Shown here: one piece after another, positions 1 through 64,000 of the stretch
Numbering within the stretch: the first letter of the stretch is position 1
Layout of the letters: each line of letters starts with the position of its first letter
DNA from: Chloroflexota bacterium
GTDB taxonomy: Bacteria; Chloroflexota; Dehalococcoidia; JABGRK01
Assembly (NCBI GenBank): GCA_018648325.1
Contig: JABGRK010000018.1
Coordinates: 1-64,000, forward strand
Direction: 5' to 3'
DNA length: 64,000 nt
Position numbers and translations under genes: made by a program
The notes under the pieces: generated by a model
Databases searched by the model: none
Told to the model about the DNA's origin: nothing
Seen by the model: the letters and a program-made list of their open reading frames with translations, nothing else

Positions 1-40
1 AAACAGGTGTTTCCGCCTGTGGCATAATAGTCTCGAAATG

Positions 41-49
41 TGCTATAAT
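41..49 (+). promoter_or_regulatory. Extended -10 promoter of the acyl-CoA carboxyltransferase gene
   Basis: A perfect TATAAT at 44-49 is preceded by TG one base upstream (41-42), the extended -10 form that recurs through this window. No convincing -35 hexamer is present. A leader of roughly 65 nt would precede the GTG start at 120. Confidence 0.55.
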
Positions 50-119
50 CTGTAGGTCTATTTTAAGCTTAATACTAGTAAAATTGCTTATATAGGAAAA
101 AATTTGGGAGGTTTTTTAA

Positions 120-1670
120 GTGGGTCTAATTGAAAACTATAAAGAGAAACGAGACAAAATATTAGCAATGGCAGCTCCAGAAGCCATTGAAAAACGTCAC
201 AAGAACGGTCAGATGACCGCCAGAGAGCGCCTTGATTATCTGTTTGACGAAGGCACATTCACAGAAATAGGCCTTTATGTGAAACACAGGACCACAGCAT
301 TCGGTCTGGATAAAAAAGTAATTCCGGCAGAGGGTGTTGTAACCGGATACGGTAAAGTAAACGGTAGATACGTTGTAGCCTTCGCCGAAGACTTCATGGC
401 ACTGGCCGGTACATTTGGTGAGTACCACGGCAAAAAAGAGGTTAGAGCTATTGAGCTGGCAATGGAAAGAGGCTGGCCGGTAATCGGTATGAACGATTCA
501 GGTGGAGCCAGACTGCAGGAAGGAATGGACACCCTTGAAGCCTATGGATGGCTGTTTAGAGCCCAGATTAAAGCATCGGGTATCGTTCCTCAGATTGCAT
601 TGCTGATGGGCCCTTGCCTTGGTGGACAGGCCTACCACCCCATAATGCAGGACTTCCTTATTCAGTGTAAAGAAACCGGATTTATGGGTATAGCCGGACC
701 CGCTTTCGTTAAAACACAGACCGGTGAGGACATCAGTCTACCCGACTTGTGCGGATACAAGGCTCACGCCGTCAAAGCAGGACAGTCTCACCTGGTAGCC
801 GATGGAGACAAAGACGCCATCGACAAGGCCAAGAAACTGCTAAGCTACTTCCCGGACAACAACAAGGCACCTGTGCCGGTTGTAGAAACCAAAGATGCCG
901 CCGAAAAGAAAATAGCCGAGCTTAACGAGATAGTGCCGGAGAGCCCACTCAAAGCTTATGACATGAAAAAGGTCATCAAACTGCTTGTAGATGACGGCGA
1001 TTTCATGGAGCTGTTGCCGCTGCACGCCAGAAACGTGATTATAGGCTTTTCCCGATTCAACGGACGATCAGTTGGCATCTGCGCCAACCAGCCGATGTGG
1101 GCATCGGGTTGTATCGATATCAACGCCGCCGACAAGATGGCACGGTTCATCAGGTTCTGCGATCTGTTCAGCATTCCGGTGCTGGCACTGCAGGATTGCC
1201 CAGGCTACCTGATTGGTTCGGGACAGGACCACGCCGGAATTCTAAGGCATGGCGCCAAGCTGCTGTTTGCCTACGCCGATGCCACCGTGCCGCTGATTTC
1301 CATCATGCTGCGTAAATCATACGCCGGCGCACACTACGGGATGCTTGATAAGAGTATCGGTGCCGATTTCGTATGGGCATGGCCTGGCGCAAGGGTGACT
1401 ATTGTTGGTGCAGAGACCGCAGCCAGCATTATCTTCGCCAAGGAAATCAAAAACGCCGAGGACCCGAAGGCAAAGGCCGCAGAGCGCATCAAGGAATACA
1501 GCGACCTGTACGAGAATCCTTACCATGCAGCAGAGCGTGGTTTCATTGATGATGTGATTATGCCTGAGGATACCCGCACATACATCAACAGATCTCTCGA
1601 TATCCTTAAGGGCAAGAACTGGGATAGCGAACCCAGAATCTGGAGAAAATACTCCAACATCAACCTATAA
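120..1670 (+). CDS. Acyl-CoA carboxylase/decarboxylase carboxyltransferase subunit (PccB/MmdA family)
   Basis: This is the carboxyltransferase subunit of a biotin-dependent acyl-CoA carboxylase or methylmalonyl-CoA decarboxylase. It moves a carboxyl group between carboxybiotin and an acyl-CoA in the cytoplasm. At 516 aa it has the normal family length. The N-terminal half carries the acyl-CoA binding signature DSGGARLQEG (D126) and GPCLGGQAYHP near residue 164; the C-terminal half carries the second crotonase-fold domain with LQDCPGYLIGSGQ. The start is GTG, with GGGAGG about 10 nt upstream. The pocket loop LRKSYAGAHYGM differs from the usual RKxYGGAYxVM of propionyl-CoA carboxylases, so the exact substrate is uncertain. 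No biotin carboxylase or biotinyl-carrier gene is adjacent; those partners must lie elsewhere. A strong terminator follows directly, so it looks monocistronic from here. Confidence 0.85.
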   Translation: MGLIENYKEKRDKILAMAAPEAIEKRHKNGQMTARERLDYLFDEGTFTEIGLYVKHRTTAFGLDKKVIPAEGVVTGYGKVNGRYVVAFAEDFMALAGTFGEYHGKKEVRAIELAMERGWPVIGMNDSGGARLQEGMDTLEAYGWLFRAQIKASGIVPQIALLMGPCLGGQAYHPIMQDFLIQCKETGFMGIAGPAFVKTQTGEDISLPDLCGYKAHAVKAGQSHLVADGDKDAIDKAKKLLSYFPDNNKAPVPVVETKDAAEKKIAELNEIVPESPLKAYDMKKVIKLLVDDGDFMELLPLHARNVIIGFSRFNGRSVGICANQPMWASGCIDINAADKMARFIRFCDLFSIPVLALQDCPGYLIGSGQDHAGILRHGAKLLFAYADATVPLISIMLRKSYAGAHYGMLDKSIGADFVWAWPGARVTIVGAETAASIIFAKEIKNAEDPKAKAAERIKEYSDLYENPYHAAERGFIDDVIMPEDTRTYINRSLDILKGKNWDSEPRIWRKYSNINL

Positions 1671-1696
1671 GCTAAAACGCTTGATATCAAAACAAA

Positions 1697-1735
1697 AGAA
1701 GGCAGGGTTTCAAACGCCCTGCCTTTTTCTTTTTC
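1697..1735 (+). terminator. Rho-independent terminator (GGCAGGG/CCCTGCC)
   Basis: The 7-bp stem GGCAGGG (1701-1707) and CCCTGCC (1717-1723) encloses a 9-nt loop and is followed by two T runs. It ends the carboxyltransferase transcript. The same stem is used at 3254 and 5683. Confidence 0.85.
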
Positions 1736-1749
1736 CCATTGACTTCAAG

Positions 1750-1778
1750 TTGACGTACGCGTACCGACTGACTATACT
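1750..1778 (+). promoter_or_regulatory. Sigma-70 type promoter of the DUF438 gene
   Basis: TTGACG (1750-1755) and TATACT (1773-1778) are separated by 17 nt, an optimal spacing. The transcript would start near 1785, about 27 nt before the ATG at 1812. Confidence 0.75.
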
Positions 1779-1811
1779 CTGGATACCAAATAGCATTGGA
1801 GTGAATTTACG

Positions 1812-2996
1812 ATGGTTAAAGAAGCAGACAAAAACGCAAAAAAAGAGGCAATGAAAAGCATTGTGTTGGCCCTTCACAAAGGACTTTCCATTGAAGATGC
1901 CAAGGCACGTTTTGAAAAAGATGTCGGGGATATCGGATCGACGGAAATTGCTGAGTTGGAGCAGGGTCTGATCAACGATGGCCTCTCGCCCGATGAGATA
2001 AAGAAGTTCTGCAATGTACATGCGCTTATCTTCCAGTCGGCGCTGGAAAAATCATCATCCGAGGGAACTTTCCCCTCCCATCCTGTTAACCTGTTCAGAC
2101 AGGAAAACCGCGCCGCTGAGAAGCTTATCAAAGCCATCAGGGAAAACAAAAAGGGCGATGCGGCAGACATCAAAAAAGCACTCCTAAATCTTGCGGACAT
2201 CAAAATTCACTACGAACGCAAGGAGCAACTGCTCTTCCCGTATCTGGAAAAGAAGGATTTCACCGGTCCGTCCATGGTAATGTGGGGCAAGGACAACGAG
2301 ATCCGCGATATGTTTAAAGCCGCGCTTTTAGCACTGAATAGTGTTGTCAACGACAAGGATATAGCCAAATTCAAAACAAACCATCTGGGTCCGCTGCTGG
2401 AGGAAATAGAGGGCATGATCTTCAAGGAGGAGAACATTCTCTTTTCTACCGCGCTTGAGAAGCTGGAGTCCGGCGACTGGATGAACATTCTGCGCGAGAG
2501 CGACGAATACGGCTATGCCTTTATAGAAAAACCTGCTGAAACCGATAAGCTGCTTGGTGATCTGTCATCGTCCTTCAAAGAAGAGCCGGTAGTAGAAGGC
2601 AACATCATCAAGTTACCCACGGGTACCGTTAGCCTGAGTGAAATGACAGCCATGCTAAACGTTCTGCGTGTTGATCTGACATTTGTGGACAAGGACGACA
2701 AACTGGCCTACTTTTCTGATAACGCAGACAGGGTATTTAAGAGGTCCAAGTCGGCGATAGGCAGGAAGGTGCAGCAATGCCATCCGCCACAAAGCCTAGA
2801 AAAAGTAGAAGCGATACTTTCTTCCTTCAAACATGGTTATGAAAACTCAGCAGACTTCTGGATTAGCATGAATGGTAAGGACATCTATATAGAGTTTTTC
2901 GCGGTAAGAGACACGGATGGAGCGTATCTGGGTACGCTTGAAGTAGCGCAGGATATTACCAAGCTCAAAAAGCTCAAAGGCGAAAAGAGGCTGTAA
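1812..2996 (+). CDS. DUF438 - hemerythrin-like - PAS domain protein
   Basis: This 394-aa cytoplasmic protein belongs to the DUF438 sensor-like family of anaerobes. Three parts can be seen. The N-terminal DUF438 helical domain spans about residues 15-80. A hemerythrin HHE-type domain spans about 88-230, with H90 in SHPVN and the IHYERKE box at 132-138, candidate di-iron ligands; the last box reads FKEEN, so the ligand set may be incomplete. A C-terminal PAS domain spans about 275-385 and ends in a typical EVAQDITKL. In this family such proteins are thought to sense oxygen, NO or redox state, but the output is not known and none is visible here. The gene is co-transcribed with the DUF1858 gene, which starts 3 nt after its stop. 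Confidence 0.85.
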   Translation: MVKEADKNAKKEAMKSIVLALHKGLSIEDAKARFEKDVGDIGSTEIAELEQGLINDGLSPDEIKKFCNVHALIFQSALEKSSSEGTFPSHPVNLFRQENRAAEKLIKAIRENKKGDAADIKKALLNLADIKIHYERKEQLLFPYLEKKDFTGPSMVMWGKDNEIRDMFKAALLALNSVVNDKDIAKFKTNHLGPLLEEIEGMIFKEENILFSTALEKLESGDWMNILRESDEYGYAFIEKPAETDKLLGDLSSSFKEEPVVEGNIIKLPTGTVSLSEMTAMLNVLRVDLTFVDKDDKLAYFSDNADRVFKRSKSAIGRKVQQCHPPQSLEKVEAILSSFKHGYENSADFWISMNGKDIYIEFFAVRDTDGAYLGTLEVAQDITKLKKLKGEKRL

Positions 2997-2999
2997 ACA

Positions 3000-3224
3000 A
3001 TGAAAGAGCTTGACTTAAATCAAAGCGTTTACGCGCTTACCAAAAAGTACCCGGAACTGATCGACACACTCAAGGAACTGGGATTTGCCGGAATCGTCAA
3101 TCCGCTGGTAAGAAGAACGTTGGGCCGGAAAATGACCATTCCCAAGGGATGCGATAATCAGAAAAAGGACCTTAACGAGGTTATAAAGACTCTAGAGTCG
3201 GCAGGCTACAGCGTAAAACAGTAG
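3000..3224 (+). CDS. DUF1858 domain protein
   Basis: This 74-aa protein is a single DUF1858 domain, a small helical module often encoded beside or fused to DUF438 and hemerythrin-like proteins. The sequence opens with the usual LNQSVYALTKKYPEL and LKELGFAGI pattern. There are only 3 nt between the upstream stop and this ATG, so the two are translationally linked and probably act together. No metal-binding or catalytic residues are evident. It may be a ligand-binding or protein-protein module; its function is not established. Confidence 0.8.
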   Translation: MKELDLNQSVYALTKKYPELIDTLKELGFAGIVNPLVRRTLGRKMTIPKGCDNQKKDLNEVIKTLESAGYSVKQ

Positions 3225-3250
3225 CAGACTGGTTCGGCGACAAAACTAAC

Positions 3251-3283
3251 GAAGGCAGGGTTTAAACACCCTGCCTTTTTTCT
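3251..3283 (+). terminator. Rho-independent terminator (GGCAGGG/CCCTGCC)
   Basis: GGCAGGG (3254-3260) pairs with CCCTGCC (3269-3275), followed by six T. It ends the DUF438-DUF1858 operon and is nearly identical to the terminators at 1701 and 5683. Confidence 0.85.
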
Positions 3284-3323
3284 TATGAATCGACTGTTTT
3301 AGTACGGAGCAACGCGTTTACTA

Positions 3324-3332
3324 TGCTATACT
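3324..3332 (+). promoter_or_regulatory. Extended -10 promoter giving a leaderless mRNA for the pseudouridine synthase
   Basis: TGCTATACT lies at 3324-3332. The ATG of the next gene is at 3339, only 6 nt after the box, so transcription should begin at or next to the start codon. No Shine-Dalgarno sequence is possible in that space. Confidence 0.65.
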
Positions 3333-3338
3333 TAAAGT

Positions 3339-4088
3339 ATGAGTGATACAAAGTTTGAGGGCGAGCGCATCGCCAAGGTGATGGCACGAGCAGGCGTATG
3401 CTCACGCCGCGACGCCGAGCGTCTTATCAATGAGGGCAAGGTAACGCTCAACGGCGCAGTACTCGACTCACCCGCCATAAACGTAAAATCCAGCGATCGC
3501 ATCGTAGTGGATGGGGTGCCAATCGCTGCCGCCAAATCCACACGCCTATGGCGCTATCACAAACCGGCTGGGCTGGTAGTAACGCACAAAGATCCGCAGG
3601 AAAGGCCAACCATATTCGAGCATCTGCCCAAGAGCATGGGGCGCGTTGTCTCCGTGGGGAGGCTGGATATGGATACGGAGGGCATGCTGCTGCTTACCAA
3701 CGACGGCGAGCTATCACGTTTTCTGGAGCTGCCATCCACAGGCTGGGTAAGGTATTACCGGGTGCGTGTACACGGCAAAGTCGACAAGGCCAAGCTGGAC
3801 CATCTCAAAAAAGGCATAGAAATAGATGGCATCAGTTATGGCCCCATTACTGCCAAGATTGAGCGGACAGAAACGACAAGCACGTGGCTGTCCTTCTCCC
3901 TGCGCGAGGGTAAGAACCGGGAAATAAGGCGTGTGTGCGAGCATTTGCGGTTGCACATTACAAGGCTTATCCGCACTACGTATGGCCCCTTCCAGCTGGT
4001 TAATCTGAAGCCGGGCGACGTTGAAGAGGTGCCAGCCAAGGTTATTGCAAACAAGATTGGCACCAAGTTTGGTTCCGACAAAAAATAA
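3339..4088 (+). CDS. rluB: Ribosomal large-subunit pseudouridine synthase, RsuA/RluB/E/F family
   Basis: The enzyme isomerises a uridine in 23S (or 16S) rRNA to pseudouridine. The 249-aa product has an N-terminal S4 RNA-binding domain (about residues 9-55), then the RsuA-type catalytic domain with GRLDMDTEGML, whose D110 is the catalytic aspartate, and the NREIRRVCEHL box typical of the family. The RluB assignment is the most common one for this length; RsuA/RluE/RluF cannot be excluded from sequence alone. The ATG is chosen because the -10 box ends 6 nt upstream (leaderless mRNA). A short unknown gene follows 29 nt downstream. Confidence 0.85.
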   Translation: MSDTKFEGERIAKVMARAGVCSRRDAERLINEGKVTLNGAVLDSPAINVKSSDRIVVDGVPIAAAKSTRLWRYHKPAGLVVTHKDPQERPTIFEHLPKSMGRVVSVGRLDMDTEGMLLLTNDGELSRFLELPSTGWVRYYRVRVHGKVDKAKLDHLKKGIEIDGISYGPITAKIERTETTSTWLSFSLREGKNREIRRVCEHLRLHITRLIRTTYGPFQLVNLKPGDVEEVPAKVIANKIGTKFGSDKK

Positions 4089-4117
4089 AGAAGGTACTCA
4101 TTTGCGGGGTTTATATT

Positions 4118-4471
4118 ATGTATAATCCATTGGATCAATTCGACTTCAGCAAGTTCCTGAACAGAATGCGTGAGCTGGATTTAGTTGATATGTTAAAAGA
4201 AGCGGACAAAGAATTGTATGGAGTATCCCAACCCCAAAAAGCAATGGGGCATACATCAGCTGCTGCAATAAGTTCGCAATCCACTGCCCAGGATTATTCC
4301 ATTAAATATATGGACTCTTTGAGAGGTTTTCATTACTTCTTCGGAACCACTGCCGGGACAATAAAGCCGGATTGGATGGACAGTGATGATTTTGCACTGC
4401 TTGAGCCTATAGCCAAAATACTGGTTTCAAAAGGCCAAACGCGTGCACGTATTTTGAAGTTTTTTACTTAG
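4118..4471 (+). CDS. Hypothetical protein, 117 aa
   Basis: I do not recognise this protein. It is soluble, begins with an acidic/hydrophobic helix-like segment (FSKFLNRMRELDLVDML), has a Ser/Thr/Ala-rich linker around residues 42-58 and ends with a basic segment. It has no signal peptide and no cysteine. It lies 29 nt after the pseudouridine synthase gene on the same strand and may be co-transcribed with it. No clear Shine-Dalgarno precedes the ATG, so the start is less certain than the reading frame. Confidence 0.55.
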   Translation: MYNPLDQFDFSKFLNRMRELDLVDMLKEADKELYGVSQPQKAMGHTSAAAISSQSTAQDYSIKYMDSLRGFHYFFGTTAGTIKPDWMDSDDFALLEPIAKILVSKGQTRARILKFFT

Positions 4472-4532
4472 TGAAAATAATCCGATAATATCACGATTTG
4501 TTATTACTGTTGGTTGCGAGCACAAGATAAAA

Positions 4533-4562
4533 AAGTCAGGACATTTACTCCTGCCTTTTGCG
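4533..4562. terminator. Possible weak bidirectional terminator
   Basis: CAGGA (4537-4541) can pair with TCCTG (4549-4553), with A-rich sequence on one side and TTTT on the other. It sits between two convergent genes, where a terminator is expected, but the stem is only 5 bp. Confidence 0.35.
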
Positions 4563-4593
4563 TTTATGTTTCATGGTAAGAAATAGAGTAAAA

Positions 4594-5406
4594 CTAGTGA
4601 CAGTTTTCGCATATTGGAGAGGAGCTACTCTGAGGATCCTCGTACTCTACACTATTTAACATAGTAGTGAGAGCGCCATGAGTGGCATGGCAGGTCAAAC
4701 ACTTGATTCCACCTGTTCCTTCGTTGTCGACTGTAGTTCCGATAGCATCCCAGAGCCGTGTACCGCTGAAATCCGGGGTGCCAGCGTATGGATCCCATAA
4801 ACGATCTGCGGGCAAATAACTGTCGGATGCCATATCAACGGGGTGATTATTTGAATAATTGGAATGGCACGAAATACAGACATCTGCGCTTTGCTCAAGA
4901 TCAGCTTTGATAAATCTCCAGGAATTACTATGAGGGTCGTGACAGCGATCACAATCCCGATTGGCTGCATGAGCCGCGCTCGAAGTCAGTCCCTTTCTAT
5001 CTTGCCCGTCTGGACCGTGAGCGGAGTGACAGTTAGAGCAATTTAGATTGCCTTCCGGTGAAACTGGATGAGTATAATAGGACAAGTCGCCAATATAGGT
5101 CCCCTTGGCTGAAACTGTCCCGTCATGGCAGCTAAAACAAAGAGACTGCATGCCTGTCATCCCGATTTTAGGGGTCATTGCCCACAAGGCGCTGCCATTT
5201 GCATTATGTGGGATGTGGCAATATCCACAAGTGGCCTGACCAGCCGATCCCAGATCATGATCAGTACCGGTTACATCGCTTGGCGTCGCACTTGCTGTGG
5301 CGGTGGCAAGAACAAACAATATTGCTAAAACAACTGTGGTTATTACAACAGTTATGGCGTTCTTTTTTCCGTTTATTTTTAATCCTGAAATAATTATATG
5401 CCTCAA
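4594..5406 (-). CDS. Secreted multihaem (seven CXXCH) c-type cytochrome
   Basis: This is an exported electron-transfer protein of 270 aa. A hydrophobic N-terminal segment (about residues 17-40, ending ATASATP) is a signal peptide or anchor. Seven CXXCH haem-attachment motifs follow: CGYCH, CFSCH, CSNCH, CDRCH, CISCH, CLTCH and CENCH; the last is the extreme C-terminus. The spacing, with nearby HP and H ligands, resembles the doubled-CXXCH class of dissimilatory cytochromes. The start is TTG (5404-5406), chosen because it gives a basic n-region before the signal; its ribosome binding site is weak. There is no cytochrome maturation gene or oxidoreductase partner next to it, so the redox partner is unknown. 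Loss of a few C-terminal residues by truncation is possible because nothing follows the final haem motif. Confidence 0.88.
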   Translation of the reverse strand: MRHIIISGLKINGKKNAITVVITTVVLAILFVLATATASATPSDVTGTDHDLGSAGQATCGYCHIPHNANGSALWAMTPKIGMTGMQSLCFSCHDGTVSAKGTYIGDLSYYTHPVSPEGNLNCSNCHSAHGPDGQDRKGLTSSAAHAANRDCDRCHDPHSNSWRFIKADLEQSADVCISCHSNYSNNHPVDMASDSYLPADRLWDPYAGTPDFSGTRLWDAIGTTVDNEGTGGIKCLTCHATHGALTTMLNSVEYEDPQSSSSPICENCH

Positions 5407-5678
5407 TCCATTAAGTACTACACTATCGAAGTTAATAAAAAGTTTATTATATCCAAGGCAAATGATAAACAGTTTTTGTACGTGACGGCAGGCGACTTAT
5501 TACATAACTTGGGCGAGTATTTACACCCATGCTTTCTTTACATTACTCCGTCTGATTACCTACCACATGATGTCTGCCGTTTAAAGAGGTCTTGCCCACA
5601 CGCTAGGGCGCATGCATAGCTTGAGCAGAAAAGTGGGAAAGGAGAGTTGATGCCCTGTTTGATTCGAGCATAAAATAA
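5407..5678. other. Intergenic region upstream of the cytochrome gene
   Basis: This AT-rich stretch lies between the cytochrome start and the EF-G-like gene terminator. It must hold the cytochrome promoter on the minus strand. I see no clear -10/-35 pair, no known riboswitch core and no credible ORF. GCCC/GGGC near 5594 can form a short hairpin of unknown meaning. Confidence 0.4.
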
Positions 5679-5711
5679 AGAAGGCAGGGTTTTAACGCCC
5701 TGCCTTTCTCT
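5679..5711 (-). terminator. Rho-independent terminator downstream of the EF-G-like gene
   Basis: GGCAGGG (5683-5689) pairs with CCCTGCC (5698-5704), flanked by A/T-rich tracts on both sides. It lies just past the 3' end of the minus-strand EF-G-like gene and is the third copy of this stem in 4 kb. Confidence 0.75.
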
Positions 5712-5737
5712 TGTTCAAAAATCGATTGATTTAAAAG

Positions 5738-7789
5738 CTATTCTTTCTTCTCTTTTTCTTTCTTGCCATCTTCTATAATCTTCTGAGCAGTGTGAGCCGG
5801 AACCTCAGCGTAATGGTCCATCTCCATAGTAAACGAACCGCGTCCCTGGGTTATGGAGCGTAAATCAGTGGCATAGCGCAGAACCTCTGAAAGCGGCGCC
5901 TGTGCCTCGATTGTGGTCACGCCATCTGACGGGTTCATGCCCATAACCTTGGCCCGCTTGGTGTTAAGATCGCTCATGGCATCACCCATGTAACTATCAG
6001 GCACGGTTATCTTCATGTCCATGACCGGCTCAAGCAGTATTGGGGTGGCATCGGCAATGCCTTTTTTAAATGCCTGATGCGCAGCAATCTTGAAAGCCAT
6101 TTCAGAAGAGTCTACCGGATGATAGCTGCCATAGAACAGTGTGACCTTTACATCGACAACCGGGTATCCGGCAAGCACGCCCTCGGTCAGTGCCTCGTGA
6201 ATGCCCTTTTCCACCGCCGGAATGTAGTTCTTGGGAACCACTCCACCAACTATCCTGTCGCCAAACTCTGATCCCTGGCCACGCGGCAACGGTTCAAACT
6301 CCAGATGCACATGACCGTACTGGCCGTGTCCACCACTCTGTTTCTTATGCTTATACTCGGCCTTGGCCGTGGCCTTGATCGTCTCCCTAAATGGCACCCT
6401 GGGGGGCTGCACCAGCACATTAGCACCAAACTTACGTTGCATTCTTTCCACCGCAACATCAATATGCGAATCGCCCATACCGGAAATAAGCATTTCAGAA
6501 GTTTCGGGGTCTTTGTACACCTTAAGAGTGGGATCTTCTTCAACAAGCCTGTTTAGCGCTGAGCCCATCTTGTCCATATCGGCCTTGGTCTTGGGATGCA
6601 CCGCCACAGAATAGACCGGTGGAGGAAACTGGATAGCATCGAACACAACCGGGTTTTCCTGTTTGCACAAGGTATCGGATGTAGCGGTTTCCGATAATTT
6701 GGCCACGCCGCCGATATCACCTGCCACCATCTGCGCTACAGGCAAATGCTCCTTGCCCCTGATCGTAAGCAACTGGCCTACACGCTCATCTTTCTTCTTG
6801 CTGGCGTTGAATACATGAGTATCACTGAACAGAGTGCCAGCGTATATCCTGAAATAAGTGAGACGCCCCACATACGGATCGGCAGTGGTTTTGAATACCA
6901 GAGCCGCCAGATTGCCGGAAGCATCAGGTGCTATTTCAGCCTCGCCCGCCATGGCACTGCCACGGTCCGCCGGTGAAGGCAGGTAATCACAAACCATATC
7001 CATAAACGGTTGTATGGCTTTATTGACCAGAGCCGAGCCAACCAGAATCGGTACGACTTTACCGGTGTTAATGCCAACACGCAACGCCTGGGCTACCTCA
7101 TCTTCAGACAAGTCTTCGCCCTCAAGATACTTGGCGCACAGGTCGTCGTCAGCCTCTGCCAGTGCCTCCAGCAGGCCATCGCGATAAACCTCGGCATCGG
7201 AAACAAGGTCGGCAGGAATGTCCTGCTCTTTATCGTCGATAACAGCCTTCATCTTTAGCAAATCAATCACGCCCGTAAAATCGGCTTCCGCACCTATGGG
7301 AAGCTGCATGGGAACGCACATTTCACCAAACATGGATTTTGCCTGGTCGGCAACTTTATAAAAATCAGCATTTTCGCGGTCTATCTTGTTGATATATATT
7401 ACACGGGGAATACCCTGAGCCTCGGCATATTTCCATGAAAGCTCGGTGCCAACCTCTACACCGGAGGTAGCACAAATCACCAGAACAGCGGTATCGGCAA
7501 CCCTGATGGAGCCTTTAACCTCACCCACAAAATCGGCATAACCGGGGGTGTCAATAACGTTTATCTTTTTATCTTTATGCTCAAAGGAAAGGATTGAAAG
7601 GTTTATACTGGCCTTCTTTTTAATCTCAGCCGGGTCGTAATCGGATGTGGTTGTTCCCCCATCGACCTTGCCCAGTCGATTAATCACGCCCGCATTAAAC
7701 AGCATTGCCTCAACCAGTGATGTTTTACCGGCACCACTGTGGGACATCAGCACCAAATTTCGGATAGCCTCGGTGGTATAATCGCTCAT
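5738..7789 (-). CDS. Elongation factor G-like GTPase (EF-G2 type)
   Basis: This 683-aa translational GTPase has the full EF-G domain order: G domain, domains II-III, the IV ribosome-reaching domain and domain V. The P-loop reads SHSGAGKTSL, the G3 box is DTPGYADF and G4 is NKID. The P-loop, with SGAGKT in place of the AHIDAGKTT of canonical EF-G, marks it as the EF-G-like paralogue group found beside a canonical fusA in many bacteria. Its exact role (translocation under special conditions, ribosome recycling or another step) is not settled. The C-terminus is a charged Lys/Glu tail. It is transcribed alone on the minus strand, and a canonical fusA is expected elsewhere in the genome. Confidence 0.88.
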   Translation of the reverse strand: MSDYTTEAIRNLVLMSHSGAGKTSLVEAMLFNAGVINRLGKVDGGTTTSDYDPAEIKKKASINLSILSFEHKDKKINVIDTPGYADFVGEVKGSIRVADTAVLVICATSGVEVGTELSWKYAEAQGIPRVIYINKIDRENADFYKVADQAKSMFGEMCVPMQLPIGAEADFTGVIDLLKMKAVIDDKEQDIPADLVSDAEVYRDGLLEALAEADDDLCAKYLEGEDLSEDEVAQALRVGINTGKVVPILVGSALVNKAIQPFMDMVCDYLPSPADRGSAMAGEAEIAPDASGNLAALVFKTTADPYVGRLTYFRIYAGTLFSDTHVFNASKKKDERVGQLLTIRGKEHLPVAQMVAGDIGGVAKLSETATSDTLCKQENPVVFDAIQFPPPVYSVAVHPKTKADMDKMGSALNRLVEEDPTLKVYKDPETSEMLISGMGDSHIDVAVERMQRKFGANVLVQPPRVPFRETIKATAKAEYKHKKQSGGHGQYGHVHLEFEPLPRGQGSEFGDRIVGGVVPKNYIPAVEKGIHEALTEGVLAGYPVVDVKVTLFYGSYHPVDSSEMAFKIAAHQAFKKGIADATPILLEPVMDMKITVPDSYMGDAMSDLNTKRAKVMGMNPSDGVTTIEAQAPLSEVLRYATDLRSITQGRGSFTMEMDHYAEVPAHTAQKIIEDGKKEKEKKE

Positions 7790-7921
7790 AATCTTTACAC
7801 TCTACCTCTATCGTTTTTTTGCCGCCACCCCGCCCTCCACTCTAGCGATAAATATACTCCAAATAGCCGCCTCTTGTCCACTATGCAGCTCCCCACATCA
7901 AAGCTACAGAAAAAGGTATTA

Positions 7922-7951
7922 TTGCTCATAACTTAAAGGCAATGCTATAAT
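7922..7951 (+). promoter_or_regulatory. Promoter of gatC-gatA
   Basis: An extended -10 TGCTATAAT (7943-7951) has a weak -35-like TTGCTC at 7922-7927, 18 nt before the -10. The start of gatC is 45 nt downstream. Confidence 0.6.
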
Positions 7952-7995
7952 AAGAAACCCGAAAGCAGAAGCACTGGAAAGAGGCGTTACAAAAC

Positions 7996-8280
7996 ATGAA
8001 GCTAACCCGTGAACAGGTAATCCACATATCCACACTGGCACGAATCAAGCTGACCGAAGACGAGATAACGCGCTTTAGCGATGAGTTGTCCGATATACTG
8101 ACAAACTTTGATGAGCTGCTGGCAAAAATCGATGCTAACGTGGACCCGCTGATACTCAATGAGCTGTCCGGTGTAATGCGCGAGGACGAGGCCAGACCGT
8201 CACTAACGCAGGATGAAATACTTAGCAATGCTCCCGATCAGGAAGAGGGATGTTTCAAAGTAAAGGCTGTTCTGGAATAG
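7996..8280 (+). CDS. gatC: Asp-tRNA(Asn)/Glu-tRNA(Gln) amidotransferase subunit C
   Basis: GatC is the small belt-like subunit that wraps GatA and GatB of the GatCAB amidotransferase, which converts Glu-tRNA(Gln) and/or Asp-tRNA(Asn) to the cognate amidated forms. At 94 aa it is the normal length. It shows the family opening (REQVIHISTLARIKLTEDEI) and the conserved MREDEARPSLTQDE segment. A GAGG Shine-Dalgarno precedes the ATG. gatA begins about 20 nt downstream; gatB is not in the window. Confidence 0.92.
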   Translation: MKLTREQVIHISTLARIKLTEDEITRFSDELSDILTNFDELLAKIDANVDPLILNELSGVMREDEARPSLTQDEILSNAPDQEEGCFKVKAVLE

Positions 8281-8301
8281 CATTTATACAGGAGTAATAA
8301 A

Positions 8302-9762
8302 CTGAGTTTACACAAACTAACCATCAGTCAGGCACACGATAAGCTAAAAAACGGCGAAATTTCCTCTGTGGAGCTGACCAAAGCTGTACTGGCGCATATC
8401 GTAAGTACGGATGATAAAATCCACTCCTACGTCACAGTAACGCAGGATACGGCCCTTAAACAGGCCGTGGACGCCGACAAACGTATTAAAGATAAAAGCG
8501 CCACTGCGCTAACCGGTATACCTGCGGCCATCAAGGACAATATGTGTACCAGCGGAACAAAAACCACGTGCTCGTCCAAAATGCTGGAAAACTTTGTACC
8601 TCCTTACAATGCAACCGTCGTTGAGAAGCTGAATGACAGCGGCATGGTAATGGTGGGTAAAACCAACCTGGATGAATTCGCCATGGGTTCTTCTACAGAG
8701 AACTCGGCGTTTGGTGTTACCAGCAATCCGTGGGACTACGACCGCGTACCGGGTGGTTCGTCCGGTGGTTCTACGACGGCAGTTGCTGCTGATCAGGCAC
8801 TGTTCGCGCTGGGCTCTGACACGGGCGGCAGTATACGTCAGCCCGCCGGATTCTGCAGCGTAGTGGGACTGAAGCCGACATATGGACGGGTATCCAGATA
8901 CGGACTGGTGGCATTCGGCAGTTCGCTGGACCAGATAGGCCCGGTGACCAAGGACGTTACCGACGCAGCGCTGGTACTGAACACCATCGCCGGATACGAC
9001 GCAAAAGATTCAACGTCGGTCAACAAACCTGTGCCCGACTATACCAAAGCGCTGACGGGCGACATAAAAGGCCTCAAAATAGGCATACCCAAAGAGTACT
9101 TTGTGGATGCCATGCAACCTGAAGTTAGAACAGCAATCGAGGTAGCCATCAAGCAGTTGCAGGAGCTGGGAGCTATCGTGGAGTGGGACGTATCGCTGTC
9201 GCTGACAGACTATGCACTGGCGACCTACTATCTGATAGCACCGGCAGAGGCATCGGCCAACCTTGCCCGCTACGACGGCACCAAGTACGGCCACCGCGCC
9301 ACTGACGGTGATAGTATGTGGGACATCATGGAGAAAACGCGCGAGGACGGTTTTGGTACCGAGGTAAAGCGACGCATCATGATAGGCACATATGCGCTGT
9401 CCGCCGGATATTACGATGCCTACTACAAGAAGGCACAGTCACTGCGACGTCTGATCTGGAAAGAGTTTAACCAGGCATTTTCCAAATACGACGCGCTGGT
9501 TACACCAACATCGCCCACGGTACCGTTCAAGATTGGCGAAAAGACGAACGACCCCATGCAGATGTACCTATCTGATATATGCACGCTGCCCATAAACATC
9601 GCCGGAATACCGGGGCTTTCGGTACCGAGCGGTTTCGTTGACGGACTTCCGGTGGGACTTCAGATACTGGGCAAATCGTTTGACGAGGAAACGATACTGC
9701 GCATCGGCCATGCCTACCAGCAAGCCACCGACTGGCACACCAAGAAGCCAGCGCTAAAGTAA
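8302..9762 (+). CDS. gatA: Asp-tRNA(Asn)/Glu-tRNA(Gln) amidotransferase subunit A
   Basis: GatA is the amidase subunit that releases ammonia from glutamine. It has the amidase-signature catalytic triad: K in AIKDNM, the GGSSGGS loop and the serine in [11 protein letters not shown]. The first standard start codon in frame is GTG at 8368, but that would remove a conserved N-terminus. The in-frame CTG at 8302 yields (M)[17 protein letters not shown], the expected GatA beginning, and has GGAG at 8291-8294 with 7-nt spacing. With that start the protein is 486 aa, the usual length. Initiation at CTG is inferred, not proven. It forms an operon with gatC. Confidence 0.93.
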
Positions 9763-9855
9763 CAAATCGCCCCACGTAGTCATCCGAATAATTCCATCAT
9801 TAGACTATCTTGGCTCCCCATGTATGCCAGCAAACTGTCATATTATGGCATATAG

Positions 9856-9882
9856 TTGCAACCTAGCCTGTGGTGGTATAAT
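9856..9882 (+). promoter_or_regulatory. Extended -10 promoter of a methyltransferase gene
   Basis: TTGCAA (9856-9861) and TGGTATAAT (9874-9882) are separated by 15 nt. An ATG at 9889 lies 6 nt beyond the -10, the same leaderless geometry seen at 3327-3339 and 22694-22706. Confidence 0.6.
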
Positions 9883-9921
9883 GCTGGTATGAAATAATAT
9901 GATGCTTACGAAACCGGCGCT

Positions 9922-10683
9922 TTGTACATGCAAAACATGGCCCCACAAAGCCAGGAAGCTTTCAGGAAATATTACGCTGAGATATTTTCATGCTGTACGT
10001 CCGGCAAGGTCCATGATTGCTCTATCGGTGCAGGGGGGACCACCTTGCCAATGGCTAAACTTGGGTACGAGGTATCCGGTTCAGACTTAAGCCAAAACCT
10101 GCTGGCAAAAGCAAAAGAGAATTTCAACTCAGCAGGCTTCTCAATTCATCTGTTCCAAGCCGATTTTACCAAGCTAGATGAACACCTTAGCACCGAATAT
10201 GACATAATCATGTCCACCGGGAATTCGCTTCCGCATGTGGACGCAGCCGGTTTCACATCCTTTGTTCAAGCAGCCCATAAATGTATACGGCCAAACGGTT
10301 ATTTATATATTGATATACGCAATTGGGATAAAATCCTTCGGGAAAGACCTATATTTATAGCAAGAGACCCTTTTGTTATGACCGCAGAGAAGCATGAAAG
10401 CCTGTATCATATATTCCAATGGAATGCCGACAATTCGGTCACGTTCGTTTTCGTAACCTCTGTTGACGAAAACGGTGTGCATGTAGGAGAATACGCACTT
10501 GTGGGACCCAAATATTATCCCCTGCTGAAAAAGGACTTAGAGTCCATCCTGCATGATAACGGATTTGAATTGACTTCATACTATAATATGGACACTCTTT
10601 GGTACAGGGACAAGAACAGCGCTTCAGGCGATACCGATTTTGAAACGATGGATTGGTATGGTGCACTGTTTAAAAAGCTGTAG
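9922..10683 (+). CDS. Class I SAM-dependent methyltransferase, probably with a nonsense codon near its 5' end
   Basis: This is a small-molecule methyltransferase with the Rossmann SAM-binding fold. Motif I is CSIGAGGTTLPMAKLG and the acidic residue ending strand 2 is in SGSDLS; the post-I motif reads DIIMSTGNSLPHV. The acceptor is not known. The longest standard-start frame begins at TTG 9922 (253 aa), without a ribosome binding site. The same frame extends upstream through YDAYETGAL to an ATG at 9889 that is ideally placed for a leaderless mRNA, interrupted only by TAA at codon 3. I infer the original gene began at 9889 and that the TAA is a point mutation or a sequence error. If real, expression would depend on re-initiation at 9922 or 9928. 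Confidence 0.7.
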   Translation: MYMQNMAPQSQEAFRKYYAEIFSCCTSGKVHDCSIGAGGTTLPMAKLGYEVSGSDLSQNLLAKAKENFNSAGFSIHLFQADFTKLDEHLSTEYDIIMSTGNSLPHVDAAGFTSFVQAAHKCIRPNGYLYIDIRNWDKILRERPIFIARDPFVMTAEKHESLYHIFQWNADNSVTFVFVTSVDENGVHVGEYALVGPKYYPLLKKDLESILHDNGFELTSYYNMDTLWYRDKNSASGDTDFETMDWYGALFKKL

Positions 10684-10791
10684 AAAGAAACAAACACGCT
10701 CATGGACTGGCATCGCCCAATCGTACGCATCCCGATGATCTACACTCAACCCAACTTTACGGTTAGCATTAGTCCATTTTATGACATTAAT

Positions 10792-10819
10792 TTGACAACC
10801 TATTCTGCGGTGATATAAT
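10792..10819 (+). promoter_or_regulatory. Consensus promoter of the lipoprotein-like gene
   Basis: A perfect TTGACA (10792-10797) and a perfect TATAAT (10814-10819), with TG at 10811-10812, are separated by 16 nt. The ATG at 10829 is 9 nt from the -10, so the mRNA is probably leaderless. Confidence 0.8.
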
Positions 10820-10828
10820 TGAGTGGCT

Positions 10829-11269
10829 ATGAAACGACTATTTGCATTTATATTGATTTCGGGACTTATAGCGGGTATGGGTTGCAATACAGCCCCGGAG
10901 GAAAGCACATATGTACCCATTCTTACCCCAAGTAAGAATGCCGAATTGAAGCAGGGTGAATCCGTCCTTGTCAAATACCTTGTTGAAGTTGACCATGAGA
11001 TAGAATGGATGCAGGTTACACTTTGGGATGTTGGTGATCTCAATAATCCTGTTCAAATAGTCAATCCTGATACTGGCCGGGATGTTAATAGCGGGGAACA
11101 TACTTGGACATTTGAACCTCCATCGCAGTCACAGACCTTTACATTCGAAGAAACAATAGAGATTCCATCTGACGCTCCACCCGGTGGAAATTACAGGCTT
11201 CACGTCGAGGCAATGAATTCATGGGGTGGTTCCGGATATAGCCTTAAAGTTAAAGTCATCGCTGCCTAG
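10829..11269 (+). CDS. Secreted or lipoprotein-like beta-sandwich protein
   Basis: This 146-aa exported protein of unknown function has an N-terminal signal (MKRLFAFILISGLIAGMGC) ending in a cysteine that may be lipidated, although GMGC is an imperfect lipobox. The mature part alternates charged and hydrophobic residues in a way expected of an Ig-like or beta-sandwich domain, and carries YVPILTPSKNAELKQGESV followed by an ASPPGGNYRL-like turn. GTG at 10823 is an alternative start, but ATG 10829 fits the promoter better. It stands alone between the methyltransferase gene and a small membrane-protein gene. No enzyme motif is visible. Confidence 0.65.
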   Translation: MKRLFAFILISGLIAGMGCNTAPEESTYVPILTPSKNAELKQGESVLVKYLVEVDHEIEWMQVTLWDVGDLNNPVQIVNPDTGRDVNSGEHTWTFEPPSQSQTFTFEETIEIPSDAPPGGNYRLHVEAMNSWGGSGYSLKVKVIAA

Positions 11270-11355
11270 TAAGAAGTGGCATACCGAGCAAGAACAAAGT
11301 AGCTACATCACACCCTGATAACCCCCTAAACTATCCTCAAACCGTGGAGGAATAG

Positions 11356-11802
11356 ATGAAAACAATTGGTATATCATCTACCAATACTAGGAATCTTGAA
11401 ATAGCAACAAAGACACTTTGTTTTAGTGTAGCCTTTGCTACGGCTGTGTATCTAGTAATATTCCAATACTATGTCTGGACTAATGCAAAGGCGCTTCATA
11501 GTTATTCATTTATCTTTCTAGCCTATCCTGTCACTGCTCTAGCTGCTTGGAGATGGTCCTATATAGGAGGGATAGTTATCTGTGTTTTGTCTGCTATATT
11601 AGCTTTTCTCTCTGCCTCAGTAATGGTTGTCTATGACGCATTTGCAGTATTCTATCAAACACCGGGTGTACCCGGAGAACTTCATACTAGCTCTGGCCTA
11701 ACTTGGTTTTTCTTGAGCCTATTCTCCCTTGCCAGCGGAATACTATATGTTGTGGTTGCCAAAAGAGCGAGAAAGATTAGCGAACTATCCTCAGACCTGT
11801 AG
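11356..11802 (+). CDS. Small integral membrane protein, about four transmembrane helices
   Basis: I do not recognise a family. The 148-aa product is hydrophobic, with membrane segments at about residues 20-40, 50-65, 70-95 and 115-135, and a basic cytoplasmic tail (AKRARKISEL). A GGAGG Shine-Dalgarno lies 7 nt before the ATG. It carries no charged residues within helices that would suggest ion transport and no known enzymatic motif. Its neighbours are also small unknown genes, so the context does not reveal its role. Confidence 0.6.
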   Translation: MKTIGISSTNTRNLEIATKTLCFSVAFATAVYLVIFQYYVWTNAKALHSYSFIFLAYPVTALAAWRWSYIGGIVICVLSAILAFLSASVMVVYDAFAVFYQTPGVPGELHTSSGLTWFFLSLFSLASGILYVVVAKRARKISELSSDL

Positions 11803-11881
11803 CTTCATCAAACGTACACATAAAACCATATAAAATAGTCATACACCTAGCGAACCAACATCCCGATAACTTTTACTGTAG

Positions 11882-11890
11882 TGGTATAAT
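11882..11890 (+). promoter_or_regulatory. Extended -10 promoter
   Basis: TGGTATAAT lies at 11882-11890 with no clear -35. It precedes the gene starting at 11930, which also has a good AAAGGGG ribosome binding site. Confidence 0.55.
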
Positions 11891-11929
11891 GCTCAAGATA
11901 CCGAGGATACAAAGCAAAGGGGTAAAACT

Positions 11930-12292
11930 ATGCCTGAAAAGAAAAGCTATCCACCCCAGGAAAAGATAGATCTCTATGATAAACTCATAGCGTCAATTCC
12001 TGAGATTGAGAGAAAGGGAGATACAGTTCCCTACACATCACTGGGCGGCAACATGTTCACGCAAATGAATAAAAGCGGCTCTGTTGGGCTCAGGCTCTCA
12101 AAAGCAGAGCGAGAAAAATTCATTGAAAAATACAGTACGCAATTACTTGAAACCTATAACACGGTTTTAAAAGAATATGTCTGCGTTCCGGATGATCTTT
12201 TGCAAAGAACTGATGAGCTCAAGCAATATCTGGCTCTTAGTTTAGAATATGCCAAAACCTTGAAACCTAAACCTACAACCAAAAAGAAATAA
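11930..12292 (+). CDS. Small TfoX/Sxy-like protein
   Basis: This 120-aa soluble protein resembles the widespread TfoX N-terminal-like family (recognised by GGNMFTQMNKSGSVGLRLS followed by a Glu/Lys-rich helical half). Members have an alpha/beta fold and no proven enzymatic activity; some carry the name of the competence regulator TfoX, but that role should not be assumed here. The tail is very basic (KPKPTTKKK). The ATG has AAAGGGG about 10 nt upstream. The gene is monocistronic and convergent with the NTF2-like gene. Confidence 0.55.
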   Translation: MPEKKSYPPQEKIDLYDKLIASIPEIERKGDTVPYTSLGGNMFTQMNKSGSVGLRLSKAEREKFIEKYSTQLLETYNTVLKEYVCVPDDLLQRTDELKQYLALSLEYAKTLKPKPTTKKK

Positions 12293-12324
12293 TCTACACT
12301 TAGTAGAAAGTTCTAAAGTATGAT

Positions 12325-12708
12325 CTAGTACATGCTGTTTCCATTTTTGGTTATCTCTGGAATTTCCTGTATGCAGTCCCAATGCTCAACTATTTTCCCA
12401 TTATCATCAAACCTGAAAAAATCCATTGTTACGTACTGCTCGCCTCCGGGCCAAACCTGATGAGTATGCAGGGCTACAAGATCACCTTGCGCAACCGCCC
12501 TGATAAAATCAATGCTCTTTTGCGGATACTCTGATGTCATTCTTTCGAAATATTCAATAAATGATTCCTTGCCGTCTCCCACTAAAGGATTATGTTGAAT
12601 GTACTGCTCTCCAACGTACTGCTGCACAGCCTTACGTGGATTTCCTTCATAGGCGGTCCGATAATAAGCAATCGCATTCTGCTTATTGGCTTCCAGATCA
12701 GCTTTCAT
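12325..12708 (-). CDS. SnoaL/NTF2-like fold protein
   Basis: This 127-aa protein has the cone-shaped NTF2/SnoaL-like fold, identifiable from the sequence of the first helices (AIAYYRTAYEGNPRKAVQQYV), then YIQHNPLVGDGKESFIEYFE, and the end strands with FFRFDDNGKIVEHWDCIQEI. Relatives include polyketide cyclases, isomerases and many proteins with unknown substrates. It follows the methyltransferase gene: once that gene's frameshift is corrected, its stop is at 12720-12722, only 11 nt before this ATG, with GGAG between. The two are therefore an operon and may act on one small molecule. Confidence 0.75.
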   Translation of the reverse strand: MKADLEANKQNAIAYYRTAYEGNPRKAVQQYVGEQYIQHNPLVGDGKESFIEYFERMTSEYPQKSIDFIRAVAQGDLVALHTHQVWPGGEQYVTMDFFRFDDNGKIVEHWDCIQEIPEITKNGNSMY

Positions 12709-12754
12709 TTCAAAATCTCCTAATCTTTACGTGCGATACCCATAATATGTGCGC

Positions 12755-13531
12755 TCACAGCGAGTAGCGATGGCTCCTGCTCAACAGCGCGAATCGAGCG
12801 CAAAAACGACTCTCGATAGTTATCATCATGCCACTTATTAAAATCGGCACCAACCATCCAAAGCTCTCTATTGCAAGTAATTTCTCAAACGCAAAACCAG
12901 CCCCCAGCATCTCATCCTTCAATTCTTCAGGGCGATGTACGTAAGCGGTTGTCCAGTAATCAAGTGCTTCAGTAGTATTTCTATGCTGGCCTTCCTTTAA
13001 ATCACCATTCATGATTTCTATGAAGCGTGGATCTGCAACCAAGTTCTGAAAAAAACCGGCAAACGTTGAAGCATACCGGGAAACGCCCACACAAAAAATC
13101 GTTCCGCCCATGCGCAATACCCTTTTGGCTTCAAGCAGAGCCGTTATGCGATCAGAGCGCTCGGTTAAATAATAAAGCGGGCCGAGCAGCAAAACTACAT
13201 CAAAGTGATCGTCATCGAATTCAAGTTGTCTTGCATCACCTACAGTTATGGAGGCAAGCTCTTTCCCCGATTCAACTGAGTGCTTTTTAGCGTGTTCAAT
13301 AAGAAATGGTACGGGGTCTACAAGATGGACATCATGCCCCATATCACTAAGCCAGAATGAGTAAAAACCAGCCGCTCCACCTACGTCCAGAGTCTTCAGG
13401 GGTTTATCAGTTAGATAGCGCGTGATTATCTCCTGTGTTCTTACCCGCTCAAGCTGGTATACGCCGGTAAAAAGCCGCTCGACCTCTTTTCCCGTCTGGT
13501 AGTACTCAAGTATTTCCGGCTCAATGTTCAT
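12755..13531 (-). pseudogene. Class I SAM-dependent methyltransferase with a C-terminal frameshift
   Basis: The product is a SAM-dependent methyltransferase: motif I LDVGGAAGFYSFWLSDMG, the acidic VHLVDPVP strand and the VVLLLGPLYYL post-I motif are all present. The ATG at 13531 has AGGAAGG upstream. As read, the frame ends at 12755 with an unconvincing tail. Shifting by one base at about 12850-12860 restores a typical ending (GADFNKWHDDNYRESFLRSI, then AVEQEPSLLAVSAHIMG) and a stop at 12720-12722. I therefore infer a single-base loss, either a true mutation or an assembly error. The full protein would be about 270 aa and would sit 11 nt from the NTF2-like gene. Confidence 0.75.
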
Positions 13532-13690
13532 TAGGTACCTTCCTGACAAACATGTTACTCCGATTGATTAATAGATTCTAATACGGCAAACAGATATTAT
13601 CAAGGTTTTGTTCCAGTATTATCAATCCCCCTAAAACTACGCTATCCGGCAATATTTGATGCTGCGCTATTCCTATTCCTACATCTTTGC

Positions 13691-13699
13691 TGCTATAAT
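13691..13699 (+). promoter_or_regulatory. Extended -10 promoter of the Lrp-type regulator/aminotransferase operon
   Basis: TGCTATAAT lies at 13691-13699, about 50 nt before the start codon region of the regulator; there is no good -35. Confidence 0.6.
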
Positions 13700-13750
13700 G
13701 TGCTTACCATCGTAATTATCAACCTATAAAAAGGTGTGAGGTGCATGACT

Positions 13751-14230
13751 ATGAAAGACATTTTAAAAGCGCTGGAGGCCGATCCTAAAACAACTCCCGA
13801 TCAACTGGCCACAATGACCGGCAAATCTGTTACCGAGATCAAGCAAACAATAGCTAAGGCCGAAAAAGACGGTACCATCGTAAAGTACAAGACCGTTATC
13901 AACTGGCCAAAGGCTGGCGAGCCTGAGGTAGACGCCCTGATCGAGGTCAAGGTTCAGCCACAAAAAGACTTCGGGTTTGAAGCTATCGCCGAACAGATAT
14001 ACAGGTTCGCAGAGGTGCGCTCAGCGTATCTGGCATCCGGCACATACGATCTGGCTTTGATAGTAACAGGCAAGACCATGCAGGACGTGGCCACGTTTGT
14101 CACGCACAAGCTCTCTCCCATAGACGGAGTACAGGGCACAGCAACCCACTTCCTGATGAAACGCTACAAAGAAGACAACGTAATCTACGACGACAATGAT
14201 GGTATTGCCCGTTTGGTAATAACACCTTAA
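13751..14230 (+). CDS. Lrp/AsnC family transcriptional regulator
   Basis: This regulator is about 159 aa long. An N-terminal winged-helix domain (residues 1-60, with TPDQLATMTGKSVTEIKQTI as the HTH) is joined to a C-terminal ligand-binding RAM domain (about 65-145), in which VRSAYLASGTYDLALIVTG is the typical core. Proteins of this family bind amino acids and act as dimers or octamers. I chose ATG 13751 because a GAGG lies 9 nt upstream; ATG 13745 and GTG 13736 are possible. The aminotransferase gene begins 17 nt downstream, so this regulator probably controls that operon in response to an amino acid. Confidence 0.85.
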   Translation: MKDILKALEADPKTTPDQLATMTGKSVTEIKQTIAKAEKDGTIVKYKTVINWPKAGEPEVDALIEVKVQPQKDFGFEAIAEQIYRFAEVRSAYLASGTYDLALIVTGKTMQDVATFVTHKLSPIDGVQGTATHFLMKRYKEDNVIYDDNDGIARLVITP

Positions 14231-14247
14231 TCAACTAAGGAGAACCA

Positions 14248-15423
14248 ATGGCTGATAAGAGCCACAACTTTATATCCCGTAGAGCTAAAAACATACCACC
14301 GTCAGGCATTCGCAAGTTTTTTGATCTGTCGGAAGGTGTGAAAGATATCATATCGCTGGGTGTGGGTGAGCCTGACTACGTTACCCCGTGGAACATAAGT
14401 GATGCCGCCATCAGTTCCATCAGAAAAGGTCACACCATGTACACCTCCAACTACGGACTGCTTGAGCTGAGGCAGGAGCTATCGAGGCATCTTTACAAGC
14501 TGTATGGCGTTGGATACGACCCTGACAAAGAAATCATTGTTACATCCGGCGCAAGCGAGGCGCTAGACATAGCCATGCGCGCCATAATTGATCCCGGTGA
14601 CGAGGTCATCGTTGGCGACCCAACCTACGTAGCATACATACCATGCATTACCATGCCCGGCGGCATACCGGTACCCGTCCCAACTTGCATGGACGACGAT
14701 TTTGAGATGAAAGCCTCAGAGATAGAAAAGAGGATTACTCCCAAAACCAAGGCCATACTGCTTAACAATCCCAACAACCCGACAGGCGCGGTTATAAAAA
14801 AAGACGAACTATTGAAGATAGCGGCACTGGTTAAAGAGCACAACCTGGTGGTGATATCGGACGAGATTTACGACCAGCTTGTATACGATGGAGCTCACAC
14901 CTGTTTTGCCAGCTTGCCCGGCATGAAAACTCACACTATCACCATAGGCGGCTTTTCCAAATCTTACGCCATGACGGGATGGCGCGTGGGTTACATCTGC
15001 GCACCCGACGAGATCATCGAAGCGATAATGAAGATTCATCAGTACATCATGATGTGCGCCCCTATTATGAGCCAGATTGGTGCCATAGAAGCACTGAAAA
15101 ATGGCGATGACACGGTTGCCGAGATGGTAGCGGATTACAACCGCCGCCGCCGCACGATTGTGGCTGGGCTGAATAACATAGGCCTTGAGTGCCACGATCC
15201 CAAAGGCGCTTTTTACGCCTTCCCCTCGATTACATCGACGGGACTTACCTGCGACGAATTTGCCGAAAAACTGCTGGTTGAGCAGCACGTTGTTGTTGTG
15301 CCGGGAACTGTTTTTGGCCAGTGCGGCGCCGGACATGTGCGCTGCTGTTACGCCGTGGCCCTGCCCGATATTGAAGAGGCCTTGGTCCGCATGGGCAGGT
15401 TTGTTAAGAAGTACGGCGGGTAG
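14248..15423 (+). CDS. PLP-dependent aminotransferase, class I/II (aspartate/alanine type)
   Basis: This fold-type I aminotransferase transfers amino groups between amino acids and 2-oxo acids using PLP. The 391-aa protein has LNNPNNPTGAV at the PLP pocket, ISDEIYDQLVY, the Schiff-base lysine K238 in GGFSKSYAMTGWR and a late arginine in GAGHVRCCYA that binds the substrate carboxylate. Substrate preference (aspartate, alanine or aromatic) cannot be decided from motifs. It is the second gene of the operon with the Lrp-type regulator, which suggests control by amino-acid supply. The start ATG has AAGGAG 9 nt upstream. Confidence 0.88.
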   Translation: MADKSHNFISRRAKNIPPSGIRKFFDLSEGVKDIISLGVGEPDYVTPWNISDAAISSIRKGHTMYTSNYGLLELRQELSRHLYKLYGVGYDPDKEIIVTSGASEALDIAMRAIIDPGDEVIVGDPTYVAYIPCITMPGGIPVPVPTCMDDDFEMKASEIEKRITPKTKAILLNNPNNPTGAVIKKDELLKIAALVKEHNLVVISDEIYDQLVYDGAHTCFASLPGMKTHTITIGGFSKSYAMTGWRVGYICAPDEIIEAIMKIHQYIMMCAPIMSQIGAIEALKNGDDTVAEMVADYNRRRRTIVAGLNNIGLECHDPKGAFYAFPSITSTGLTCDEFAEKLLVEQHVVVVPGTVFGQCGAGHVRCCYAVALPDIEEALVRMGRFVKKYGG

Positions 15424-15429
15424 GCTTAT

Positions 15430-15978
15430 TTATTCAGATACATCAGGATCATTAAAATTCCCGTCCATCATTCTTATAAGCTCGTGTCCTTGGAGTAACA
15501 GTTTATCTAACACAGGCAATCTTGGCTCAACAATTCCTTTTACAATCTCTATTGGTGGTTCATTCAACCCGAATCTATCATTTGCCATTTCTCTCATATA
15601 GCGTCTCTCGCCATTGAACCCAACACACCCCGAAGCAAAATCCATTACTGCTCTCTCAAATATTTCGTCGCCTAGTCGATAAATATTGCCACTTTTAAAT
15701 GTAGCATCATAAGCAGAGTTACATAAGTCAGATATTGGATCGCAAAACGTCGAAAGATAACTCTTGCCACTTATCACGTCGTTTGCATTATCTTTAAGAG
15801 ATTTCAGCGTAGCATAATTATCTATAACTTCATTTAGTAGAATATGCTTTGTAGCATCGTTCTGTCGTTTTTCCCTACGTCGATTAATTAATTCACGCAC
15901 CAGAAGAGAAAGAATGATTGATAAAAAAACGCCCGAAAACGTAGCTATTAGAGTAGGAACAAATGTTGTCCAATCCAT
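15430..15978 (-). CDS. Membrane-anchored hypothetical protein
   Basis: I do not recognise this 182-aa protein. It has one N-terminal transmembrane helix (about residues 8-30) followed by a basic stop-transfer stretch (RRREKRQ) and a mostly helical soluble domain, so the bulk is likely cytoplasmic. It has no signal cleavage site and no catalytic motif. GAGGG lies about 10 nt before the ATG. It ends only a few bases past the convergent aminotransferase stop and is divergent from the MFS transporter gene. Confidence 0.55.
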   Translation of the reverse strand: MDWTTFVPTLIATFSGVFLSIILSLLVRELINRRREKRQNDATKHILLNEVIDNYATLKSLKDNANDVISGKSYLSTFCDPISDLCNSAYDATFKSGNIYRLGDEIFERAVMDFASGCVGFNGERRYMREMANDRFGLNEPPIEIVKGIVEPRLPVLDKLLLQGHELIRMMDGNFNDPDVSE

Positions 15979-16114
15979 TTAGCGGCCCTCACAATTCTAT
16001 GAGAATATCTGCGGTTGCACACACTTGACTCATGCCTGCATAATATCACAATTACCGCTTCTACACATAACCGATGGTTGACAATATTAATTTTTTGACC
16101 AACAATAGTATCCC

Positions 16115-17260
16115 ATGTACGTAATCGGTATATTATCCTTTATCCTGCTTCTGAGTACCCTTGTGGGCGCTCCCGTGCTACCTGAGTTATCAAAAGAGCT
16201 GGGGGCGTCTGATACGCAGGTTCCCATAATAGTCTCATCAGCGCTGGCGACTGTTGTGGTCTTGCAGTTTTTTTCCGGCACGCTGGCCGACCGCTTCAAC
16301 CCAAAACGCCTGCTGCTGGTAGGAGCGCTGCTGGGATCGGTATCATCGCTGCTTTGCGTTGTAGCTACAGACTGGTCGCAATTGCTGGCACTGCGCATCA
16401 TCGGAGGTGTGGCCGATGCCATCTCCATGCCTGTCCTGTTGCTGATCACCGCCACGCTGGGTAAAGACAAGCCGGGTAAATTTTTCGGGATACTGCGCAG
16501 CAGCCAGGGACTATCGTTTATTGCCGGGCCTGCGCTGGGTGCTGCCTTTTCGCTTATCTCGCTAAGATCGCCATTTCTGATTGACGGCATCCTGTCGCTG
16601 GTGGCGGTTGTGGCAATTGCCTTGCTGATGCGCGATGAGGTAAAAAAAGAGGGAGAGCATGCACCCAACCCTAACTTACTTAAGACGTTAAAAACGATCT
16701 TTATAGACAAACGGATTTATGCATACATTCTGCTGGGAATGTCAGCGCTGTTCGGGTTCAGTATCGTCTACACTTTTGTGGCCAGCAAGTCCAAAATACT
16801 AGGATTTACACCATGGCAGCTGGGATTGATCATCACTGCGGGTGCGCTGGTATTTACGATTGTTTCGTTTTTTACCGGAATACTGTCAGACAGGGGTTAC
16901 CGCAAACACATGGTGATCACGTCGCAGATAATCATTATTACATCTGGCATAGGGCTTGCATTGTGGGGGAATAGCTATACGTCAATCATCCTGATTTACA
17001 GCTTGTTTTGCGCCGGTGAAGCAATGGCCTTTCTGCTCAGTTTTGTATACGGAGCAAAGATTTTTGAAAGCAGGCATATGGGCACCGCCATGGGTGCCTT
17101 CGATTCAGTAATAGACCTGTCGCTTATGATCGGGCCTATTATCGGAATATCCGTTTATGCAGCGACACAGCAGTTTGCACCTGTGTTTTACATAGTATGT
17201 ATTCCGGCGGTTCTGGGACTTGTAGGCATGACCTTCCATCGCGCTTTTGACGTTAAGTAG
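16115..17260 (+). CDS. MFS transporter, 12 transmembrane helices
   Basis: This major facilitator superfamily permease of 381 aa lies in the cytoplasmic membrane. The loop between helices 2 and 3 has GTLADRFNPKRLLLVG, a clear form of the MFS motif A, and a second such loop (GILSDRGYRKHM) opens the C-terminal half. The layout of about 12 helices fits drug or metabolite efflux by proton antiport. Substrate cannot be assigned. A TAG in frame 7 nt before the ATG fixes the maximum length, so the N-terminus is short. The gene is solitary, with the first copy of a dispersed repeat placed immediately after its stop. Confidence 0.8.
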   Translation: MYVIGILSFILLLSTLVGAPVLPELSKELGASDTQVPIIVSSALATVVVLQFFSGTLADRFNPKRLLLVGALLGSVSSLLCVVATDWSQLLALRIIGGVADAISMPVLLLITATLGKDKPGKFFGILRSSQGLSFIAGPALGAAFSLISLRSPFLIDGILSLVAVVAIALLMRDEVKKEGEHAPNPNLLKTLKTIFIDKRIYAYILLGMSALFGFSIVYTFVASKSKILGFTPWQLGLIITAGALVFTIVSFFTGILSDRGYRKHMVITSQIIIITSGIGLALWGNSYTSIILIYSLFCAGEAMAFLLSFVYGAKIFESRHMGTAMGAFDSVIDLSLMIGPIIGISVYAATQQFAPVFYIVCIPAVLGLVGMTFHRAFDVK

Positions 17261-17354
17261 CATCAACCCCCTTTGTCCCCCATTCATGGGGGAAGATTAG
17301 ACTAGAATTTGGGGGGCACCCCCAAGACCCCCGGCAGGAAGCATCCTGCACCTC
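17261..17354 (+). repeat. Dispersed GC-rich repeat, copy A (left end missing)
   Basis: It starts directly after the MFS stop codon with ATCAACCCCCTTTGTCCCCC, contains two C/G-tract hairpins and ends in CAGGAAGCATCCTGCACCTC. It aligns over its whole length with copy B at 22540-22630, but lacks the left-hand TACGTACGTAGAT portion. It encodes no ORF of its own. Confidence 0.75.
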
Positions 17355-17410
17355 TTATCATCGGGCAATAACGTTTTACATGCCATGCTTGTGCCATGCC
17401 ACACCGTCGC

Positions 17411-17440
17411 TTGACCCTGAACTTGCAACGCCCGTATAAT
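17411..17440 (+). promoter_or_regulatory. Promoter of a hypothetical membrane-protein gene
   Basis: TTGACC (17411-17416) and TATAAT (17435-17440) are separated by 18 nt. The ATG follows at 17489 with a GGAG ribosome binding site. Confidence 0.65.
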
Positions 17441-17488
17441 TACACAACTTACAGGATATGTTAGATATAGAACACAAGTGTGGAGTGA

Positions 17489-18205
17489 ATGAACAAGCTT
17501 TGGAATGCAATAAAACGCAATAAAAGTGCCCGCCAAGGATTGCTTCTTGTATTTATTTTAAGCTCTGCAATAACGCTAATGCCTCTAACTGCCGTTCTTA
17601 AAGGAATTCGCCATGTAAGCCTAATACCAATTGTCTTTGCTAGTGTCTTCATTGGTAGCTTGGTTATGTTTTATTTATCTCAGGTCCTATCTCGTCTCAG
17701 GGATAAATGGGTTAAAAGAGAAGAGAAAAAAACAGCCACCAAAATTGAGGGCTTAGACTTTCATGGTTTTACAAGGAAAGGGGTTAATGCAGTAGGCATT
17801 CATAATAGATTTTACGTGACTATGCACTCTGGCTATTATTATCCAGTAATAGAATCCGAAGATGGCCCTATGGATGCCCCTCTACCTAAGTTCTACACCA
17901 AAATAGCCATTCCCGTTGTGCCAAACAACACCTTTTTCTCTCTCTCAATTAATCCAAAGGGAAACTATGATTATTATAAAGACAATGGATATTGTTTTTT
18001 TCACAAAGAAGTAGAGAAGTGGAGCGGTTCTCCTAGCACAAACACAATTCTGAAAGAAATAGACAAACTGATAAAATACTTAAGCGAAAACGATATCAAG
18101 CCCCATATACCTGAAGACAATATAGACTACAGGGGGCAAATCATCACAGCAGAGCAAGCAACAGAAAACGCAACATCCCTAGAAATACAGCCCAAGGATA
18201 TCTAA
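17489..18205 (+). CDS. Hypothetical membrane protein, two N-terminal helices
   Basis: The 238-aa product has two predicted membrane helices (about residues 18-38 and 45-67) followed by a charged soluble domain rich in Tyr, Asn and Lys. I do not recognise the family. The soluble part has no CXXC, HXH or nucleotide-binding motif. GGAGTG precedes the ATG by 4-9 nt. Its codon use is more AT-rich than the surrounding housekeeping genes (for example frequent AAA, ATA, TAT), which hints at an accessory origin. It is convergent with trpS, whose stop codon overlaps its 3' end. Confidence 0.6.
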   Translation: MNKLWNAIKRNKSARQGLLLVFILSSAITLMPLTAVLKGIRHVSLIPIVFASVFIGSLVMFYLSQVLSRLRDKWVKREEKKTATKIEGLDFHGFTRKGVNAVGIHNRFYVTMHSGYYYPVIESEDGPMDAPLPKFYTKIAIPVVPNNTFFSLSINPKGNYDYYKDNGYCFFHKEVEKWSGSPSTNTILKEIDKLIKYLSENDIKPHIPEDNIDYRGQIITAEQATENATSLEIQPKDI

Positions 18206-19191
18206 AGCAGTCCCATCTTTTCCTTGACCTCGCGCAGTGTTTCTTTGGCGATGGCTGAGGCTCTTTTTGCGCCATCGGCAAGGATCTCATCAAGCACGCC
18301 GGGGTTTTCGGCAAGTTTGGCCCTGCGCTCGCGGAAGGGACGCAAGAACTCGTTAATACTTTCGCCAAGCAGCTTCTTGCAGTCCACACAGCCGATCTGA
18401 GCCTGCTTGCAATCGTGCGCGATGGCCATGAACTTTTCAGGAAAAACGCTGGTAGTAAAAGCGCCATGCAATGTATAGACGTTGCACTTGTCGGGGTGAC
18501 CGGGGTCGTTCTTGCGCACGCGCGTCGGATCAGTGAAAGCGGTCTTTACCCGCTTAAGCGTTTCTTCATCACTAACTGCAAGGTCAATCTGGTTATCCAT
18601 GCTCTTGCTCATCTTGGCCGAACCATCAAGCCCTACTATCAGCGGTATCTCGGTAAGCTTGGCCTTGGGCTCAGGGAAAACTTCGCCGAATATCGAGTTG
18701 AAGCGGCGCACTATCTCACGCGTCAGCTCCAAATGCGGCAACTGGTCCTCGCCCACGGGAACGGTGTCTGCCTTGTAAAGGATGATGTCCGAAGCCATCA
18801 GTACCGGATAGCCCAGCAGGCCGTAGTTGACGTTGTCGGGATGCATGCGCACCTTCTCCTTGAACGTGGGCACGCGGGTGAGCCAGCCCATGGGGGTGGT
18901 CATGCCCATGTAGGTGAAAAGCTCGGCTATCTCCGGTACATGCGACTGCACAAACATGATCGAACGCTGGGGATCGATTCCTGCCGCCAGCCAGTCCAGC
19001 GCCATCTCGCGGATATTGGCCTGCAACAAATGCGTATCTTCAAGGGTGGTCAGGGCGTGTATATCGACGATGCAATAGATGCACTCGTAATCGTCCTGAA
19101 GCGCCACATAGTTCTGGATAGCGCCCAGATAATTGCCGATGTGCTGCTGCCCTGTAGGTCTTGCGCCGGAAAATACGCGTCCTTTTTTCAT
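18202..19191 (-). CDS. trpS: Tryptophanyl-tRNA synthetase
   Basis: This class I aminoacyl-tRNA synthetase attaches tryptophan to tRNA(Trp). The 329-aa product has the HIGH-type motif in TGQQHIGNYLG at the N-terminus and KMSKS in GSAKMSKSMDN. The length is normal for bacterial TrpRS. I chose ATG 19191 over longer options because AGGAGTG precedes it at about 8 nt and the protein then begins in family style (MKKGRVFSGARPTG). The gene is single and divergent from the carbonic anhydrase-like gene. Confidence 0.93.
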   Translation of the reverse strand: MKKGRVFSGARPTGQQHIGNYLGAIQNYVALQDDYECIYCIVDIHALTTLEDTHLLQANIREMALDWLAAGIDPQRSIMFVQSHVPEIAELFTYMGMTTPMGWLTRVPTFKEKVRMHPDNVNYGLLGYPVLMASDIILYKADTVPVGEDQLPHLELTREIVRRFNSIFGEVFPEPKAKLTEIPLIVGLDGSAKMSKSMDNQIDLAVSDEETLKRVKTAFTDPTRVRKNDPGHPDKCNVYTLHGAFTTSVFPEKFMAIAHDCKQAQIGCVDCKKLLGESINEFLRPFRERRAKLAENPGVLDEILADGAKRASAIAKETLREVKEKMGLL

Positions 19192-19252
19192 ACGATACAC
19201 TCCTAAAAAATACTCTGTAAGTCTAACATAAAGGCGAATAGGCCAGCAACGC

Positions 19253-19283
19253 TTGACGCTACGGTTGCTATCGATAGTATAAT
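19253..19283 (+). promoter_or_regulatory. Promoter of the gamma carbonic anhydrase-like gene
   Basis: TATAAT lies at 19278-19283, with TTGACG at 19253-19258. The spacing of 19 nt is long but acceptable. Confidence 0.55.
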
Positions 19284-19310
19284 GAAACACAGGTGCAAGG
19301 AGGCATAGGT

Positions 19311-19823
19311 TTGATCAAAGAGTTTAACGGCAAGACGCCCAAGATACATGAAACCGCGTTCATCAGCGAGTACGCATACATCGTGGGTGACGTTGAGATA
19401 GGACCGTACTCCAGCGTATGGCCGGGAGCGGTGATACGTGCGGACTTCGGGCAGGTGCGCATTGGTGCCAACGTAAGTATTCAGGACAACTGCGTGCTGC
19501 ACTGTGAGGGCGTTATGGAGATAGGCGACAACGTAATGTTCGGGCACGGCGCGGGTGTGCATGGCAAGAGCATAGGCAACTACGTGCTGGTGGGTATGAA
19601 CGCGACCATCCTGCCTCACTCCGAGATAGGCGACTACTGCATCATCGGCGCTATGACCCTTATCACCGAGCGCCAGAAAATACCGGATAAATCGTTCGTG
19701 ACCGGAATACCGGGCAAGATCAAAAAAGAGCTTACCGAAAAGGTGTTTGAGTGGGTGGAGCGGGACGACAACAGCCTGTATGCCAAGATGGCCCAGATGT
19801 ACAAAGAGGGCGAGGGGTATTAG
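19311..19823 (+). CDS. Gamma carbonic anhydrase family protein (left-handed beta-helix)
   Basis: This 170-aa protein folds as a hexapeptide-repeat left-handed beta-helix trimer; family members hydrate CO2 or act as paralogues of unknown function (YrdA/PaaY-like). The metal-binding histidines expected at the trimer interface are present in CVLHCEG and MFGHGAGVHG. The repeat pattern (I-G-x-x runs such as VEIGPYSSVWPG) is clear. The start is TTG at 19311 with AAGGAGG 7 nt upstream; a GTG at 19293 lies before that site and is rejected. Some family members lack activity, so carbonic anhydrase function is probable only by family. Confidence 0.85.
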   Translation: MIKEFNGKTPKIHETAFISEYAYIVGDVEIGPYSSVWPGAVIRADFGQVRIGANVSIQDNCVLHCEGVMEIGDNVMFGHGAGVHGKSIGNYVLVGMNATILPHSEIGDYCIIGAMTLITERQKIPDKSFVTGIPGKIKKELTEKVFEWVERDDNSLYAKMAQMYKEGEGY

Positions 19824-19882
19824 GGCAAGCTTCTGGCCAAACACTAGACGATAAAACATCCTTACTAACATTCGATAACTAT

Positions 19883-20533
19883 CTATATACGTACAAAAAC
19901 CCGCTCGGACAACACTTCACCATCCGCGTCAAGAGCACGCACAGCCTCTTCCTGCCAACTCGTCCCACAAACAACAACAAACAAACCATCTATAACCGAA
20001 GCCCTAACTGTCTGTCCGTCACGCATTTCAAACTCTACGGCAGCAACTTCATCACTAACCGCTCTGCCAAAGAAAATCGTTGGACCTATCAATTTCCCAG
20101 TTGTCCACCTTATGTACGGAGGGGACCCACCAGCGGTATCGACAAGAAATCCCCCACTGCCATCAGTCACATCGTCTATATACCAGTTATCATCACTGCC
20201 CTTTACCCGTTGGTACCACAGCATTTCATCGGAGTAACTCGGCAACTCATACAGAATAACTGAATAATCCAAATAATCACGCGTTTGAAGATGTTTAAAA
20301 CTACTGGCGTGCGTTTCATTCACTTGCTCCACCCAGTTCTGCACAGCCTCAATTGGTGTAGTTCCTGTTGCATACCTGTCCGAAGCACTCCCGGTATTAT
20401 CACGTGAGTTTGAAAGAACCCATGCCAAAGGGACAAGTACAGCCACAGCAATCAAGGCGACTATAATCGCCCACTTGAGTAAAGTGCGCTGCCTGTTCCG
20501 ATCATTACCAGTAAGCATATATTCCTCAGCCAT
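19883..20533 (-). CDS. Membrane-anchored hypothetical protein
   Basis: This 216-aa protein has a single N-terminal transmembrane helix (about residues 24-46) after a basic, Arg-rich n-region, then an extracytoplasmic domain beginning with a Ser/Thr-rich linker. The domain resembles small NTF2-like or DUF-type extracellular modules in length (EAVQNWVEQVNETH near its start), but I cannot assign a family. I prefer ATG 20533, which has GAGGTG upstream; GTG 20545 is the alternative. It stands alone, convergent with the carbonic anhydrase-like gene. Confidence 0.6.
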   Translation of the reverse strand: MAEEYMLTGNDRNRQRTLLKWAIIVALIAVAVLVPLAWVLSNSRDNTGSASDRYATGTTPIEAVQNWVEQVNETHASSFKHLQTRDYLDYSVILYELPSYSDEMLWYQRVKGSDDNWYIDDVTDGSGGFLVDTAGGSPPYIRWTTGKLIGPTIFFGRAVSDEVAAVEFEMRDGQTVRASVIDGLFVVVCGTSWQEEAVRALDADGEVLSERVFVRI

Positions 20534-20640
20534 GAAACACCTCACATACGATATGAACCACTTACGACTTTACCTGAAAACCCATTTGCCTGTCAATGTA
20601 TAAACAATGTTGCTTGTTGTCACTAATATCGGCACACAAA

Positions 20641-20693
20641 GAGGTGCAGGATATCTTCTTTACTGAAAGAAAAACGACAATCTACGTACGTAG
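20641..20693 (-). repeat. Dispersed repeat, copy D (internally deleted, inverted)
   Basis: Read on the minus strand it starts TACGTACGTAGATTGTCGTT and ends TATCCTGCACCTC. Those are the left end of copy B and the right end of copy A, but the central C/G-tract hairpins are missing. It lies between argS and a hypothetical gene. Confidence 0.6.
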
Positions 20694-20733
20694 CGGCAAA
20701 CAGAACCTAAGCGAGTCGCAGTAGAAGGCGAAA

Positions 20734-22392
20734 CTACATGGTTTCGGGGGCGGTCATGCCCATCAGGCCAAGTACCTTGGCAAAAACGGTCTTGGCGGCG
20801 GCAACAAGTTTTAAGCGTGATGCGGTTGTTTTTGCGTCGTCGGTGACCACGCGGCACTGCTTGTAGAAGCTGTGGAATGCCGTAGCCATTTCCTGCGCAA
20901 AGTATGTCAGGTGATGCGGTTCGTGGGTGCTTGCAATCTGCTCGATGATCTCCGGCAGATAGAGCATCTTGCGAATGTAGGAGAGCTCAGCCTCATGCGT
21001 CAGCAGCGATACATCGCCGTCTGCATAGTCGATGCCTTTGTCTGCGGCCAACCTTAGTATGCTGGCAATGCGTGCGTGTGCGTACTGCACGTAGTACACG
21101 GGGTTATCGTTGGATTGCTGCACCGCCAGTTCCATATCAAAGTCCATCTGTGAATCGGCAGAGCGCATCAGGAAGAAGAATCGGCATACGTCCGGGCCTA
21201 CCTCTTCTATCAGCTCGCGCAGTGTAATCAGGTCACCAGTGCGCTTGGACACGCGTACGATCTCCTTGCCGCGCTTGAGCGTAACCAGTTGCGTGATGAT
21301 GATATGCAGGCGCTGTTCGTCGATGCCAAGGGCTGTCAGCACAGCCTTCATGCGCGATACATGGCCCTGATGATCGGCACCCCATATGTCTATGGCCTTG
21401 TCAAAGCCGCGCAAAACGAGCTTGTTGTAGTGGTAGGCCACATCGGAGGCGAAGTATGTGGGCGTGCCGTTTGTTCGCACCAGCACGTTGTCCTTATCCT
21501 CACCCAGTGAGGTGGACATGAACCACTTGGCGCCCTCTTTTTCGGCGGTGTGATTGCTCTTATCCAGCATATCCATGGCTGTGTCATACTGTCCGCTGTC
21601 AAACAGGCTGCGCTCGGAAAACCATACGTCGAACTCAATGCCCAGCGTTTTCAGATCGGACTTGATGGCATCAATAGCCTTTGTTACGCCTACGGCACCT
21701 ATTGCCTTAAGTGCATCATCTTTGGGCATGGATACATATGCATCGCCCTTTTCTTCGATGATCTGTTTTGCAAAGTCGAGGATGTAGTCTCCCATATAGC
21801 CGTCTTCCGGCATTTCACAGTCATGACCCAGGGCCTGCATATAGCGGGCATAAAGTGAGTTATAGTAAGCGTCCATCTGATTGCCGGCGTCGTTGACATA
21901 GTACTCGGATGAGACATCATAACCGGCGGATTTGAGCACGTTGGCAAGGGCGCTGCCCAGTATGGCGGCACGGCCATGGCCCACGTGTATGGGGCCGGTG
22001 GGATTGACGCTGACATATTCCAGTTGTATCTTCTGTCCATCACCCAGGTTGATATCACCAAAAGACTCTTTCTGACTGAGGACTTGCTCGACCTGACTTG
22101 CCAGCCATTTGCCGCTAAGGGTAATGTTGACAAAACCGGGGTGTGCTACGGTGACCTTTTCGATTTCATCGCAGGCCGGGATCAATCCGGCAAGTGTTTC
22201 GGCTATAACCAGCGGACTTTTGCGCATGGCACGTGATAGCTTGAGGGGCAGGCTTGAGGCATAATCGCCATGCTCCGGCTTTTGCGGGTGTTCCACCGCT
22301 ACGTCCGGGATAGCTGCTGCCGGCAACAGTTCCTTTTCAATCGCTTCTTTTACCGCTTGCCGCAGAAGCTCGGCAACTCTTTGCTTAATCAT
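20734..22392 (-). CDS. argS: Arginyl-tRNA synthetase
   Basis: This class I aminoacyl-tRNA synthetase charges tRNA(Arg). The 552-aa protein has the N-terminal additional domain, the HIGH-equivalent motif in NPTGPIHVGHGRAAILG, the ADHQGHVSRM segment and the C-terminal anticodon-binding DALR helices ending in VLGLMGM. As in many ArgRS enzymes, the KMSKS lysine motif is degenerate (VRVSKRTGD). The length is normal. The gene is alone, with dispersed-repeat copies on both sides (D downstream, B upstream). Confidence 0.93.
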   Translation of the reverse strand: MIKQRVAELLRQAVKEAIEKELLPAAAIPDVAVEHPQKPEHGDYASSLPLKLSRAMRKSPLVIAETLAGLIPACDEIEKVTVAHPGFVNITLSGKWLASQVEQVLSQKESFGDINLGDGQKIQLEYVSVNPTGPIHVGHGRAAILGSALANVLKSAGYDVSSEYYVNDAGNQMDAYYNSLYARYMQALGHDCEMPEDGYMGDYILDFAKQIIEEKGDAYVSMPKDDALKAIGAVGVTKAIDAIKSDLKTLGIEFDVWFSERSLFDSGQYDTAMDMLDKSNHTAEKEGAKWFMSTSLGEDKDNVLVRTNGTPTYFASDVAYHYNKLVLRGFDKAIDIWGADHQGHVSRMKAVLTALGIDEQRLHIIITQLVTLKRGKEIVRVSKRTGDLITLRELIEEVGPDVCRFFFLMRSADSQMDFDMELAVQQSNDNPVYYVQYAHARIASILRLAADKGIDYADGDVSLLTHEAELSYIRKMLYLPEIIEQIASTHEPHHLTYFAQEMATAFHSFYKQCRVVTDDAKTTASRLKLVAAAKTVFAKVLGLMGMTAPETM

Positions 22393-22501
22393 TTATGCAT
22401 CCATTTCTATCAATTACAACTGGGAACCATTATACGGCATGAGGGGGTGCAATCTCAATTATATCTGCATTCTACTACGCTTTACGAGGGTCGGAATGGG
22501 G

Positions 22502-22630
22502 TACGTACGTAGATAGTCGTTTGGGAATCAGTATAGGGGTATCAACCCCCTTTATCCCCCATTCTTGGGGGAGGGATTATTTAATCTGGGGGACACCCCC
22601 AGCTCCCCCGGCAGGATTGCATCCTGCACC
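22502..22630 (+). repeat. Dispersed GC-rich repeat, copy B (fullest copy)
   Basis: It begins TACGTACGTAGATAGTCGTT, continues through ATCAACCCCCTTTATCCCCC and a CCCCCA...TGGGGG hairpin, then a second C/G-tract hairpin, and ends in the CAGGATTGCATCCTG palindrome plus CACC. At about 129 bp it shares its parts with copies A, C and D. It carries no ORF and lies in a 313-bp gap upstream of argS. Confidence 0.75.
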
Positions 22631-22690
22631 GCATATGTATTGGGAAGAGGTCAGTTAAGTAGAAAGGCTTACCAGCTTTAAGAAGAGATA

Positions 22691-22699
22691 TGGTAGAAT
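22691..22699 (+). promoter_or_regulatory. Extended -10 promoter giving a leaderless mRNA
   Basis: TGGTAGAAT lies at 22691-22699. The ATG at 22706 is 6 nt further, too close for a ribosome binding site, as at 3339. Confidence 0.6.
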
Positions 22700-22705
22700 G
22701 AGCGC

Positions 22706-23281
22706 ATGCAAGAATCGCTCAGAGAATACATCGCAGCTCTCGGATATTTAGTGTGGATTGTGTTACTAACCAGCGTGGCTGGTGCTATTGGGGCATACTT
22801 GGATTTATCAGGCCGCAGTTCATTTCCTATATGGGTGTGGATACCGTTATTATTTATCGGGTTGATTATTATGCCATTTATTGCTTTTCACAGGGTAAGG
22901 GAGCAACGTGATGAGGCTAGAAATATTAAAGAATATTATATAACACCAAGTTTCGTGAAAGTGTCGTATTCTGACTACTCATTTGAAGTTAAAGATGATA
23001 GCATACGTTTACGTTTTAATCTCCAAATACACGCTGTTCCTCCAATCCGTATTGAGGAAATACAGATGGAAATAAGGGGCAAGCGATATGATACTGACTG
23101 GGAGCCTATGGCAGAAGCTATAACTGATGTCTCAGGACGCGATGTGTACATAAATCTACCCAAGTCTTTTCCGTCGAACACATATCCGGCTAGATTAGTT
23201 GTCTGTACAGAGAGAAGAGGATTTTTCTCAGATTCATTTGACCTAGCTTTTAGTATGGACAAAGTAGATAATTTTTGGTAA
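22706..23281 (+). CDS. Hypothetical membrane protein, two N-terminal helices
   Basis: This 191-aa protein has two membrane helices (about residues 10-30 and 38-60) and a soluble C-terminal beta-rich domain with a tyrosine-rich central segment. I do not recognise the family. The helix pair followed by a soluble domain resembles the gene at 17489 in layout but not clearly in sequence. It lacks a Shine-Dalgarno and probably has a leaderless mRNA. It is convergent with recG. Confidence 0.55.
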   Translation: MQESLREYIAALGYLVWIVLLTSVAGAIGAYLDLSGRSSFPIWVWIPLLFIGLIIMPFIAFHRVREQRDEARNIKEYYITPSFVKVSYSDYSFEVKDDSIRLRFNLQIHAVPPIRIEEIQMEIRGKRYDTDWEPMAEAITDVSGRDVYINLPKSFPSNTYPARLVVCTERRGFFSDSFDLAFSMDKVDNFW

Positions 23282-23352
23282 TTCACCCCTGAAGCATTTC
23301 TTCTCCTAAATCGCCAGCATGCCAATCATAGGCATTGTAGCAATACAAACCC

Positions 23353-25746
23353 CTAGCTGGACTCACCGGCGCTGGACCATAGCTTGTCCACTTCTTTAAG
23401 TAGCAGCGCATGTTCAGGCTTGGCAAGGTTGGGATCATCTTTGAACAGCTGAATTGCTTCGGCGCGCGCTTGCTCCAGCAAAAGCGTGTCGGAGAGGCGG
23501 GCCATACGCAGGTCAGGCAGGCCGCTCTGACGTGTGCCAAAGAACTCACCGGCACCGCGCAAACGCAGGTCTTCCTCGGCCAGCTTAAAGCCATCTGACG
23601 TCTGTTCCATTATCTGCAGCCGTTCGGTGGCCTCTGAGGAGGGCTTTTCGGCCAGCAAGATACAGTAGCTCTTTTTGTCGCCACGGCCCACTCTGCCGCG
23701 AAATTGGTGCAGCTGAGATAGCCCAAAACGGTCGGCGCCCTCGATAAGCATGACGGTGGCGTTGGGCACATCTATTCCCACCTCTACCACCGATGTGGAC
23801 ACCAAGATGTTATATTCTCCATCCTTGAATTTATGCATAGCCTCTTCTTTATCAGCAGACGACATGCGCCCATGAATCAGACCGAGATTTAATTGCGGAA
23901 ATACATCACGAGTAAGTCGTGCGTGTTCTGCAACCGCCGCCTTGGCATCGATAGCTTCGGATTCTTCGACCAGCGGACAGATTATAAATGCCTGCTGTTC
24001 AGCTTTGATTTTATCGTGAATAAACTGATAAGCCTTGCTGCGATTTTGAGGCCCGCCAAGCCTTGTCATTATCTCCTGCCTGCCCGGTGGCATCTCATCG
24101 ATTACGGAGATATCAAGATCGCCGTACAGTGTGAGCGCCAGCGTTCTGGGGATAGGCGTTGCACTCATGACCAGCACATGCGGGCTGGTCCCTTTCTCAC
24201 GCAGGGCCGAACGTTGCAGTACGCCAAACCTGTGCTGCTCATCAACAATAGCAAAACCCAGCTCTTTAAACTCGACCGACTCCTGAATGATAGCGTGCGT
24301 GCCGATTACTATATCTATGGACCCATCTGCAATGCTTTCGTATATGGGTTTTCTATCCTTCTTTTTGGTGCTGCCCATCAACAGGCAAACACGTATGTGA
24401 AATCCAAATGTATCGGAGGACAATTCAAACGTATTACCATCTACATCGGATGCGCCAAAAAGCTTGGCGATGGTACGGTAATGCTGCTCCGCCAGTATCT
24501 CTGTGGGAGCCATAAATGCCACCTGAGCACTATTTGCAACCGCCAGTATTATGGCGGCGGCAGCTACCACCGTTTTACCGCTGCCAACGTCTCCCTGAAT
24601 TAGTCTGCTCATCGGCTTATTACTGCCCATATCGGCAAGCACCACATCAAGCGCTCTGCGCTGTGCTCCGGTTAACGCGTAAGGTAGTGTGGATACAAAC
24701 TTGTCAACGCAATCCAGGTGCTTATCTAAAGGAACAACATCCTGCTGCTCCTGCCACTCCCGCCTGCGCGAAAGCACACCCAGTTGTATTAAAAACAGCT
24801 CATCAAAAGCAAGGCGTGTTCTACTCTCGTTTTTTGTTTGTTCACTATCAGGGTAATGGGCTTGTTCAATAGCAATTCCGAGTGACATTAAACCAGCGTG
24901 ATCTTTCACACTACGGGGTAAAAAGTCGGGCAGACGACTGGCCCACAAATCAACCGCGGCCTTTATATGTCGGCGTACCGTGCGAGCCGCAAGCCCCTCG
25001 GTTAGCGGGTATACGGGAACAAGACGCCCGGTGTGAACCAGATCATCTGAGGTTAGTATCTCGTACACCGGTGACTCGAATACCTTTTGGCCCATGTAGC
25101 TGCTGATACGGCCGCTTATGGCAATCTTCTCGTTAGTGCGCATCTTTTTGACCAGATAGGGCTGGTTGAACCAGACTATGCGCATATTACCCGTCTGATC
25201 GCCTATTATGACCTCCGTAGCCTTGCGACCGAATCGACCTATGCCTTTGAGCGCTGCCTGCCATATAGTACCGATTACAGTTTGCTCAACTCCAACCTCA
25301 AGCTGTGCTATAGGCATAGTTTTGCTGTAATCGATATGGCGTCTGGGAAAGAAGTAAAGCATGTCTTTGATAGTATGCACATTGAGCTTGTTAAACTTGG
25401 TATGCATACGCGCACTGATGCCCTTGATATCGGTGATAGGTGAATTGATAAGTAAAGATCCGGACTCAGGCACAGGCTGTTTTGGCTTGGCTTTGGTCTT
25501 GGGCTTGGGCGTAGTTGCTTTACGCACCGGTTTGGTTTTTGCCCCGCCGCCAATGACTGCATCAATCCACTTTTTGCGCTCAGCAACGCTCAGATCAGCG
25601 TATGAAGGAGATGGGAGTTTAATGTCTGACTTGTCTGGCAAGCGATCAAGGTACTTGTCCAGCCCACCAAAAACGGCTGTATTATCGCAACCCCTGTCCT
25701 TTTCCAGATTTAAAACCTTTTGGAACTGCTCTAAGGCACTGCTCAA
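23353..25746 (-). CDS. recG: ATP-dependent DNA helicase RecG
   Basis: RecG reverses stalled replication forks and migrates Holliday junctions. The 797-aa product has the N-terminal OB/wedge domain, Walker A GDVGSGKTVVAAAA, the DEQH box (DEQHRFGVLQR) and the later helicase motifs with QFRGRVGRG. It carries about 110 extra N-terminal residues, including a Lys/Pro/Thr-rich linker. The start is TTG at 25746: the frame extends 22 codons further, but TTG overlaps the upstream degV stop (TTGA) and has GAAGGT about 7 nt before it. It ends the minus-strand operon fakA-degV-recG. Confidence 0.92.
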   Translation of the reverse strand: MSSALEQFQKVLNLEKDRGCDNTAVFGGLDKYLDRLPDKSDIKLPSPSYADLSVAERKKWIDAVIGGGAKTKPVRKATTPKPKTKAKPKQPVPESGSLLINSPITDIKGISARMHTKFNKLNVHTIKDMLYFFPRRHIDYSKTMPIAQLEVGVEQTVIGTIWQAALKGIGRFGRKATEVIIGDQTGNMRIVWFNQPYLVKKMRTNEKIAISGRISSYMGQKVFESPVYEILTSDDLVHTGRLVPVYPLTEGLAARTVRRHIKAAVDLWASRLPDFLPRSVKDHAGLMSLGIAIEQAHYPDSEQTKNESRTRLAFDELFLIQLGVLSRRREWQEQQDVVPLDKHLDCVDKFVSTLPYALTGAQRRALDVVLADMGSNKPMSRLIQGDVGSGKTVVAAAAIILAVANSAQVAFMAPTEILAEQHYRTIAKLFGASDVDGNTFELSSDTFGFHIRVCLLMGSTKKKDRKPIYESIADGSIDIVIGTHAIIQESVEFKELGFAIVDEQHRFGVLQRSALREKGTSPHVLVMSATPIPRTLALTLYGDLDISVIDEMPPGRQEIMTRLGGPQNRSKAYQFIHDKIKAEQQAFIICPLVEESEAIDAKAAVAEHARLTRDVFPQLNLGLIHGRMSSADKEEAMHKFKDGEYNILVSTSVVEVGIDVPNATVMLIEGADRFGLSQLHQFRGRVGRGDKKSYCILLAEKPSSEATERLQIMEQTSDGFKLAEEDLRLRGAGEFFGTRQSGLPDLRMARLSDTLLLEQARAEAIQLFKDDPNLAKPEHALLLKEVDKLWSSAGESS

Positions 25747-26585
25747 GATTGACCTTCGATAACAGAGACACCGATTGCGCCGGGACCCAGATGAGCGCCG
25801 ATAACAGGACACACCCTGGTGCTGTAGATTCTGGTCTGCGGTAATTCTTCGGCAATACGCCGGGTGAGGGAGTCAGACTCCTTGGGAATATCAGTATGCT
25901 CTACTATCATCTCGCTGATACTGCTAAAACTGGTGGCGAATTTGTACAAACGATCCAGCCCCTCTCGGCGGCTGCGCACACGCCCTACGGGATGGGTTTC
26001 TCCGTCTTTAATAGTAACCAGCGGCTTAACCCCTAAAACCGATCCCATAAGAGACTCCGCCTTGCCAATACGCCCGCCCTTTTTCAAATACTTGAGCGTA
26101 TCGAAAAATAGCAGGATGTGAGTTTTGGGAATAGTCCCTTTTACCAGGGCAACAACATCATCCATGCCAGCGCCTGCCTTGGCTGCCTTGGCCGCAGCAA
26201 TAGTTAGAAGGCCCAGGGGAGATGCGCCAAACTTGCTGTCTATTACCTCTATACGGCAGTTGCCGTCAACCAAGTCTTTTGCCCTGACCCCGAACTCATA
26301 ACAGGGTGAGTATTTGGTAGAAAGCAACACCGCTACTATTTCGTCTGTTTCTTTTGCCATCTCATTATACACTTGCGCAAACTGGCCTATGGACGGCGCT
26401 GCGGTGGTGGGCCAGACCTTTGTATCCACAATGCGTGTGTAGAACTCATCGGCCGTTATATCTATCCCGTCTAAATATGCATCACCATCAAAGGCAACGG
26501 TCATGGGCACAACGGTAATATCTAGTTCCCTTGCCAATTCCTTAGGGATATCGGAGCTGCCGTCTGTAACGATTTTAACTGCCAT
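25743..26585 (-). CDS. DegV family fatty-acid-binding protein (FakB-like)
   Basis: DegV proteins bind a fatty acid in a deep pocket and present it to the kinase FakA, which makes acyl-phosphate for phospholipid synthesis. The 280-aa protein shows the family opening (IVTDGSSDIPKEL), SPSIGQF-like TAAPSIGQFAQVY and the GSVLGVKPLVTIKDGE core. The fakA-like gene lies 23 nt upstream on the same strand, and its own stop overlaps the recG start. The bound chain type cannot be predicted. Confidence 0.88.
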   Translation of the reverse strand: MAVKIVTDGSSDIPKELARELDITVVPMTVAFDGDAYLDGIDITADEFYTRIVDTKVWPTTAAPSIGQFAQVYNEMAKETDEIVAVLLSTKYSPCYEFGVRAKDLVDGNCRIEVIDSKFGASPLGLLTIAAAKAAKAGAGMDDVVALVKGTIPKTHILLFFDTLKYLKKGGRIGKAESLMGSVLGVKPLVTIKDGETHPVGRVRSRREGLDRLYKFATSFSSISEMIVEHTDIPKESDSLTRRIAEELPQTRIYSTRVCPVIGAHLGPGAIGVSVIEGQS

Positions 26586-26608
26586 ATGAAAAGCTCCTTG
26601 AGTACGTG

Positions 26609-28225
26609 CTACTCTACCGAGATTATGTAGTTATAATGTGGTTGCTTGCCTTCAACCACCTCTATCTCAAGCCCGCAGTGATAGCCATTTATAGATCTGA
26701 CTATGCGATTTACCTCATCCCGGCTGCTGTCAGCACCCCAGTAAACTGTAACCAGAGCACCACCTGTAAGCTCCAAGCGATTAATGAGTGCAGCAACCAC
26801 ATCCAGACGATCATCACCAACCTTGATGAACTGTCCATCGATAAAGCCTATGGTTTGACCCTCTTTGATGTCGACACCATTTAGCTTTGTGGTTCTGACC
26901 GCGGTGGTAACCTCGCCGGTAATAACACAGGACGCAGCTTCCTGCATAGCCTCAACATTGGTTTCAAGAAAGTCATCGGGTTGGAAAGCAAGCAGTGCGG
27001 CAATCCCCTGCGGAATTGTCTGGCCGATAACAGCCACGTTCTTATCCGATAATGACTGCGCCTGCCTAGCCGTAAGCAGTATATTGGGATTGTTGGGGAG
27101 TATAATAACATCGTTGGTGGCAGTCGAATCCACGGCACGCAACAGTTCTTCTACACTGGGATTCATGGATTGTCCGCCGGGAACAATGATATCGGTTCCT
27201 ATGCTCTTGAACACCTCGGCAAGGCCACTGCCAGCTACTACAGCAACAACTGCTATTCCATCAACTGGGCCTACATCCGCATCCCGCCCGGAAATAAATT
27301 CCTGATGCTGGTCCTGCATATTATCTATTTTGAGTTGATGCATGGTGCCAAAAGTGGCAGCATAGCTAAGCACTTCACCAGGATTATAGGTATGGATATG
27401 AACCTTCAGAACCTCATCGTCACCAACCACCAGCACCGATTCTCCCATACTGCAAAACTTTTCACGGATTGCACTAGTATCAAGCTTCTCACCTTTTATA
27501 AGAAACTCGGTGCAGTATCCATACTGAAGCTCCTGTTCGATCTGAACCACGGCCGGCGCTGACAGCACCATATCCACATCATCCTGACCATTGTCTTTAT
27601 GATCGTTCTTAAGATAGTGCAGTGCACCCTCGAGCATCACATAAAGTCCCTGACCACCTGCGTCTACAACACCAGCCTCGCGAAGAACATCAAGCAACGT
27701 AGGTGTTTTGGCAACAGACTGCTTTGCCACCTCAACCGTGGTCTCAAGAACATCTATAACATCGCAACCATTGGCAAACGCCGTTTCATGTGCGGCGGCA
27801 GCAGCCTCGCGGATAACCGTTAGGATAGTACCCTCAACCGGACTACTAACCCCACTATAGGCATGAGCCGAAGCTTCCATTAGCGCTGTAGCAAAATCGC
27901 AAGCATTAAAGCAATCTTTATCTTTAAGACCTGCAGCAAGACCACGCAGTATCTGCGACAGGATAACACCGCTGTTGCCGCGTGCGCCCATAAGCGCGCC
28001 CTTAGCCATGGCACCGGCGATAGCAGCAGCACTGCTTTCTTTGGTCCGGCAGGCCTCATCAGTGGTGGCACGCATGGTAAGTAGCATGTTTGTGCCGGTA
28101 TCACCGTCTGGTACGGGGAAAACATTGAGTGAGTTGATAGTAGCGGAGTTCTTTTCCAACCAGCGTGTGGCTGAAACAAACATGCCCCTTAGCATCTGGC
28201 CGGTGCATGATTCTACCCGCGTCAT
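26609..28225 (-). CDS. fakA: Fatty acid kinase subunit FakA (DAK2/DegV-linked)
   Basis: FakA phosphorylates fatty acids held by DegV (FakB) proteins. The 538-aa protein has the N-terminal DhaL-type kinase domain with NVFPVPDGDTGTNM, whose aspartates bind Mg-ATP, the GARGNSGVILSQ loop and a C-terminal DAK1-like/DegV-interaction domain. Its placement directly before degV supports the pairing. The ATG is preceded by an unusual run of nine G that serves as the Shine-Dalgarno, with a 4-codon in-frame upstream ORF (ATG, GGG, GGG, GGA, TAG) ending right at the start. Confidence 0.88.
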   Translation of the reverse strand: MTRVESCTGQMLRGMFVSATRWLEKNSATINSLNVFPVPDGDTGTNMLLTMRATTDEACRTKESSAAAIAGAMAKGALMGARGNSGVILSQILRGLAAGLKDKDCFNACDFATALMEASAHAYSGVSSPVEGTILTVIREAAAAAHETAFANGCDVIDVLETTVEVAKQSVAKTPTLLDVLREAGVVDAGGQGLYVMLEGALHYLKNDHKDNGQDDVDMVLSAPAVVQIEQELQYGYCTEFLIKGEKLDTSAIREKFCSMGESVLVVGDDEVLKVHIHTYNPGEVLSYAATFGTMHQLKIDNMQDQHQEFISGRDADVGPVDGIAVVAVVAGSGLAEVFKSIGTDIIVPGGQSMNPSVEELLRAVDSTATNDVIILPNNPNILLTARQAQSLSDKNVAVIGQTIPQGIAALLAFQPDDFLETNVEAMQEAASCVITGEVTTAVRTTKLNGVDIKEGQTIGFIDGQFIKVGDDRLDVVAALINRLELTGGALVTVYWGADSSRDEVNRIVRSINGYHCGLEIEVVEGKQPHYNYIISVE

Positions 28226-28338
28226 CTATCCCCCCCCCATGCGATCAAAAGTATCACAAGGATTACATACATCGCATTGCTTTGCATGCACGTTACCACA
28301 TACCGGTTATTTTTTCAATATTATGTAGCTATATCCAC

Positions 28339-28368
28339 TTGCCTAAATTCACGTTAGTATGGTATGAT
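28339..28368 (+). promoter_or_regulatory. Promoter of rpmB
   Basis: The extended -10 TGGTATGAT (28360-28368) and TTGCCT (28339-28344) are 18 nt apart, upstream of the ribosomal protein gene. Confidence 0.6.
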
Positions 28369-28429
28369 TTTCTGTAGCAAATTAATCTTTGTGCGGATAA
28401 AATTCCGCTCGTTATAAGGAGCAAATAAG

Positions 28430-28612
28430 TTGAAGTGCGATATATGTGGCAAGAGTCCCCAGTTTGGCCACAACGTTTCCCATTCTAACAGGCATACAAA
28501 CAGGAAGTGGAAGCCCAATATTCAGGCGGCAACGCTGGAAGTAGAGGGTAAAAAGCAAAGGGTGCACATCTGCACCAGATGTATGCGTACCCAGAACAAG
28601 GCCAAAAACTAG
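28430..28612 (+). CDS. rpmB: Ribosomal protein bL28
   Basis: This 60-aa large-subunit ribosomal protein has the bL28 pattern (CDICGKSPQFGHNVSHSNRH) and is of the zinc-binding (C+) type, with CDIC near the N-terminus and CTRC near the C-terminus as the four ligands. It starts with TTG at 28430, with AAGGAG 9 nt upstream. It is monocistronic and ended by a strong hairpin terminator. The zinc-binding form is usual in bacteria that keep only one copy of bL28. Confidence 0.93.
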   Translation: MKCDICGKSPQFGHNVSHSNRHTNRKWKPNIQAATLEVEGKKQRVHICTRCMRTQNKAKN

Positions 28613-28641
28613 GTCTTTTTTAAAAACACAGGTTTAAAAAT

Positions 28642-28677
28642 AAAACGATAGCTTTTTCAAGCTATCGTTTTTTTATC
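28642..28677. terminator. Bidirectional rho-independent terminator
   Basis: AACGATAGCTT pairs with AAGCTATCGTT around a TTTC loop, with A-rich and T-rich flanks. It serves rpmB on the plus strand and can serve rpe on the minus strand. Confidence 0.85.
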
Positions 28678-28693
28678 TTTTACCAGTGCCTGT

Positions 28694-29368
28694 TTAGGCA
28701 ACACTGTTTTTTATGGCGGCGATGGCATCGGCAACGCTTTGTTTTTTGTTAAAAACAGCGGATCCGGCAACCACCACGTCAGCACCGGCAGCCATAACCA
28801 TTGGTGCGTTATCGGCGGTAACGCCTCCATCTACCTCGATCTCGCAATCGATACCAAGCTCATCGATCTTCTGCCGCAGCCGCGCGATTTTCTTCTCAGA
28901 GCCTTTAATAAACTTCTGCCCGCCAAAACCGGGATTGACGCTCATTATCACCACCAGATCAATACTGGGTAGTATTTCGTAGATAAGTTCCAGCGGCGTT
29001 GCCGGATTAAGCGATACGCCCGCTTTTATGCCCAGCTCTTTTATTGTTTCAATGGTACGATGCAGATGATTACATGTTTCAACATGAACGACAATTATAT
29101 CCGAACCGGCATCGGCAAATTGTTTGATGTACTTCTCAGGAGATTCGATCATCAGATGAACATCAAGCGGCAGATTGGTACACTCCCGTATAGCCTTTAC
29201 CACCGGCGGACCAATGGTTATGTTGGGAACAAAGTGTCCGTCCATTACATCCACGTGAATCCAGTCGGCGCCACCGGCATCGGCCTCATCGATCTGGGCC
29301 CCAAGCCTTGAAAAGTCGGCAGACAGTATGGAAGGAGCGACTTTAAGTCCCCTGTTTTTTGCGGCCAT
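28694..29368 (-). CDS. rpe: Ribulose-phosphate 3-epimerase
   Basis: The enzyme interconverts ribulose 5-phosphate and xylulose 5-phosphate in the pentose phosphate pathway. The 224-aa TIM-barrel has KVAPSILSADFSRLG, the HVDVMDGHFVPNIT metal site, MSVNPGFGGQKF and EVDGGV near the end. The length is normal. Its first 26 bases overlap the 3' end of argH, which places it as the last gene of the arginine operon. Such a coupling of rpe with argH is not a metabolic necessity and probably reflects operon drift. Confidence 0.92.
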   Translation of the reverse strand: MAAKNRGLKVAPSILSADFSRLGAQIDEADAGGADWIHVDVMDGHFVPNITIGPPVVKAIRECTNLPLDVHLMIESPEKYIKQFADAGSDIIVVHVETCNHLHRTIETIKELGIKAGVSLNPATPLELIYEILPSIDLVVIMSVNPGFGGQKFIKGSEKKIARLRQKIDELGIDCEIEVDGGVTADNAPMVMAAGADVVVAGSAVFNKKQSVADAIAAIKNSVA

Positions 29369-30731
29369 TTAAGGTCTCCTTTGCTTTCTTAAGTGCATCA
29401 CTTACCCGACCGGACGCCGTGCCACCCGGCACATCGCGACTGTCTATTGAGGTTTGCACACTGATATCATAAACGTCCTTATCGAAAACATCCGAGAATG
29501 ATTTAAACTCTTCCAGACTCAGCTCACGCAGGGACTTGCCTTTGCCCAAGCCGTATTGCACCAGTTTGCCCAATACACCATGCGCCTGACGGAATGGCAG
29601 GCCTTTGCCCACCAGGTAATCTGCTAGGTCGGTGGCCAGAATATATGGGCCGTCAGCGGCGATTCCTGTAACATCGGCATTTACCTTGAGCGTTGCTATC
29701 ATACCGGCAGTTACCTCAAGGGTCATCAGCAGCGTATCTACTGTATCAAAGAATCCTTCTTTATCTTCCTGCAGATCCTTGTTGTATGCAAGAGGAAGGC
29801 TCTTCATGATGGTCAGCAGTGAGAACAGGTTGCCATAGACACGGCCCGTTTTACCACGCGCCAGTTCGGCCACATCAGGGTTCTTCTTCTGCGGCATAAT
29901 GCTCGATCCTGTTGCATAGCCGTCATCCATCTCAACAAATCCGAACTCTTGAGAAGACCAGATGATCATCTCCTCTGCAAAGCGCGATATATGCATCATG
30001 GCGATGGCAGCCGCGGCCGAGTACTCCAGCAGAAAGTCCCTGTCGGACACTGCGTCTATACTGTTACTACTGATAGCGGCAAAGCCAAGCTCTTTGGCCA
30101 CGTACTCGCGATCGATTGGATATGGAACGCCTGCCAGTGCACCACTGCCCAGCGGCATGACGTCAACACGCTTCATCATGTCCTGGAAACGCCCGATATC
30201 ACGTGTAAGCATATCGTGATAAGCCAGCAGGTAATGTGCCAGCAGAATCGGTTGTGCCCGCTGTAAATGGGTATAGCCGGGTATTATGACGCTTTTGTTC
30301 TCATCAGCCAGATCGACAACCACGCTCTGAAGTTCAATCAGGCGTTCGATAGTGAGCATGACGGCGCCTTTAGTGTACAGACGCATGTCCAGCGCCACCT
30401 GATCGTTGCGGGAACGGGCTGTATGCAGCTTACCAGCCACATCGCCGATCTTTTCAAACAGACGATTTTCTATATTCAGATGAATATCCTCAAGCTCTTT
30501 TTTGAACTCGAAATCACCCTTGTCTATCTCTTCGCGTATCGCTTTAAGACCGCCAGTAATTAGTTCGGCCTCCTGCTCGGTGATAATGCCCTGTTTGCCA
30601 AGCATAGAGGCATGCGCAATCGACCCGTATATGTCGTAGACATACAGACGCCGATCGAACATAATGGAGGCCTGATAGCTCTCCACCTTTTTATCCATCT
30701 CTTTTTTGAAGCGGTCTCGAATATTACTCAC
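29343..30731 (-). CDS. argH: Argininosuccinate lyase
   Basis: ArgH splits argininosuccinate into arginine and fumarate, the last step of arginine synthesis. The 462-aa protein contains the superfamily signature GSSIMPQKKNPD and the TARSRNDQVALD box. It starts with GTG at 30731, with GGAG about 10 nt upstream. It lies 59 nt downstream of argG and overlaps rpe. The length is normal. Near-universal catalytic residues (the SxxxxxKxN loop serine and the upstream histidine in TPGYTHLQRAQP-like GYTHLQRAQP) are present. Confidence 0.94.
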   Translation of the reverse strand: MSNIRDRFKKEMDKKVESYQASIMFDRRLYVYDIYGSIAHASMLGKQGIITEQEAELITGGLKAIREEIDKGDFEFKKELEDIHLNIENRLFEKIGDVAGKLHTARSRNDQVALDMRLYTKGAVMLTIERLIELQSVVVDLADENKSVIIPGYTHLQRAQPILLAHYLLAYHDMLTRDIGRFQDMMKRVDVMPLGSGALAGVPYPIDREYVAKELGFAAISSNSIDAVSDRDFLLEYSAAAAIAMMHISRFAEEMIIWSSQEFGFVEMDDGYATGSSIMPQKKNPDVAELARGKTGRVYGNLFSLLTIMKSLPLAYNKDLQEDKEGFFDTVDTLLMTLEVTAGMIATLKVNADVTGIAADGPYILATDLADYLVGKGLPFRQAHGVLGKLVQYGLGKGKSLRELSLEEFKSFSDVFDKDVYDISVQTSIDSRDVPGGTASGRVSDALKKAKETLNGRKKQGT

Positions 30732-30790
30732 TTGTCTTCTCCACCCTCAAAAAGTGCAGTCATGACTGCGAGGGTATCTTTGGACCTTTT

Positions 30791-31993
30791 TTAGTCTTCG
30801 GCTTGGCCTTGAACCTGGGTTTGTGTTTTTACCGCAAGACCCCAGATACGAATGAATCCTTCTGCATTGCTGTGATCGAACTGATCCTGCTCATCGTATG
30901 TAGCCAGATCATAGCTGTAAAGCGAGTACGGTGACTTGCGCCCGACAATGGTGGCCGTGCCCTTGTACAGCTTAATGCGTACGGTACCACTAACATGGCG
31001 TTGTGTACTGTCTATATAGGCTGCCAGATCGCGGCGATGCGCGCTGAACCACAAGCCGTTATAGGTCAGGTCTGCATATTCCAGCGCAACCTTGGCCTTG
31101 TAACCCAACTGATACCGAGATAGGGTAAGCGCCTCAAGCGCCTGATGCGCCAGTATCAGCACAACGCCTGCCGGAGCCTCATATATCTCGCGCGACTTGA
31201 TACCCACAAGGCGGCTTTCCACATTGTCCAGCCGACCCACGCCGTGCGCACCGGCCAGTTTATTCATACTTTCGATAAGGGTAATGCCGTCCAGTTTTTC
31301 ACCATTCAGTGCAATGGGAATGCCTTTTTCAAACTCGACCTCGATGTACTCAGGTTTGTCCGGTGCAGACTCAGGTGACACCGTCCAGTCATACGCGCCC
31401 TCCGGCGGCTCGGCCCACGGATCTTCCAGTACGCCGCACTCACAACTGCGGCCCCACAGATTCTCATCCACCGAATAGGGGCTGGCAACTGTTACGGGTA
31501 CAGGAATGCCGTTGGCTTTAGCATACTCTATGCTCTGCTCGCGGCTCATGCCCCACTCACGCGCAGGTGCATATATCTTTAGCTCAGGAGCCAGTGCCAT
31601 AACACCAACCTCGAAGCGCACCTGATCGTTGCCCTTGCCCGTAGAACCATGTGCCACAGCCGTTGCCCCGTCCTTAATAGCAGTTTCGGCCAGCAGCTTG
31701 GCGATAAGCGGTCGTGCCAGTGCGGTGGCCAGCGGATAGCTCTCGTATATAGCATTGGCCTTTAGTGCAGGCCACACATATTCATCTACAAACGCCTGTC
31801 TGGCATCCACCATATAGGCAGCAACAGCGCCCACATCCAGCGCCTTTTGCTTGATAGCATCAAGGTTCTTCTGCTCCATGCCACCAACATTAATCGTTAG
31901 GGCAATCACGTCCATTTTGTAGTTTTCCTTGATCCACTTGATGGCAACCGATGTATCCAGCCCTCCGCTATATGCTAAAACAATTTTGTCCAT
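30791..31993 (-). CDS. argG: Argininosuccinate synthase
   Basis: ArgG joins citrulline and aspartate using ATP. The 400-aa protein has the PP-loop at its N-terminus (AYSGGLDTSVAIKW), HGSTGKGNDQVRFE and DENLWGRSCECG. The C-terminus has a short acidic/Gln-rich tail. The gap of 126 nt before it, toward argD, contains copy C of the dispersed repeat, so argG may also have its own promoter there. It belongs to the minus-strand arginine gene set. Confidence 0.94.
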   Translation of the reverse strand: MDKIVLAYSGGLDTSVAIKWIKENYKMDVIALTINVGGMEQKNLDAIKQKALDVGAVAAYMVDARQAFVDEYVWPALKANAIYESYPLATALARPLIAKLLAETAIKDGATAVAHGSTGKGNDQVRFEVGVMALAPELKIYAPAREWGMSREQSIEYAKANGIPVPVTVASPYSVDENLWGRSCECGVLEDPWAEPPEGAYDWTVSPESAPDKPEYIEVEFEKGIPIALNGEKLDGITLIESMNKLAGAHGVGRLDNVESRLVGIKSREIYEAPAGVVLILAHQALEALTLSRYQLGYKAKVALEYADLTYNGLWFSAHRRDLAAYIDSTQRHVSGTVRIKLYKGTATIVGRKSPYSLYSYDLATYDEQDQFDHSNAEGFIRIWGLAVKTQTQVQGQAED

Positions 31994-32040
31994 TTTCTTC
32001 TGTCCTCTACTACGTATTACATTGATTTAATCGCTTCTAC

Positions 32041-32113
32041 ATACGTAGATTATCGTTTTGTGTTCATTAAGGAGATCAACCTCCAGCGCCCCCAGCAGGA
32101 TTGCATCCTGCAC
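32041..32113 (+). repeat. Dispersed repeat, copy C (partial)
   Basis: The left part TACGTAGATTATCGTTTTG and the right part GCAGGATTGCATCCTGCAC match copy B; the middle, with the two C/G-tract hairpins, is mostly missing. It lies between argG and argD. Confidence 0.65.
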
Positions 32114-32119
32114 TATCGA

Positions 32120-33301
32120 TTAGATATTACTAAGTACTTTATACAGTATACCGACCGCTTCATCAACATCTGCTTTGGAAACGATCAGCGGCGGGATAAA
32201 CCTTATCGCATTTGGCTTTAGCTTGTTGATAAGCAAGCCATCAGCCATGCAGGCATTCATTACATCGGCAGCTATATCTTTATCAAACTGCATGGCGATA
32301 AGCAGACCGCAGCCGCGTACTTCTGTAACAAAGTCAAACTGAGTCTTTAATTGCTCAAGCTTGTATACGAGATGATAACCAACCTCTTTAACATTGCTAA
32401 GCACATGGTTATCAAGTATGTATTTAAGCGTGGCATATCCGGCAGCACAGGCCAGCGGATTTCCACCGAAAGTCGAGCCATGGTCTCCAACCTCAAAAAC
32501 AGACGCCTCATCCTTGGCCATAAAAACGCCTATGGGGAAACCACTACCCAGTCCCTTGGCCAGCGTTATGATATCCGGCTCCACATCGTATACCTCGTAC
32601 CCGAACAGAGGTCCCATTCGGCCTATGCCGGTTTGAATCTCATCCAGTATCAGCAATATACCCTTTTCATCACACCAGGCACGCACCTTCTTGAGGTAGT
32701 CCTGATCTGACATATTCACGCCGCCCTCGCCCTGTATGGGCTCCAGCATGATAGCGCATGTCTTTTTGCTAGTTGCCTTTTTGATAGCCTCGATGTCGTT
32801 GTACGCAACACTGATAAAACCACCCGGCATCGGTTTATACGGTTCCTGAAACTTGGGTTGCCCCGTTGCCGCCAGCGTCATCAGTGTGCGCCCATGAAAC
32901 GAGTTTAAGGTTGTTATTATCTCATTCGCGCCGTTTAGCTTTACCTTGCCATACTTGCGCGCCAGCTTGAGCGCGCCTTCGTTGGCCTCGGCACCGCTGT
33001 TGCAGAAAAAGACTTTATCGAGCACGCTGCTTTTAACAAGCAATTCAGCAAGATTGAGTTGCGGCGTTGTATAGTACAGACATGATGTATGCACAAGCGT
33101 ACCGGCCTGCTGGCAAATAGCCTCTGTAAGTGCAGGATGGCAATGACCCAAAGCGTTTACGGCAATTCCTGCCACAAAGTCCAGGTACTCCTTGCCCTTA
33201 TCATCCCACACCTTCATCCCCTCGCCACGAACCAGCGTTACCGGTATGCGATTGAAGGTGGGCATGTAATATTTACTTTCAAGCTCCTGCCAGTTTGTCA
33301 T
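32120..33301 (-). CDS. argD: Acetylornithine aminotransferase
   Basis: This PLP enzyme makes N-acetylornithine from N-acetylglutamate semialdehyde and glutamate. The 393-aa class III aminotransferase has the N-terminal GVAVNALGHCHPA segment, FFCNSGAEANEGALKLAR and LILDEIQTGIGRMG, with the PLP lysine in ITLAKGLGSGFPIG. The ATG overlaps the argB stop by one base (TAATG), so the two are tightly coupled. The context (argJ-argB-argD) makes the acetylornithine role more likely than the related ornithine or 4-aminobutyrate aminotransferases. Confidence 0.93.
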   Translation of the reverse strand: MTNWQELESKYYMPTFNRIPVTLVRGEGMKVWDDKGKEYLDFVAGIAVNALGHCHPALTEAICQQAGTLVHTSCLYYTTPQLNLAELLVKSSVLDKVFFCNSGAEANEGALKLARKYGKVKLNGANEIITTLNSFHGRTLMTLAATGQPKFQEPYKPMPGGFISVAYNDIEAIKKATSKKTCAIMLEPIQGEGGVNMSDQDYLKKVRAWCDEKGILLILDEIQTGIGRMGPLFGYEVYDVEPDIITLAKGLGSGFPIGVFMAKDEASVFEVGDHGSTFGGNPLACAAGYATLKYILDNHVLSNVKEVGYHLVYKLEQLKTQFDFVTEVRGCGLLIAMQFDKDIAADVMNACMADGLLINKLKPNAIRFIPPLIVSKADVDEAVGILYKVLSNI

Positions 33302-34056
33302 TACTTTATAACCGTTCCCATTTCCTTACCGTTTAATACATCCATAAGTGCGTGTGACTGACGCCCATCAATTATCCGCGCAGTATCGACAAATAGAAGC
33401 GCGCGCAAGCAGGCAAACATCTTGGGAATCATGCCTCCTGAAATCACTTCCAGGTCAAAAAGCGAACCCATTTCCTCTTTATAAAGCGTCTTATACAGGT
33501 CACCGGAGCTATCCATAACCCCCGCAACATCGGTAAGAAAGATCATCTCATCTGCCCGGATGGCCAGTGCCACTTCGCCGGCAACCGTATCGGCGTTTAC
33601 GTTTAGCATATGTGTGCCATCGTGACCGCCGGGCGCAATGACCGGAATGTACCCGGCATCAATTACCGCCTGAATTGGCGCGGGATTGACCTTTCGCACC
33701 TCGCCTACATAGCCAATTTCTTGGCTCATCTGCTCGGCCAGTATCATATTGCCATCGTAGCCGCAAAGCCCTATCGCCTTGCCTCCACGAGAGTTGATAG
33801 CAGCAACCAGCTCTTTATTGACCACTCCGCACAGGATGCCAATGACCACCTCAAGTGTGTGCTCATCGGTTACGCGCAGGCCATCCTTAAACTCGGTGAC
33901 AATGCCCAGCTTGTCCAGCCACTCGGTTATCTTCTTGCCACCACCATGAACCACAACGGGCATTGTTCCCTGCTTGTGCAGTTCGATAATGTCGTCAATG
34001 GTGGTATCGTGCTCACCAAGGGTGGAGCCACCTATTTTAACTACAATCTTTTTCAT
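33301..34056 (-). CDS. argB: Acetylglutamate kinase
   Basis: ArgB phosphorylates N-acetylglutamate, the second step of the acetylated arginine route. The 251-aa amino acid kinase fold protein has the N-terminal KIGGSTL glycine loop, the VVHGGGKKI motif and LTDVAGVMDS. At 251 aa it is the short type, without the N-terminal helix that forms the arginine-sensitive hexamer, so feedback control by arginine is less likely (inference). It lies 18 nt downstream of argJ. Confidence 0.93.
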   Translation of the reverse strand: MKKIVVKIGGSTLGEHDTTIDDIIELHKQGTMPVVVHGGGKKITEWLDKLGIVTEFKDGLRVTDEHTLEVVIGILCGVVNKELVAAINSRGGKAIGLCGYDGNMILAEQMSQEIGYVGEVRKVNPAPIQAVIDAGYIPVIAPGGHDGTHMLNVNADTVAGEVALAIRADEMIFLTDVAGVMDSSGDLYKTLYKEEMGSLFDLEVISGGMIPKMFACLRALLFVDTARIIDGRQSHALMDVLNGKEMGTVIK

Positions 34057-34074
34057 AATATATAAGCCACTTTT

Positions 34075-35244
34075 CTAAGTTGTATATTCGCTGTTTATGG
34101 TAACATACTCTTCGGACAGGTCACATCCCCAGGCAGTAGCCTGCCCATTGCCCAGATTAAGACATACCCTGATAAATACCTGATCACCTGTTATCTGCTC
34201 TATTTCGTCATGAGGAGGAAACAGGCTTTCTTTGAGTATACAAACATCGTTCAGATAAAGTTCTACCTTGGATTCGACTATATCCGCGCCGCTTCTGCCA
34301 ATGGCCGCGATTATGCGTCCCCAGTTGGGATCGCCGCTGTGCATGGCCGTTTTGACCAGCGTAGATGAGGCCACCGTTCGCGCCGCTATCCGTGCCTCTT
34401 CCGGCGTTTTTGCTGTTTCGATTTTTACCTCGATCAGCCTTGTGCAGCCCTCACCGTCACCGGCAATGCATTTGGCCAGATAAGTACAGACCGCCTCAAG
34501 CGCCGCCTCGAACTGCTTAGGGTTCGGCTTACCGGCAAGGCCGTTTGCCAGCACAATCACCATGTCGTTAGTGCTGGTATCACCGTCAACCGAAATCATA
34601 TTGAACGTCTTATCCACCGCTCTCTTGAGTACCTTCGATAAAAATTCGGGATCAACATCAGCGTCGGTAGTGATAAACGAGAGCATGGTTGCCATATTGG
34701 GATGTATCATCCCCGCACCTTTAGCTATGCCACCTATCTTTATGCCGCCCACCTCAACCGCCACTTCCTTTGGTCGGGAATCGGTGGTCATTATTGCCAG
34801 GGACAGATCATGACCTCCCTCACGCGTCAGATCAACATCTGATATGCCGCGCTTGACCAAATCCATTGGCAGGTTTACGCCAATAACACCTGTGCTGGCA
34901 ACAACGATATCATCCGCTTCAAGATCCAGCTTTGCAGCAGCAAGCAACGCCATCCCGGCAGCGTCCTTGTCGCCCTGTGTATTAGTGCAGGCATTGGCAC
35001 AACCGGCGTTTACCACCACGGCCTGAGCCTTCCCATTCCCCAAACTCTTCTCAGACAAAACCACAGGAGCGGCCTTAATCTTGTTTGTAGTAAAAACGCC
35101 AGCGGCGACACACGGCACCTGTGAATACAAAATGCCGAGATCCAGCTGCCCCTCATCCTTGATTCCACAAGCCAGAGCACCTGCTGTAAAGCCTTTTGGA
35201 GTGGTTACCGTCCCATTTGTTACAATTTTAGCTTCAATTTCCAT
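34075..35244 (-). CDS. argJ: Bifunctional ornithine acetyltransferase / N-acetylglutamate synthase
   Basis: ArgJ recycles the acetyl group from acetylornithine to glutamate. The 389-aa precursor cleaves itself at the conserved threonine in KGAGMIHPNMATMLSF, where the ATML nucleophile becomes the new N-terminus of the beta chain. The start at ATG 35244 gives the expected length; earlier codons in frame produce an unlikely hydrophobic extension. A TATGAT box lies 12 nt upstream on the minus strand, so the leader would be very short. Being first in the operon, it sets the order argJ-argB-argD-argG-argH-rpe. Confidence 0.93.
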   Translation of the reverse strand: MEIEAKIVTNGTVTTPKGFTAGALACGIKDEGQLDLGILYSQVPCVAAGVFTTNKIKAAPVVLSEKSLGNGKAQAVVVNAGCANACTNTQGDKDAAGMALLAAAKLDLEADDIVVASTGVIGVNLPMDLVKRGISDVDLTREGGHDLSLAIMTTDSRPKEVAVEVGGIKIGGIAKGAGMIHPNMATMLSFITTDADVDPEFLSKVLKRAVDKTFNMISVDGDTSTNDMVIVLANGLAGKPNPKQFEAALEAVCTYLAKCIAGDGEGCTRLIEVKIETAKTPEEARIAARTVASSTLVKTAMHSGDPNWGRIIAAIGRSGADIVESKVELYLNDVCILKESLFPPHDEIEQITGDQVFIRVCLNLGNGQATAWGCDLSEEYVTINSEYTT

Positions 35245-35304
35245 GTCACAAACTATATCATACAGGTGTATTGCTAAGCAATAAACGTAGCTGCGACACA
35301 AACA

Positions 35305-35336
35305 AAAGTAGGCGGTTAAATTTAACCGCCTACGAT
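35305..35336 (-). terminator. Perfect-palindrome terminator of the acetate transporter gene
   Basis: GTAGGCGGTTAAA (35308-35320) is directly followed by its complement TTTAACCGCCTAC (35321-35333). A T-rich tract follows on the minus strand. It ends the transporter transcript just before the argJ promoter region. Confidence 0.8.
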
Positions 35337-35359
35337 TTATGCTTTGCTTTATGTATTAA

Positions 35360-35953
35360 TTACTTAACGTGCCAGAGGGGAAGAACCTCTCTACCATATA
35401 CCTCGTTAAGAGTAATTGCCAAACCGGTGTATATTGCGGACGCACCGCAAATAACACCCTCGATACCGGCAAGGGTCATCATCCATGCAGCACCAGTGGC
35501 GTCTGCAATGGCAAGCAGGAAGAACAACGTGGCCAGTGATGCAAAAACAAACTGCAGTGCCCTGTTGGATTTAAGCGTACCAAAGAACATAACAGCCGTG
35601 AATATACCCCAAATTATCAGATATGCTACTACAGCCTCAATTTCGGGAGCAGCAAACCAGTTAAGATTGCCTCCAACTTTCAGGAATACAAAAGACAGCC
35701 AGAACAAGCCATATGATGTAAAGGCAAGGGTTCCGAATGTATTGCCCTTCTTCCACTCCATAAGACCTACAAGAACCTGCGCAATGCCGCCATAGAAAAG
35801 GCCCATACCCAGAATCATCGTACCAAGCTCGTACACACCGGCATTGGCCAAATTCAGTAGAACCGTTGTCATACCGAACGCCAGCAGTCCCAGCGGTGCC
35901 GGATTTGCAGTGGTATCCTTTATACTGTGAATTTCAAGAACTTCTTTTTCCAT
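35360..35953 (-). CDS. satP: Acetate/succinate uptake transporter, GPR1/FUN34/YaaH family
   Basis: This 197-aa membrane protein has six predicted helices and the family signature NPAPLGL near its N-terminus ([18 protein letters not shown]). SatP family channels and symporters import acetate and other monocarboxylates with protons. GAGAGG lies 8 nt upstream of the ATG. The gene is monocistronic between two terminators or promoter regions. Acetate transport fits an anaerobe that makes or assimilates acetyl-CoA. Confidence 0.85.
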
Positions 35954-36130
35954 TTTTCATACCTCTCAATCTAATATATCAACATAGTCCCATATAAATT
36001 ATATGACGATGGGTTTTTGAATATCAGAGTGTTTCTACTTGGTGAACCGATTGTTTATACGGTTATTTGCGTCACTAATTAGAACCAAATGGTACTTGTA
36101 AGGAGGGATAACTACTAAAAATACGTATAT

Positions 36131-36814
36131 CTAGCGTGCATGATCGCCAGGCGACTTTCTTGAAAGCCACAGCAGTTTGAGAGTAAACACAAATACCCAG
36201 AAAAGAGTTACACCATAACCAACACGCTGAAACAGCCCCAGATACCTGCCCTCTTTGAAAATAAACAGGCCAACCAGAGGCAAACTGGCAATAATTATTA
36301 CAGAGGTAAACCAGATAATGCCCTTCCAGTCTGAGTTGCGCCATGTCATGATACAAAACAGACACATTAACACAAGCAGCGCAAAATAGGAGGCAACGGC
36401 GAAGGTTGTGTGAATAATCGCTTCAGCAGATACGACTTCACCTGCATAAAGTATCTCATCATGGAAAATGCCCACAAATAAAATACCAACTGCGTGCACG
36501 ATCAATAAAATAGCTATCGCCTTTGCATCACGGTTTCGTCCCAGCAAATGGTATACCCCGTAGGCATATGCAATCATCATTAACCCATATGCGATGATGG
36601 AGACATTAAATACTGCGGGATGCGGCACTATATCTATGCCCACTATACCCAATGTGCTGACGGCACGATACAAATGAGAATAGCCGGGTGTTACTGCCGC
36701 CGCAATCAGCACCATTGCTACAATAAAAAGTGGCGCTATAATGCCAAGCCATAGAAGATATCTTAAACAAAAGCGATCAGGAACAGCATTAACAGTTATT
36801 TCTTGTTTGCGCAT
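36131..36814 (-). CDS. DUF998 family membrane protein
   Basis: This integral membrane protein has seven or so helices and carries the DUF998 pattern YSHLYRAVSTLG with the following PHPAVFNVSIIAYG segment. The family has no known function. I chose ATG 36814 (227 aa) over the earlier ATGs because an extended -10 TGCTATCAT on the minus strand (36822-36830) leaves 7 nt before it, matching the leaderless pattern of other genes here. A divergent small transcript starts from the same intergenic region. Confidence 0.7.
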   Translation of the reverse strand: MRKQEITVNAVPDRFCLRYLLWLGIIAPLFIVAMVLIAAAVTPGYSHLYRAVSTLGIVGIDIVPHPAVFNVSIIAYGLMMIAYAYGVYHLLGRNRDAKAIAILLIVHAVGILFVGIFHDEILYAGEVVSAEAIIHTTFAVASYFALLVLMCLFCIMTWRNSDWKGIIWFTSVIIIASLPLVGLFIFKEGRYLGLFQRVGYGVTLFWVFVFTLKLLWLSRKSPGDHAR

Positions 36815-36821
36815 ATCGTTC

Positions 36822-36830
36822 ATGATAGCA
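36822..36830 (-). promoter_or_regulatory. Extended -10 promoter giving a leaderless DUF998 mRNA
   Basis: On the minus strand TGCTATCAT occupies 36830-36822. The ATG at 36814-36812 is 7 nt downstream, so the mRNA would start at or next to the codon. Confidence 0.6.
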
Positions 36831-36834
36831 AAAT

Positions 36835-36863
36835 TTGACATGTATGAACAGCAGTGCTAAAGT
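36835..36863 (+). promoter_or_regulatory. Consensus promoter for a short transcript
   Basis: A perfect TTGACA (36835-36840), 17-nt spacing and an extended -10 TGCTAAAGT (36855-36863) point to initiation near 36870 on the plus strand. The only thing downstream is a terminator hairpin at 36910. Confidence 0.65.
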
Positions 36864-36869
36864 GGCACC

Positions 36870-36945
36870 ACGATGGTTGCTTGTATAACTTACGGGCGAC
36901 CAACATAACACGGGTTGGCATACTTCCAACCCGTTTTTTTCTTTT
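36870..36945 (+). ncRNA. Candidate small RNA or 11-codon leaderless mini-ORF
   Basis: Between the promoter at 36835 and the terminator at 36910 lies about 70 nt of transcribed sequence. TGGTTGC (36874-36880) can pair with GCGACCA (36896-36902), giving a 5' hairpin. The stretch also contains ATG at 36873 followed by 11 codons (MVACITYGRPT) and TAA at 36906, ending two bases before the terminator stem. The ATG is 9 nt past the -10. It could be a structured sRNA, a leader-type peptide or both. No family is recognised. Confidence 0.5.
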
Positions 36946-36948
36946 TTA
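36909..36948 (+). terminator. Strong rho-independent terminator of the short transcript
   Basis: ACGGGTTGG (36910-36918) pairs with CCAACCCGT (36926-36934), followed by seven T and then a further T run. There is no plus-strand protein gene upstream for it to serve except the candidate small RNA. Confidence 0.85.
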
Positions 36949-36976
36949 CAAATGCTCCTGAGAAGTAGTTAAAACG

Positions 36977-37012
36977 AAATTACCCCCGGTATTTTCACAC
37001 CGCGGGTAATCT
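36977..37012 (-). terminator. Terminator of the PycB-type carboxyltransferase gene
   Basis: ATTACCC (36979-36985) pairs with GGGTAAT (37004-37010), with CGGT/ACCG inside after one mismatch, followed on the minus strand by TTCGTTTT. It is 49 nt beyond the stop of the carboxyltransferase gene. Confidence 0.7.
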
Positions 37013-37058
37013 AATTAATGCTTATACGATTCGGGCCACTTATGGCCTGATTGGAATT

Positions 37059-38435
37059 TTACTTGGCAGGTGCTTCCTCTTCGCCTGCGAGAACCTCTTC
37101 TTTAAGCTCGCCGTTGAAGAATTGTACCGCCACGCGCGGGTACAGGGTATAGGTCATCAGGTCTTCATCGCTTTTGTTAATGCCAAGCTTGTCGGCTTCT
37201 GCCTTGTTCTTTTCCATTTCCGGCTCAAGCAGGTCGGCAGGTCGGCAGGTGATGATATCCTTGTCGCCAATTATCTCCTTGCGAACCTCTTCGTTCATGG
37301 GAGCCGGAGGCTGTCCGTATTGCCCGTGCAGGTAGTTTTTCACTTCCTGCGTTACCATCTTGTAGCGCTTGCCCATTAGAACATTAAGCACTGCCTGAAT
37401 TCCCAGTACCTGGCTGGACGGAGTTACCAGCGGAGGATAACCGAGGTCGGCCCTGACCTTGGGAAGCTCCTCAAGTACTTCTGGCAACCTGTGTACAGCG
37501 TTCTGTTCTTTGAGCTGGTTTATCAGGTTGGAAATCATGCCACCGGGTACCTGGTGCAGCAGCACGTTTATGCTGGGGCGAAGTGTTTCCTCCTGGAGTA
37601 GCGATTTGTATTTATTTCTCACGCCAAGGAAGTACTCGCCTATCTCAAATAGTTTTGCCAGATCAAGGCCCGTATCGTACGGCGTATCCTTGAATGCCGC
37701 AGCCACACTCTCGGTGGGAGGTTGTGATGTTCCCCATGAAAATGCAGTGAAAGCGGTATCCAGAATACTGATACCCGCCTCTGCTGCCGCCTGATAGCTC
37801 ATAGGAGCCATTCCGCTTGAGCAATGCGAGTGCAGGCTGATGGGAATACTTACCTTTGCCTTGATGGCCGTGACCAGATCGGTAGCAATTTTAGGTGAAA
37901 TAAGCCCGGCCATATCTTTAATACAGATAGAGTCGCAGCCCTTTTCTTCCAGCGTTTTAGCCATGTCGGCAAAGCCCTCTACCGTGTGTACCGGGCTGGT
38001 GGTATAGGATATACCGCCCTGAGCGTGTCCACCATTCTTTTTAACTTCAGCGATGGATAGCTCCATGTTGCGTATGTCGTTTAAAGCATCAAAAATGCGG
38101 AATACGTCGACACCGTTCTTGCATGCCAGCCTGACAAACTCTTTTACAGCGTCATCGGCATAGTGACGATAACCAACAAGGTTTTGTCCACGCAGCAGCA
38201 TTTGCAGTTTGGTATTCTTGGCCTTGGCCTTTATGGATCGCAGTCTCTCCCACGGGTCTTCATTTAAGAACCTGATACAGGAGTCAAAGGTAGCTCCACC
38301 CCATACCTCCAGCGAGAAAAAGCCCAATTTATCAAGCTCTTCCACTATAGGAAGCATGTCCCTTGTTCTCATCCTGGTAGCGATTAACGATTGATGTGCA
38401 TCACGTAGCGTGGTATCGGTAAGCATTACACCCAT
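37059..38435 (-). CDS. Pyruvate/oxaloacetate carboxyltransferase subunit (PycB/OadA type, no biotinyl domain)
   Basis: This TIM-barrel carboxyltransferase transfers CO2 between biotin and pyruvate. The 458-aa protein opens with DTTLRDAHQSL, has EVWGGATFDSC and ends with the PYC_OADA partner domain, plus a Glu/Ala-rich tail. The C-terminal biotinyl-lysine (AMKM) domain of full-length PycB/OadA (about 600 aa) is absent, so the biotin carrier must be a separate protein; none is next to it. It may be the pyruvate carboxylase B half of a two-subunit enzyme or part of an oxaloacetate decarboxylase. GGAGAGG precedes the ATG. The gene is single. Confidence 0.87.
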   Translation of the reverse strand: MGVMLTDTTLRDAHQSLIATRMRTRDMLPIVEELDKLGFFSLEVWGGATFDSCIRFLNEDPWERLRSIKAKAKNTKLQMLLRGQNLVGYRHYADDAVKEFVRLACKNGVDVFRIFDALNDIRNMELSIAEVKKNGGHAQGGISYTTSPVHTVEGFADMAKTLEEKGCDSICIKDMAGLISPKIATDLVTAIKAKVSIPISLHSHCSSGMAPMSYQAAAEAGISILDTAFTAFSWGTSQPPTESVAAAFKDTPYDTGLDLAKLFEIGEYFLGVRNKYKSLLQEETLRPSINVLLHQVPGGMISNLINQLKEQNAVHRLPEVLEELPKVRADLGYPPLVTPSSQVLGIQAVLNVLMGKRYKMVTQEVKNYLHGQYGQPPAPMNEEVRKEIIGDKDIITCRPADLLEPEMEKNKAEADKLGINKSDEDLMTYTLYPRVAVQFFNGELKEEVLAGEEEAPAK

Positions 38436-38814
38436 TAAAGATTTCCTCTCCTCCGACTAAGCGGCGCCAATTTTTTTATTTTTATTTTACAATAAATCTG
38501 TATTTATCGTAAACATATTGGGGATTTATTTGCATAAAACCCACTATATATATTATAGATTAAAGTAATTAGAAAATGTAGTCAAGAATACAGGCGTTTT
38601 TACCTGAAATACCCAACGATTTGATATCACGAAAATGAAAATATTAAACCCAAATAATCACACATCCACACAAAAGTTCGGCAGAATTTCTTATTGACAT
38701 TACTCTGAAGCATGTTTTATCTTATTCGTATACGATACAAACCAGTGTAAACATAACATACAACACATCTAAATGACTGGACGATGATTGAGAAGAAGTG
38801 CAGGAGGATTTGAC
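38436..38814. other. Divergent intergenic region between the carboxyltransferase and selenoprotein genes
   Basis: This 379-bp region is strongly A/T-rich and contains the promoter of the selenoprotein-molybdoenzyme operon (best candidate 38694-38723) and that of the carboxyltransferase gene on the other strand. I see no ORF, no repeat copy and no recognisable riboswitch. A short palindrome CGTATACG lies at about 38729. Confidence 0.45.
38694..38723 (+). promoter_or_regulatory. Candidate promoter of the selenoprotein operon
   Basis: A perfect TTGACA (38694-38699) has TATCTT (38718-38723) 18 nt downstream, a weak -10. It is the best fit in the long upstream region, about 90 nt before the start codon. 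Confidence 0.4.
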
Positions 38815-40464
38815 ATGGAAGCAGCAAAAACGCAGAAAGAGCAATACGAGTGTCTGGACCCACGCGGAACCACTCCTGAAAGAACCAAAATACCGCTAAC
38901 AGCGCCGCGCATCGCCAACCTTGATGGTAAAAACGTTTTAGTGGTAATGAGGGAGTCCTTCCCCAACCTGATGCCGGCAGTGCACGACGAACTGCAAAAA
39001 CAGTACCCCAAAATAAGTGCCATTTATTGGGACTTTGATGAGCATGGAGGCCTAACTGTTGAGCAGGCAAAGGAGCTTAAAATCGATGCTGCCATTGTCG
39101 GCGTCGGCTACTGATGGGGTGCCTGCGTCGCCGTTGGCGATGTTGTACGTAACCTTGAACAAGCTGATATTCCATCCATATCCATTACGTTTGAGGACAT
39201 GGCGCCAACTGCCCAGAACTACAGGCGCGAAATTCGTATGCCGGATATGCGCAACATAGTTATTCCCAGAATGACTGCACCGGAAAAATCCAGAGCATAT
39301 GCACCTCAGCTACTACCCAAGCTGACTGAACTACTAACAACGCCACTGACCGATAAAGAGCAAGCCGGTGGATCAATGGCTGAGGAGAGATACGAGAGAA
39401 TAGCGGTCAGGGGCACATCGGAGCAATGTCAGGAGTTCTTCCAGGGTGATGTGTACTGGACATCGCTCTTCTACCACAATCCTCCTGCTTTTTTGACCAA
39501 CGGGGCGCCCATTGTGCTGCCCACCGAGCAAAGAGTTAAACACATACTTACAGGAACCAGCCACAAACCGGATGAAAAGGTAGGACCATGGCCGGTGCCT
39601 GCCGATCAGAAAGAGTTTAGTGTAGAAAAAGTAGCCATAAATGCAGTAATGGCCGGTTGCAAACCGGAGCACATGCCGGCAATACTGGCTGCTGCGGAAA
39701 TGATGGCTACACCGGCAAAAAGCAGGGTCAGTTCCAGGCTGGGTGGCGCCCATACACTTGTGGGAGTCATCAGCGGACCTATGGGCCAAGAATTGATGCT
39801 GAGCACGGAACAGTTCAGCGGTGTGGGATATCGAGCGAACCATAGCATGAGATACGCCATGGAACTGATCGGGCGCAACGCAATAGGCCATTGGGGTGTC
39901 AGAGGAGAGGGAACCGGTGGCTTCTTTGCAGAGGACATCGAACACAGCCCGTGGACGCCGCTTGGTGCAGACTCCGGTTTTAAAGAAGGCGATAACGTTT
40001 TTACACTGTGTGTGGCCAATGCACCCAACGAGCGATGGATATCACCTGCGTGGTATCGAGCTCATGGCAGGTTTCTTGAAAAACTTGTGCCTGAGCTGGG
40101 CAATCTGGGCAATTCACTGGCATGCACCGTGATCATACACCCAAGTGTGGCTAACGATCTGGCCGACAAGGGCATGTCCAAAGAAGACGTACGGCAGTGG
40201 CTATGGGATAATACCACAGAAACCATGGGCCATTACAGGGACAGGACATGGTTCGGCATAATGAATTCCTTACAACGTAGAGAAGGACCATTTAACAGAT
40301 CGGAGATATTCGACCTTCCGGATGATGCAATAATACATACCTATAAGAGTCCGGAAATGATTCAGATAATTGTGGCCGGAATACCCATGGAATTCGGTTA
40401 TGTGGCAGGAGGCCCACTGTGGTTGCCAGCAGAACTTATGACATCTATCGATAAATGGAAATAG
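38815..40464 (+). CDS. Selenoprotein with an in-frame UGA (Sec100), UGSC/GrdB-like family
   Basis: A single frame runs from ATG 38815 (AGGAGG 7 nt upstream) to 40464 and is broken only by TGA at 39112-39114. Reading it as selenocysteine gives 549 aa. The UGA codon follows AAIVGVGY and precedes WGAC, then VAVGDVVRNLEQADIP, a hydrophobic strand-loop-helix like the redox site of the UGSC family and of glycine reductase selenoprotein B. Downstream, LPTEQRVKHILTGTSHKP and EKVAINAVMAGCKPEHMPAI are typical of UGSC-type proteins from memory. A SECIS-like hairpin directly follows the UGA. It is cytoplasmic, with no signal. The gene is followed after 59 nt by a molybdopterin oxidoreductase gene. The substrate is unknown; reductive cleavage or redox transfer is the family theme. 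Confidence 0.85.
39126..39142 (+). other. Bacterial SECIS-like hairpin after the in-frame UGA
   Basis: Counting the U of UGA as 1, bases 15-21 (CGUCGCC) pair with 25-31 (GGCGAUG), one G-U pair included, around the loop GUU at 22-24. The seven-pair stem, the three-base loop starting with G and its distance from the UGA match the general rules for bacterial SECIS elements bound by SelB. The E. coli-type bulged U17 is paired here. Confidence 0.65.
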
Positions 40465-40523
40465 CTACATAATGCCCATAAATGATAGTGTTTGATTTTT
40501 ATCCTACGGGGAGATTGTTTGTG

Positions 40524-43124
40524 ATGAAATCTGAAACCAGCAGCGTTATAAAAGAAGACAAGTGGGTTGCCAGCACATGTGTGATGTGCTACTCGGGTTG
40601 CAGCATTAAGGTACATGTGGTTAACGGTGTAGCCGTACAGATACTGGGAAACGCTGAGTCTCCAAACGGTGCCATAGGTGGACTGTGCCCCAAAGGAGTA
40701 TCGGGCATACAGCTACTATACGATCCCAACCGGCGAAACGTACCTCTGCGCAGAACCAATCCGGAAAAAGGTCTTTACGCGAAACCGCAATGGAAGGAAA
40801 TAAGCTGGGAAGAAGCGCTGGATGAGATTGTTGAGCGACTGCAAAAACTAAGGAAAGACGATCCAAGCAAACTCATGATCGCAGGCACCAACGTGCATGG
40901 AAAGATATGGCATGCAGCATGGGCTTTCAATGCGGCTTTTGCCACGTCCAAGGGCAGACCGAACATGGGTGGTACCGGCGGAGGGCTTCATTGTGGAGGC
41001 GGATCTCATGCAGTTACGCACCTTTATTACGGGTCATGGTCGGCAGCGCCTGATTTTGAGCACTGTAACTACGCCATATTCTGGGGCGCCAGTAAGGGAA
41101 CCGCGGCAGGACATGAAGCGGCACTGACCATGAAAAATCATGCCGAGGCCCGGGCCCGTGGTATGAAGTCTGTTTCCTTCGACCCGATGTGCCATCAATC
41201 CGGCGGCAAGGCCTCAGAGTGGGTACCACTTATACCCGGTACAGACGGAGCCATAGCCATCAGCATGATCAACGTGCTGCTCAATGAGCTTGGTATTTAC
41301 GATAAGGATTTCTTGAAGAAGAAAACCAACAGCCCCTACCTGATACGTCCTGACGGGCGGTACTTGCGCGATAAGCAAACTGGCAAGCCGATGATCTGGG
41401 ACACAGGTAGCGACAGTGCCAAGGTATTTAATGATCCGAGCATAACTGACTATGCGCTGGAAGGTAATTACGATCTGGACGGGATTGAGTATCAGCCATC
41501 ATTCCAGCTACTGAAGGAGCATGTTAAAAAGTATACGCCGGAGATGGCAGCCGAGGTCAGCACTGTTCCGGCAGATACGATCAGGCGCATAGCGCGTGAG
41601 TTCGGGGAGGCGGCCAGTATTGGCAGCACGATAAAGATTGACGGAAATCTTCTGCCTTTCAGGCCAGTATCATCGGTCATCTTCCGTGGGGGTGAGGGCC
41701 ATACCAATTCCATGCACACCTGTCTGGCCACGCATATGCTCAACATGATAGTGGGTGCGGCAGAGGTGCCCGGCGGAACGCTGGGACTGGGACCGGGCAG
41801 ACTGATGGGTTATCCTTCAACGGGCTCTCTGGCAATAACGGTGGAGGCAGATGAAGACGGATTTTTGTTCCTGCCATCGTGGTCTACCGGCGGGACTCAT
41901 TATCCAGACCCGGAACTGCCATGCAAAACACTGGGGTTAAAAGAACTGTTTCCCATGTGGGCCTTCGCCCCACTGCCCATGGCATCTGACAGCCAGGAGT
42001 TGTATCGTAAAACCGGTATGGACTACAAGATCGAAATGGCCATTATCCATGGTGCAAACCCTGTTATAAGTTGCGCCGACTGGGAAGCCATGGAAAATCT
42101 GTACAAAAACATACCGTTTATCTTTTCCTTTAATATTTTGCCTACAGAACTGGATGAAGGTTTTGCCGATATAGTTCTGCCGGACGCCTGCTATCTGGAA
42201 GCGCCCGTCTGGTGGCATGGCACCAATCCCAAGTTTCAGGCGCCTCCCGGCATGCAGGACTGGAGCTGGACTATCGGGCAGTCGGTAGTTGCGCCTCAAT
42301 ATGACAGAAGATTTGTTATGGATGTGATATTCGATATAAGCCAGCGGCTGGGAATACGCAGGGAACTCAATGACGCCCTGAATAAACAGTATCAGCTTGC
42401 CGGTGATTACGAGGTCAAACCGGATGAGCTAATAGATATGGAGCAGGTAGGTGACAGGGCGCTTCGGCAGAGGTTTGGGGAAGATCACAACTGGGAGTGG
42501 TTCAAGCAGCACGGACTGATCCGCTGGCCCAAACAGGTCCAGGAGGCGTACTGGCGCTGGTTTACAGACATAAGGGTACCCATTTATTTTGAGTGGATGG
42601 CTGACTTGGGCGAGAAAATAAAGGAAAAGGCGGAGAGCGTTGATATTCATGCCGACTGGCAGCAATATGACCCGCTGGTTAACTGGTATCCTACACCACC
42701 CATAAATGAAAAAAATCCGGAATACGATCTGTACTGTTTCTCCTATCGCGATATCCTGCATACCGGTTCGATGACCATGGAACAACCGTGGTTGGATGAA
42801 GCGAGCCATATGAATCCTTACACCTACTCCATTACCATGAACTTTGATACGGCTACTGCAAAAGGGTTAAAGGATGGCGACAGTATTTGGGTGCAAAATG
42901 CGATGGGGCGTAAACAAAAAGGGCGTTTGATACTGCTGGAAGGGCAGCATCCCCAAACCATAGCCATAGCTGCCTGTAGCGGTCACTGGATAGACGGACT
43001 ACCCATAGCCAAGGGCAAGGGGACAAACTTTGATGACCTGATGCCTATTGACCTTAAACATGTTGATCCGGTAAGCGGCAATCTTGAGGTCTCAGTTAAG
43101 GTAAAGGTCTACAAGGCAGACTAA
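40524..43124 (+). CDS. Soluble molybdopterin oxidoreductase (DMSO reductase superfamily)
   Basis: This large catalytic subunit binds bis-MGD. The N-terminus has the [4Fe-4S] set CVMCYSGC and GLCPKG (Cx2Cx3Cx27C), the YDPNRRNVPL segment and WEEALDEI; the likely Mo-ligand position is the cysteine in GGGLHCGGGSH. The C-terminal molybdopterin dinucleotide-binding domain starts near RDILHTGSMTMEQP. At 866 aa it is complete. No Tat signal is present, so it is cytoplasmic, and no iron-sulfur or membrane subunit gene follows. I chose ATG 40524 with GGGGAGA upstream; other starts are up to 14 codons earlier. It sits 59 nt after the selenoprotein gene, in the same operon. The substrate is unknown. Acetylene-hydratase-like and tungsten-dependent enzymes cannot be excluded. 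Confidence 0.85.
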   Translation: MKSETSSVIKEDKWVASTCVMCYSGCSIKVHVVNGVAVQILGNAESPNGAIGGLCPKGVSGIQLLYDPNRRNVPLRRTNPEKGLYAKPQWKEISWEEALDEIVERLQKLRKDDPSKLMIAGTNVHGKIWHAAWAFNAAFATSKGRPNMGGTGGGLHCGGGSHAVTHLYYGSWSAAPDFEHCNYAIFWGASKGTAAGHEAALTMKNHAEARARGMKSVSFDPMCHQSGGKASEWVPLIPGTDGAIAISMINVLLNELGIYDKDFLKKKTNSPYLIRPDGRYLRDKQTGKPMIWDTGSDSAKVFNDPSITDYALEGNYDLDGIEYQPSFQLLKEHVKKYTPEMAAEVSTVPADTIRRIAREFGEAASIGSTIKIDGNLLPFRPVSSVIFRGGEGHTNSMHTCLATHMLNMIVGAAEVPGGTLGLGPGRLMGYPSTGSLAITVEADEDGFLFLPSWSTGGTHYPDPELPCKTLGLKELFPMWAFAPLPMASDSQELYRKTGMDYKIEMAIIHGANPVISCADWEAMENLYKNIPFIFSFNILPTELDEGFADIVLPDACYLEAPVWWHGTNPKFQAPPGMQDWSWTIGQSVVAPQYDRRFVMDVIFDISQRLGIRRELNDALNKQYQLAGDYEVKPDELIDMEQVGDRALRQRFGEDHNWEWFKQHGLIRWPKQVQEAYWRWFTDIRVPIYFEWMADLGEKIKEKAESVDIHADWQQYDPLVNWYPTPPINEKNPEYDLYCFSYRDILHTGSMTMEQPWLDEASHMNPYTYSITMNFDTATAKGLKDGDSIWVQNAMGRKQKGRLILLEGQHPQTIAIAACSGHWIDGLPIAKGKGTNFDDLMPIDLKHVDPVSGNLEVSVKVKVYKAD

Positions 43125-43198
43125 CAGACAAGTTCGGGCACCGGTGACTTAAATCGGGAACAGGATTCTGCCCTGTGAGCACCCGACCAATCTGTTAG
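43121..43198. other. Nested inverted repeat after the molybdoenzyme gene
   Basis: CTAACAGA (43121-43128) pairs with TCTGTTAG (43191-43198), and inside it TCGGG (43134-43138) pairs with CCCGA (43182-43186) and ACAGG with CCTGT. The outer stem starts on the stop codon of the gene. There is no T run, so it may act as a rho-dependent or stability element, not as an intrinsic terminator. Confidence 0.4.
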
Positions 43199-43270
43199 AA
43201 TATCCCTGTATTCTTCACCAATGAATGCATCGTATTTACTATCAATATCAGTGTAGTCCTGCCCATCTCC

Positions 43271-43297
43271 TTGTAAAAGCTCATATCATCCTATAAT
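43271..43297 (+). promoter_or_regulatory. Promoter of the giant surface-protein gene
   Basis: TTGTAA (43271-43276) and a perfect TATAAT (43292-43297) are 15 nt apart. It would start transcription near 43304, which rules out the ATG at 43300 and favours the ATG at 43327. Confidence 0.55.
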
Positions 43298-43326
43298 ATA
43301 TGGACCATATTCGTGAGCAACAAGAT

Positions 43327-46300
43327 ATGAAGTTTGTGAAAATAACTGTATATTTGCTGATGGCATCATATCTACTTTTTCTATGGCCGTCACATGCCTC
43401 ATTAAACAACCCTACAAATGCGAGCAGACAAGGCAATCAAAGCATAACGCCAAACGATTTAGCACAGGTTGACTCTCTTGCAATGCCAAATGAAAAAATA
43501 CTAACACCCTCTGGTATCCCGCCTGCATCGGGTAATAGTCCAGGATTTATACATAACGATGCACGGGTAGCGCCCCCATCGCATATAAATCAACCAAGCC
43601 ATTGGCAACCATGGGCACAGGCACCGGAGCCGGAATACAACAATCAGGCCGAGTATATGATTGGTAGTGTGGCAGTTTCGGTTATTTTCCCGGAAAGCGA
43701 CGGGGGTATTGATACTGAAACTGAAGATTGGGATCAAAATCGGATTGATACCTGTTTGGCTGAAATAACAGATGGTCTGACCTGGTGGGAGAACCAGGAA
43801 CCGAATGCAAACCTCAGCTTTACAATTGAGTCCTACGGAGCAAAAGCAACAAGTTATGAACCAATCACACGGGACAGTGCGGACCAAAACCTCTGGATTC
43901 CAGAAATCATGGCGGGATTGGGATATAATTCCGGCACTGAATTTGACAGGGTTCGCAGTTTTAATGATGCAATACGAAACCAGAAAAACACTGATTGGGT
44001 ATACACAATATTTATTGTGGACAGTCTAAACGATGCGGATGGATATTTTGCTGACAACGCAATTGCTTATGCCTACTATGGAGGGCCTTTTACAGTATTA
44101 AGTTATGATAACGCTGGTTGGGGCATAGATCGGATGGACCTGGTGGCAGCACATGAGACCGGTCATATTTTCTGGGCTACTGACGAGTACACATTACCAG
44201 GACAGTATGCCGGCTATTTAAATGTTTTAGAGATTGACGATGCTGCTTGCATGATGAATCATAACACTCTCGAATTATGTATAGCAACCAAAGGCCAGAT
44301 TGGTTGGAGGGACAGTGATGCAGACTCCATTCTGGACCCTATAGATACATTCCCCAATAGCACACTGATTCCATATTCACCAGATCCAGCCAGTAGTAAT
44401 ACTTTGATCTATAACGGAACTGCGGAGGATGTACCACTGGCTAACAACAACCCTTTAAATTGGAATGCAGGAAACGACGTAACTATTAATACCATAACCA
44501 ATGTCCAATATAGAATTGATGGAGGAAACTGGCAAAGCACTACCAGCACCGACGGAGCATTTGATGAAGTATCAGAGTCATATACGTTTACTACCTCAGC
44601 CCTGACTAACGGCAATCATACAATAGAAACAAGGGCACAAAATTCCGTTGGCAATTGGGAAAGCTCATACGCATCAGATAGTGTGTTTGTTGATAATTCT
44701 GCACCCACGCTGTCGATTCAAAATGTACCCGATCTCATAAACTCGCTTGTAAATATTGGTGGAACAGCAGCAGATGATTCGGGAATACATCGGGTAGAAC
44801 TGACAATCAAAAACACAATTGACTCTACCTATTGGAACGGCAGTACGTGGAAAAGCACTTTCTGGGATGCCACAACTATAGATTTATCAGATGACGTTGG
44901 CAAATATACATCACTCGCTTTTGATTTGGAAGGCAAACCTGCCATCAGCTATCAGGACACCACCAATATGGACCTAAAATATGCACACTGGAATGGCATT
45001 TCATGGGACATTCAAACCGTAGATTCAACTGGCAATACCGGTTATTTTACTTCACTGGCTTTTGATGTACGTGGCAATCCGGCTATCAGTTACATTAATG
45101 ATTTGGGAGATTATTTGAAATTCGCCAGATGGAGTGGCACCAATTGGAATATAGAAATAATCGACGCCACAACTTATGTATATGGCTATACTTCCCTGGC
45201 GTTTGATGATAATGATGATCCCGCAATAAGTTATTATGATTGGATTAACAAAAATCTGAAGTTTGCAGCATTGAACGGGATTTCGTGGGTTACAGAAACT
45301 GTTGATTCCCCCGGGGATGTCGGTAACTATAACTCACTGGCGTTTGATGCCAATGGCAATCCAGCTATTAGTTACTACGATGCCATTAATGGAAACCTAA
45401 AATATGCAATTTGGAATGGCAGCATCTGGGCTACCTCAACGATAGACTCCGCAGGCGACATTGGCTACTACAACTCACTGGCCTTCGATACTAGCGGAAA
45501 TGCTGCTATCAGCTACTATGATCTAACCAACACCGCTCTTAAATATGCGGCCTGGAACGGGAGTTCCTGGGATATACAGTCAGTGGATACTGATGGCAAT
45601 GTAGGATGGTATAGCTCTCTTGCCTTTAATAGCAACGGCAACCCGACGATCAGCTATAAAGACATTGACAATGGACACTTAAAATACGCAATTTGGAATG
45701 GCAGTACCTGGGATATTACTTCGATCGATTCATCGGGCAACGTTGGCAGCTATTGTTCTCTTGCCTTTGATAATGATGGCAACCCGGCTCTTAGCTATTA
45801 CGACTGGAATAACGGCGACCTGAAGTATGCTTCGGTCGGTTGGCTGCAAGCCACCGGTACAACAACATGGACATACACAATGCCATCACTGACCGATGGC
45901 ATATCATACAGTATCACGGCAAGGGCCATTGACAACAGCGGCAGTGCTTCATTGTACTACTTAGAGAGCTTCACTTTTGATACATCCAACCCGACAATGA
46001 CCATCGTTGCCAGTGATGTGACGTTGAGCGATAGCAATGTTGGAGTCGACACATTTACTGTCACTGCTACCTACTCGGAAGCTATGGACAACAGCCAGAT
46101 ACCATCTATTACCTTTGACCCGGCACTCGCTACAACACTAACCAACCCCAGCGGTGCATGGAGCGCAGGCAATACCATATACACATGGACCTACGATATT
46201 GAGGATGCAGGTGTAACCATTGTCGACGTAGATGTCTCAGTTGATGGAGGCAAAGATATCGCAGGTAACACGCAAATTGCTAAAACCAACACCAATTATA

Positions 46301-48372
46301 TCGATCTTAATACAACCAATCCAACAGCGGTAATAGAGGCCAGCGATGTGGCCATCTACGATGGCGATGTGAGAGTTGATGCCTTTACTGTAACCGTGAC
46401 CTACTCTGAAACTATGGACTCCGTCCAGATTCCCACACTGATCTTCGATCCTGCACTGACCACCAGCCTGACCAACCCCAGCGGTGCATGGAGCGTAGGC
46501 GATACCATATACACTTGGACCTACGATATCGAAAATGCAGGTATCACTATTACCGACGTAGATGTGACGGTGGATGGAGGAAAAGACATAGCAGGCAATG
46601 CGCAGGTTGCCAAAACCAATACTGATTACATTGATATCGATACTACCAATCCAACGGCGGTGATAGAAGCCAGCGATGTGGCCATCTACGATGGTGATGT
46701 GGGAGTTGATGCATTTACATTGACCGCCACTTTTAGTGAGACGATGGACGTCAGCCAGATACCAGCACTGACCTTCGATCCTGCACTAACCACAACACTG
46801 ACCAATCCAAGTGGGACATGGAGCGTCGGCGACACAGTATATACCTGGACCTACGATATCGAAGATGCGGGGATAGCTATTGCCGACGTAGATGTCTTGG
46901 TTGACGGCGGAGTAGATATTGCAGGCAATGCGCAGGTTGCCAAAACCAATACTGATTACATTGATATCGATACTACCAATCCAACGGCGGTGATAGAAGC
47001 CAGCGATGTGGCCATCTACGATGGTGATGTGGGAGTTGATGCATTTACATTGACCGCCACTTTTAGTGAGACGATGGACGTCAGCCAGATACCAGCACTG
47101 ACCTTCGATCCTGCACTAACCACAACACTGACCAATCCAAGTGGGACATGGAGCGTCGGCGACACAGTATATACCTGGACCTATGATATCGAAGATACCG
47201 GTGTCACAATAAGCGATGTGGATGTGACGGTGGATGGAGGAAAAGATGTGGCGGGCAATGCGCAGATAACCAAAACCAACACTGATTACATAAATGTCGA
47301 TACAGCCGATCCAACCATCGCTATAACAGACATCCCGGATAATGTGGCTTCATTACCTGTGGTAAATGGAACAGCATCTGATGAGAGCGGAATAACCAAG
47401 GTTAAGATAAAAATAGAAAACAGCACTAATAGCACATATTGGAATGGGAGCACATGGTCAGATAGCTTTGGCTATTTGGATGCAATCGGAACTACTTCGT
47501 GGTCATATACCATGCCTGCGCTGGAAGGGAAAAATCAATATACCCTCAAAGCTTATGCAATTGACAATGTGGGCAATTTTGCCCCTATAGCCTCGGATGA
47601 CTTTACATTCTATAATTCTGTGCAAGCAGATTTTAGCGCCTCCACAACAGATGCTATTATCAACCAGACAGTTGAGTTTACCGATATATCAACAGGTGAC
47701 GCGCTATCATGGAGTTGGGACTTCGGTGCCGACGATTCATCAAATAGCACCAGACAAAACCCGTCATATGCGTATGCGGATTCTGGAACGTACACTGTCA
47801 CTCTAACAGTATCCAACCCTGCTTCCAGCGATACAGTAACAAAAGTAAGCTATGTAACCATTTTGCTGGCAATCACCACTGTTGAGCCAGATACAGATTC
47901 CACGGTCAAAACGGAAGACGGAAAAGTCAATATCGAAATCCCTGCAGGGACTGTGACCGATCAAACCACGATAAAGATTAGCCAGTCTAAGGTAAGTGAT
48001 ATTGCTCCACTCAATCCCGGATTCAGACTTGGCGCCAACTATTTCAACATTGATGGCATAACACTGCTGGAAAAAGAAATAATTATCACCATGAATTATA
48101 CCGACGAAGATTTGGCGTTGACCGAAGGAAACATAGGCCGATTGAAATTGTCTTATTATGATAAAGATGCTCAAGAGTGGGTAATCTTGCCGACCACTGT
48201 AAACACCGATACCAAGACAGTAACTGCCAGAACAACACACCTCAGTACTTGGGCAGTACAGGTTGCCCCCAAAGCTACCTACCTGTGGCTATTGCTAGTT
48301 ATGGTAATATTGGCAACTGGCGCCATTGCAACTTTTGTACTCGTTTTACACAAACGTAGGGTTGGGACGTAA
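43327..48372 (+). CDS. Giant secreted protein: zincin motif, propeller-like repeats, Ig-like repeats, PKD, C-terminal anchor
   Basis: This 1681-aa protein has a signal peptide (MKFVKITVYLLMASYLLFLW), then a domain with the zinc-protease motif HETGHIFWATDEY (H276, E277, H280, with D286 as possible third ligand), like the M64 HExGH...DEY pattern. It next has about seven repeats of 45 residues with SLAFDxxGNPAISYYD (about residues 513-837, one per beta-propeller blade), four 110-residue Ig-like repeats (about 886-1325), a PKD domain (about 1432-1514) with WDFGADDSS, a ZU5-like beta domain and a final helix (about 1652-1674) followed by HKRRVGT. It is therefore anchored at the cell surface with the protease facing out. 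The peptide substrate is unknown, and metal binding is inferred. Confidence 0.85.
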   Translation: MKFVKITVYLLMASYLLFLWPSHASLNNPTNASRQGNQSITPNDLAQVDSLAMPNEKILTPSGIPPASGNSPGFIHNDARVAPPSHINQPSHWQPWAQAPEPEYNNQAEYMIGSVAVSVIFPESDGGIDTETEDWDQNRIDTCLAEITDGLTWWENQEPNANLSFTIESYGAKATSYEPITRDSADQNLWIPEIMAGLGYNSGTEFDRVRSFNDAIRNQKNTDWVYTIFIVDSLNDADGYFADNAIAYAYYGGPFTVLSYDNAGWGIDRMDLVAAHETGHIFWATDEYTLPGQYAGYLNVLEIDDAACMMNHNTLELCIATKGQIGWRDSDADSILDPIDTFPNSTLIPYSPDPASSNTLIYNGTAEDVPLANNNPLNWNAGNDVTINTITNVQYRIDGGNWQSTTSTDGAFDEVSESYTFTTSALTNGNHTIETRAQNSVGNWESSYASDSVFVDNSAPTLSIQNVPDLINSLVNIGGTAADDSGIHRVELTIKNTIDSTYWNGSTWKSTFWDATTIDLSDDVGKYTSLAFDLEGKPAISYQDTTNMDLKYAHWNGISWDIQTVDSTGNTGYFTSLAFDVRGNPAISYINDLGDYLKFARWSGTNWNIEIIDATTYVYGYTSLAFDDNDDPAISYYDWINKNLKFAALNGISWVTETVDSPGDVGNYNSLAFDANGNPAISYYDAINGNLKYAIWNGSIWATSTIDSAGDIGYYNSLAFDTSGNAAISYYDLTNTALKYAAWNGSSWDIQSVDTDGNVGWYSSLAFNSNGNPTISYKDIDNGHLKYAIWNGSTWDITSIDSSGNVGSYCSLAFDNDGNPALSYYDWNNGDLKYASVGWLQATGTTTWTYTMPSLTDGISYSITARAIDNSGSASLYYLESFTFDTSNPTMTIVASDVTLSDSNVGVDTFTVTATYSEAMDNSQIPSITFDPALATTLTNPSGAWSAGNTIYTWTYDIEDAGVTIVDVDVSVDGGKDIAGNTQIAKTNTNYIDLNTTNPTAVIEASDVAIYDGDVRVDAFTVTVTYSETMDSVQIPTLIFDPALTTSLTNPSGAWSVGDTIYTWTYDIENAGITITDVDVTVDGGKDIAGNAQVAKTNTDYIDIDTTNPTAVIEASDVAIYDGDVGVDAFTLTATFSETMDVSQIPALTFDPALTTTLTNPSGTWSVGDTVYTWTYDIEDAGIAIADVDVLVDGGVDIAGNAQVAKTNTDYIDIDTTNPTAVIEASDVAIYDGDVGVDAFTLTATFSETMDVSQIPALTFDPALTTTLTNPSGTWSVGDTVYTWTYDIEDTGVTISDVDVTVDGGKDVAGNAQITKTNTDYINVDTADPTIAITDIPDNVASLPVVNGTASDESGITKVKIKIENSTNSTYWNGSTWSDSFGYLDAIGTTSWSYTMPALEGKNQYTLKAYAIDNVGNFAPIASDDFTFYNSVQADFSASTTDAIINQTVEFTDISTGDALSWSWDFGADDSSNSTRQNPSYAYADSGTYTVTLTVSNPASSDTVTKVSYVTILLAITTVEPDTDSTVKTEDGKVNIEIPAGTVTDQTTIKISQSKVSDIAPLNPGFRLGANYFNIDGITLLEKEIIITMNYTDEDLALTEGNIGRLKLSYYDKDAQEWVILPTTVNTDTKTVTARTTHLSTWAVQVAPKATYLWLLLVMVILATGAIATFVLVLHKRRVGT
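44862..45840 (+). repeat. Seven tandem propeller-like repeats within the giant protein gene
   Basis: About seven units of roughly 45 codons each carry SLAFD..GNPAISY..(N)xxLKYAxWNGSxW. Seven copies are the number expected for a closed seven-bladed propeller. The units are diverged at DNA level. Confidence 0.7.
45982..47311 (+). repeat. Four tandem Ig-like repeats, 330-bp period
   Basis: Four units of 110 codons share NPTAVIEASDVAIYDGDV and TNTDYID. Units 3 and 4 share an unbroken identical tract of about 263 bp (46591-46853 with 46921-47183), evidence of recent duplication. Confidence 0.8.
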
Positions 48373-48391
48373 GGAGTTTGCAGGGAGTAGT

Positions 48392-49723
48392 ATGAGCGCT
48401 AAACAGGTTATAGTTATTGGGGCCGGAGCAGGCGGAATGATGGCTGCCATGAGAGCTGCCCAGTCAGGTGCCGATGTGCTTCTTCTGGAAAAAACCGAAC
48501 GTCCAGGCAAAAAAATCCTTATCAGTGGCAATATGCGTTGTAACCTGAGCAATGCAAAAGAGCTTAACGATTTTATTGCCATGTATGGTCCAAACGGCCG
48601 TTTTCTGTACAGCGCTTTCAATCAATATTTCAGGGATGATCTGCTTTTATTTTTAAAGGACCGTGGCATAGAAACCAAAACCGAACCGGACGGACGCATA
48701 TTCCCCGTGTCAGACGACGCCAGACATGTCGTTGGGCTATTTGAACGCTGCCTTGCTGACAATAAAGTTCAGATACAAACAGGTGCCCATGTAACCGATA
48801 TCATGGTAAATAACGGGCATGTGACAGGCGTGAAGACCGAACAAAAGGCATATCCCGCGACGGCTGTTATCCTTGCGACTGGTGGAGCTTCATATCCGGG
48901 CACAGGTTCGACAGGTGACGGCTATCGCATGGCGGCCGCAGTTGGCCACACCATTACTAAGTTGCGCCCGGCGCTGGTTCCTCTGGTCGTCGTCGAAACA
49001 GAGAAAGCCAAGAGCATGCAGGGCGCCAGATTGCATAATGTACGACTGAGCGCATATCAGTGCAAGGCTGATGATATTAATACGTCAACAACACCAATCC
49101 GGGATGTGGGACGCAGGATAATGGGCAAGCAACCACGCCTACCAGTTATAGAAAGCCGCATGGGTGACGTGATGATGACTCACTACGGTATCGGAGGGCC
49201 CGTTGCGCTGCAAATGACATTGGCAATAGTTACTGCTCTTGAGCAAGGGCCCGTTAGTGTAGCCATTGACCTCAAACCGACACTTGATTACAAGGGACTA
49301 CGCGAGCAACTACAATGGGGTCTTGACCTCTACAGCAAACAAAACTATCGCATTATCCTTAAAAGATATCTGCCAAAAAAATTAATCGAGCCATTTATTG
49401 AGATGACCGGTATATCGACTGACAGGCTCGGCTGCCAGATTAATACCCGAGAACGGGATCGGCTATTGAGCTTGCTCAAGTCACTGCGCTTCAACATCAA
49501 GGCGTCGCTGCCTTTGGATGCGGCTATGGTTACTGCCGGGGGTGTTGAGCTTAAGGAAATTGATCCCCGTACTATGGCATCGCGCCTGATCAAGGGGCTC
49601 TACTTTTGTGGCGAGGTGATGGACATCGATGCTGAAACCGGCGGGTACAACCTGCAAGCTGCTTTTTCTACGGGCTATGTGGCCGGGGACAACGCGGCTG
49701 CCTTCTATGCTACAGTATATTGA
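48392..49723 (+). CDS. HI0933-family FAD-dependent oxidoreductase (aminoacetone oxidase-type fold)
   Basis: This soluble flavoprotein of the HI0933/BaiN-like family has 443 aa. The N-terminus binds FAD: VIVIGAGAGGMMAAM, LLLEKTERPGKKILISGNMR, and ATGGASYPGTGSTGDGYRMA in the middle. The C-terminal segment has the conserved GEVMDIDAETGGYNLQAAFSTG. The physiological reaction of this family is poorly known. The ATG has AGGGAG about 5 nt upstream. The last 14 bases overlap the convergent maf gene. Confidence 0.87.
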   Translation: MSAKQVIVIGAGAGGMMAAMRAAQSGADVLLLEKTERPGKKILISGNMRCNLSNAKELNDFIAMYGPNGRFLYSAFNQYFRDDLLLFLKDRGIETKTEPDGRIFPVSDDARHVVGLFERCLADNKVQIQTGAHVTDIMVNNGHVTGVKTEQKAYPATAVILATGGASYPGTGSTGDGYRMAAAVGHTITKLRPALVPLVVVETEKAKSMQGARLHNVRLSAYQCKADDINTSTTPIRDVGRRIMGKQPRLPVIESRMGDVMMTHYGIGGPVALQMTLAIVTALEQGPVSVAIDLKPTLDYKGLREQLQWGLDLYSKQNYRIILKRYLPKKLIEPFIEMTGISTDRLGCQINTRERDRLLSLLKSLRFNIKASLPLDAAMVTAGGVELKEIDPRTMASRLIKGLYFCGEVMDIDAETGGYNLQAAFSTGYVAGDNAAAFYATVY

Positions 49724-50285
49724 TTCCAAACTTTTTCAAAGCTTGACTCAAAGCGCTCATAGGAAGACCAATCACATTAAAATAGTCGCCCTCAATCTTC
49801 TTCACAAAAACAGATCCTAAACTCTGTATTGCGTAGGCCCCTGCCTTATCCAGTGGCTCCTTTGATTGCACATAGGCGTCAATCTCTGACAGGGTTAGTT
49901 TTTTGATGTGAACTTTGGTTTCTACTGATTTGGACAGCGTTTTGTTGTTACCTTTATCTATTATGCTGAAACCTGTAATAACTGAGTGGGTCTTGCCGCT
50001 TATTGTTTCCAGCATTTCCCGGGCCCTTTTTTGAGTGTGCGGCTTGCCAAGAATTTGACTACCCAAAACAATAAAGGTATCAGCGGCAATAACTATGACA
50101 TTTTTGTGTTTGGCGGCAACGGCCTCAGCTTTTCCAAGAGATATTGCTTTGGCTAGTTCGTGTGGCTCTATTACCGAGTTCAGGTCTTCTTCGTAATCAC
50201 TTGGGACAACCTCAAATTTAAAGGCAAAGTTTTCCAGCAATTGCTTTCTTCTTGGGGATGCGGAGGCCAGTATGATTGTTTTCAT
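49710..50285 (-). CDS. maf: Maf-like nucleotide pyrophosphatase
   Basis: Maf proteins hydrolyse noncanonical or canonical nucleoside triphosphates (dTTP/UTP or 7-methyl-GTP type) and are linked to septum inhibition. The 191-aa product has ILASASPRRKQLL at the N-terminus, the D-T residues in IAADTFIVLG, GKPHTQKRAREML and GAYAIQSLGSVFVKKIEGDYFNVIGLP. The length is normal. I chose ATG 50285; longer in-frame sequence is unrelated and runs into a tRNA gene. The 3' end overlaps the convergent flavoprotein gene. Confidence 0.93.
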   Translation of the reverse strand: MKTIILASASPRRKQLLENFAFKFEVVPSDYEEDLNSVIEPHELAKAISLGKAEAVAAKHKNVIVIAADTFIVLGSQILGKPHTQKRAREMLETISGKTHSVITGFSIIDKGNNKTLSKSVETKVHIKKLTLSEIDAYVQSKEPLDKAGAYAIQSLGSVFVKKIEGDYFNVIGLPMSALSQALKKFGINIL

Positions 50286-50437
50286 GCTATGTCTCTGCTC
50301 CTTTGGTGTCATACGGATTATAGCATCTGTAATGGTCAATGGGGTACTATCTGGATAGTGCAACTGTGGAGATTGGTTTATGTGATTAGAAAAAAGACAA
50401 AAAAACGACCCTAAACTTAAGGTCGCTTCGTATTTTT

Positions 50438-50512
50438 TGGTAGCGGGAGCAGGATTCGAACCTGCGACCTCCGGGTTATGAGCCCGACGAGCTTCCACTG
50501 CTCTATCCCGCG
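50438..50512 (-). tRNA. Initiator tRNA-fMet (anticodon CAT)
   Basis: The clover-leaf is complete on the minus strand, with an anticodon stem of three G-C pairs (GGG/CCC) next to the CAU loop, typical of initiator tRNA. The first pair of the acceptor stem is mismatched (C1 opposite U72), the feature that blocks elongation use. The T-loop is TTCGAAT and the 3' CCA is encoded. Confidence 0.92.
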
Positions 50513-50636
50513 TCGTAGTCTTAATTATAGACCTCAAACGTCAATATGTCAAAGTCGCCCGCATTGACACGACCGCCTTATCTACTCATACTGCACCGTA
50601 TCTCTCCAGCTTCTACTACAACAAAAATTAGGCATA

Positions 50637-50645
50637 TGCTAGAAT
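50637..50645 (+). promoter_or_regulatory. Extended -10 promoter of the nth gene
   Basis: TGCTAGAAT lies at 50637-50645. The ATG at 50659 leaves only a very short leader, about 7 nt if initiation is at 50652. Confidence 0.5.
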
Positions 50646-50658
50646 AAGCTGATTTTAA

Positions 50659-51336
50659 ATGAATATCGAAGAGATAATTGAAAAACTTGCAGACCAGTAT
50701 GGCAAACGTGTGTGGCACGAACACCGCGATCCGGTATCCGAACTGGTCCTAACCATACTGTCGCAGCATACATCGGATATAAACTCGCGCCGTGCTTTCG
50801 ATAAGCTGGGGGCTGATTTCCCATCGTGGGATGAGGTGATAAACGCAGACACCGATGACATAGCACAATCTATCTGGACAGCGGGCCTTGCACGGGTAAA
50901 AGCGCCCAGAATAAAAGCAATACTTAAACTGATCATACAGCGTTGTGGCTCACTGAACCTGGACTTTCTCGCTGAACTGCCAATCGATGAGGCAAAGCTG
51001 TGGCTACAGCAACTGCCCGGCGTTGGCCCCAAAACAGTGGCCTGCGTGCTGCTCTTTTCACTAGGGCTGCCGGTGATGCCCGTGGATACGCACATACACC
51101 GTGTGGCCAAAAGACTGGGTCTGATCGACAGTAAAACGTCAGCAGACAAGGCACACCGAATACTGGAACCTATGATCCCGCAAAAGGAGATATACTCGTT
51201 TCATATAAACATGATTGAGCACGGACGTCAGGTGTGCCACGCTCAAAATCCCGAATGCGTAACATGCGTTTTTACAACTGCTTGTCCATCGAGTAATATA
51301 GGCAGTAGCAAAACATCCGCCACTCGTATAAAATGA
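50659..51336 (+). CDS. nth: Endonuclease III (DNA glycosylase/AP lyase)
   Basis: Nth removes oxidised pyrimidines and cuts the strand. The 225-aa protein has the helix-hairpin-helix with the catalytic lysine in LPGVGPKTVACV, the catalytic aspartate in PVDTHIHRVAKRL and a C-terminal [4Fe-4S] set, C-x6-C-x2-C-x5-C (CHAQNPECVTCVFTTAC). The length is normal, with a short basic tail. The mRNA leader is very short. argC follows 35 nt downstream with its own AGGGGT site, so the two may form an operon. Confidence 0.93.
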   Translation: MNIEEIIEKLADQYGKRVWHEHRDPVSELVLTILSQHTSDINSRRAFDKLGADFPSWDEVINADTDDIAQSIWTAGLARVKAPRIKAILKLIIQRCGSLNLDFLAELPIDEAKLWLQQLPGVGPKTVACVLLFSLGLPVMPVDTHIHRVAKRLGLIDSKTSADKAHRILEPMIPQKEIYSFHINMIEHGRQVCHAQNPECVTCVFTTACPSSNIGSSKTSATRIK

Positions 51337-51371
51337 GCAACAACAAACATTAAAGCTTTAGGGGTGAAGCA

Positions 51372-52382
51372 ATGATTAAAGCAGGCATTATCAATGTAAC
51401 AGGATACGCTGGTGTGGGACTGGCCCGGCTGCTGCACCAGCATCCGCAGGTGGAGTTGATATCGGTTACTGGGCGTAGCCTGGCCGGGCAAAAGCTGGCC
51501 GAGGTATTCCCGCATCTGGCCGATATCGATATGATCATTGAGGCTGAACCGGGCGATGTTGATGTGGCCTTATCTGCACTGCCACACGGCACCAGCGCCG
51601 CTGCTCTTTTGCCCCTGATAAAAAAAGGCATAAAAGTAATAGACCTGAGTGGTGATTTCCGGCTGAAGGATGTAGCTGTTTACGAACAGTGGTACGGCGT
51701 AAAGCACCCTGCACCCGAATTGCTGGGTGAAGCGGTATACGGACTGCCCGAGCTGAACCGGGAGCAAATCACTAAATCGAAACTGGTGGCCAACCCCGGC
51801 TGCTATCCCACCAGCGCCATACTGGCACTTGCACCGGCAGTCAAGAATAGCCTGATCGAACCGGACATCATTATTGATAGCAAATCAGGCTTATCCGGCG
51901 CGGGACGCACGCTGAGCCTGACCCTGCACTATTCAGAGATAAACGAGAGTGTTAGCGCATACTCACTAGACGGACACAAACATATGCCCGAAATGGCACA
52001 GGCCTTAAGCGCAAACGGTAAAGAACCTGCAGTTGTTTTTATACCTCATCTGGTACCGATGACAAGAGGCATTTTAAGTACATGCTACGGGAAACTGTCT
52101 AAAGATGTGTCCAAGGATCAAATCGTGAAGCTGTATAAGGACTTCTACAAGGAAGCACCATTTACAAAAGTTGTTGATGTGCCGCCGCAGACCAAGCAAA
52201 CATGGGGCAGCAACAACTGCCTGATATACCCAACGGTTGATGCCAGAACTAATCGATTGATAGTTATAAGTTGCATCGATAACCTGGTTAAGGGAGCTGC
52301 CGGACAGGCTGTGCAAAACATGAACCTTGTGCTAGGCGTACCTGAGACAACAGGCTTAAATTCTTTAGCCGTTTATCCCTAG
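51372..52382 (+). CDS. argC: N-acetyl-gamma-glutamyl-phosphate reductase
   Basis: ArgC reduces N-acetylglutamyl phosphate to the semialdehyde with NADPH. The 336-aa protein has the N-terminal Rossmann loop (NVTGYAGVGLARLL), catalytic cysteine in VANPGCYPTSAILAL and the downstream GAGRTLSLTLHYSE segment. It fills the step missing from the argJ-argB-argD operon 16 kb away. The gene directly follows nth and precedes a tRNA gene. Homologous LysY-type enzymes of lysine synthesis are an alternative, but the context of complete arginine genes favours ArgC. Confidence 0.92.
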   Translation: MIKAGIINVTGYAGVGLARLLHQHPQVELISVTGRSLAGQKLAEVFPHLADIDMIIEAEPGDVDVALSALPHGTSAAALLPLIKKGIKVIDLSGDFRLKDVAVYEQWYGVKHPAPELLGEAVYGLPELNREQITKSKLVANPGCYPTSAILALAPAVKNSLIEPDIIIDSKSGLSGAGRTLSLTLHYSEINESVSAYSLDGHKHMPEMAQALSANGKEPAVVFIPHLVPMTRGILSTCYGKLSKDVSKDQIVKLYKDFYKEAPFTKVVDVPPQTKQTWGSNNCLIYPTVDARTNRLIVISCIDNLVKGAAGQAVQNMNLVLGVPETTGLNSLAVYP

Positions 52383-52400
52383 TCAACGCATCGTGCTCTA

Positions 52401-52409
52401 TGTTATCAT
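52401..52409 (+). promoter_or_regulatory. Possible extended -10 upstream of tRNA-Glu
   Basis: TGTTATCAT lies at 52401-52409, placing initiation about 17 nt before the mature tRNA end. No good -35 is seen. Confidence 0.4.
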
Positions 52410-52432
52410 TTAATAGCTTGAGGTTTCACATT

Positions 52433-52508
52433 GCCCCCATCGTCTAGTGGCCTAGGACGACGGCCCTTCAAGCCGTAGACAGGGGTTCGAGTCCCCTTGG
52501 GGGCACCA
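52433..52508 (+). tRNA. tRNA-Glu (anticodon TTC)
   Basis: The acceptor GCCCCCA (52433-52439) pairs with TGGGGGC (52498-52504), the discriminator is A and CCA is encoded (52506-52508). The anticodon loop CCTTCAA places TTC at 52467-52469. The T-loop is TTCGAGT. The tldD gene begins 25 nt downstream. Confidence 0.95.
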
Positions 52509-52532
52509 ATAACTTCCAACCGGAGAGGTGCC

Positions 52533-53891
52533 TTGCGCAATCAGATAACCGAAGCCTTAAAAAACCAAAACGCTGATTACATTGAAATCCGCATGGATGA
52601 GAGCTCGTCAAGCCGCATTCAATACCGCGGACGAGATCTGGAAGACATCGGCAGGTCCACGGGTAGCGGCGGAAACGTACGGGCGCTGGTCAATGGCGGC
52701 TGGGGTTTTATCAGCTTCAACGATGCTCACAACCTCAAGGACAAGGTTGATCTGGCCATTAAGCAGGCCCGGCTGGTAGGAAACGAAAAAAGCAACATCG
52801 CCCACATGGATCCCATCCAGGATATCGTAGAGGCGCATATAGACAAAAACCCCCTTAACATTCCACTTGAAGATAAGAAAAAACTTCTGGATGAGTATGT
52901 TGAGGCCATCTGGTCCACACCCAAGATTCAAACATCAACTATCAGCTACTCCGACAGCCAAAAGAAGGTGATATTCGCCAACTCCGAGGGCAGCTATATA
53001 GAGCAAAGCAGGGTTGATGTTACCTCCAGAATAAACGCGGTTGCCCGCGAGGGCAGCGACGTACAACAGTATGGCATCAGCATCGGCTCTATAGGCGATT
53101 ACAGCGTCATCGAGGGGCTGCATGCCCAGGTAAAAGAATGCGCCGAGAAGGCGGTTCAAATGCTTTCTGCCCCCAAAGTGAAGGGCGGACAGTATACAGT
53201 TGTGCTGGACCCCATTCTGGCCGGAGTATTTACGCACGAAGCATTCGGGCATTTGTCTGAATCTGATTTCGTTTACGAAAACGACCAAATGCGAGAAATC
53301 ATGGTTCTTGGCAGGAAGTTCGGCAAACCGATACTTAACATTGTTGATGGCGGCGCTGTACCCGGATATAGGGGCAGCTATAAATATGACGACGAGGGTA
53401 TCCCCTCAACCAAGACATACCTGATAAAAGAGGGCGTACTTACCGGCAGGCTACACTCACGCGAGACGGCGGCCAAGATGGGCGAGCAGCCCACCGGCAA
53501 TGCGCGGGCAATAAGCTACTCTCACCAGCCCATCGTGCGCATGAGCAATACCTACATCGAACCGGGAAGCACGACTTTTGAAGAAATGATAAGCGGTATC
53601 AAGGAAGGCGTTTACGCCAAGAACTGGTACGGCGGCATGACCAGCATGGAGATGTTTACATTCTCCGCAGGTGAAACATATATGATACGCGATGGCAAGA
53701 TCGCCGAGCTGCTGCGACCGGTTGTACTTAGCGGCAACGTATTTTCTACACTTCAGAACATCGATGCCATAGGTAACGATCTGGATATGAACCAGGGCGG
53801 AGGATGCGGCAAGGGTGGGCAAAGCCCGCTGCCCGTTTCCAACGGCAGCCCGCACATAAGAATAAATGATTGTCTGGTTGGCGGCGCTTAA
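52533..53891 (+). CDS. tldD: TldD metalloprotease
   Basis: TldD and TldE form a heterodimeric protease that trims small modified peptides and is tied to antitoxin and microcin maturation in known systems. This 452-aa subunit carries the zinc site HEAFGHLSE (HExxxH, near residue 234), the mark of TldD. It starts with TTG at 52533, with GGAGAGG about 5 nt upstream; the frame continues into the tRNA-Glu gene and cannot begin there. tldE follows after 34 nt. No obvious peptide substrate gene is nearby. Confidence 0.9.
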   Translation: MRNQITEALKNQNADYIEIRMDESSSSRIQYRGRDLEDIGRSTGSGGNVRALVNGGWGFISFNDAHNLKDKVDLAIKQARLVGNEKSNIAHMDPIQDIVEAHIDKNPLNIPLEDKKKLLDEYVEAIWSTPKIQTSTISYSDSQKKVIFANSEGSYIEQSRVDVTSRINAVAREGSDVQQYGISIGSIGDYSVIEGLHAQVKECAEKAVQMLSAPKVKGGQYTVVLDPILAGVFTHEAFGHLSESDFVYENDQMREIMVLGRKFGKPILNIVDGGAVPGYRGSYKYDDEGIPSTKTYLIKEGVLTGRLHSRETAAKMGEQPTGNARAISYSHQPIVRMSNTYIEPGSTTFEEMISGIKEGVYAKNWYGGMTSMEMFTFSAGETYMIRDGKIAELLRPVVLSGNVFSTLQNIDAIGNDLDMNQGGGCGKGGQSPLPVSNGSPHIRINDCLVGGA

Positions 53892-53925
53892 GAATAGATA
53901 AGTCAGAAGCGAAGAATTAAAAACT

Positions 53926-55236
53926 ATGGAAATTTTAGATAAATTAATAGATAAAGCCAAAAAGGTCTGTCAGCAGGCCGAAGTGTTCTGGGTTACTTCT
54001 CAGAATACCGATGCATCATTTGAGGCTAACAGGCTTAAGGCAGTAGAAACGCATGAGGGCAGGTACCTGGGGCTGCGCATAGTCAAAGACGGCCGCATCG
54101 GTTATTCAACCACCAATAAAATCGATGACATCGATGACATTCTGAGCATGGCGCTTGAAGTATCAAAATTTGGCGCCAAGGCAGAGTTCGAGTTGCCATC
54201 TGCACAAGATTATCCCAAGGTTGAGGTCTACGACGATGCTGTAAACCAGGTATCGATAGACCAGATGGTGGATCTTGGCAACAACATGATAACCGCCGTA
54301 CGCGATCACAACCCAGAGGTTATCTGCGAAGCAGGTGTAACCAGAAACAAAATCGCCGTTGAGCTGCTCAACTCCAATGGAGGTCATGCCAGCTACAACA
54401 AAACGTCTTTCAGCCTGGGTGTAGAGGGGCTGCTTACCAGAGGGACAGACATGCTGTTTGTGGGAGACCATGAAAGCTCGTGCCATCCCATACTGGGCGT
54501 AGACAATATAATTAAAACTACACTTGAGCAACTGGAGCGTGCCAAACAAACGGTGCCTTCCATTGAGGGGCAATTGCCAGTGGTATTTACACCACGAGGC
54601 GTAGCTATTGCGCTTATCTCCCCACTTGTAATTGCCTTTAACGGTAAAAACATTGTGCAGGGATCATCACCGCTGGTAGGTAAACTGGGCGAGCAGATAT
54701 ACACAGAGGAACTGTCTGTTTACGATGATGCCACCATCGATTACAAACCCGGGTGCCGCATTTGCGATGACGAGGGCATACCCAGCAGAAAAACGGCGCT
54801 CATTGAAAAAGGGGTAGTTTCTAGCTTCCTATATGACCTGCAAACGGCGGGACTGGCAAAGACCCAGAGCACAGGAAGTGCCAATCGGGGAGGAGGATTG
54901 CCGTCGCCATCGTCGAGTACGCTGGTTATTGCAGAAGGTAAAACGTCTATTGATGACGCGGTCGCCGATATGAAACAAGGCTTGATCATTGAGATACTCA
55001 TGGGTGCCGGACAGGGAAACACGCTGGGAGGCGAATTTTCAGGCAACGTTCTATTGGGATACAAGGTTGAAAACGGTAGAATAGTGGGTAGAGTAAAAGA
55101 CACCATGCTCTCCGGCAACATCTACGACATTGCCAAAAACGGCCTGGCTATAGGCAATAAGGCCGAATGGGTGGGAGGATCACTGCAAACACCCTCCATC
55201 TACTGCCCAAAATTATCTGTAACGACACAGAAGTAA
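53926..55236 (+). CDS. pmbA: TldE/PmbA partner of the metalloprotease
   Basis: This 436-aa protein is the second subunit of the TldD-TldE protease. It shares the fold but lacks the HExxxH zinc site, as is usual for TldE/PmbA. The C-terminal region has GVVSSFLYDLQTAGLAKTQS and FSGNVLLGYKVENGRIVGRVKDTMLSGNIY, split by typical family segments. AGAAG-type purines precede the ATG. Being right after tldD in the same direction, it is surely co-expressed. The HEAT-repeat gene follows 25 nt later. Confidence 0.9.
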   Translation: MEILDKLIDKAKKVCQQAEVFWVTSQNTDASFEANRLKAVETHEGRYLGLRIVKDGRIGYSTTNKIDDIDDILSMALEVSKFGAKAEFELPSAQDYPKVEVYDDAVNQVSIDQMVDLGNNMITAVRDHNPEVICEAGVTRNKIAVELLNSNGGHASYNKTSFSLGVEGLLTRGTDMLFVGDHESSCHPILGVDNIIKTTLEQLERAKQTVPSIEGQLPVVFTPRGVAIALISPLVIAFNGKNIVQGSSPLVGKLGEQIYTEELSVYDDATIDYKPGCRICDDEGIPSRKTALIEKGVVSSFLYDLQTAGLAKTQSTGSANRGGGLPSPSSSTLVIAEGKTSIDDAVADMKQGLIIEILMGAGQGNTLGGEFSGNVLLGYKVENGRIVGRVKDTMLSGNIYDIAKNGLAIGNKAEWVGGSLQTPSIYCPKLSVTTQK

Positions 55237-55261
55237 AAAAACCTTTAGTGGAGAACCGCAT

Positions 55262-56191
55262 TTGCTACCTATAGAAACTTATCTAAACGAGCTGAAAAAC
55301 AGCAACCTACAATTGAACTTATCAAAACTTTCAAACCTTTCGGCTCTGTCTTCCGAAGAGATCACACTTTTTAAAAAAGCATGGAGCAGTATTGAGTTAG
55401 ACCGCAAGCGCCAGATAGTAGGGCAACTGGTCGAAATCGGTGCAAACAACTACCAGCTTGAATTTGACGAGGCTCTGCGCGTAATTCTTGACGATGATGA
55501 CACCAAGATCAGACTCAAGGCTATTGAAGGACTTGCGAACTGCGAAGACGTCTCGTTTATCCGGCACTTCATCGCTCTATTGGATGTGAAATACGATATT
55601 CCGACACGTGCAGCAGCCGCAGCAGCACTGGGCCAGTTTGTAATACTTGCCGAGCTTGGCAAACTAAGCCCGTCTCACTCATCACAAATTCAGGATGAGC
55701 TAAAGAAGATCATCAGGAACAAGGCAGAAGAGTCTGAAGTACGCAGACGTGCCATTGAGGCAGTAGCACCATTTAGCCAAGAGATGGTTAAGCAGACAAT
55801 CCGCCGCGCTTATGATAATCCTGATCCTGACTTCAAGCGCAGCGCTCTGCTCGCTATGGGCAGAAACTGTGACCCTGTGTGGCTTCCGTTCCTTTTAAAA
55901 GAACTGCGCAGTCCCGATCCGGAAACACGCAGTGCAGCAGCGATTGCCTGTGGAGAACTTTGCGCTCCCGAAGCGGTACCGCAACTGCGCAAGCTAACCA
56001 GGGACGCCGACATTCATGTACAGATTTCGGCAATAACAAGTTTGGGGCAAATAGGCAGTGTTGATGCCAAAAACGAACTGCTTAAATTCTTGAACAACCC
56101 TCACGAAATGATCTGTCAGGCGGCCGAACTGGCAATAGAAGAACTGGGCTTTGCCGAAGATCCGCTGACATTTGACGACATTGACGACTAG
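55262..56191 (+). CDS. HEAT-repeat protein
   Basis: This 309-aa protein is made mostly of helical HEAT/PBS-lyase type repeats (from about residue 70 to the end; for example RLKAIEGLANCEDVSF, RSALLAMGRNCDPVWL, RSAAAIACGELCAPEA, QISAITSLGQIGSVDA). Such proteins are scaffolds; the function here is unknown. It begins with TTG at 55262 with GGAG 6-10 nt upstream. It is the third gene of the tldD-tldE operon by direction and spacing, so it may support that protease. It ends four bases past the stop of the convergent ROK kinase. Confidence 0.82.
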   Translation: MLPIETYLNELKNSNLQLNLSKLSNLSALSSEEITLFKKAWSSIELDRKRQIVGQLVEIGANNYQLEFDEALRVILDDDDTKIRLKAIEGLANCEDVSFIRHFIALLDVKYDIPTRAAAAAALGQFVILAELGKLSPSHSSQIQDELKKIIRNKAEESEVRRRAIEAVAPFSQEMVKQTIRRAYDNPDPDFKRSALLAMGRNCDPVWLPFLLKELRSPDPETRSAAAIACGELCAPEAVPQLRKLTRDADIHVQISAITSLGQIGSVDAKNELLKFLNNPHEMICQAAELAIEELGFAEDPLTFDDIDD

Positions 56192-57135
56192 GCGTTATTA
56201 AGCGCAATAGCCGCAGCACCAATAAGCCCGACGTTATCCTCTAAAACTGCCTTGATAATGGGCACTTCCCTTTGCAAGTACTTGACAGCCCTATCGGCTA
56301 CAACCTGGCGTGCGGGGTCAAATATGAGCTCGTTAGACTGCGTAACTCCGCCACCCACAACTATAGCATCGGGGTTAAATATGATTATCAGATTGGATAG
56401 TCCTATACCCAGATTAACAGCGGCCTGATGCATAACGTCGCTGGCCAAATGATCACCATTTCTTGCCGCCTGCTCAACAGTTGCCGCCGTTATTTTTGAC
56501 AGATCATTTGCTACCATATCACTGAGGGACGAGCGATTGCCTGCGGTTATCAGGTCTCTGGCCTCACGTGCAATGGCTGTACCCGACGCCATGGCCTCAA
56601 AACAACCACGCATACCGCAAGCGCACAGCGGGCCGTCGAGGTCAATGGTCATGTGTCCCACTTCCCCGGCATATCCATCTGCACCAACGTACAGCTTTCC
56701 ATCCAGAATCAATCCCCCGCCAATACCTGTGCTAACAGTGATGTAAATAAAATTGTTGATACCCCTTGCTGCACCGTATTTATATTCACCTATAGCGGCC
56801 AGACTGGCATCATTGCCTACGTATACAGGAACTCCGAATTCATCACTAAATATCTGTTTTATGGGGAAATTGAGCCATCCCGGCATGTTGGGAGAATAAA
56901 CCAGTGTTCCACTATTGCTCTTGAGTAGTCCGGCAATGGCCACACCAATACCAGAAACGCGAGCAAGTTCGTCCTTTGTTATAAGTTCCCGTATCGCCTT
57001 AATGATTACTTTGTAACCATCGCCCGCCTCGGTAGGCACAGAAATACGTTTGAGTATTTTTGCATCGCTATTAACAAGCGCAACCCGCGACTGCGTGCCA
57101 CCGATATCCAGAGCTATAACGAGTTTGTCGCTCAT
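56188..57135 (-). CDS. ROK family sugar kinase (glucokinase-like)
   Basis: This 315-aa ROK-fold kinase likely phosphorylates glucose or another hexose at C6 with ATP. It has the DIGGTQSRVALV phosphate loop, the NDASLAAIGEY catalytic aspartate segment, GEVGHMTIDLDGP and the ROK zinc signature LCACGMRGCFEAMASG. There is no N-terminal HTH domain, so it is an enzyme, not a repressor. Sugar identity is unproven. The gene is alone and divergent from hbd. Confidence 0.88.
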   Translation of the reverse strand: MSDKLVIALDIGGTQSRVALVNSDAKILKRISVPTEAGDGYKVIIKAIRELITKDELARVSGIGVAIAGLLKSNSGTLVYSPNMPGWLNFPIKQIFSDEFGVPVYVGNDASLAAIGEYKYGAARGINNFIYITVSTGIGGGLILDGKLYVGADGYAGEVGHMTIDLDGPLCACGMRGCFEAMASGTAIAREARDLITAGNRSSLSDMVANDLSKITAATVEQAARNGDHLASDVMHQAAVNLGIGLSNLIIIFNPDAIVVGGGVTQSNELIFDPARQVVADRAVKYLQREVPIIKAVLEDNVGLIGAAAIALNNA

Positions 57136-57250
57136 CAGTCCATCTCCAGAAAATTACTTCAAGTCATAACAGCTTAGCGCTTCATAAGATGTTGGTCAAT
57201 ACAGCTTGGAAGGCAGGCATGTTACCACATCGTGCTACTCTCGTCTCACA

Positions 57251-57280
57251 TTGACTTTACAAGGCCTTGCATGCTATATT
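57251..57280 (+). promoter_or_regulatory. Promoter of the hbd-crt operon
   Basis: TTGACT (57251-57256) and the extended -10 TGCTATATT (57272-57280) are separated by 18 nt, 36 nt before the ATG. Confidence 0.65.
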
Positions 57281-57315
57281 TTTAAGGAATATCGAAGCGA
57301 AAGGAAGAAAAATAA

Positions 57316-58173
57316 ATGGCTATCAATACAGTAGGAATCATTGGTGCCGGTACAATGGGATCGGGAATTGCATATGTCTCCGCCCTGGCCGGCTTAAAAG
57401 TTGTCATGAGTGACATTGAGGACAAATATGTACAAAAAGGGCTAGATACCTTAAAGACATCCTATGCCAAGGGTGTTGAAAAAGCAGCTATCACACAAGC
57501 GCAGATGGACAGCGCTTTAGCTAACATCACAGGAACCGTTGGTCTGGACGAAGTTGCCAAAAACTCAGGCCTGGTAATTGAGGCCGCCATTGAGAGAATG
57601 GATATCAAGCAGGCCATCTTTAAAGAGCTTGACGCCAAATGCGACAAAGACGCCATTCTGGCAACCAACACCTCATCTCTTAGCATCACCGAGGTAGCAA
57701 GTGCAACCGGCAGAGCAGACAAAATAGTAGGTATGCACTTTTTTAACCCGGTACGCGTAATGAAGCTGGTTGAGGTTATCCGCGGCCATGCAACCTCGGA
57801 CGAAACCGTAAAGATAACCAAAGAGATGGCAGTTAAGATGGGCAAAGACCCCATTGAGGTCAAAGAGGCTCCCGGATTTGTGGTAAACCGCATACTTAAC
57901 CCCATGCTTTCCGAAGCTATCTTCGCCTATCAGGAAGGTGTTGCCAGTGCCGAGGACATCGACAAGGCAATGATGCTTGGCTGCAACCATCCCATAGGCC
58001 CGCTGGCTCTGGCCGACATGGTTGGGTTGGACATAGTTCTGGCAGTATGTGAAGAGAAGTACAAGGAGTTCGGTGATCCCAAGTACCGTCCTGCCTATCT
58101 ACTCAAGAAAATGGTAAGAGCAGGAGACCTTGGCAGAAAAACAGGAAAAGGCTTCCACAACTACTCTAAGTAA
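57316..58173 (+). CDS. hbd: 3-Hydroxybutyryl-CoA dehydrogenase
   Basis: The enzyme reversibly oxidises (S)-3-hydroxybutyryl-CoA to acetoacetyl-CoA with NAD(P). The 285-aa protein has the N-terminal Rossmann signature [30 protein letters not shown] and [15 protein letters not shown], then the C-terminal dimer domain ([12 protein letters not shown]). The length is standard. It is followed by an enoyl-CoA hydratase gene, giving two consecutive steps of beta-oxidation or butyrate-type metabolism. Direction of the flux in vivo cannot be read from sequence. Confidence 0.93.
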
Positions 58174-58218
58174 GCATCAACCAATCACTTAATGAAGGTA
58201 CCTGAAAGGAGATAACCT

Positions 58219-59001
58219 GTGAGTTATCAGAATATTATTGTCGAAAAAAAGGGCAAGATAGGCAAACTGACTATCAATCGCCCCGATGTGCGCAATGCAC
58301 TTAATAAAGAGACCAGGCTTGAGATTGAGCAGGGCATGATAGAGCTTGAGAACGACGCCGAGGTTCGCGTAGTAGTAATAACCGGCGTAGGCGAAAAAGC
58401 CTTCTGTGCCGGTGCAGATATTCGCGATATGAAAGACGCCACCCCGCTGGAGGCCATCGAATCGGCCGAGCTGGGCAAGCGCGTATTTAAGCGTGTAGAG
58501 AACTGCAAAAAGCCTGTTATCGCCATGATAAACGGTTTTGCACTGGGCGGCGGCTGCGAGCTGGCGCTATCATGTGACATCAGAATTGCATCTGACAATG
58601 CCAGACTGGGACAGCCGGAAATCAACATCGGCATCATCCCCGGATACGCCGGAACACAGAGGCTGCCGAGGCTGGTTGGCAAGGCTGTTGCCATGGAGCT
58701 GATCCTTACCGGCGACCTGATCAAAGCTGATGAGGCCTACAGAGTAGGTCTGGTAAGCAAGGTAGTACCGCAGGCCGAGCTGGAAGCGGCTGTGATGGAA
58801 GTGGCAGACAAGCTGGCACTAAGATCACCCGTTATTCTGGATATCGCCAAATCGGCGGTGAACAAGGGAATGGAGACCAGTTTGGACGTTGGTTCCGCAT
58901 ACGAGACACAGTGCTTTGGCACTGCTTTCTCAACGCAAGACCATCATGAAGGCATAAACGCTTTCCTTGAAAAACGCTCACCTGAGTTCAAAGGTCTATA
59001 G
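58219..59001 (+). CDS. crt: Enoyl-CoA hydratase (crotonase family)
   Basis: The enzyme hydrates crotonyl-CoA or other short enoyl-CoAs. The 260-aa crotonase fold has the oxyanion-hole segments FCAGADIRDM and ALGGGCELALSCDIR; the catalytic acid residues lie at E in GCELAL and in PEINIGIIPGYAGTQRL. It starts with GTG at 58219 with AAAGGAGA upstream. It is co-transcribed with hbd, which is 45 nt before. A strong terminator ends the operon. Confidence 0.93.
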   Translation: MSYQNIIVEKKGKIGKLTINRPDVRNALNKETRLEIEQGMIELENDAEVRVVVITGVGEKAFCAGADIRDMKDATPLEAIESAELGKRVFKRVENCKKPVIAMINGFALGGGCELALSCDIRIASDNARLGQPEINIGIIPGYAGTQRLPRLVGKAVAMELILTGDLIKADEAYRVGLVSKVVPQAELEAAVMEVADKLALRSPVILDIAKSAVNKGMETSLDVGSAYETQCFGTAFSTQDHHEGINAFLEKRSPEFKGL

Positions 59002-59010
59002 TAAACAATA

Positions 59011-59062
59011 AACCCGCGATATGTTAACAAACGATTGTTGATGCACTATCGCGGGTTTTCTT
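59011..59062. terminator. Convergent terminator between crt and a regulator gene
   Basis: AACCCGCGATA (59011-59021) pairs with TATCGCGGGTT (59047-59057), with an inner AACAA/TTGTT stem and T-rich flank. It can end crt on the plus strand and the regulator gene on the minus strand. Confidence 0.85.
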
Positions 59063-59487
59063 TATGCCAAATCAAAGGATAGTGAGGGTTTGCCCAAACC
59101 TTTATAGCCCTTGAGTTTCGGTATGGCCTGTCCCTTTGGCTTTTTAGCCTTTTTCGGCTGCACAGCTGGCGTAGCCTTAAGCACCTGCGTCATGTTTGCC
59201 CGGTATGCCTCAAAAGCGCTCTTGCCACCTTCGGCAAGCGATATCATAGTATGAGGCTTTTTGCCAATAAATTCCTTGGTTATTTCAACATAACCTGCTG
59301 ACTCCAGCCTGCGCAGGTGTGCAGACAGGTTGCCCCATGTCAGCCCCGTTTGCTTTATTAGGAAGACGGCGTCTACGCTATCAGTGACATACAAGTACGA
59401 CATTATCATCAAGCGTGCAGGTTCATGGACAAGCTTATCTATTTGAGCAAAAGGCTCTCTGTTATCATCCGTATTACGCTTATCCAT
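59062..59487 (-). CDS. Winged-helix transcriptional regulator, HTH_34/MarR-like
   Basis: This 141-aa regulator has a winged helix (LTWGNLSAHLRRLESAGYVE, then KEFIGKKPHTMISLAEGG) as used by the DNA-binding family that pairs with small membrane proteins. A Lys/Pro-rich C-terminal tail may contact DNA or protein. Its start overlaps the last 8 bases of the upstream membrane-protein gene, showing translational coupling. It probably represses the pair through a palindrome near 60148-60162, which is inference. The ligand is unknown. Confidence 0.8.
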   Translation of the reverse strand: MDKRNTDDNREPFAQIDKLVHEPARLMIMSYLYVTDSVDAVFLIKQTGLTWGNLSAHLRRLESAGYVEITKEFIGKKPHTMISLAEGGKSAFEAYRANMTQVLKATPAVQPKKAKKPKGQAIPKLKGYKGLGKPSLSFDLA

Positions 59488-60121
59488 CTAATTCCTCCAG
59501 TTCCATCTTGGGATTATTGCGAAGGAAGCGCACGAATATCATTATCCCTGCAAGCAGAATAATGCCACCCATAACATAAAACTGATAGTATTCTTGCCAT
59601 CTATAGGCAGCATGTCGCCCAAGTAATGGCCGAATCCAATCTTGCATAAACAACCAGAGAACCATCCAAAGAATAATCAAAACAGCATACAAGTACCAGT
59701 GTTTGACCATAAAACGATAGGCCACAAATGTAAGAAGTACTGCAAATCGAATAGCACTTTGAACCCTTTGGAAATTAAAAAACCAATCCCGTACACCACT
59801 GCCTAAGTCTTGCAGCAATCCTATAAGTATAATAACAATGATATCAATAATCAGCATAACCAGTATAACCGGAACCCTGCGTTTCTCCGGATTTTTCACA
59901 TAACCTGTTCTGGGATATGTTGTTACCTGCCTTATTCTTGATATCCCCAAATAACCCACCGTATAACAGAATAAAGGCAGTACTCCTGGCCACAAAATGG
60001 GGCCACCACTAGCCGAAATCACCATAATAAATACGCCCAGCAGTATATCCCATAACCCATCCTCAAAATGCGCTGAGTATACTTTGCGCTTTATCTCTTT
60101 TATATTTACCGCTGAAATCAT
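59480..60121 (-). CDS. Polytopic membrane protein linked to a winged-helix regulator
   Basis: This 213-aa protein has about six helices (for example VPVILVMLIIDIIVIILIG). It has an N-terminal basic segment (KEIKRKVYSAHFEDGLWDIL) that appears conserved among membrane partners of HTH_34 regulators. There is no enzymatic motif. I chose ATG 60121, with TATAAT on the minus strand 12 nt before it; longer in-frame sequence is low-complexity and crosses the gap. It overlaps the regulator gene by 8 bases, so the two are an operon. Confidence 0.75.
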   Translation of the reverse strand: MISAVNIKEIKRKVYSAHFEDGLWDILLGVFIMVISASGGPILWPGVLPLFCYTVGYLGISRIRQVTTYPRTGYVKNPEKRRVPVILVMLIIDIIVIILIGLLQDLGSGVRDWFFNFQRVQSAIRFAVLLTFVAYRFMVKHWYLYAVLIILWMVLWLFMQDWIRPLLGRHAAYRWQEYYQFYVMGGIILLAGIMIFVRFLRNNPKMELEELDG

Positions 60122-60133
60122 AAGAAATTCCCA

Positions 60134-60162
60134 ATTATAGCAATGTACTTTGTACTGCAAAG
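60134..60162 (-). promoter_or_regulatory. Promoter with a dyad operator for the membrane/regulator operon
   Basis: On the minus strand TGCTATAAT occupies 60142-60134. Just upstream, CTTTG (60148-60152) and CAAAG (60158-60162) form an inverted repeat with 5-nt spacing that covers the -35 area, a suitable binding site for the dimeric regulator encoded in the operon. Confidence 0.45.
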
Positions 60163-60224
60163 CTCTTTGTAAACATAATAGCATAGTATTTGCTTTTGTC
60201 AAGTGAGGTGGGGGAATTTGTGGG

Positions 60225-60872
60225 TTAGATCGCTTCGTCGAGCAGGAAGACGGCGGTTGCCCGAGGCAGTTCTTCTTTTGTAACTTCGATTTCGGCAGAA
60301 CCGGTCTGTTGAATATCAGGCCAGGCGGTAAGCACATGAGCAGTCTGGCAAGGCAAAGTAAGACGACCTGTGTTGAAGTGCATGGGGATAGCAATTGAGG
60401 GCTTTAGCTGCTCAATAACAGCCTTGCCTTCCTCCGGATCGAGAGTGGAACGGCCACCAACAGGTAAAATCAGTATATCAACATTACCGATTGCTTTAAG
60501 TTGTCCTGACGACAATATATGTCCCAGATCGCCCAGGTGACACACACGCATGCCATCGACGTCGTAGCAGAAAATAATGTTATCGCCACGCTCCCAACCC
60601 TGCGCCTTGTCATGGAAGGATCTGATACCCCAAATATCAATATCGTCGCTTCTGAAATGGCCTGCCTTGGCAAACACGGACGGAGAACCTTTCAGAATAG
60701 ATACAAAGCCGTGATCGCGATGGCTGTGGCTGGCAGTAGCGATATCAGCCGTTTCTTCGATAGTACCGTAATCACGCCCGTAAAAATGCGGCTCAAACGG
60801 GTCCATAACTATACTGGTGCCATTATCAGTCACCAGCATGAAACAGGCATGTCCTATCCATTTAATCTTCAT
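60225..60872 (-). CDS. Metallo-beta-lactamase fold hydrolase, UPF0173-like (first copy)
   Basis: This 215-aa hydrolase has the metallo-beta-lactamase fold: the metal motif SHSHRDHG and later histidines in HLGDLGH and AIPMHFN. Family members include L-ascorbate-6-phosphate lactonases and tRNA-processing-like hydrolases; the UPF0173 group has no proven substrate. It is a close paralogue of the next gene (both start MKIKW(I/L)GH(A/S)CF and share GDLGH). The two are in tandem, 16 nt apart, probably by duplication. Confidence 0.85.
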   Translation of the reverse strand: MKIKWIGHACFMLVTDNGTSIVMDPFEPHFYGRDYGTIEETADIATASHSHRDHGFVSILKGSPSVFAKAGHFRSDDIDIWGIRSFHDKAQGWERGDNIIFCYDVDGMRVCHLGDLGHILSSGQLKAIGNVDILILPVGGRSTLDPEEGKAVIEQLKPSIAIPMHFNTGRLTLPCQTAHVLTAWPDIQQTGSAEIEVTKEELPRATAVFLLDEAI

Positions 60873-60888
60873 ATTAACTACTTATAAC

Positions 60889-61539
60889 CTACCTAGCATG
60901 GTTCAGTATAACAATTTCAGTGTTTGCAATCAAATCGTCAGCCATAAGCTCAATCTCACTATCATCCATTTGCTTCACTTTCGTTTTACCTTTGGTGTAA
61001 TCATCTATCCCATACGGCACAAACTCGCATTTGGCGTTTTTAACATGCATGGGTATTACCACTTTTGGCATGACCTGATCAGAAACATTTGTTGCTACAA
61101 CTGGGTCAATAGTGAACTTACCACCAACAGGCAGCAACAAAACATCGACCTTGCCCATATCAGCAAGCTGACTGTCCGAGAGAGTATGTCCCAGATCACC
61201 CAGATGGCATACGCGGATACCGTCTACATCGAAGCAGAATATGATGTTGTTGCCCCGCTGTGTGCCCTGCGTATCATCGTGATATGAGTCAATGCCAGTG
61301 ATATCGATACCACTGGTCTGCGTTTTACCGACGCTGTTCAGGATGACCGGATCGCCATCAACCTCATCAACTGCACCGTGATCACCATGACCATGGCTTG
61401 CAGTAACAACGTGAGCCGAGTCGCCCAACTTGTCATACTTAAGCCCCATTCCCCCACATTTATACGGGTCAGCAATTATCTTGACACCGCTAGCTGAGGT
61501 AATCAAAAAACAAGAATGTCCCAGCCACTTAATTTTCAT
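60889..61539 (-). CDS. Metallo-beta-lactamase fold hydrolase, UPF0173-like (second copy)
   Basis: This 216-aa paralogue has the same fold with SHGHGDHG as the metal motif, HLGDLGHTLSDSQL and the final PMHVKNAK. The metal-binding pattern HxHxDH is intact in both copies, so both may be active, possibly on related substrates. It lies between pepA and the first copy, separated by 18 nt from the end of pepA. Its start ATG has GAGGTG upstream. Confidence 0.85.
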   Translation of the reverse strand: MKIKWLGHSCFLITSASGVKIIADPYKCGGMGLKYDKLGDSAHVVTASHGHGDHGAVDEVDGDPVILNSVGKTQTSGIDITGIDSYHDDTQGTQRGNNIIFCFDVDGIRVCHLGDLGHTLSDSQLADMGKVDVLLLPVGGKFTIDPVVATNVSDQVMPKVVIPMHVKNAKCEFVPYGIDDYTKGKTKVKQMDDSEIELMADDLIANTEIVILNHAR

Positions 61540-61557
61540 AATCTCACCTCACAAGTA

Positions 61558-63039
61558 TCAGGCCAGAGATAGAACCAGATTTACAAGCGTTCTTACCGGA
61601 ATACCGGCAGCGCCCTTTGCCAGATAGCCTTTGTCCTTATCAGAAAGCATTGTCCCTGCGATATCAAGATGTACCCAGGGGGTTCCACCTACGAACTCCT
61701 CAAGGAATTGCGCTGCAGTAGTAGCACCACCCCATCTGCCACCAGTATTTTTGATGTCTGCAACAGTGCTCTTTATCTGCTCCCTGTACTCGTCGTACAT
61801 GGGCAATTGCCACATTTTCTCGCCCGTGGCCTTGCTGGACGCAATCACCTTATCGGCAAACTCCTGGTTATTGGTAAAAAGGCCGCTGCACACATCACCC
61901 AGAGCCACCATACAAGCGCCCGTTAGCGTGGCAATGTCCACCACAGGAGATAGTTTGAGCTCATTGGCATAGCAAAGCGCATCCGCCAGAATAAGGCGCC
62001 CCTCAGCATCAGTATTAATTACCTCCACAGTTTTACCGCCCATGGTTTTGAGTACGTCGCCCGGTTTCTGCGCCGTACCGCTGGGCAGGTTCTCGGTGGC
62101 AGGCACAATGCCGGTAACATTGATCTTGGGTTTCAGCTTGGCAATAGCGCCCATGGCAGCGATAACCGACGCACCACCGGCCATATCGCCCTTCATTTCT
62201 TGCATCTTGTCCGACGGTTTTATGGATATACCACCGGAATCGAAAGTAAGACCTTTGCCTACCAGACCTACAGTCTTGTCGCCACCACCCTTGTACTCCA
62301 TAACAATGAACTTGGGTGGCTGGACGCTGCCGCTGGCAACCCCTAATAGGCCACCCATGCCCTTCTCTTGCATCCAGTCTTTATCGAAAACAGTAACCGT
62401 AATATTATCTGAGGCCAGATTAAGTGCTACCTCAGCCATATCGGTCGGCGTCATGTAATTGCCCGGCTCGTTGGCCATATCCCGCGCCATGCATACCCCG
62501 TCGGCAATTATAACGCCACGCTGGCTACCGCTGGTTATCTGCTTGAGGTCTTTATCATCGGCAACAACGATTGATACACTGTCGACGCCGGGGTAATCGG
62601 GTTTTTTGGTGATGTATTTGCCAAACTCGTAAAGCCCCAGAGTAGCGCCCTCGGATAAGGCTTGTGCTACATCCTGGGCCTTCAAATCAGAGTCGCTAAT
62701 TACGGCTGTGGCCAGCTTTTTTGCGCCACTCTTTTTGAGTGTGCGACAGGCATCAGCTATCGCATTGCGCACTTTATCTGTAGCAAGCTCTTCCCTTTTA
62801 CCCAGTCCAACTATTGCCAGCCGGGGCGAGGGCAACTTGCCCAGTGTATAAACCATGGTAATCTCGCCATGCTTGCCATTTATTTCACCATTCTTAATAA
62901 GACCAGAGATGGCCTCATCCAGCGCCTTGTCAGCCCCGGCAACAATGCCATCCAGATCATCGGACTTTTCATATATATAAACTACGATTGCGTCAGTCTC
63001 GATTGTAAGAATATCTGCTTTAGTAACTTCAATGCGCAA
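61558..63039 (-). CDS. pepA: Leucyl aminopeptidase (M17 family)
   Basis: This cytosolic dizinc aminopeptidase hydrolyses N-terminal leucine and other residues. The 493-aa protein has an N-terminal regulatory domain and the catalytic half with VGKGLTFDSGGISIKPS and INTDAEGRLILADAL, which hold the metal ligands and catalytic residues. It starts at TTG 63039, with an ideal AAAGGAGGTG 5-7 nt upstream. It is the first gene of the minus-strand group pepA - two MBL hydrolases. The length is normal. Confidence 0.93.
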   Translation of the reverse strand: MRIEVTKADILTIETDAIVVYIYEKSDDLDGIVAGADKALDEAISGLIKNGEINGKHGEITMVYTLGKLPSPRLAIVGLGKREELATDKVRNAIADACRTLKKSGAKKLATAVISDSDLKAQDVAQALSEGATLGLYEFGKYITKKPDYPGVDSVSIVVADDKDLKQITSGSQRGVIIADGVCMARDMANEPGNYMTPTDMAEVALNLASDNITVTVFDKDWMQEKGMGGLLGVASGSVQPPKFIVMEYKGGGDKTVGLVGKGLTFDSGGISIKPSDKMQEMKGDMAGGASVIAAMGAIAKLKPKINVTGIVPATENLPSGTAQKPGDVLKTMGGKTVEVINTDAEGRLILADALCYANELKLSPVVDIATLTGACMVALGDVCSGLFTNNQEFADKVIASSKATGEKMWQLPMYDEYREQIKSTVADIKNTGGRWGGATTAAQFLEEFVGGTPWVHLDIAGTMLSDKDKGYLAKGAAGIPVRTLVNLVLSLA

Positions 63040-63153
63040 TTTCGCACCTCCTTTGGTACTGTAGAATCATAGCGAAATGACGGTGCAAATGCAAGACGGA
63101 CCAAGTCTCAAACACCATTGAATAACTTAACCAAACACCCTTTTTGTATTTCC

Positions 63154-63162
63154 TGCTATAAT
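63154..63162 (+). promoter_or_regulatory. Extended -10 promoter of ribD
   Basis: TGCTATAAT lies at 63154-63162, 33 nt before the ATG, without a clear -35. Confidence 0.55.
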
Positions 63163-63194
63163 AAGCGAAAGTTACACACTTAAAGGAACCCTAC

Positions 63195-64000
63195 ATGGAC
63201 TATATGGCACAGGCCTTAAAACAAGCCAAACAGGCACTGGGAACGGTAAGCCCCAACCCGGCAGTGGGTGCCATTATCGTTAAAGATAATCAGATAGTCG
63301 GCGAAGGCTACACACAACCGCCGGGGCAGGATCACGCCGAAAAAGTAGCGCTAAAAGCCGCAGGTACAAACGCCAATGGCGCAATCATGTACGTTACGCT
63401 TGAGCCATGCTGCCACCACGGTAAAACACCACCCTGTACCACAGACATCATCGCAGCAGGAATTGCCGAAGTACACATAGCAACGCCGGACCCCAATCTG
63501 CTGGTTGCGGGCAAAGGGGTAGCAGCACTTGAGGCAGCCGGTATAAAAACATACATGGCTGGCAGCGAGCACGAAGCGATACACCTTATTGAGGCCTACA
63601 TTAAGTTCATAACCACCAAAAGACCCTTTATTACTGCCAAGTACGCCATGAGTCTGGACGGCAAGATTGCCACCGAAACAGGAGACTCCAAGTGGATATC
63701 AAACGAAGCGTCGAGAGACCACGTTCAGCAAATGCGCTATGAGGCCGACGCGGTAATGGTTGGTGTGGGCACCGTCCTTACCGATAATCCCAGGCTTTCC
63801 GTAAGAATAGGCGACGACGATATAAGAGCGCTAAAGACAAAAATCATCGTAGATACAAAAGGCAAAACCCCGATAAACGCTCAATTGTTCAAGGAGCCAG
63901 GCAAAGTACTGATAGCAACCACAGACTTAATTGAAGCTGCCAGGGAGAAGCAATACGAGCAGCTCGGCGCCGAGGTACTCAAACTGACCCAAACCGACGG
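63195..64000 (+). CDS. ribD: Riboflavin biosynthesis protein RibD (partial, 3' end outside the window)
   Basis: The first 268 aa are visible. RibD deaminates and then reduces the pyrimidine intermediate of riboflavin synthesis. The N-terminal deaminase has the zinc site H47/E49 (DHAEK) and EPCCHHGKTPPC (C72 and C81). From about residue 148 the reductase domain begins (KYAMSLDGKIATETGDSKWI, VGVGTVLTDNPRL). AAAGGA lies 6-8 nt upstream of the ATG. The other rib genes would be expected downstream, past the edge. Confidence 0.93.
   Translation, partial: MDYMAQALKQAKQALGTVSPNPAVGAIIVKDNQIVGEGYTQPPGQDHAEKVALKAAGTNANGAIMYVTLEPCCHHGKTPPCTTDIIAAGIAEVHIATPDPNLLVAGKGVAALEAAGIKTYMAGSEHEAIHLIEAYIKFITTKRPFITAKYAMSLDGKIATETGDSKWISNEASRDHVQQMRYEADAVMVGVGTVLTDNPRLSVRIGDDDIRALKTKIIVDTKGKTPINAQLFKEPGKVLIATTDLIEAAREKQYEQLGAEVLKLTQTD

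Follow-up and report, generated by a model that had tools for sequence, protein, structure and literature searches.

The gene at 38815..40464 on the forward strand of the window, the 64,000 nt of Chloroflexota DNA analyzed here, almost certainly reads an internal UGA as selenocysteine (Sec), as judged from sequence comparison, and we are highly confident that it makes a single 549-residue selenoprotein, Sec being inserted at the UGA of codon 100 by SelB and a hairpin directly downstream. Together with its counterpart in a congener (the assembly of another species), the protein is, by its sequence and branch position, an outlying member of the UGSC family, fused to a second domain. The selenoprotein reading, proposed in an earlier note on this DNA, is borne out by the open frame, the family score of the read-through product, the Sec machinery of the genome, the TGA conserved in the congener, the SECIS-like hairpin, and the Cys homologues. 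The best explanation overall, held with good though not full confidence, is an outlying two-domain UGSC selenoprotein working by the redox mechanism outlined below.

The read-through translation ends in TAG, and an AGGAGG resembling a Shine–Dalgarno sequence is located at 38802..38807 (+), with the ATG 7 nt further on; the congener gene likewise carries AGGAGG 5′ of its ATG. The frame contains a single TGA (39112..39114, +), preceded by 99 sense codons and followed by 449, and is open on both sides as had been stated. The congener protein is 81% identical and has TGA at the same codon, and TGA occupies one column in 35/35 rows of the alignment of relatives (A2). As the A2 rows were chosen mostly for a reported TGA, the evidence lies in the shared column and motif, not in the count. 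Since the TGA recurs in another species at this identity and falls in the same A2 column, a sequencing error is unlikely to be its source, and the suspicion that position 39112 might really read TGC or TGT is contradicted by the congener's TGA (assemblies were compared, not reads). Between window and congener, NG86 estimates were dN 0.143 and dS 1.08 before the TGA, and dN 0.111 and dS 2.78 after it, dS being near saturation, while the mismatches per codon position numbered 16/10/42 and 63/38/231, respectively; by this comparison coding selection acts in one frame across the TGA.

The low dN/dS on both sides of the TGA argues against an ordinary stop, whether in a pseudogene or in a pair of cistrons divided by the TGA, the C-terminal one translated from the ATG at 39199. 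This ATG is present and would give a product of 421 aa, and in relatives the C-terminal domain is often encoded by a separate gene without TGA; however, the GAGG in front of it ends just 2 nt before the ATG, which makes a poor ribosome site and agrees with the previous remark that the downstream part has no good start, and these GAGG-ATG bases are codons for Glu-Asp-Met common to the window gene and the congener. Moreover, among the matches listed, those without TGA start no earlier than residue 211 (the ATG is residue 129), from which it follows that the C-terminal domain also exists alone; a split at the TGA would sever the UGSC domain right in the active site, Cys homologues have Cys in the TGA column, and no homologue ending at the TGA position, the kind that the earlier note had considered, was met among the loci read. 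We regard an ordinary stop as very improbable. Still less credible is that a suppressor or an altered code gives UGA the meaning of another residue (Trp or Cys). The frame would be open under such a code, but TGA is the true stop of 3 of the 21 window ORFs checked, therefore no change of the genetic code is indicated; in addition, the genome contains the Sec machinery, its SelD likewise has an in-frame TGA, and the column is Cys, not Trp, in the Cys homologues.

The assembly to which the window belongs, as contig C9, spans 2.0 Mb and is 93% complete; profile searches of it detected SelB (342.9 bits), SelA (565.2 bits), and SelD (394.3 bits), all over cut-off, along with a tRNA-Sec of 71.1 bits (next best 49.4; gathering score 47). 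Consequently, selA, selB, selC, and selD are all present, and a genome without selB and selC, which had been named as a possible objection, is excluded. SelD, the gene mentioned above, lies at C9:73690, just beyond the window. The SelB profile found matches in 100/100 genomes and 14/14 controls, over cut-off in 60/100 and 2/14, respectively; the matches under cut-off presumably belong to related GTPases, so just scores over cut-off were counted. Similarly, as 5/14 controls passed the tRNA-Sec gathering score, we relied on matches of 66–73 bits. Among 12 genomes with UGA sites, several of them incomplete (62–98%), SelB was over cut-off in 11 (not in G046), SelA in 10 (not in G001, the congener, nor in G010), and tRNA-Sec was over the gathering score in 9 (not in G010, G028, and G046; at most 150 candidates scored per genome). 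These gaps leave the odds of the selenoprotein reading as they were, since all four parts are present in the genome of the window itself. G028, G010, and G046 each carry several UGA sites of the UGSC family, and their tRNA-Sec gap may reflect candidates that escaped the search, incompleteness of the assemblies, or a tRNA of unusual type.

Folding of the RNA and alignment with the congener pointed to a SECIS-like hairpin at 39125..39143 (+), a putative SelB site, with an 8-bp stem, an apical GUU at 39133–39135, and its centre approximately 22 nt past the T of the TGA. The 40 nt from the UGA reached −16.9 kcal/mol (z −2.51), and 2/200 shuffles were as stable; the congener has the same hairpin, which alone is not unusually stable (z −0.94; 32/200 shuffles). 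For 46 UGA sites from the 12 genomes, which include the window and the congener and many of which are paralogues within one genome, the mean z was −1.38 relative to positions elsewhere in those genes. A stem of ≥5 bp centred 22 to 24.5 nt from the T of the TGA, a range set after seeing the family, occurred at 35/46 sites, where 2.2 were expected from its frequency of 4.7% at 20,850 control positions, and 11/46 sites were without a hairpin under this rule. The window hairpin lies in the longest DNA run identical to the congener, 41 nt at gene positions 289–329 with the TGA at 298–300, the next longest being 23 nt. All 11 degenerate codons among codons 97–109 are unchanged versus 211/413 changed gene-wide (p 3.3e-4 for this fixed place); for a synonymously unchanged run at any place in the gene the signal is weak (permutation p 0.07), and for 13 identical codons in a row the permutation p was 0.003. 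An Rfam search of 38500–40500 gave no match.

The UGSC domain covers residues 13–175 (38851..39339, +). The read-through protein matched Pfam PF24696 with 48.1 bits (E 1.9e-12; cut-off 25), while of the halves alone, the 99-aa piece gave no match and the 449-aa piece gave 14.6 bits (E 0.036), below the cut-off. The NCBIfam equivalog NF041046, with a cut-off of 125, was not reached by the read-through protein (32.3 bits) or by the downstream piece alone (19.7 bits, E 6.8e-4). Thus, the UGSC-like character suggested previously holds at the Pfam level and not at the level of NF041046. The accompanying suggestion of a GrdB-like protein is not supported: at E up to 1 the Pfam scan returned just UGSC and a weak HGD-D match, with GrdB/PrdB (PF07355) absent, and we do not regard the protein as GrdB. 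A GrdB family search of the genome had no match either, but it had none in any control genome and is uninformative alone. One gene with PF24696 was found in the window's genome, and a PDB sequence search with the protein gave no match at E up to 1.

Matches to the window protein were obtained in 33/100 relatives, and among the matches listed, every one spanning residue 100 holds TGA. From 40 loci, taken mostly with TGA, 53 matching ORFs were collected, of which 46 contain a Sec site and the other 7 are C-domains alone. Searches of 393 genomes of the class (E 1e-37) and 400 of the phylum (E 1e-36) added no close relative, viral contigs yielded none, and two short peptide patterns, which reach close relatives alone, retrieved the congener only from GTDB contigs. 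Twenty-three plasmid records had matches, and 12 of the 15 regions opened contain Cys (CGSC or CSTC) where the relatives have TGA, so that Sec and Cys are exchanged at the active site; the Cys forms belong to the bacteria Variovorax (2), Neorhizobium, Arthrobacter, and Roseovarius, and to the haloarchaea Haloterrigena, Natrinema (2), Halostagnicola, Halorientalis, Halalkalicoccus, and Halosolutus. The Paracoccus ferrooxidans plasmid pFER4 bears a UGSC gene with an in-frame TGA (L110:4357-4926), annotated as two hypothetical proteins, and selB is located approximately 4.4 kb downstream on the same plasmid. A fused homologue on a Sporomusa termitida plasmid (L107:5305-7029), adjoining an FAD-dependent oxidoreductase gene, lacks Sec and Cys alike at the active site, which reads GDMGTSS, and therefore speaks against one universal redox role. 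A quick one-strand scan of a Haladaptatus region detected no UGSC-type motif. The homologue on the Neorhizobium galegae VafX2 plasmid (L084:5908-7576) is annotated as two overlapping pieces, and in four other Neorhizobium records the homologue matches as one piece. Five genomes (G022, G028, G029, G045, and G046) have at least 14 to 16 family matches each, an unusual expansion.

The motif UWGAC, which the earlier note had set apart from UGSC as a possible mark of a distinct subgroup, proved to be rare. Both window and congener have Ala at U+3 and Cys at U+4 (Cys104, codon 39124..39126, +), while the U+3 Cys is present in 33/33 other rows of A2; among the 46 UGA sites the spacing is UxxC in 43, UxxxC in 2 (this pair), and UxC in 1 (L051). 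The other 33 rows have 56 near-invariant columns, of which 37 are retained by the pair; the 19 changed in one or both members include C103, replaced by Ala, and R347, an Arg standing at 346 in both. Maximum-likelihood analysis of 40 rows gave the pair a stem branch of 2.54 (support 100/100), which upholds the subgroup, though the meeting of long branches leaves the exact position of the pair uncertain. UWGAC may have arisen by insertion of Trp101 with the loss of one residue further on, or by a shift of the Cys. The L051 relative (L051:2991-4523), with UGC (Sec-x-Cys), indicates that the motif spacing varies in the opposite direction, too. The literature search found no paper on a UxxxC motif with selenocysteine; as far as the literature was searched, the selenoprotein and its fusion are of an already known kind, and what is new is the UxxxC motif together with this deeply branching outlier pair.

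The C-terminal domain extends over approximately residues 187–549 (39373..40461, +; the boundary is estimated) and contains the motif MAGCxPExMP with Cys282. Pfam and PDB gave no relative of it, and none was recognized among the best 50 of 1161 Foldseek matches. In the AlphaFold2 model (mean pLDDT 77.3, pTM 0.79) the Sec domain is predicted to consist of five alternating strand-helix units, residue 100 lying between strand 92–98 and helix 101–116. Various alpha/beta folds were represented in the best 50 of 1161 Foldseek matches, flavodoxin, flavodiiron, and receiver proteins included, and thioredoxin was absent from them; no match had E < 0.001. The model thereby leans, without settling the matter, toward a flavodoxin-like Sec domain and not the thioredoxin-like fold suggested for UGSC in the accessible part of PMC2398784.

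A gene for a molybdopterin oxidoreductase with a Molybdop_Fe4S4 domain (40524..43124, +; identified from the ORF list, Pfam, NCBIfam, and sequence search) follows in the same direction 59 nt downstream of the selenoprotein gene, with an earlier ATG at 40482, and is a possible operon partner. By sequence, the solved structures closest to it are those of ArrA, thiosulfate reductase, and acetylene hydratase, and no signal peptide was seen by eye. The adjacency may be due to chance because the genome has three molybdopterin paralogues of 48–52% identity (G000:C4:31058, C2:140066, and C7:159191). It was seen once, the congener's contig ending 47 nt past the stop codon, and the congener's best oxidoreductase match to the molybdopterin enzyme is 52% identical, a value also reached by a paralogue in the genome of the window. 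We consider a partnership of the two proteins possible but somewhat doubtful. The 1690-residue ORF at 43300–48372 contains a PKD domain as well as several types of repeated segment. The gene directly upstream of the congener's selenoprotein gene encodes a DUF6506 protein (L063:2003-2317), and the window's upstream genes differ. A promoter scan found 9 sites versus 7.6 expected, therefore no promoter is claimed.

Genes for TrxB or TrxR-like flavoproteins stand beside the family in 5/15 plasmid regions, once with trxA: trxB is annotated in Variovorax SRS16, Arthrobacter (the case with trxA), and Roseovarius, and in V. boronicumulans and Haloterrigena a CxxCD motif led us to class the flavoprotein as TrxR-like. 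Among the neighbours of the window's selenoprotein gene we saw no TrxR-like gene. Around the Chloroflexota relatives, SBP_bac_5 solute-binding proteins accounted for 16 of the 97 neighbour ORFs scanned (203 were listed, including those of the window and the congener). The TrxR genes and these solute-binding proteins together suggest that an organic compound is taken up and reduced, NADPH supplying the electrons via thioredoxin reductase.

A ribosome arriving at UGA 39112 would meet SelB carrying Sec-tRNA on the hairpin, and selenocysteine is inserted, as the sequence evidence strongly supports. The product is an outlying UGSC superfamily member joined to its C-terminal domain. In the mechanism we propose for it, Sec100, at the junction of a strand with the following helix, would be the nucleophile, attacking or reducing a small organic substrate lodged between the domains. 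Sec100 and Cys104 would then form a selenylsulfide, to be reset by a system of the thioredoxin/thioredoxin-reductase type. We lean toward this chemistry with modest confidence; the work of the protein is likely that of a selenol/thiol reductase fed by a thioredoxin-type system, and the Sec–Cys dyad is not proven because the U+3 Cys has been lost.

That loss, along with the 19 changed near-invariant columns, Arg347 among them, would also fit a Sec protein having no redox dyad, where Sec100 acts alone or serves as a metal ligand with Cys104 or Cys282, and UxxxC marks a changed chemistry. CX3C pairs are copper sites in Sco-type proteins. On the other hand, in both species a Cys stands one residue further on, about one helical turn from Sec in the model, and the G-A-C of the motif resembles the family's UGAC variant moved by one residue, thus we rate the dyad-free protein as unlikely, though deserving attention. 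Similarly speculative is a broader proposal, in which the pair would found a new selenoenzyme subfamily, defined by the re-spaced UxxxC and a second domain stripped of family-invariant residues, and would work with the molybdopterin enzyme, itself without an evident export signal, in a two-step reduction dependent on selenium and molybdenum (or tungsten).

In the accessible portions of PMC13188914, PMC9312934, and PMC2398784, UGSC is listed without a function of its own, and the data assembled here offer several handles on the family: the second domain, fused or adjoining, the thioredoxin reductase genes beside the family in several phyla, the Sec domain modelled as flavodoxin-like rather than thioredoxin-like, and the at least 14 to 16 copies in some relatives. 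The outlier pair indicates which features of the UGSC active site can change, and annotation can cut UGSC genes at the UGA, as on the Paracoccus plasmid.

According to the accessible text of PMC2398784, UGSC is a major selenoprotein family of the Global Ocean Sampling data, among the most abundant there, with 255 Sec and 21 Cys sequences. The window protein is like UGSC (PF24696/NF041046) in having Sec after a strand ending in VGVG and before a helix with a conserved Glu115, in its Pfam match over the cut-off, in the downstream hairpin, and in the Cys replacements found elsewhere. In contrast, the PF24696 scores of the window and congener proteins, 45.7 and 49.5 bits, lie below the 147–184 bits of the seven other matches, the motif is UxxxC and not the UxxC of the family, and the protein stays below the NF041046 cut-off. 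PrdB, for which the same portion of PMC2398784 lists a UxxC motif, and GrdB resemble it in being Sec proteins, but the window protein has no match to their Pfam family, PF07355. A further likeness, drawn by description, is to the UGSC/Unknown_1 fusion mentioned in the accessible text of PMC2398784, where UGSC is likewise joined to a conserved domain and the domains fused to it hold, as a rule, a conserved Cys.
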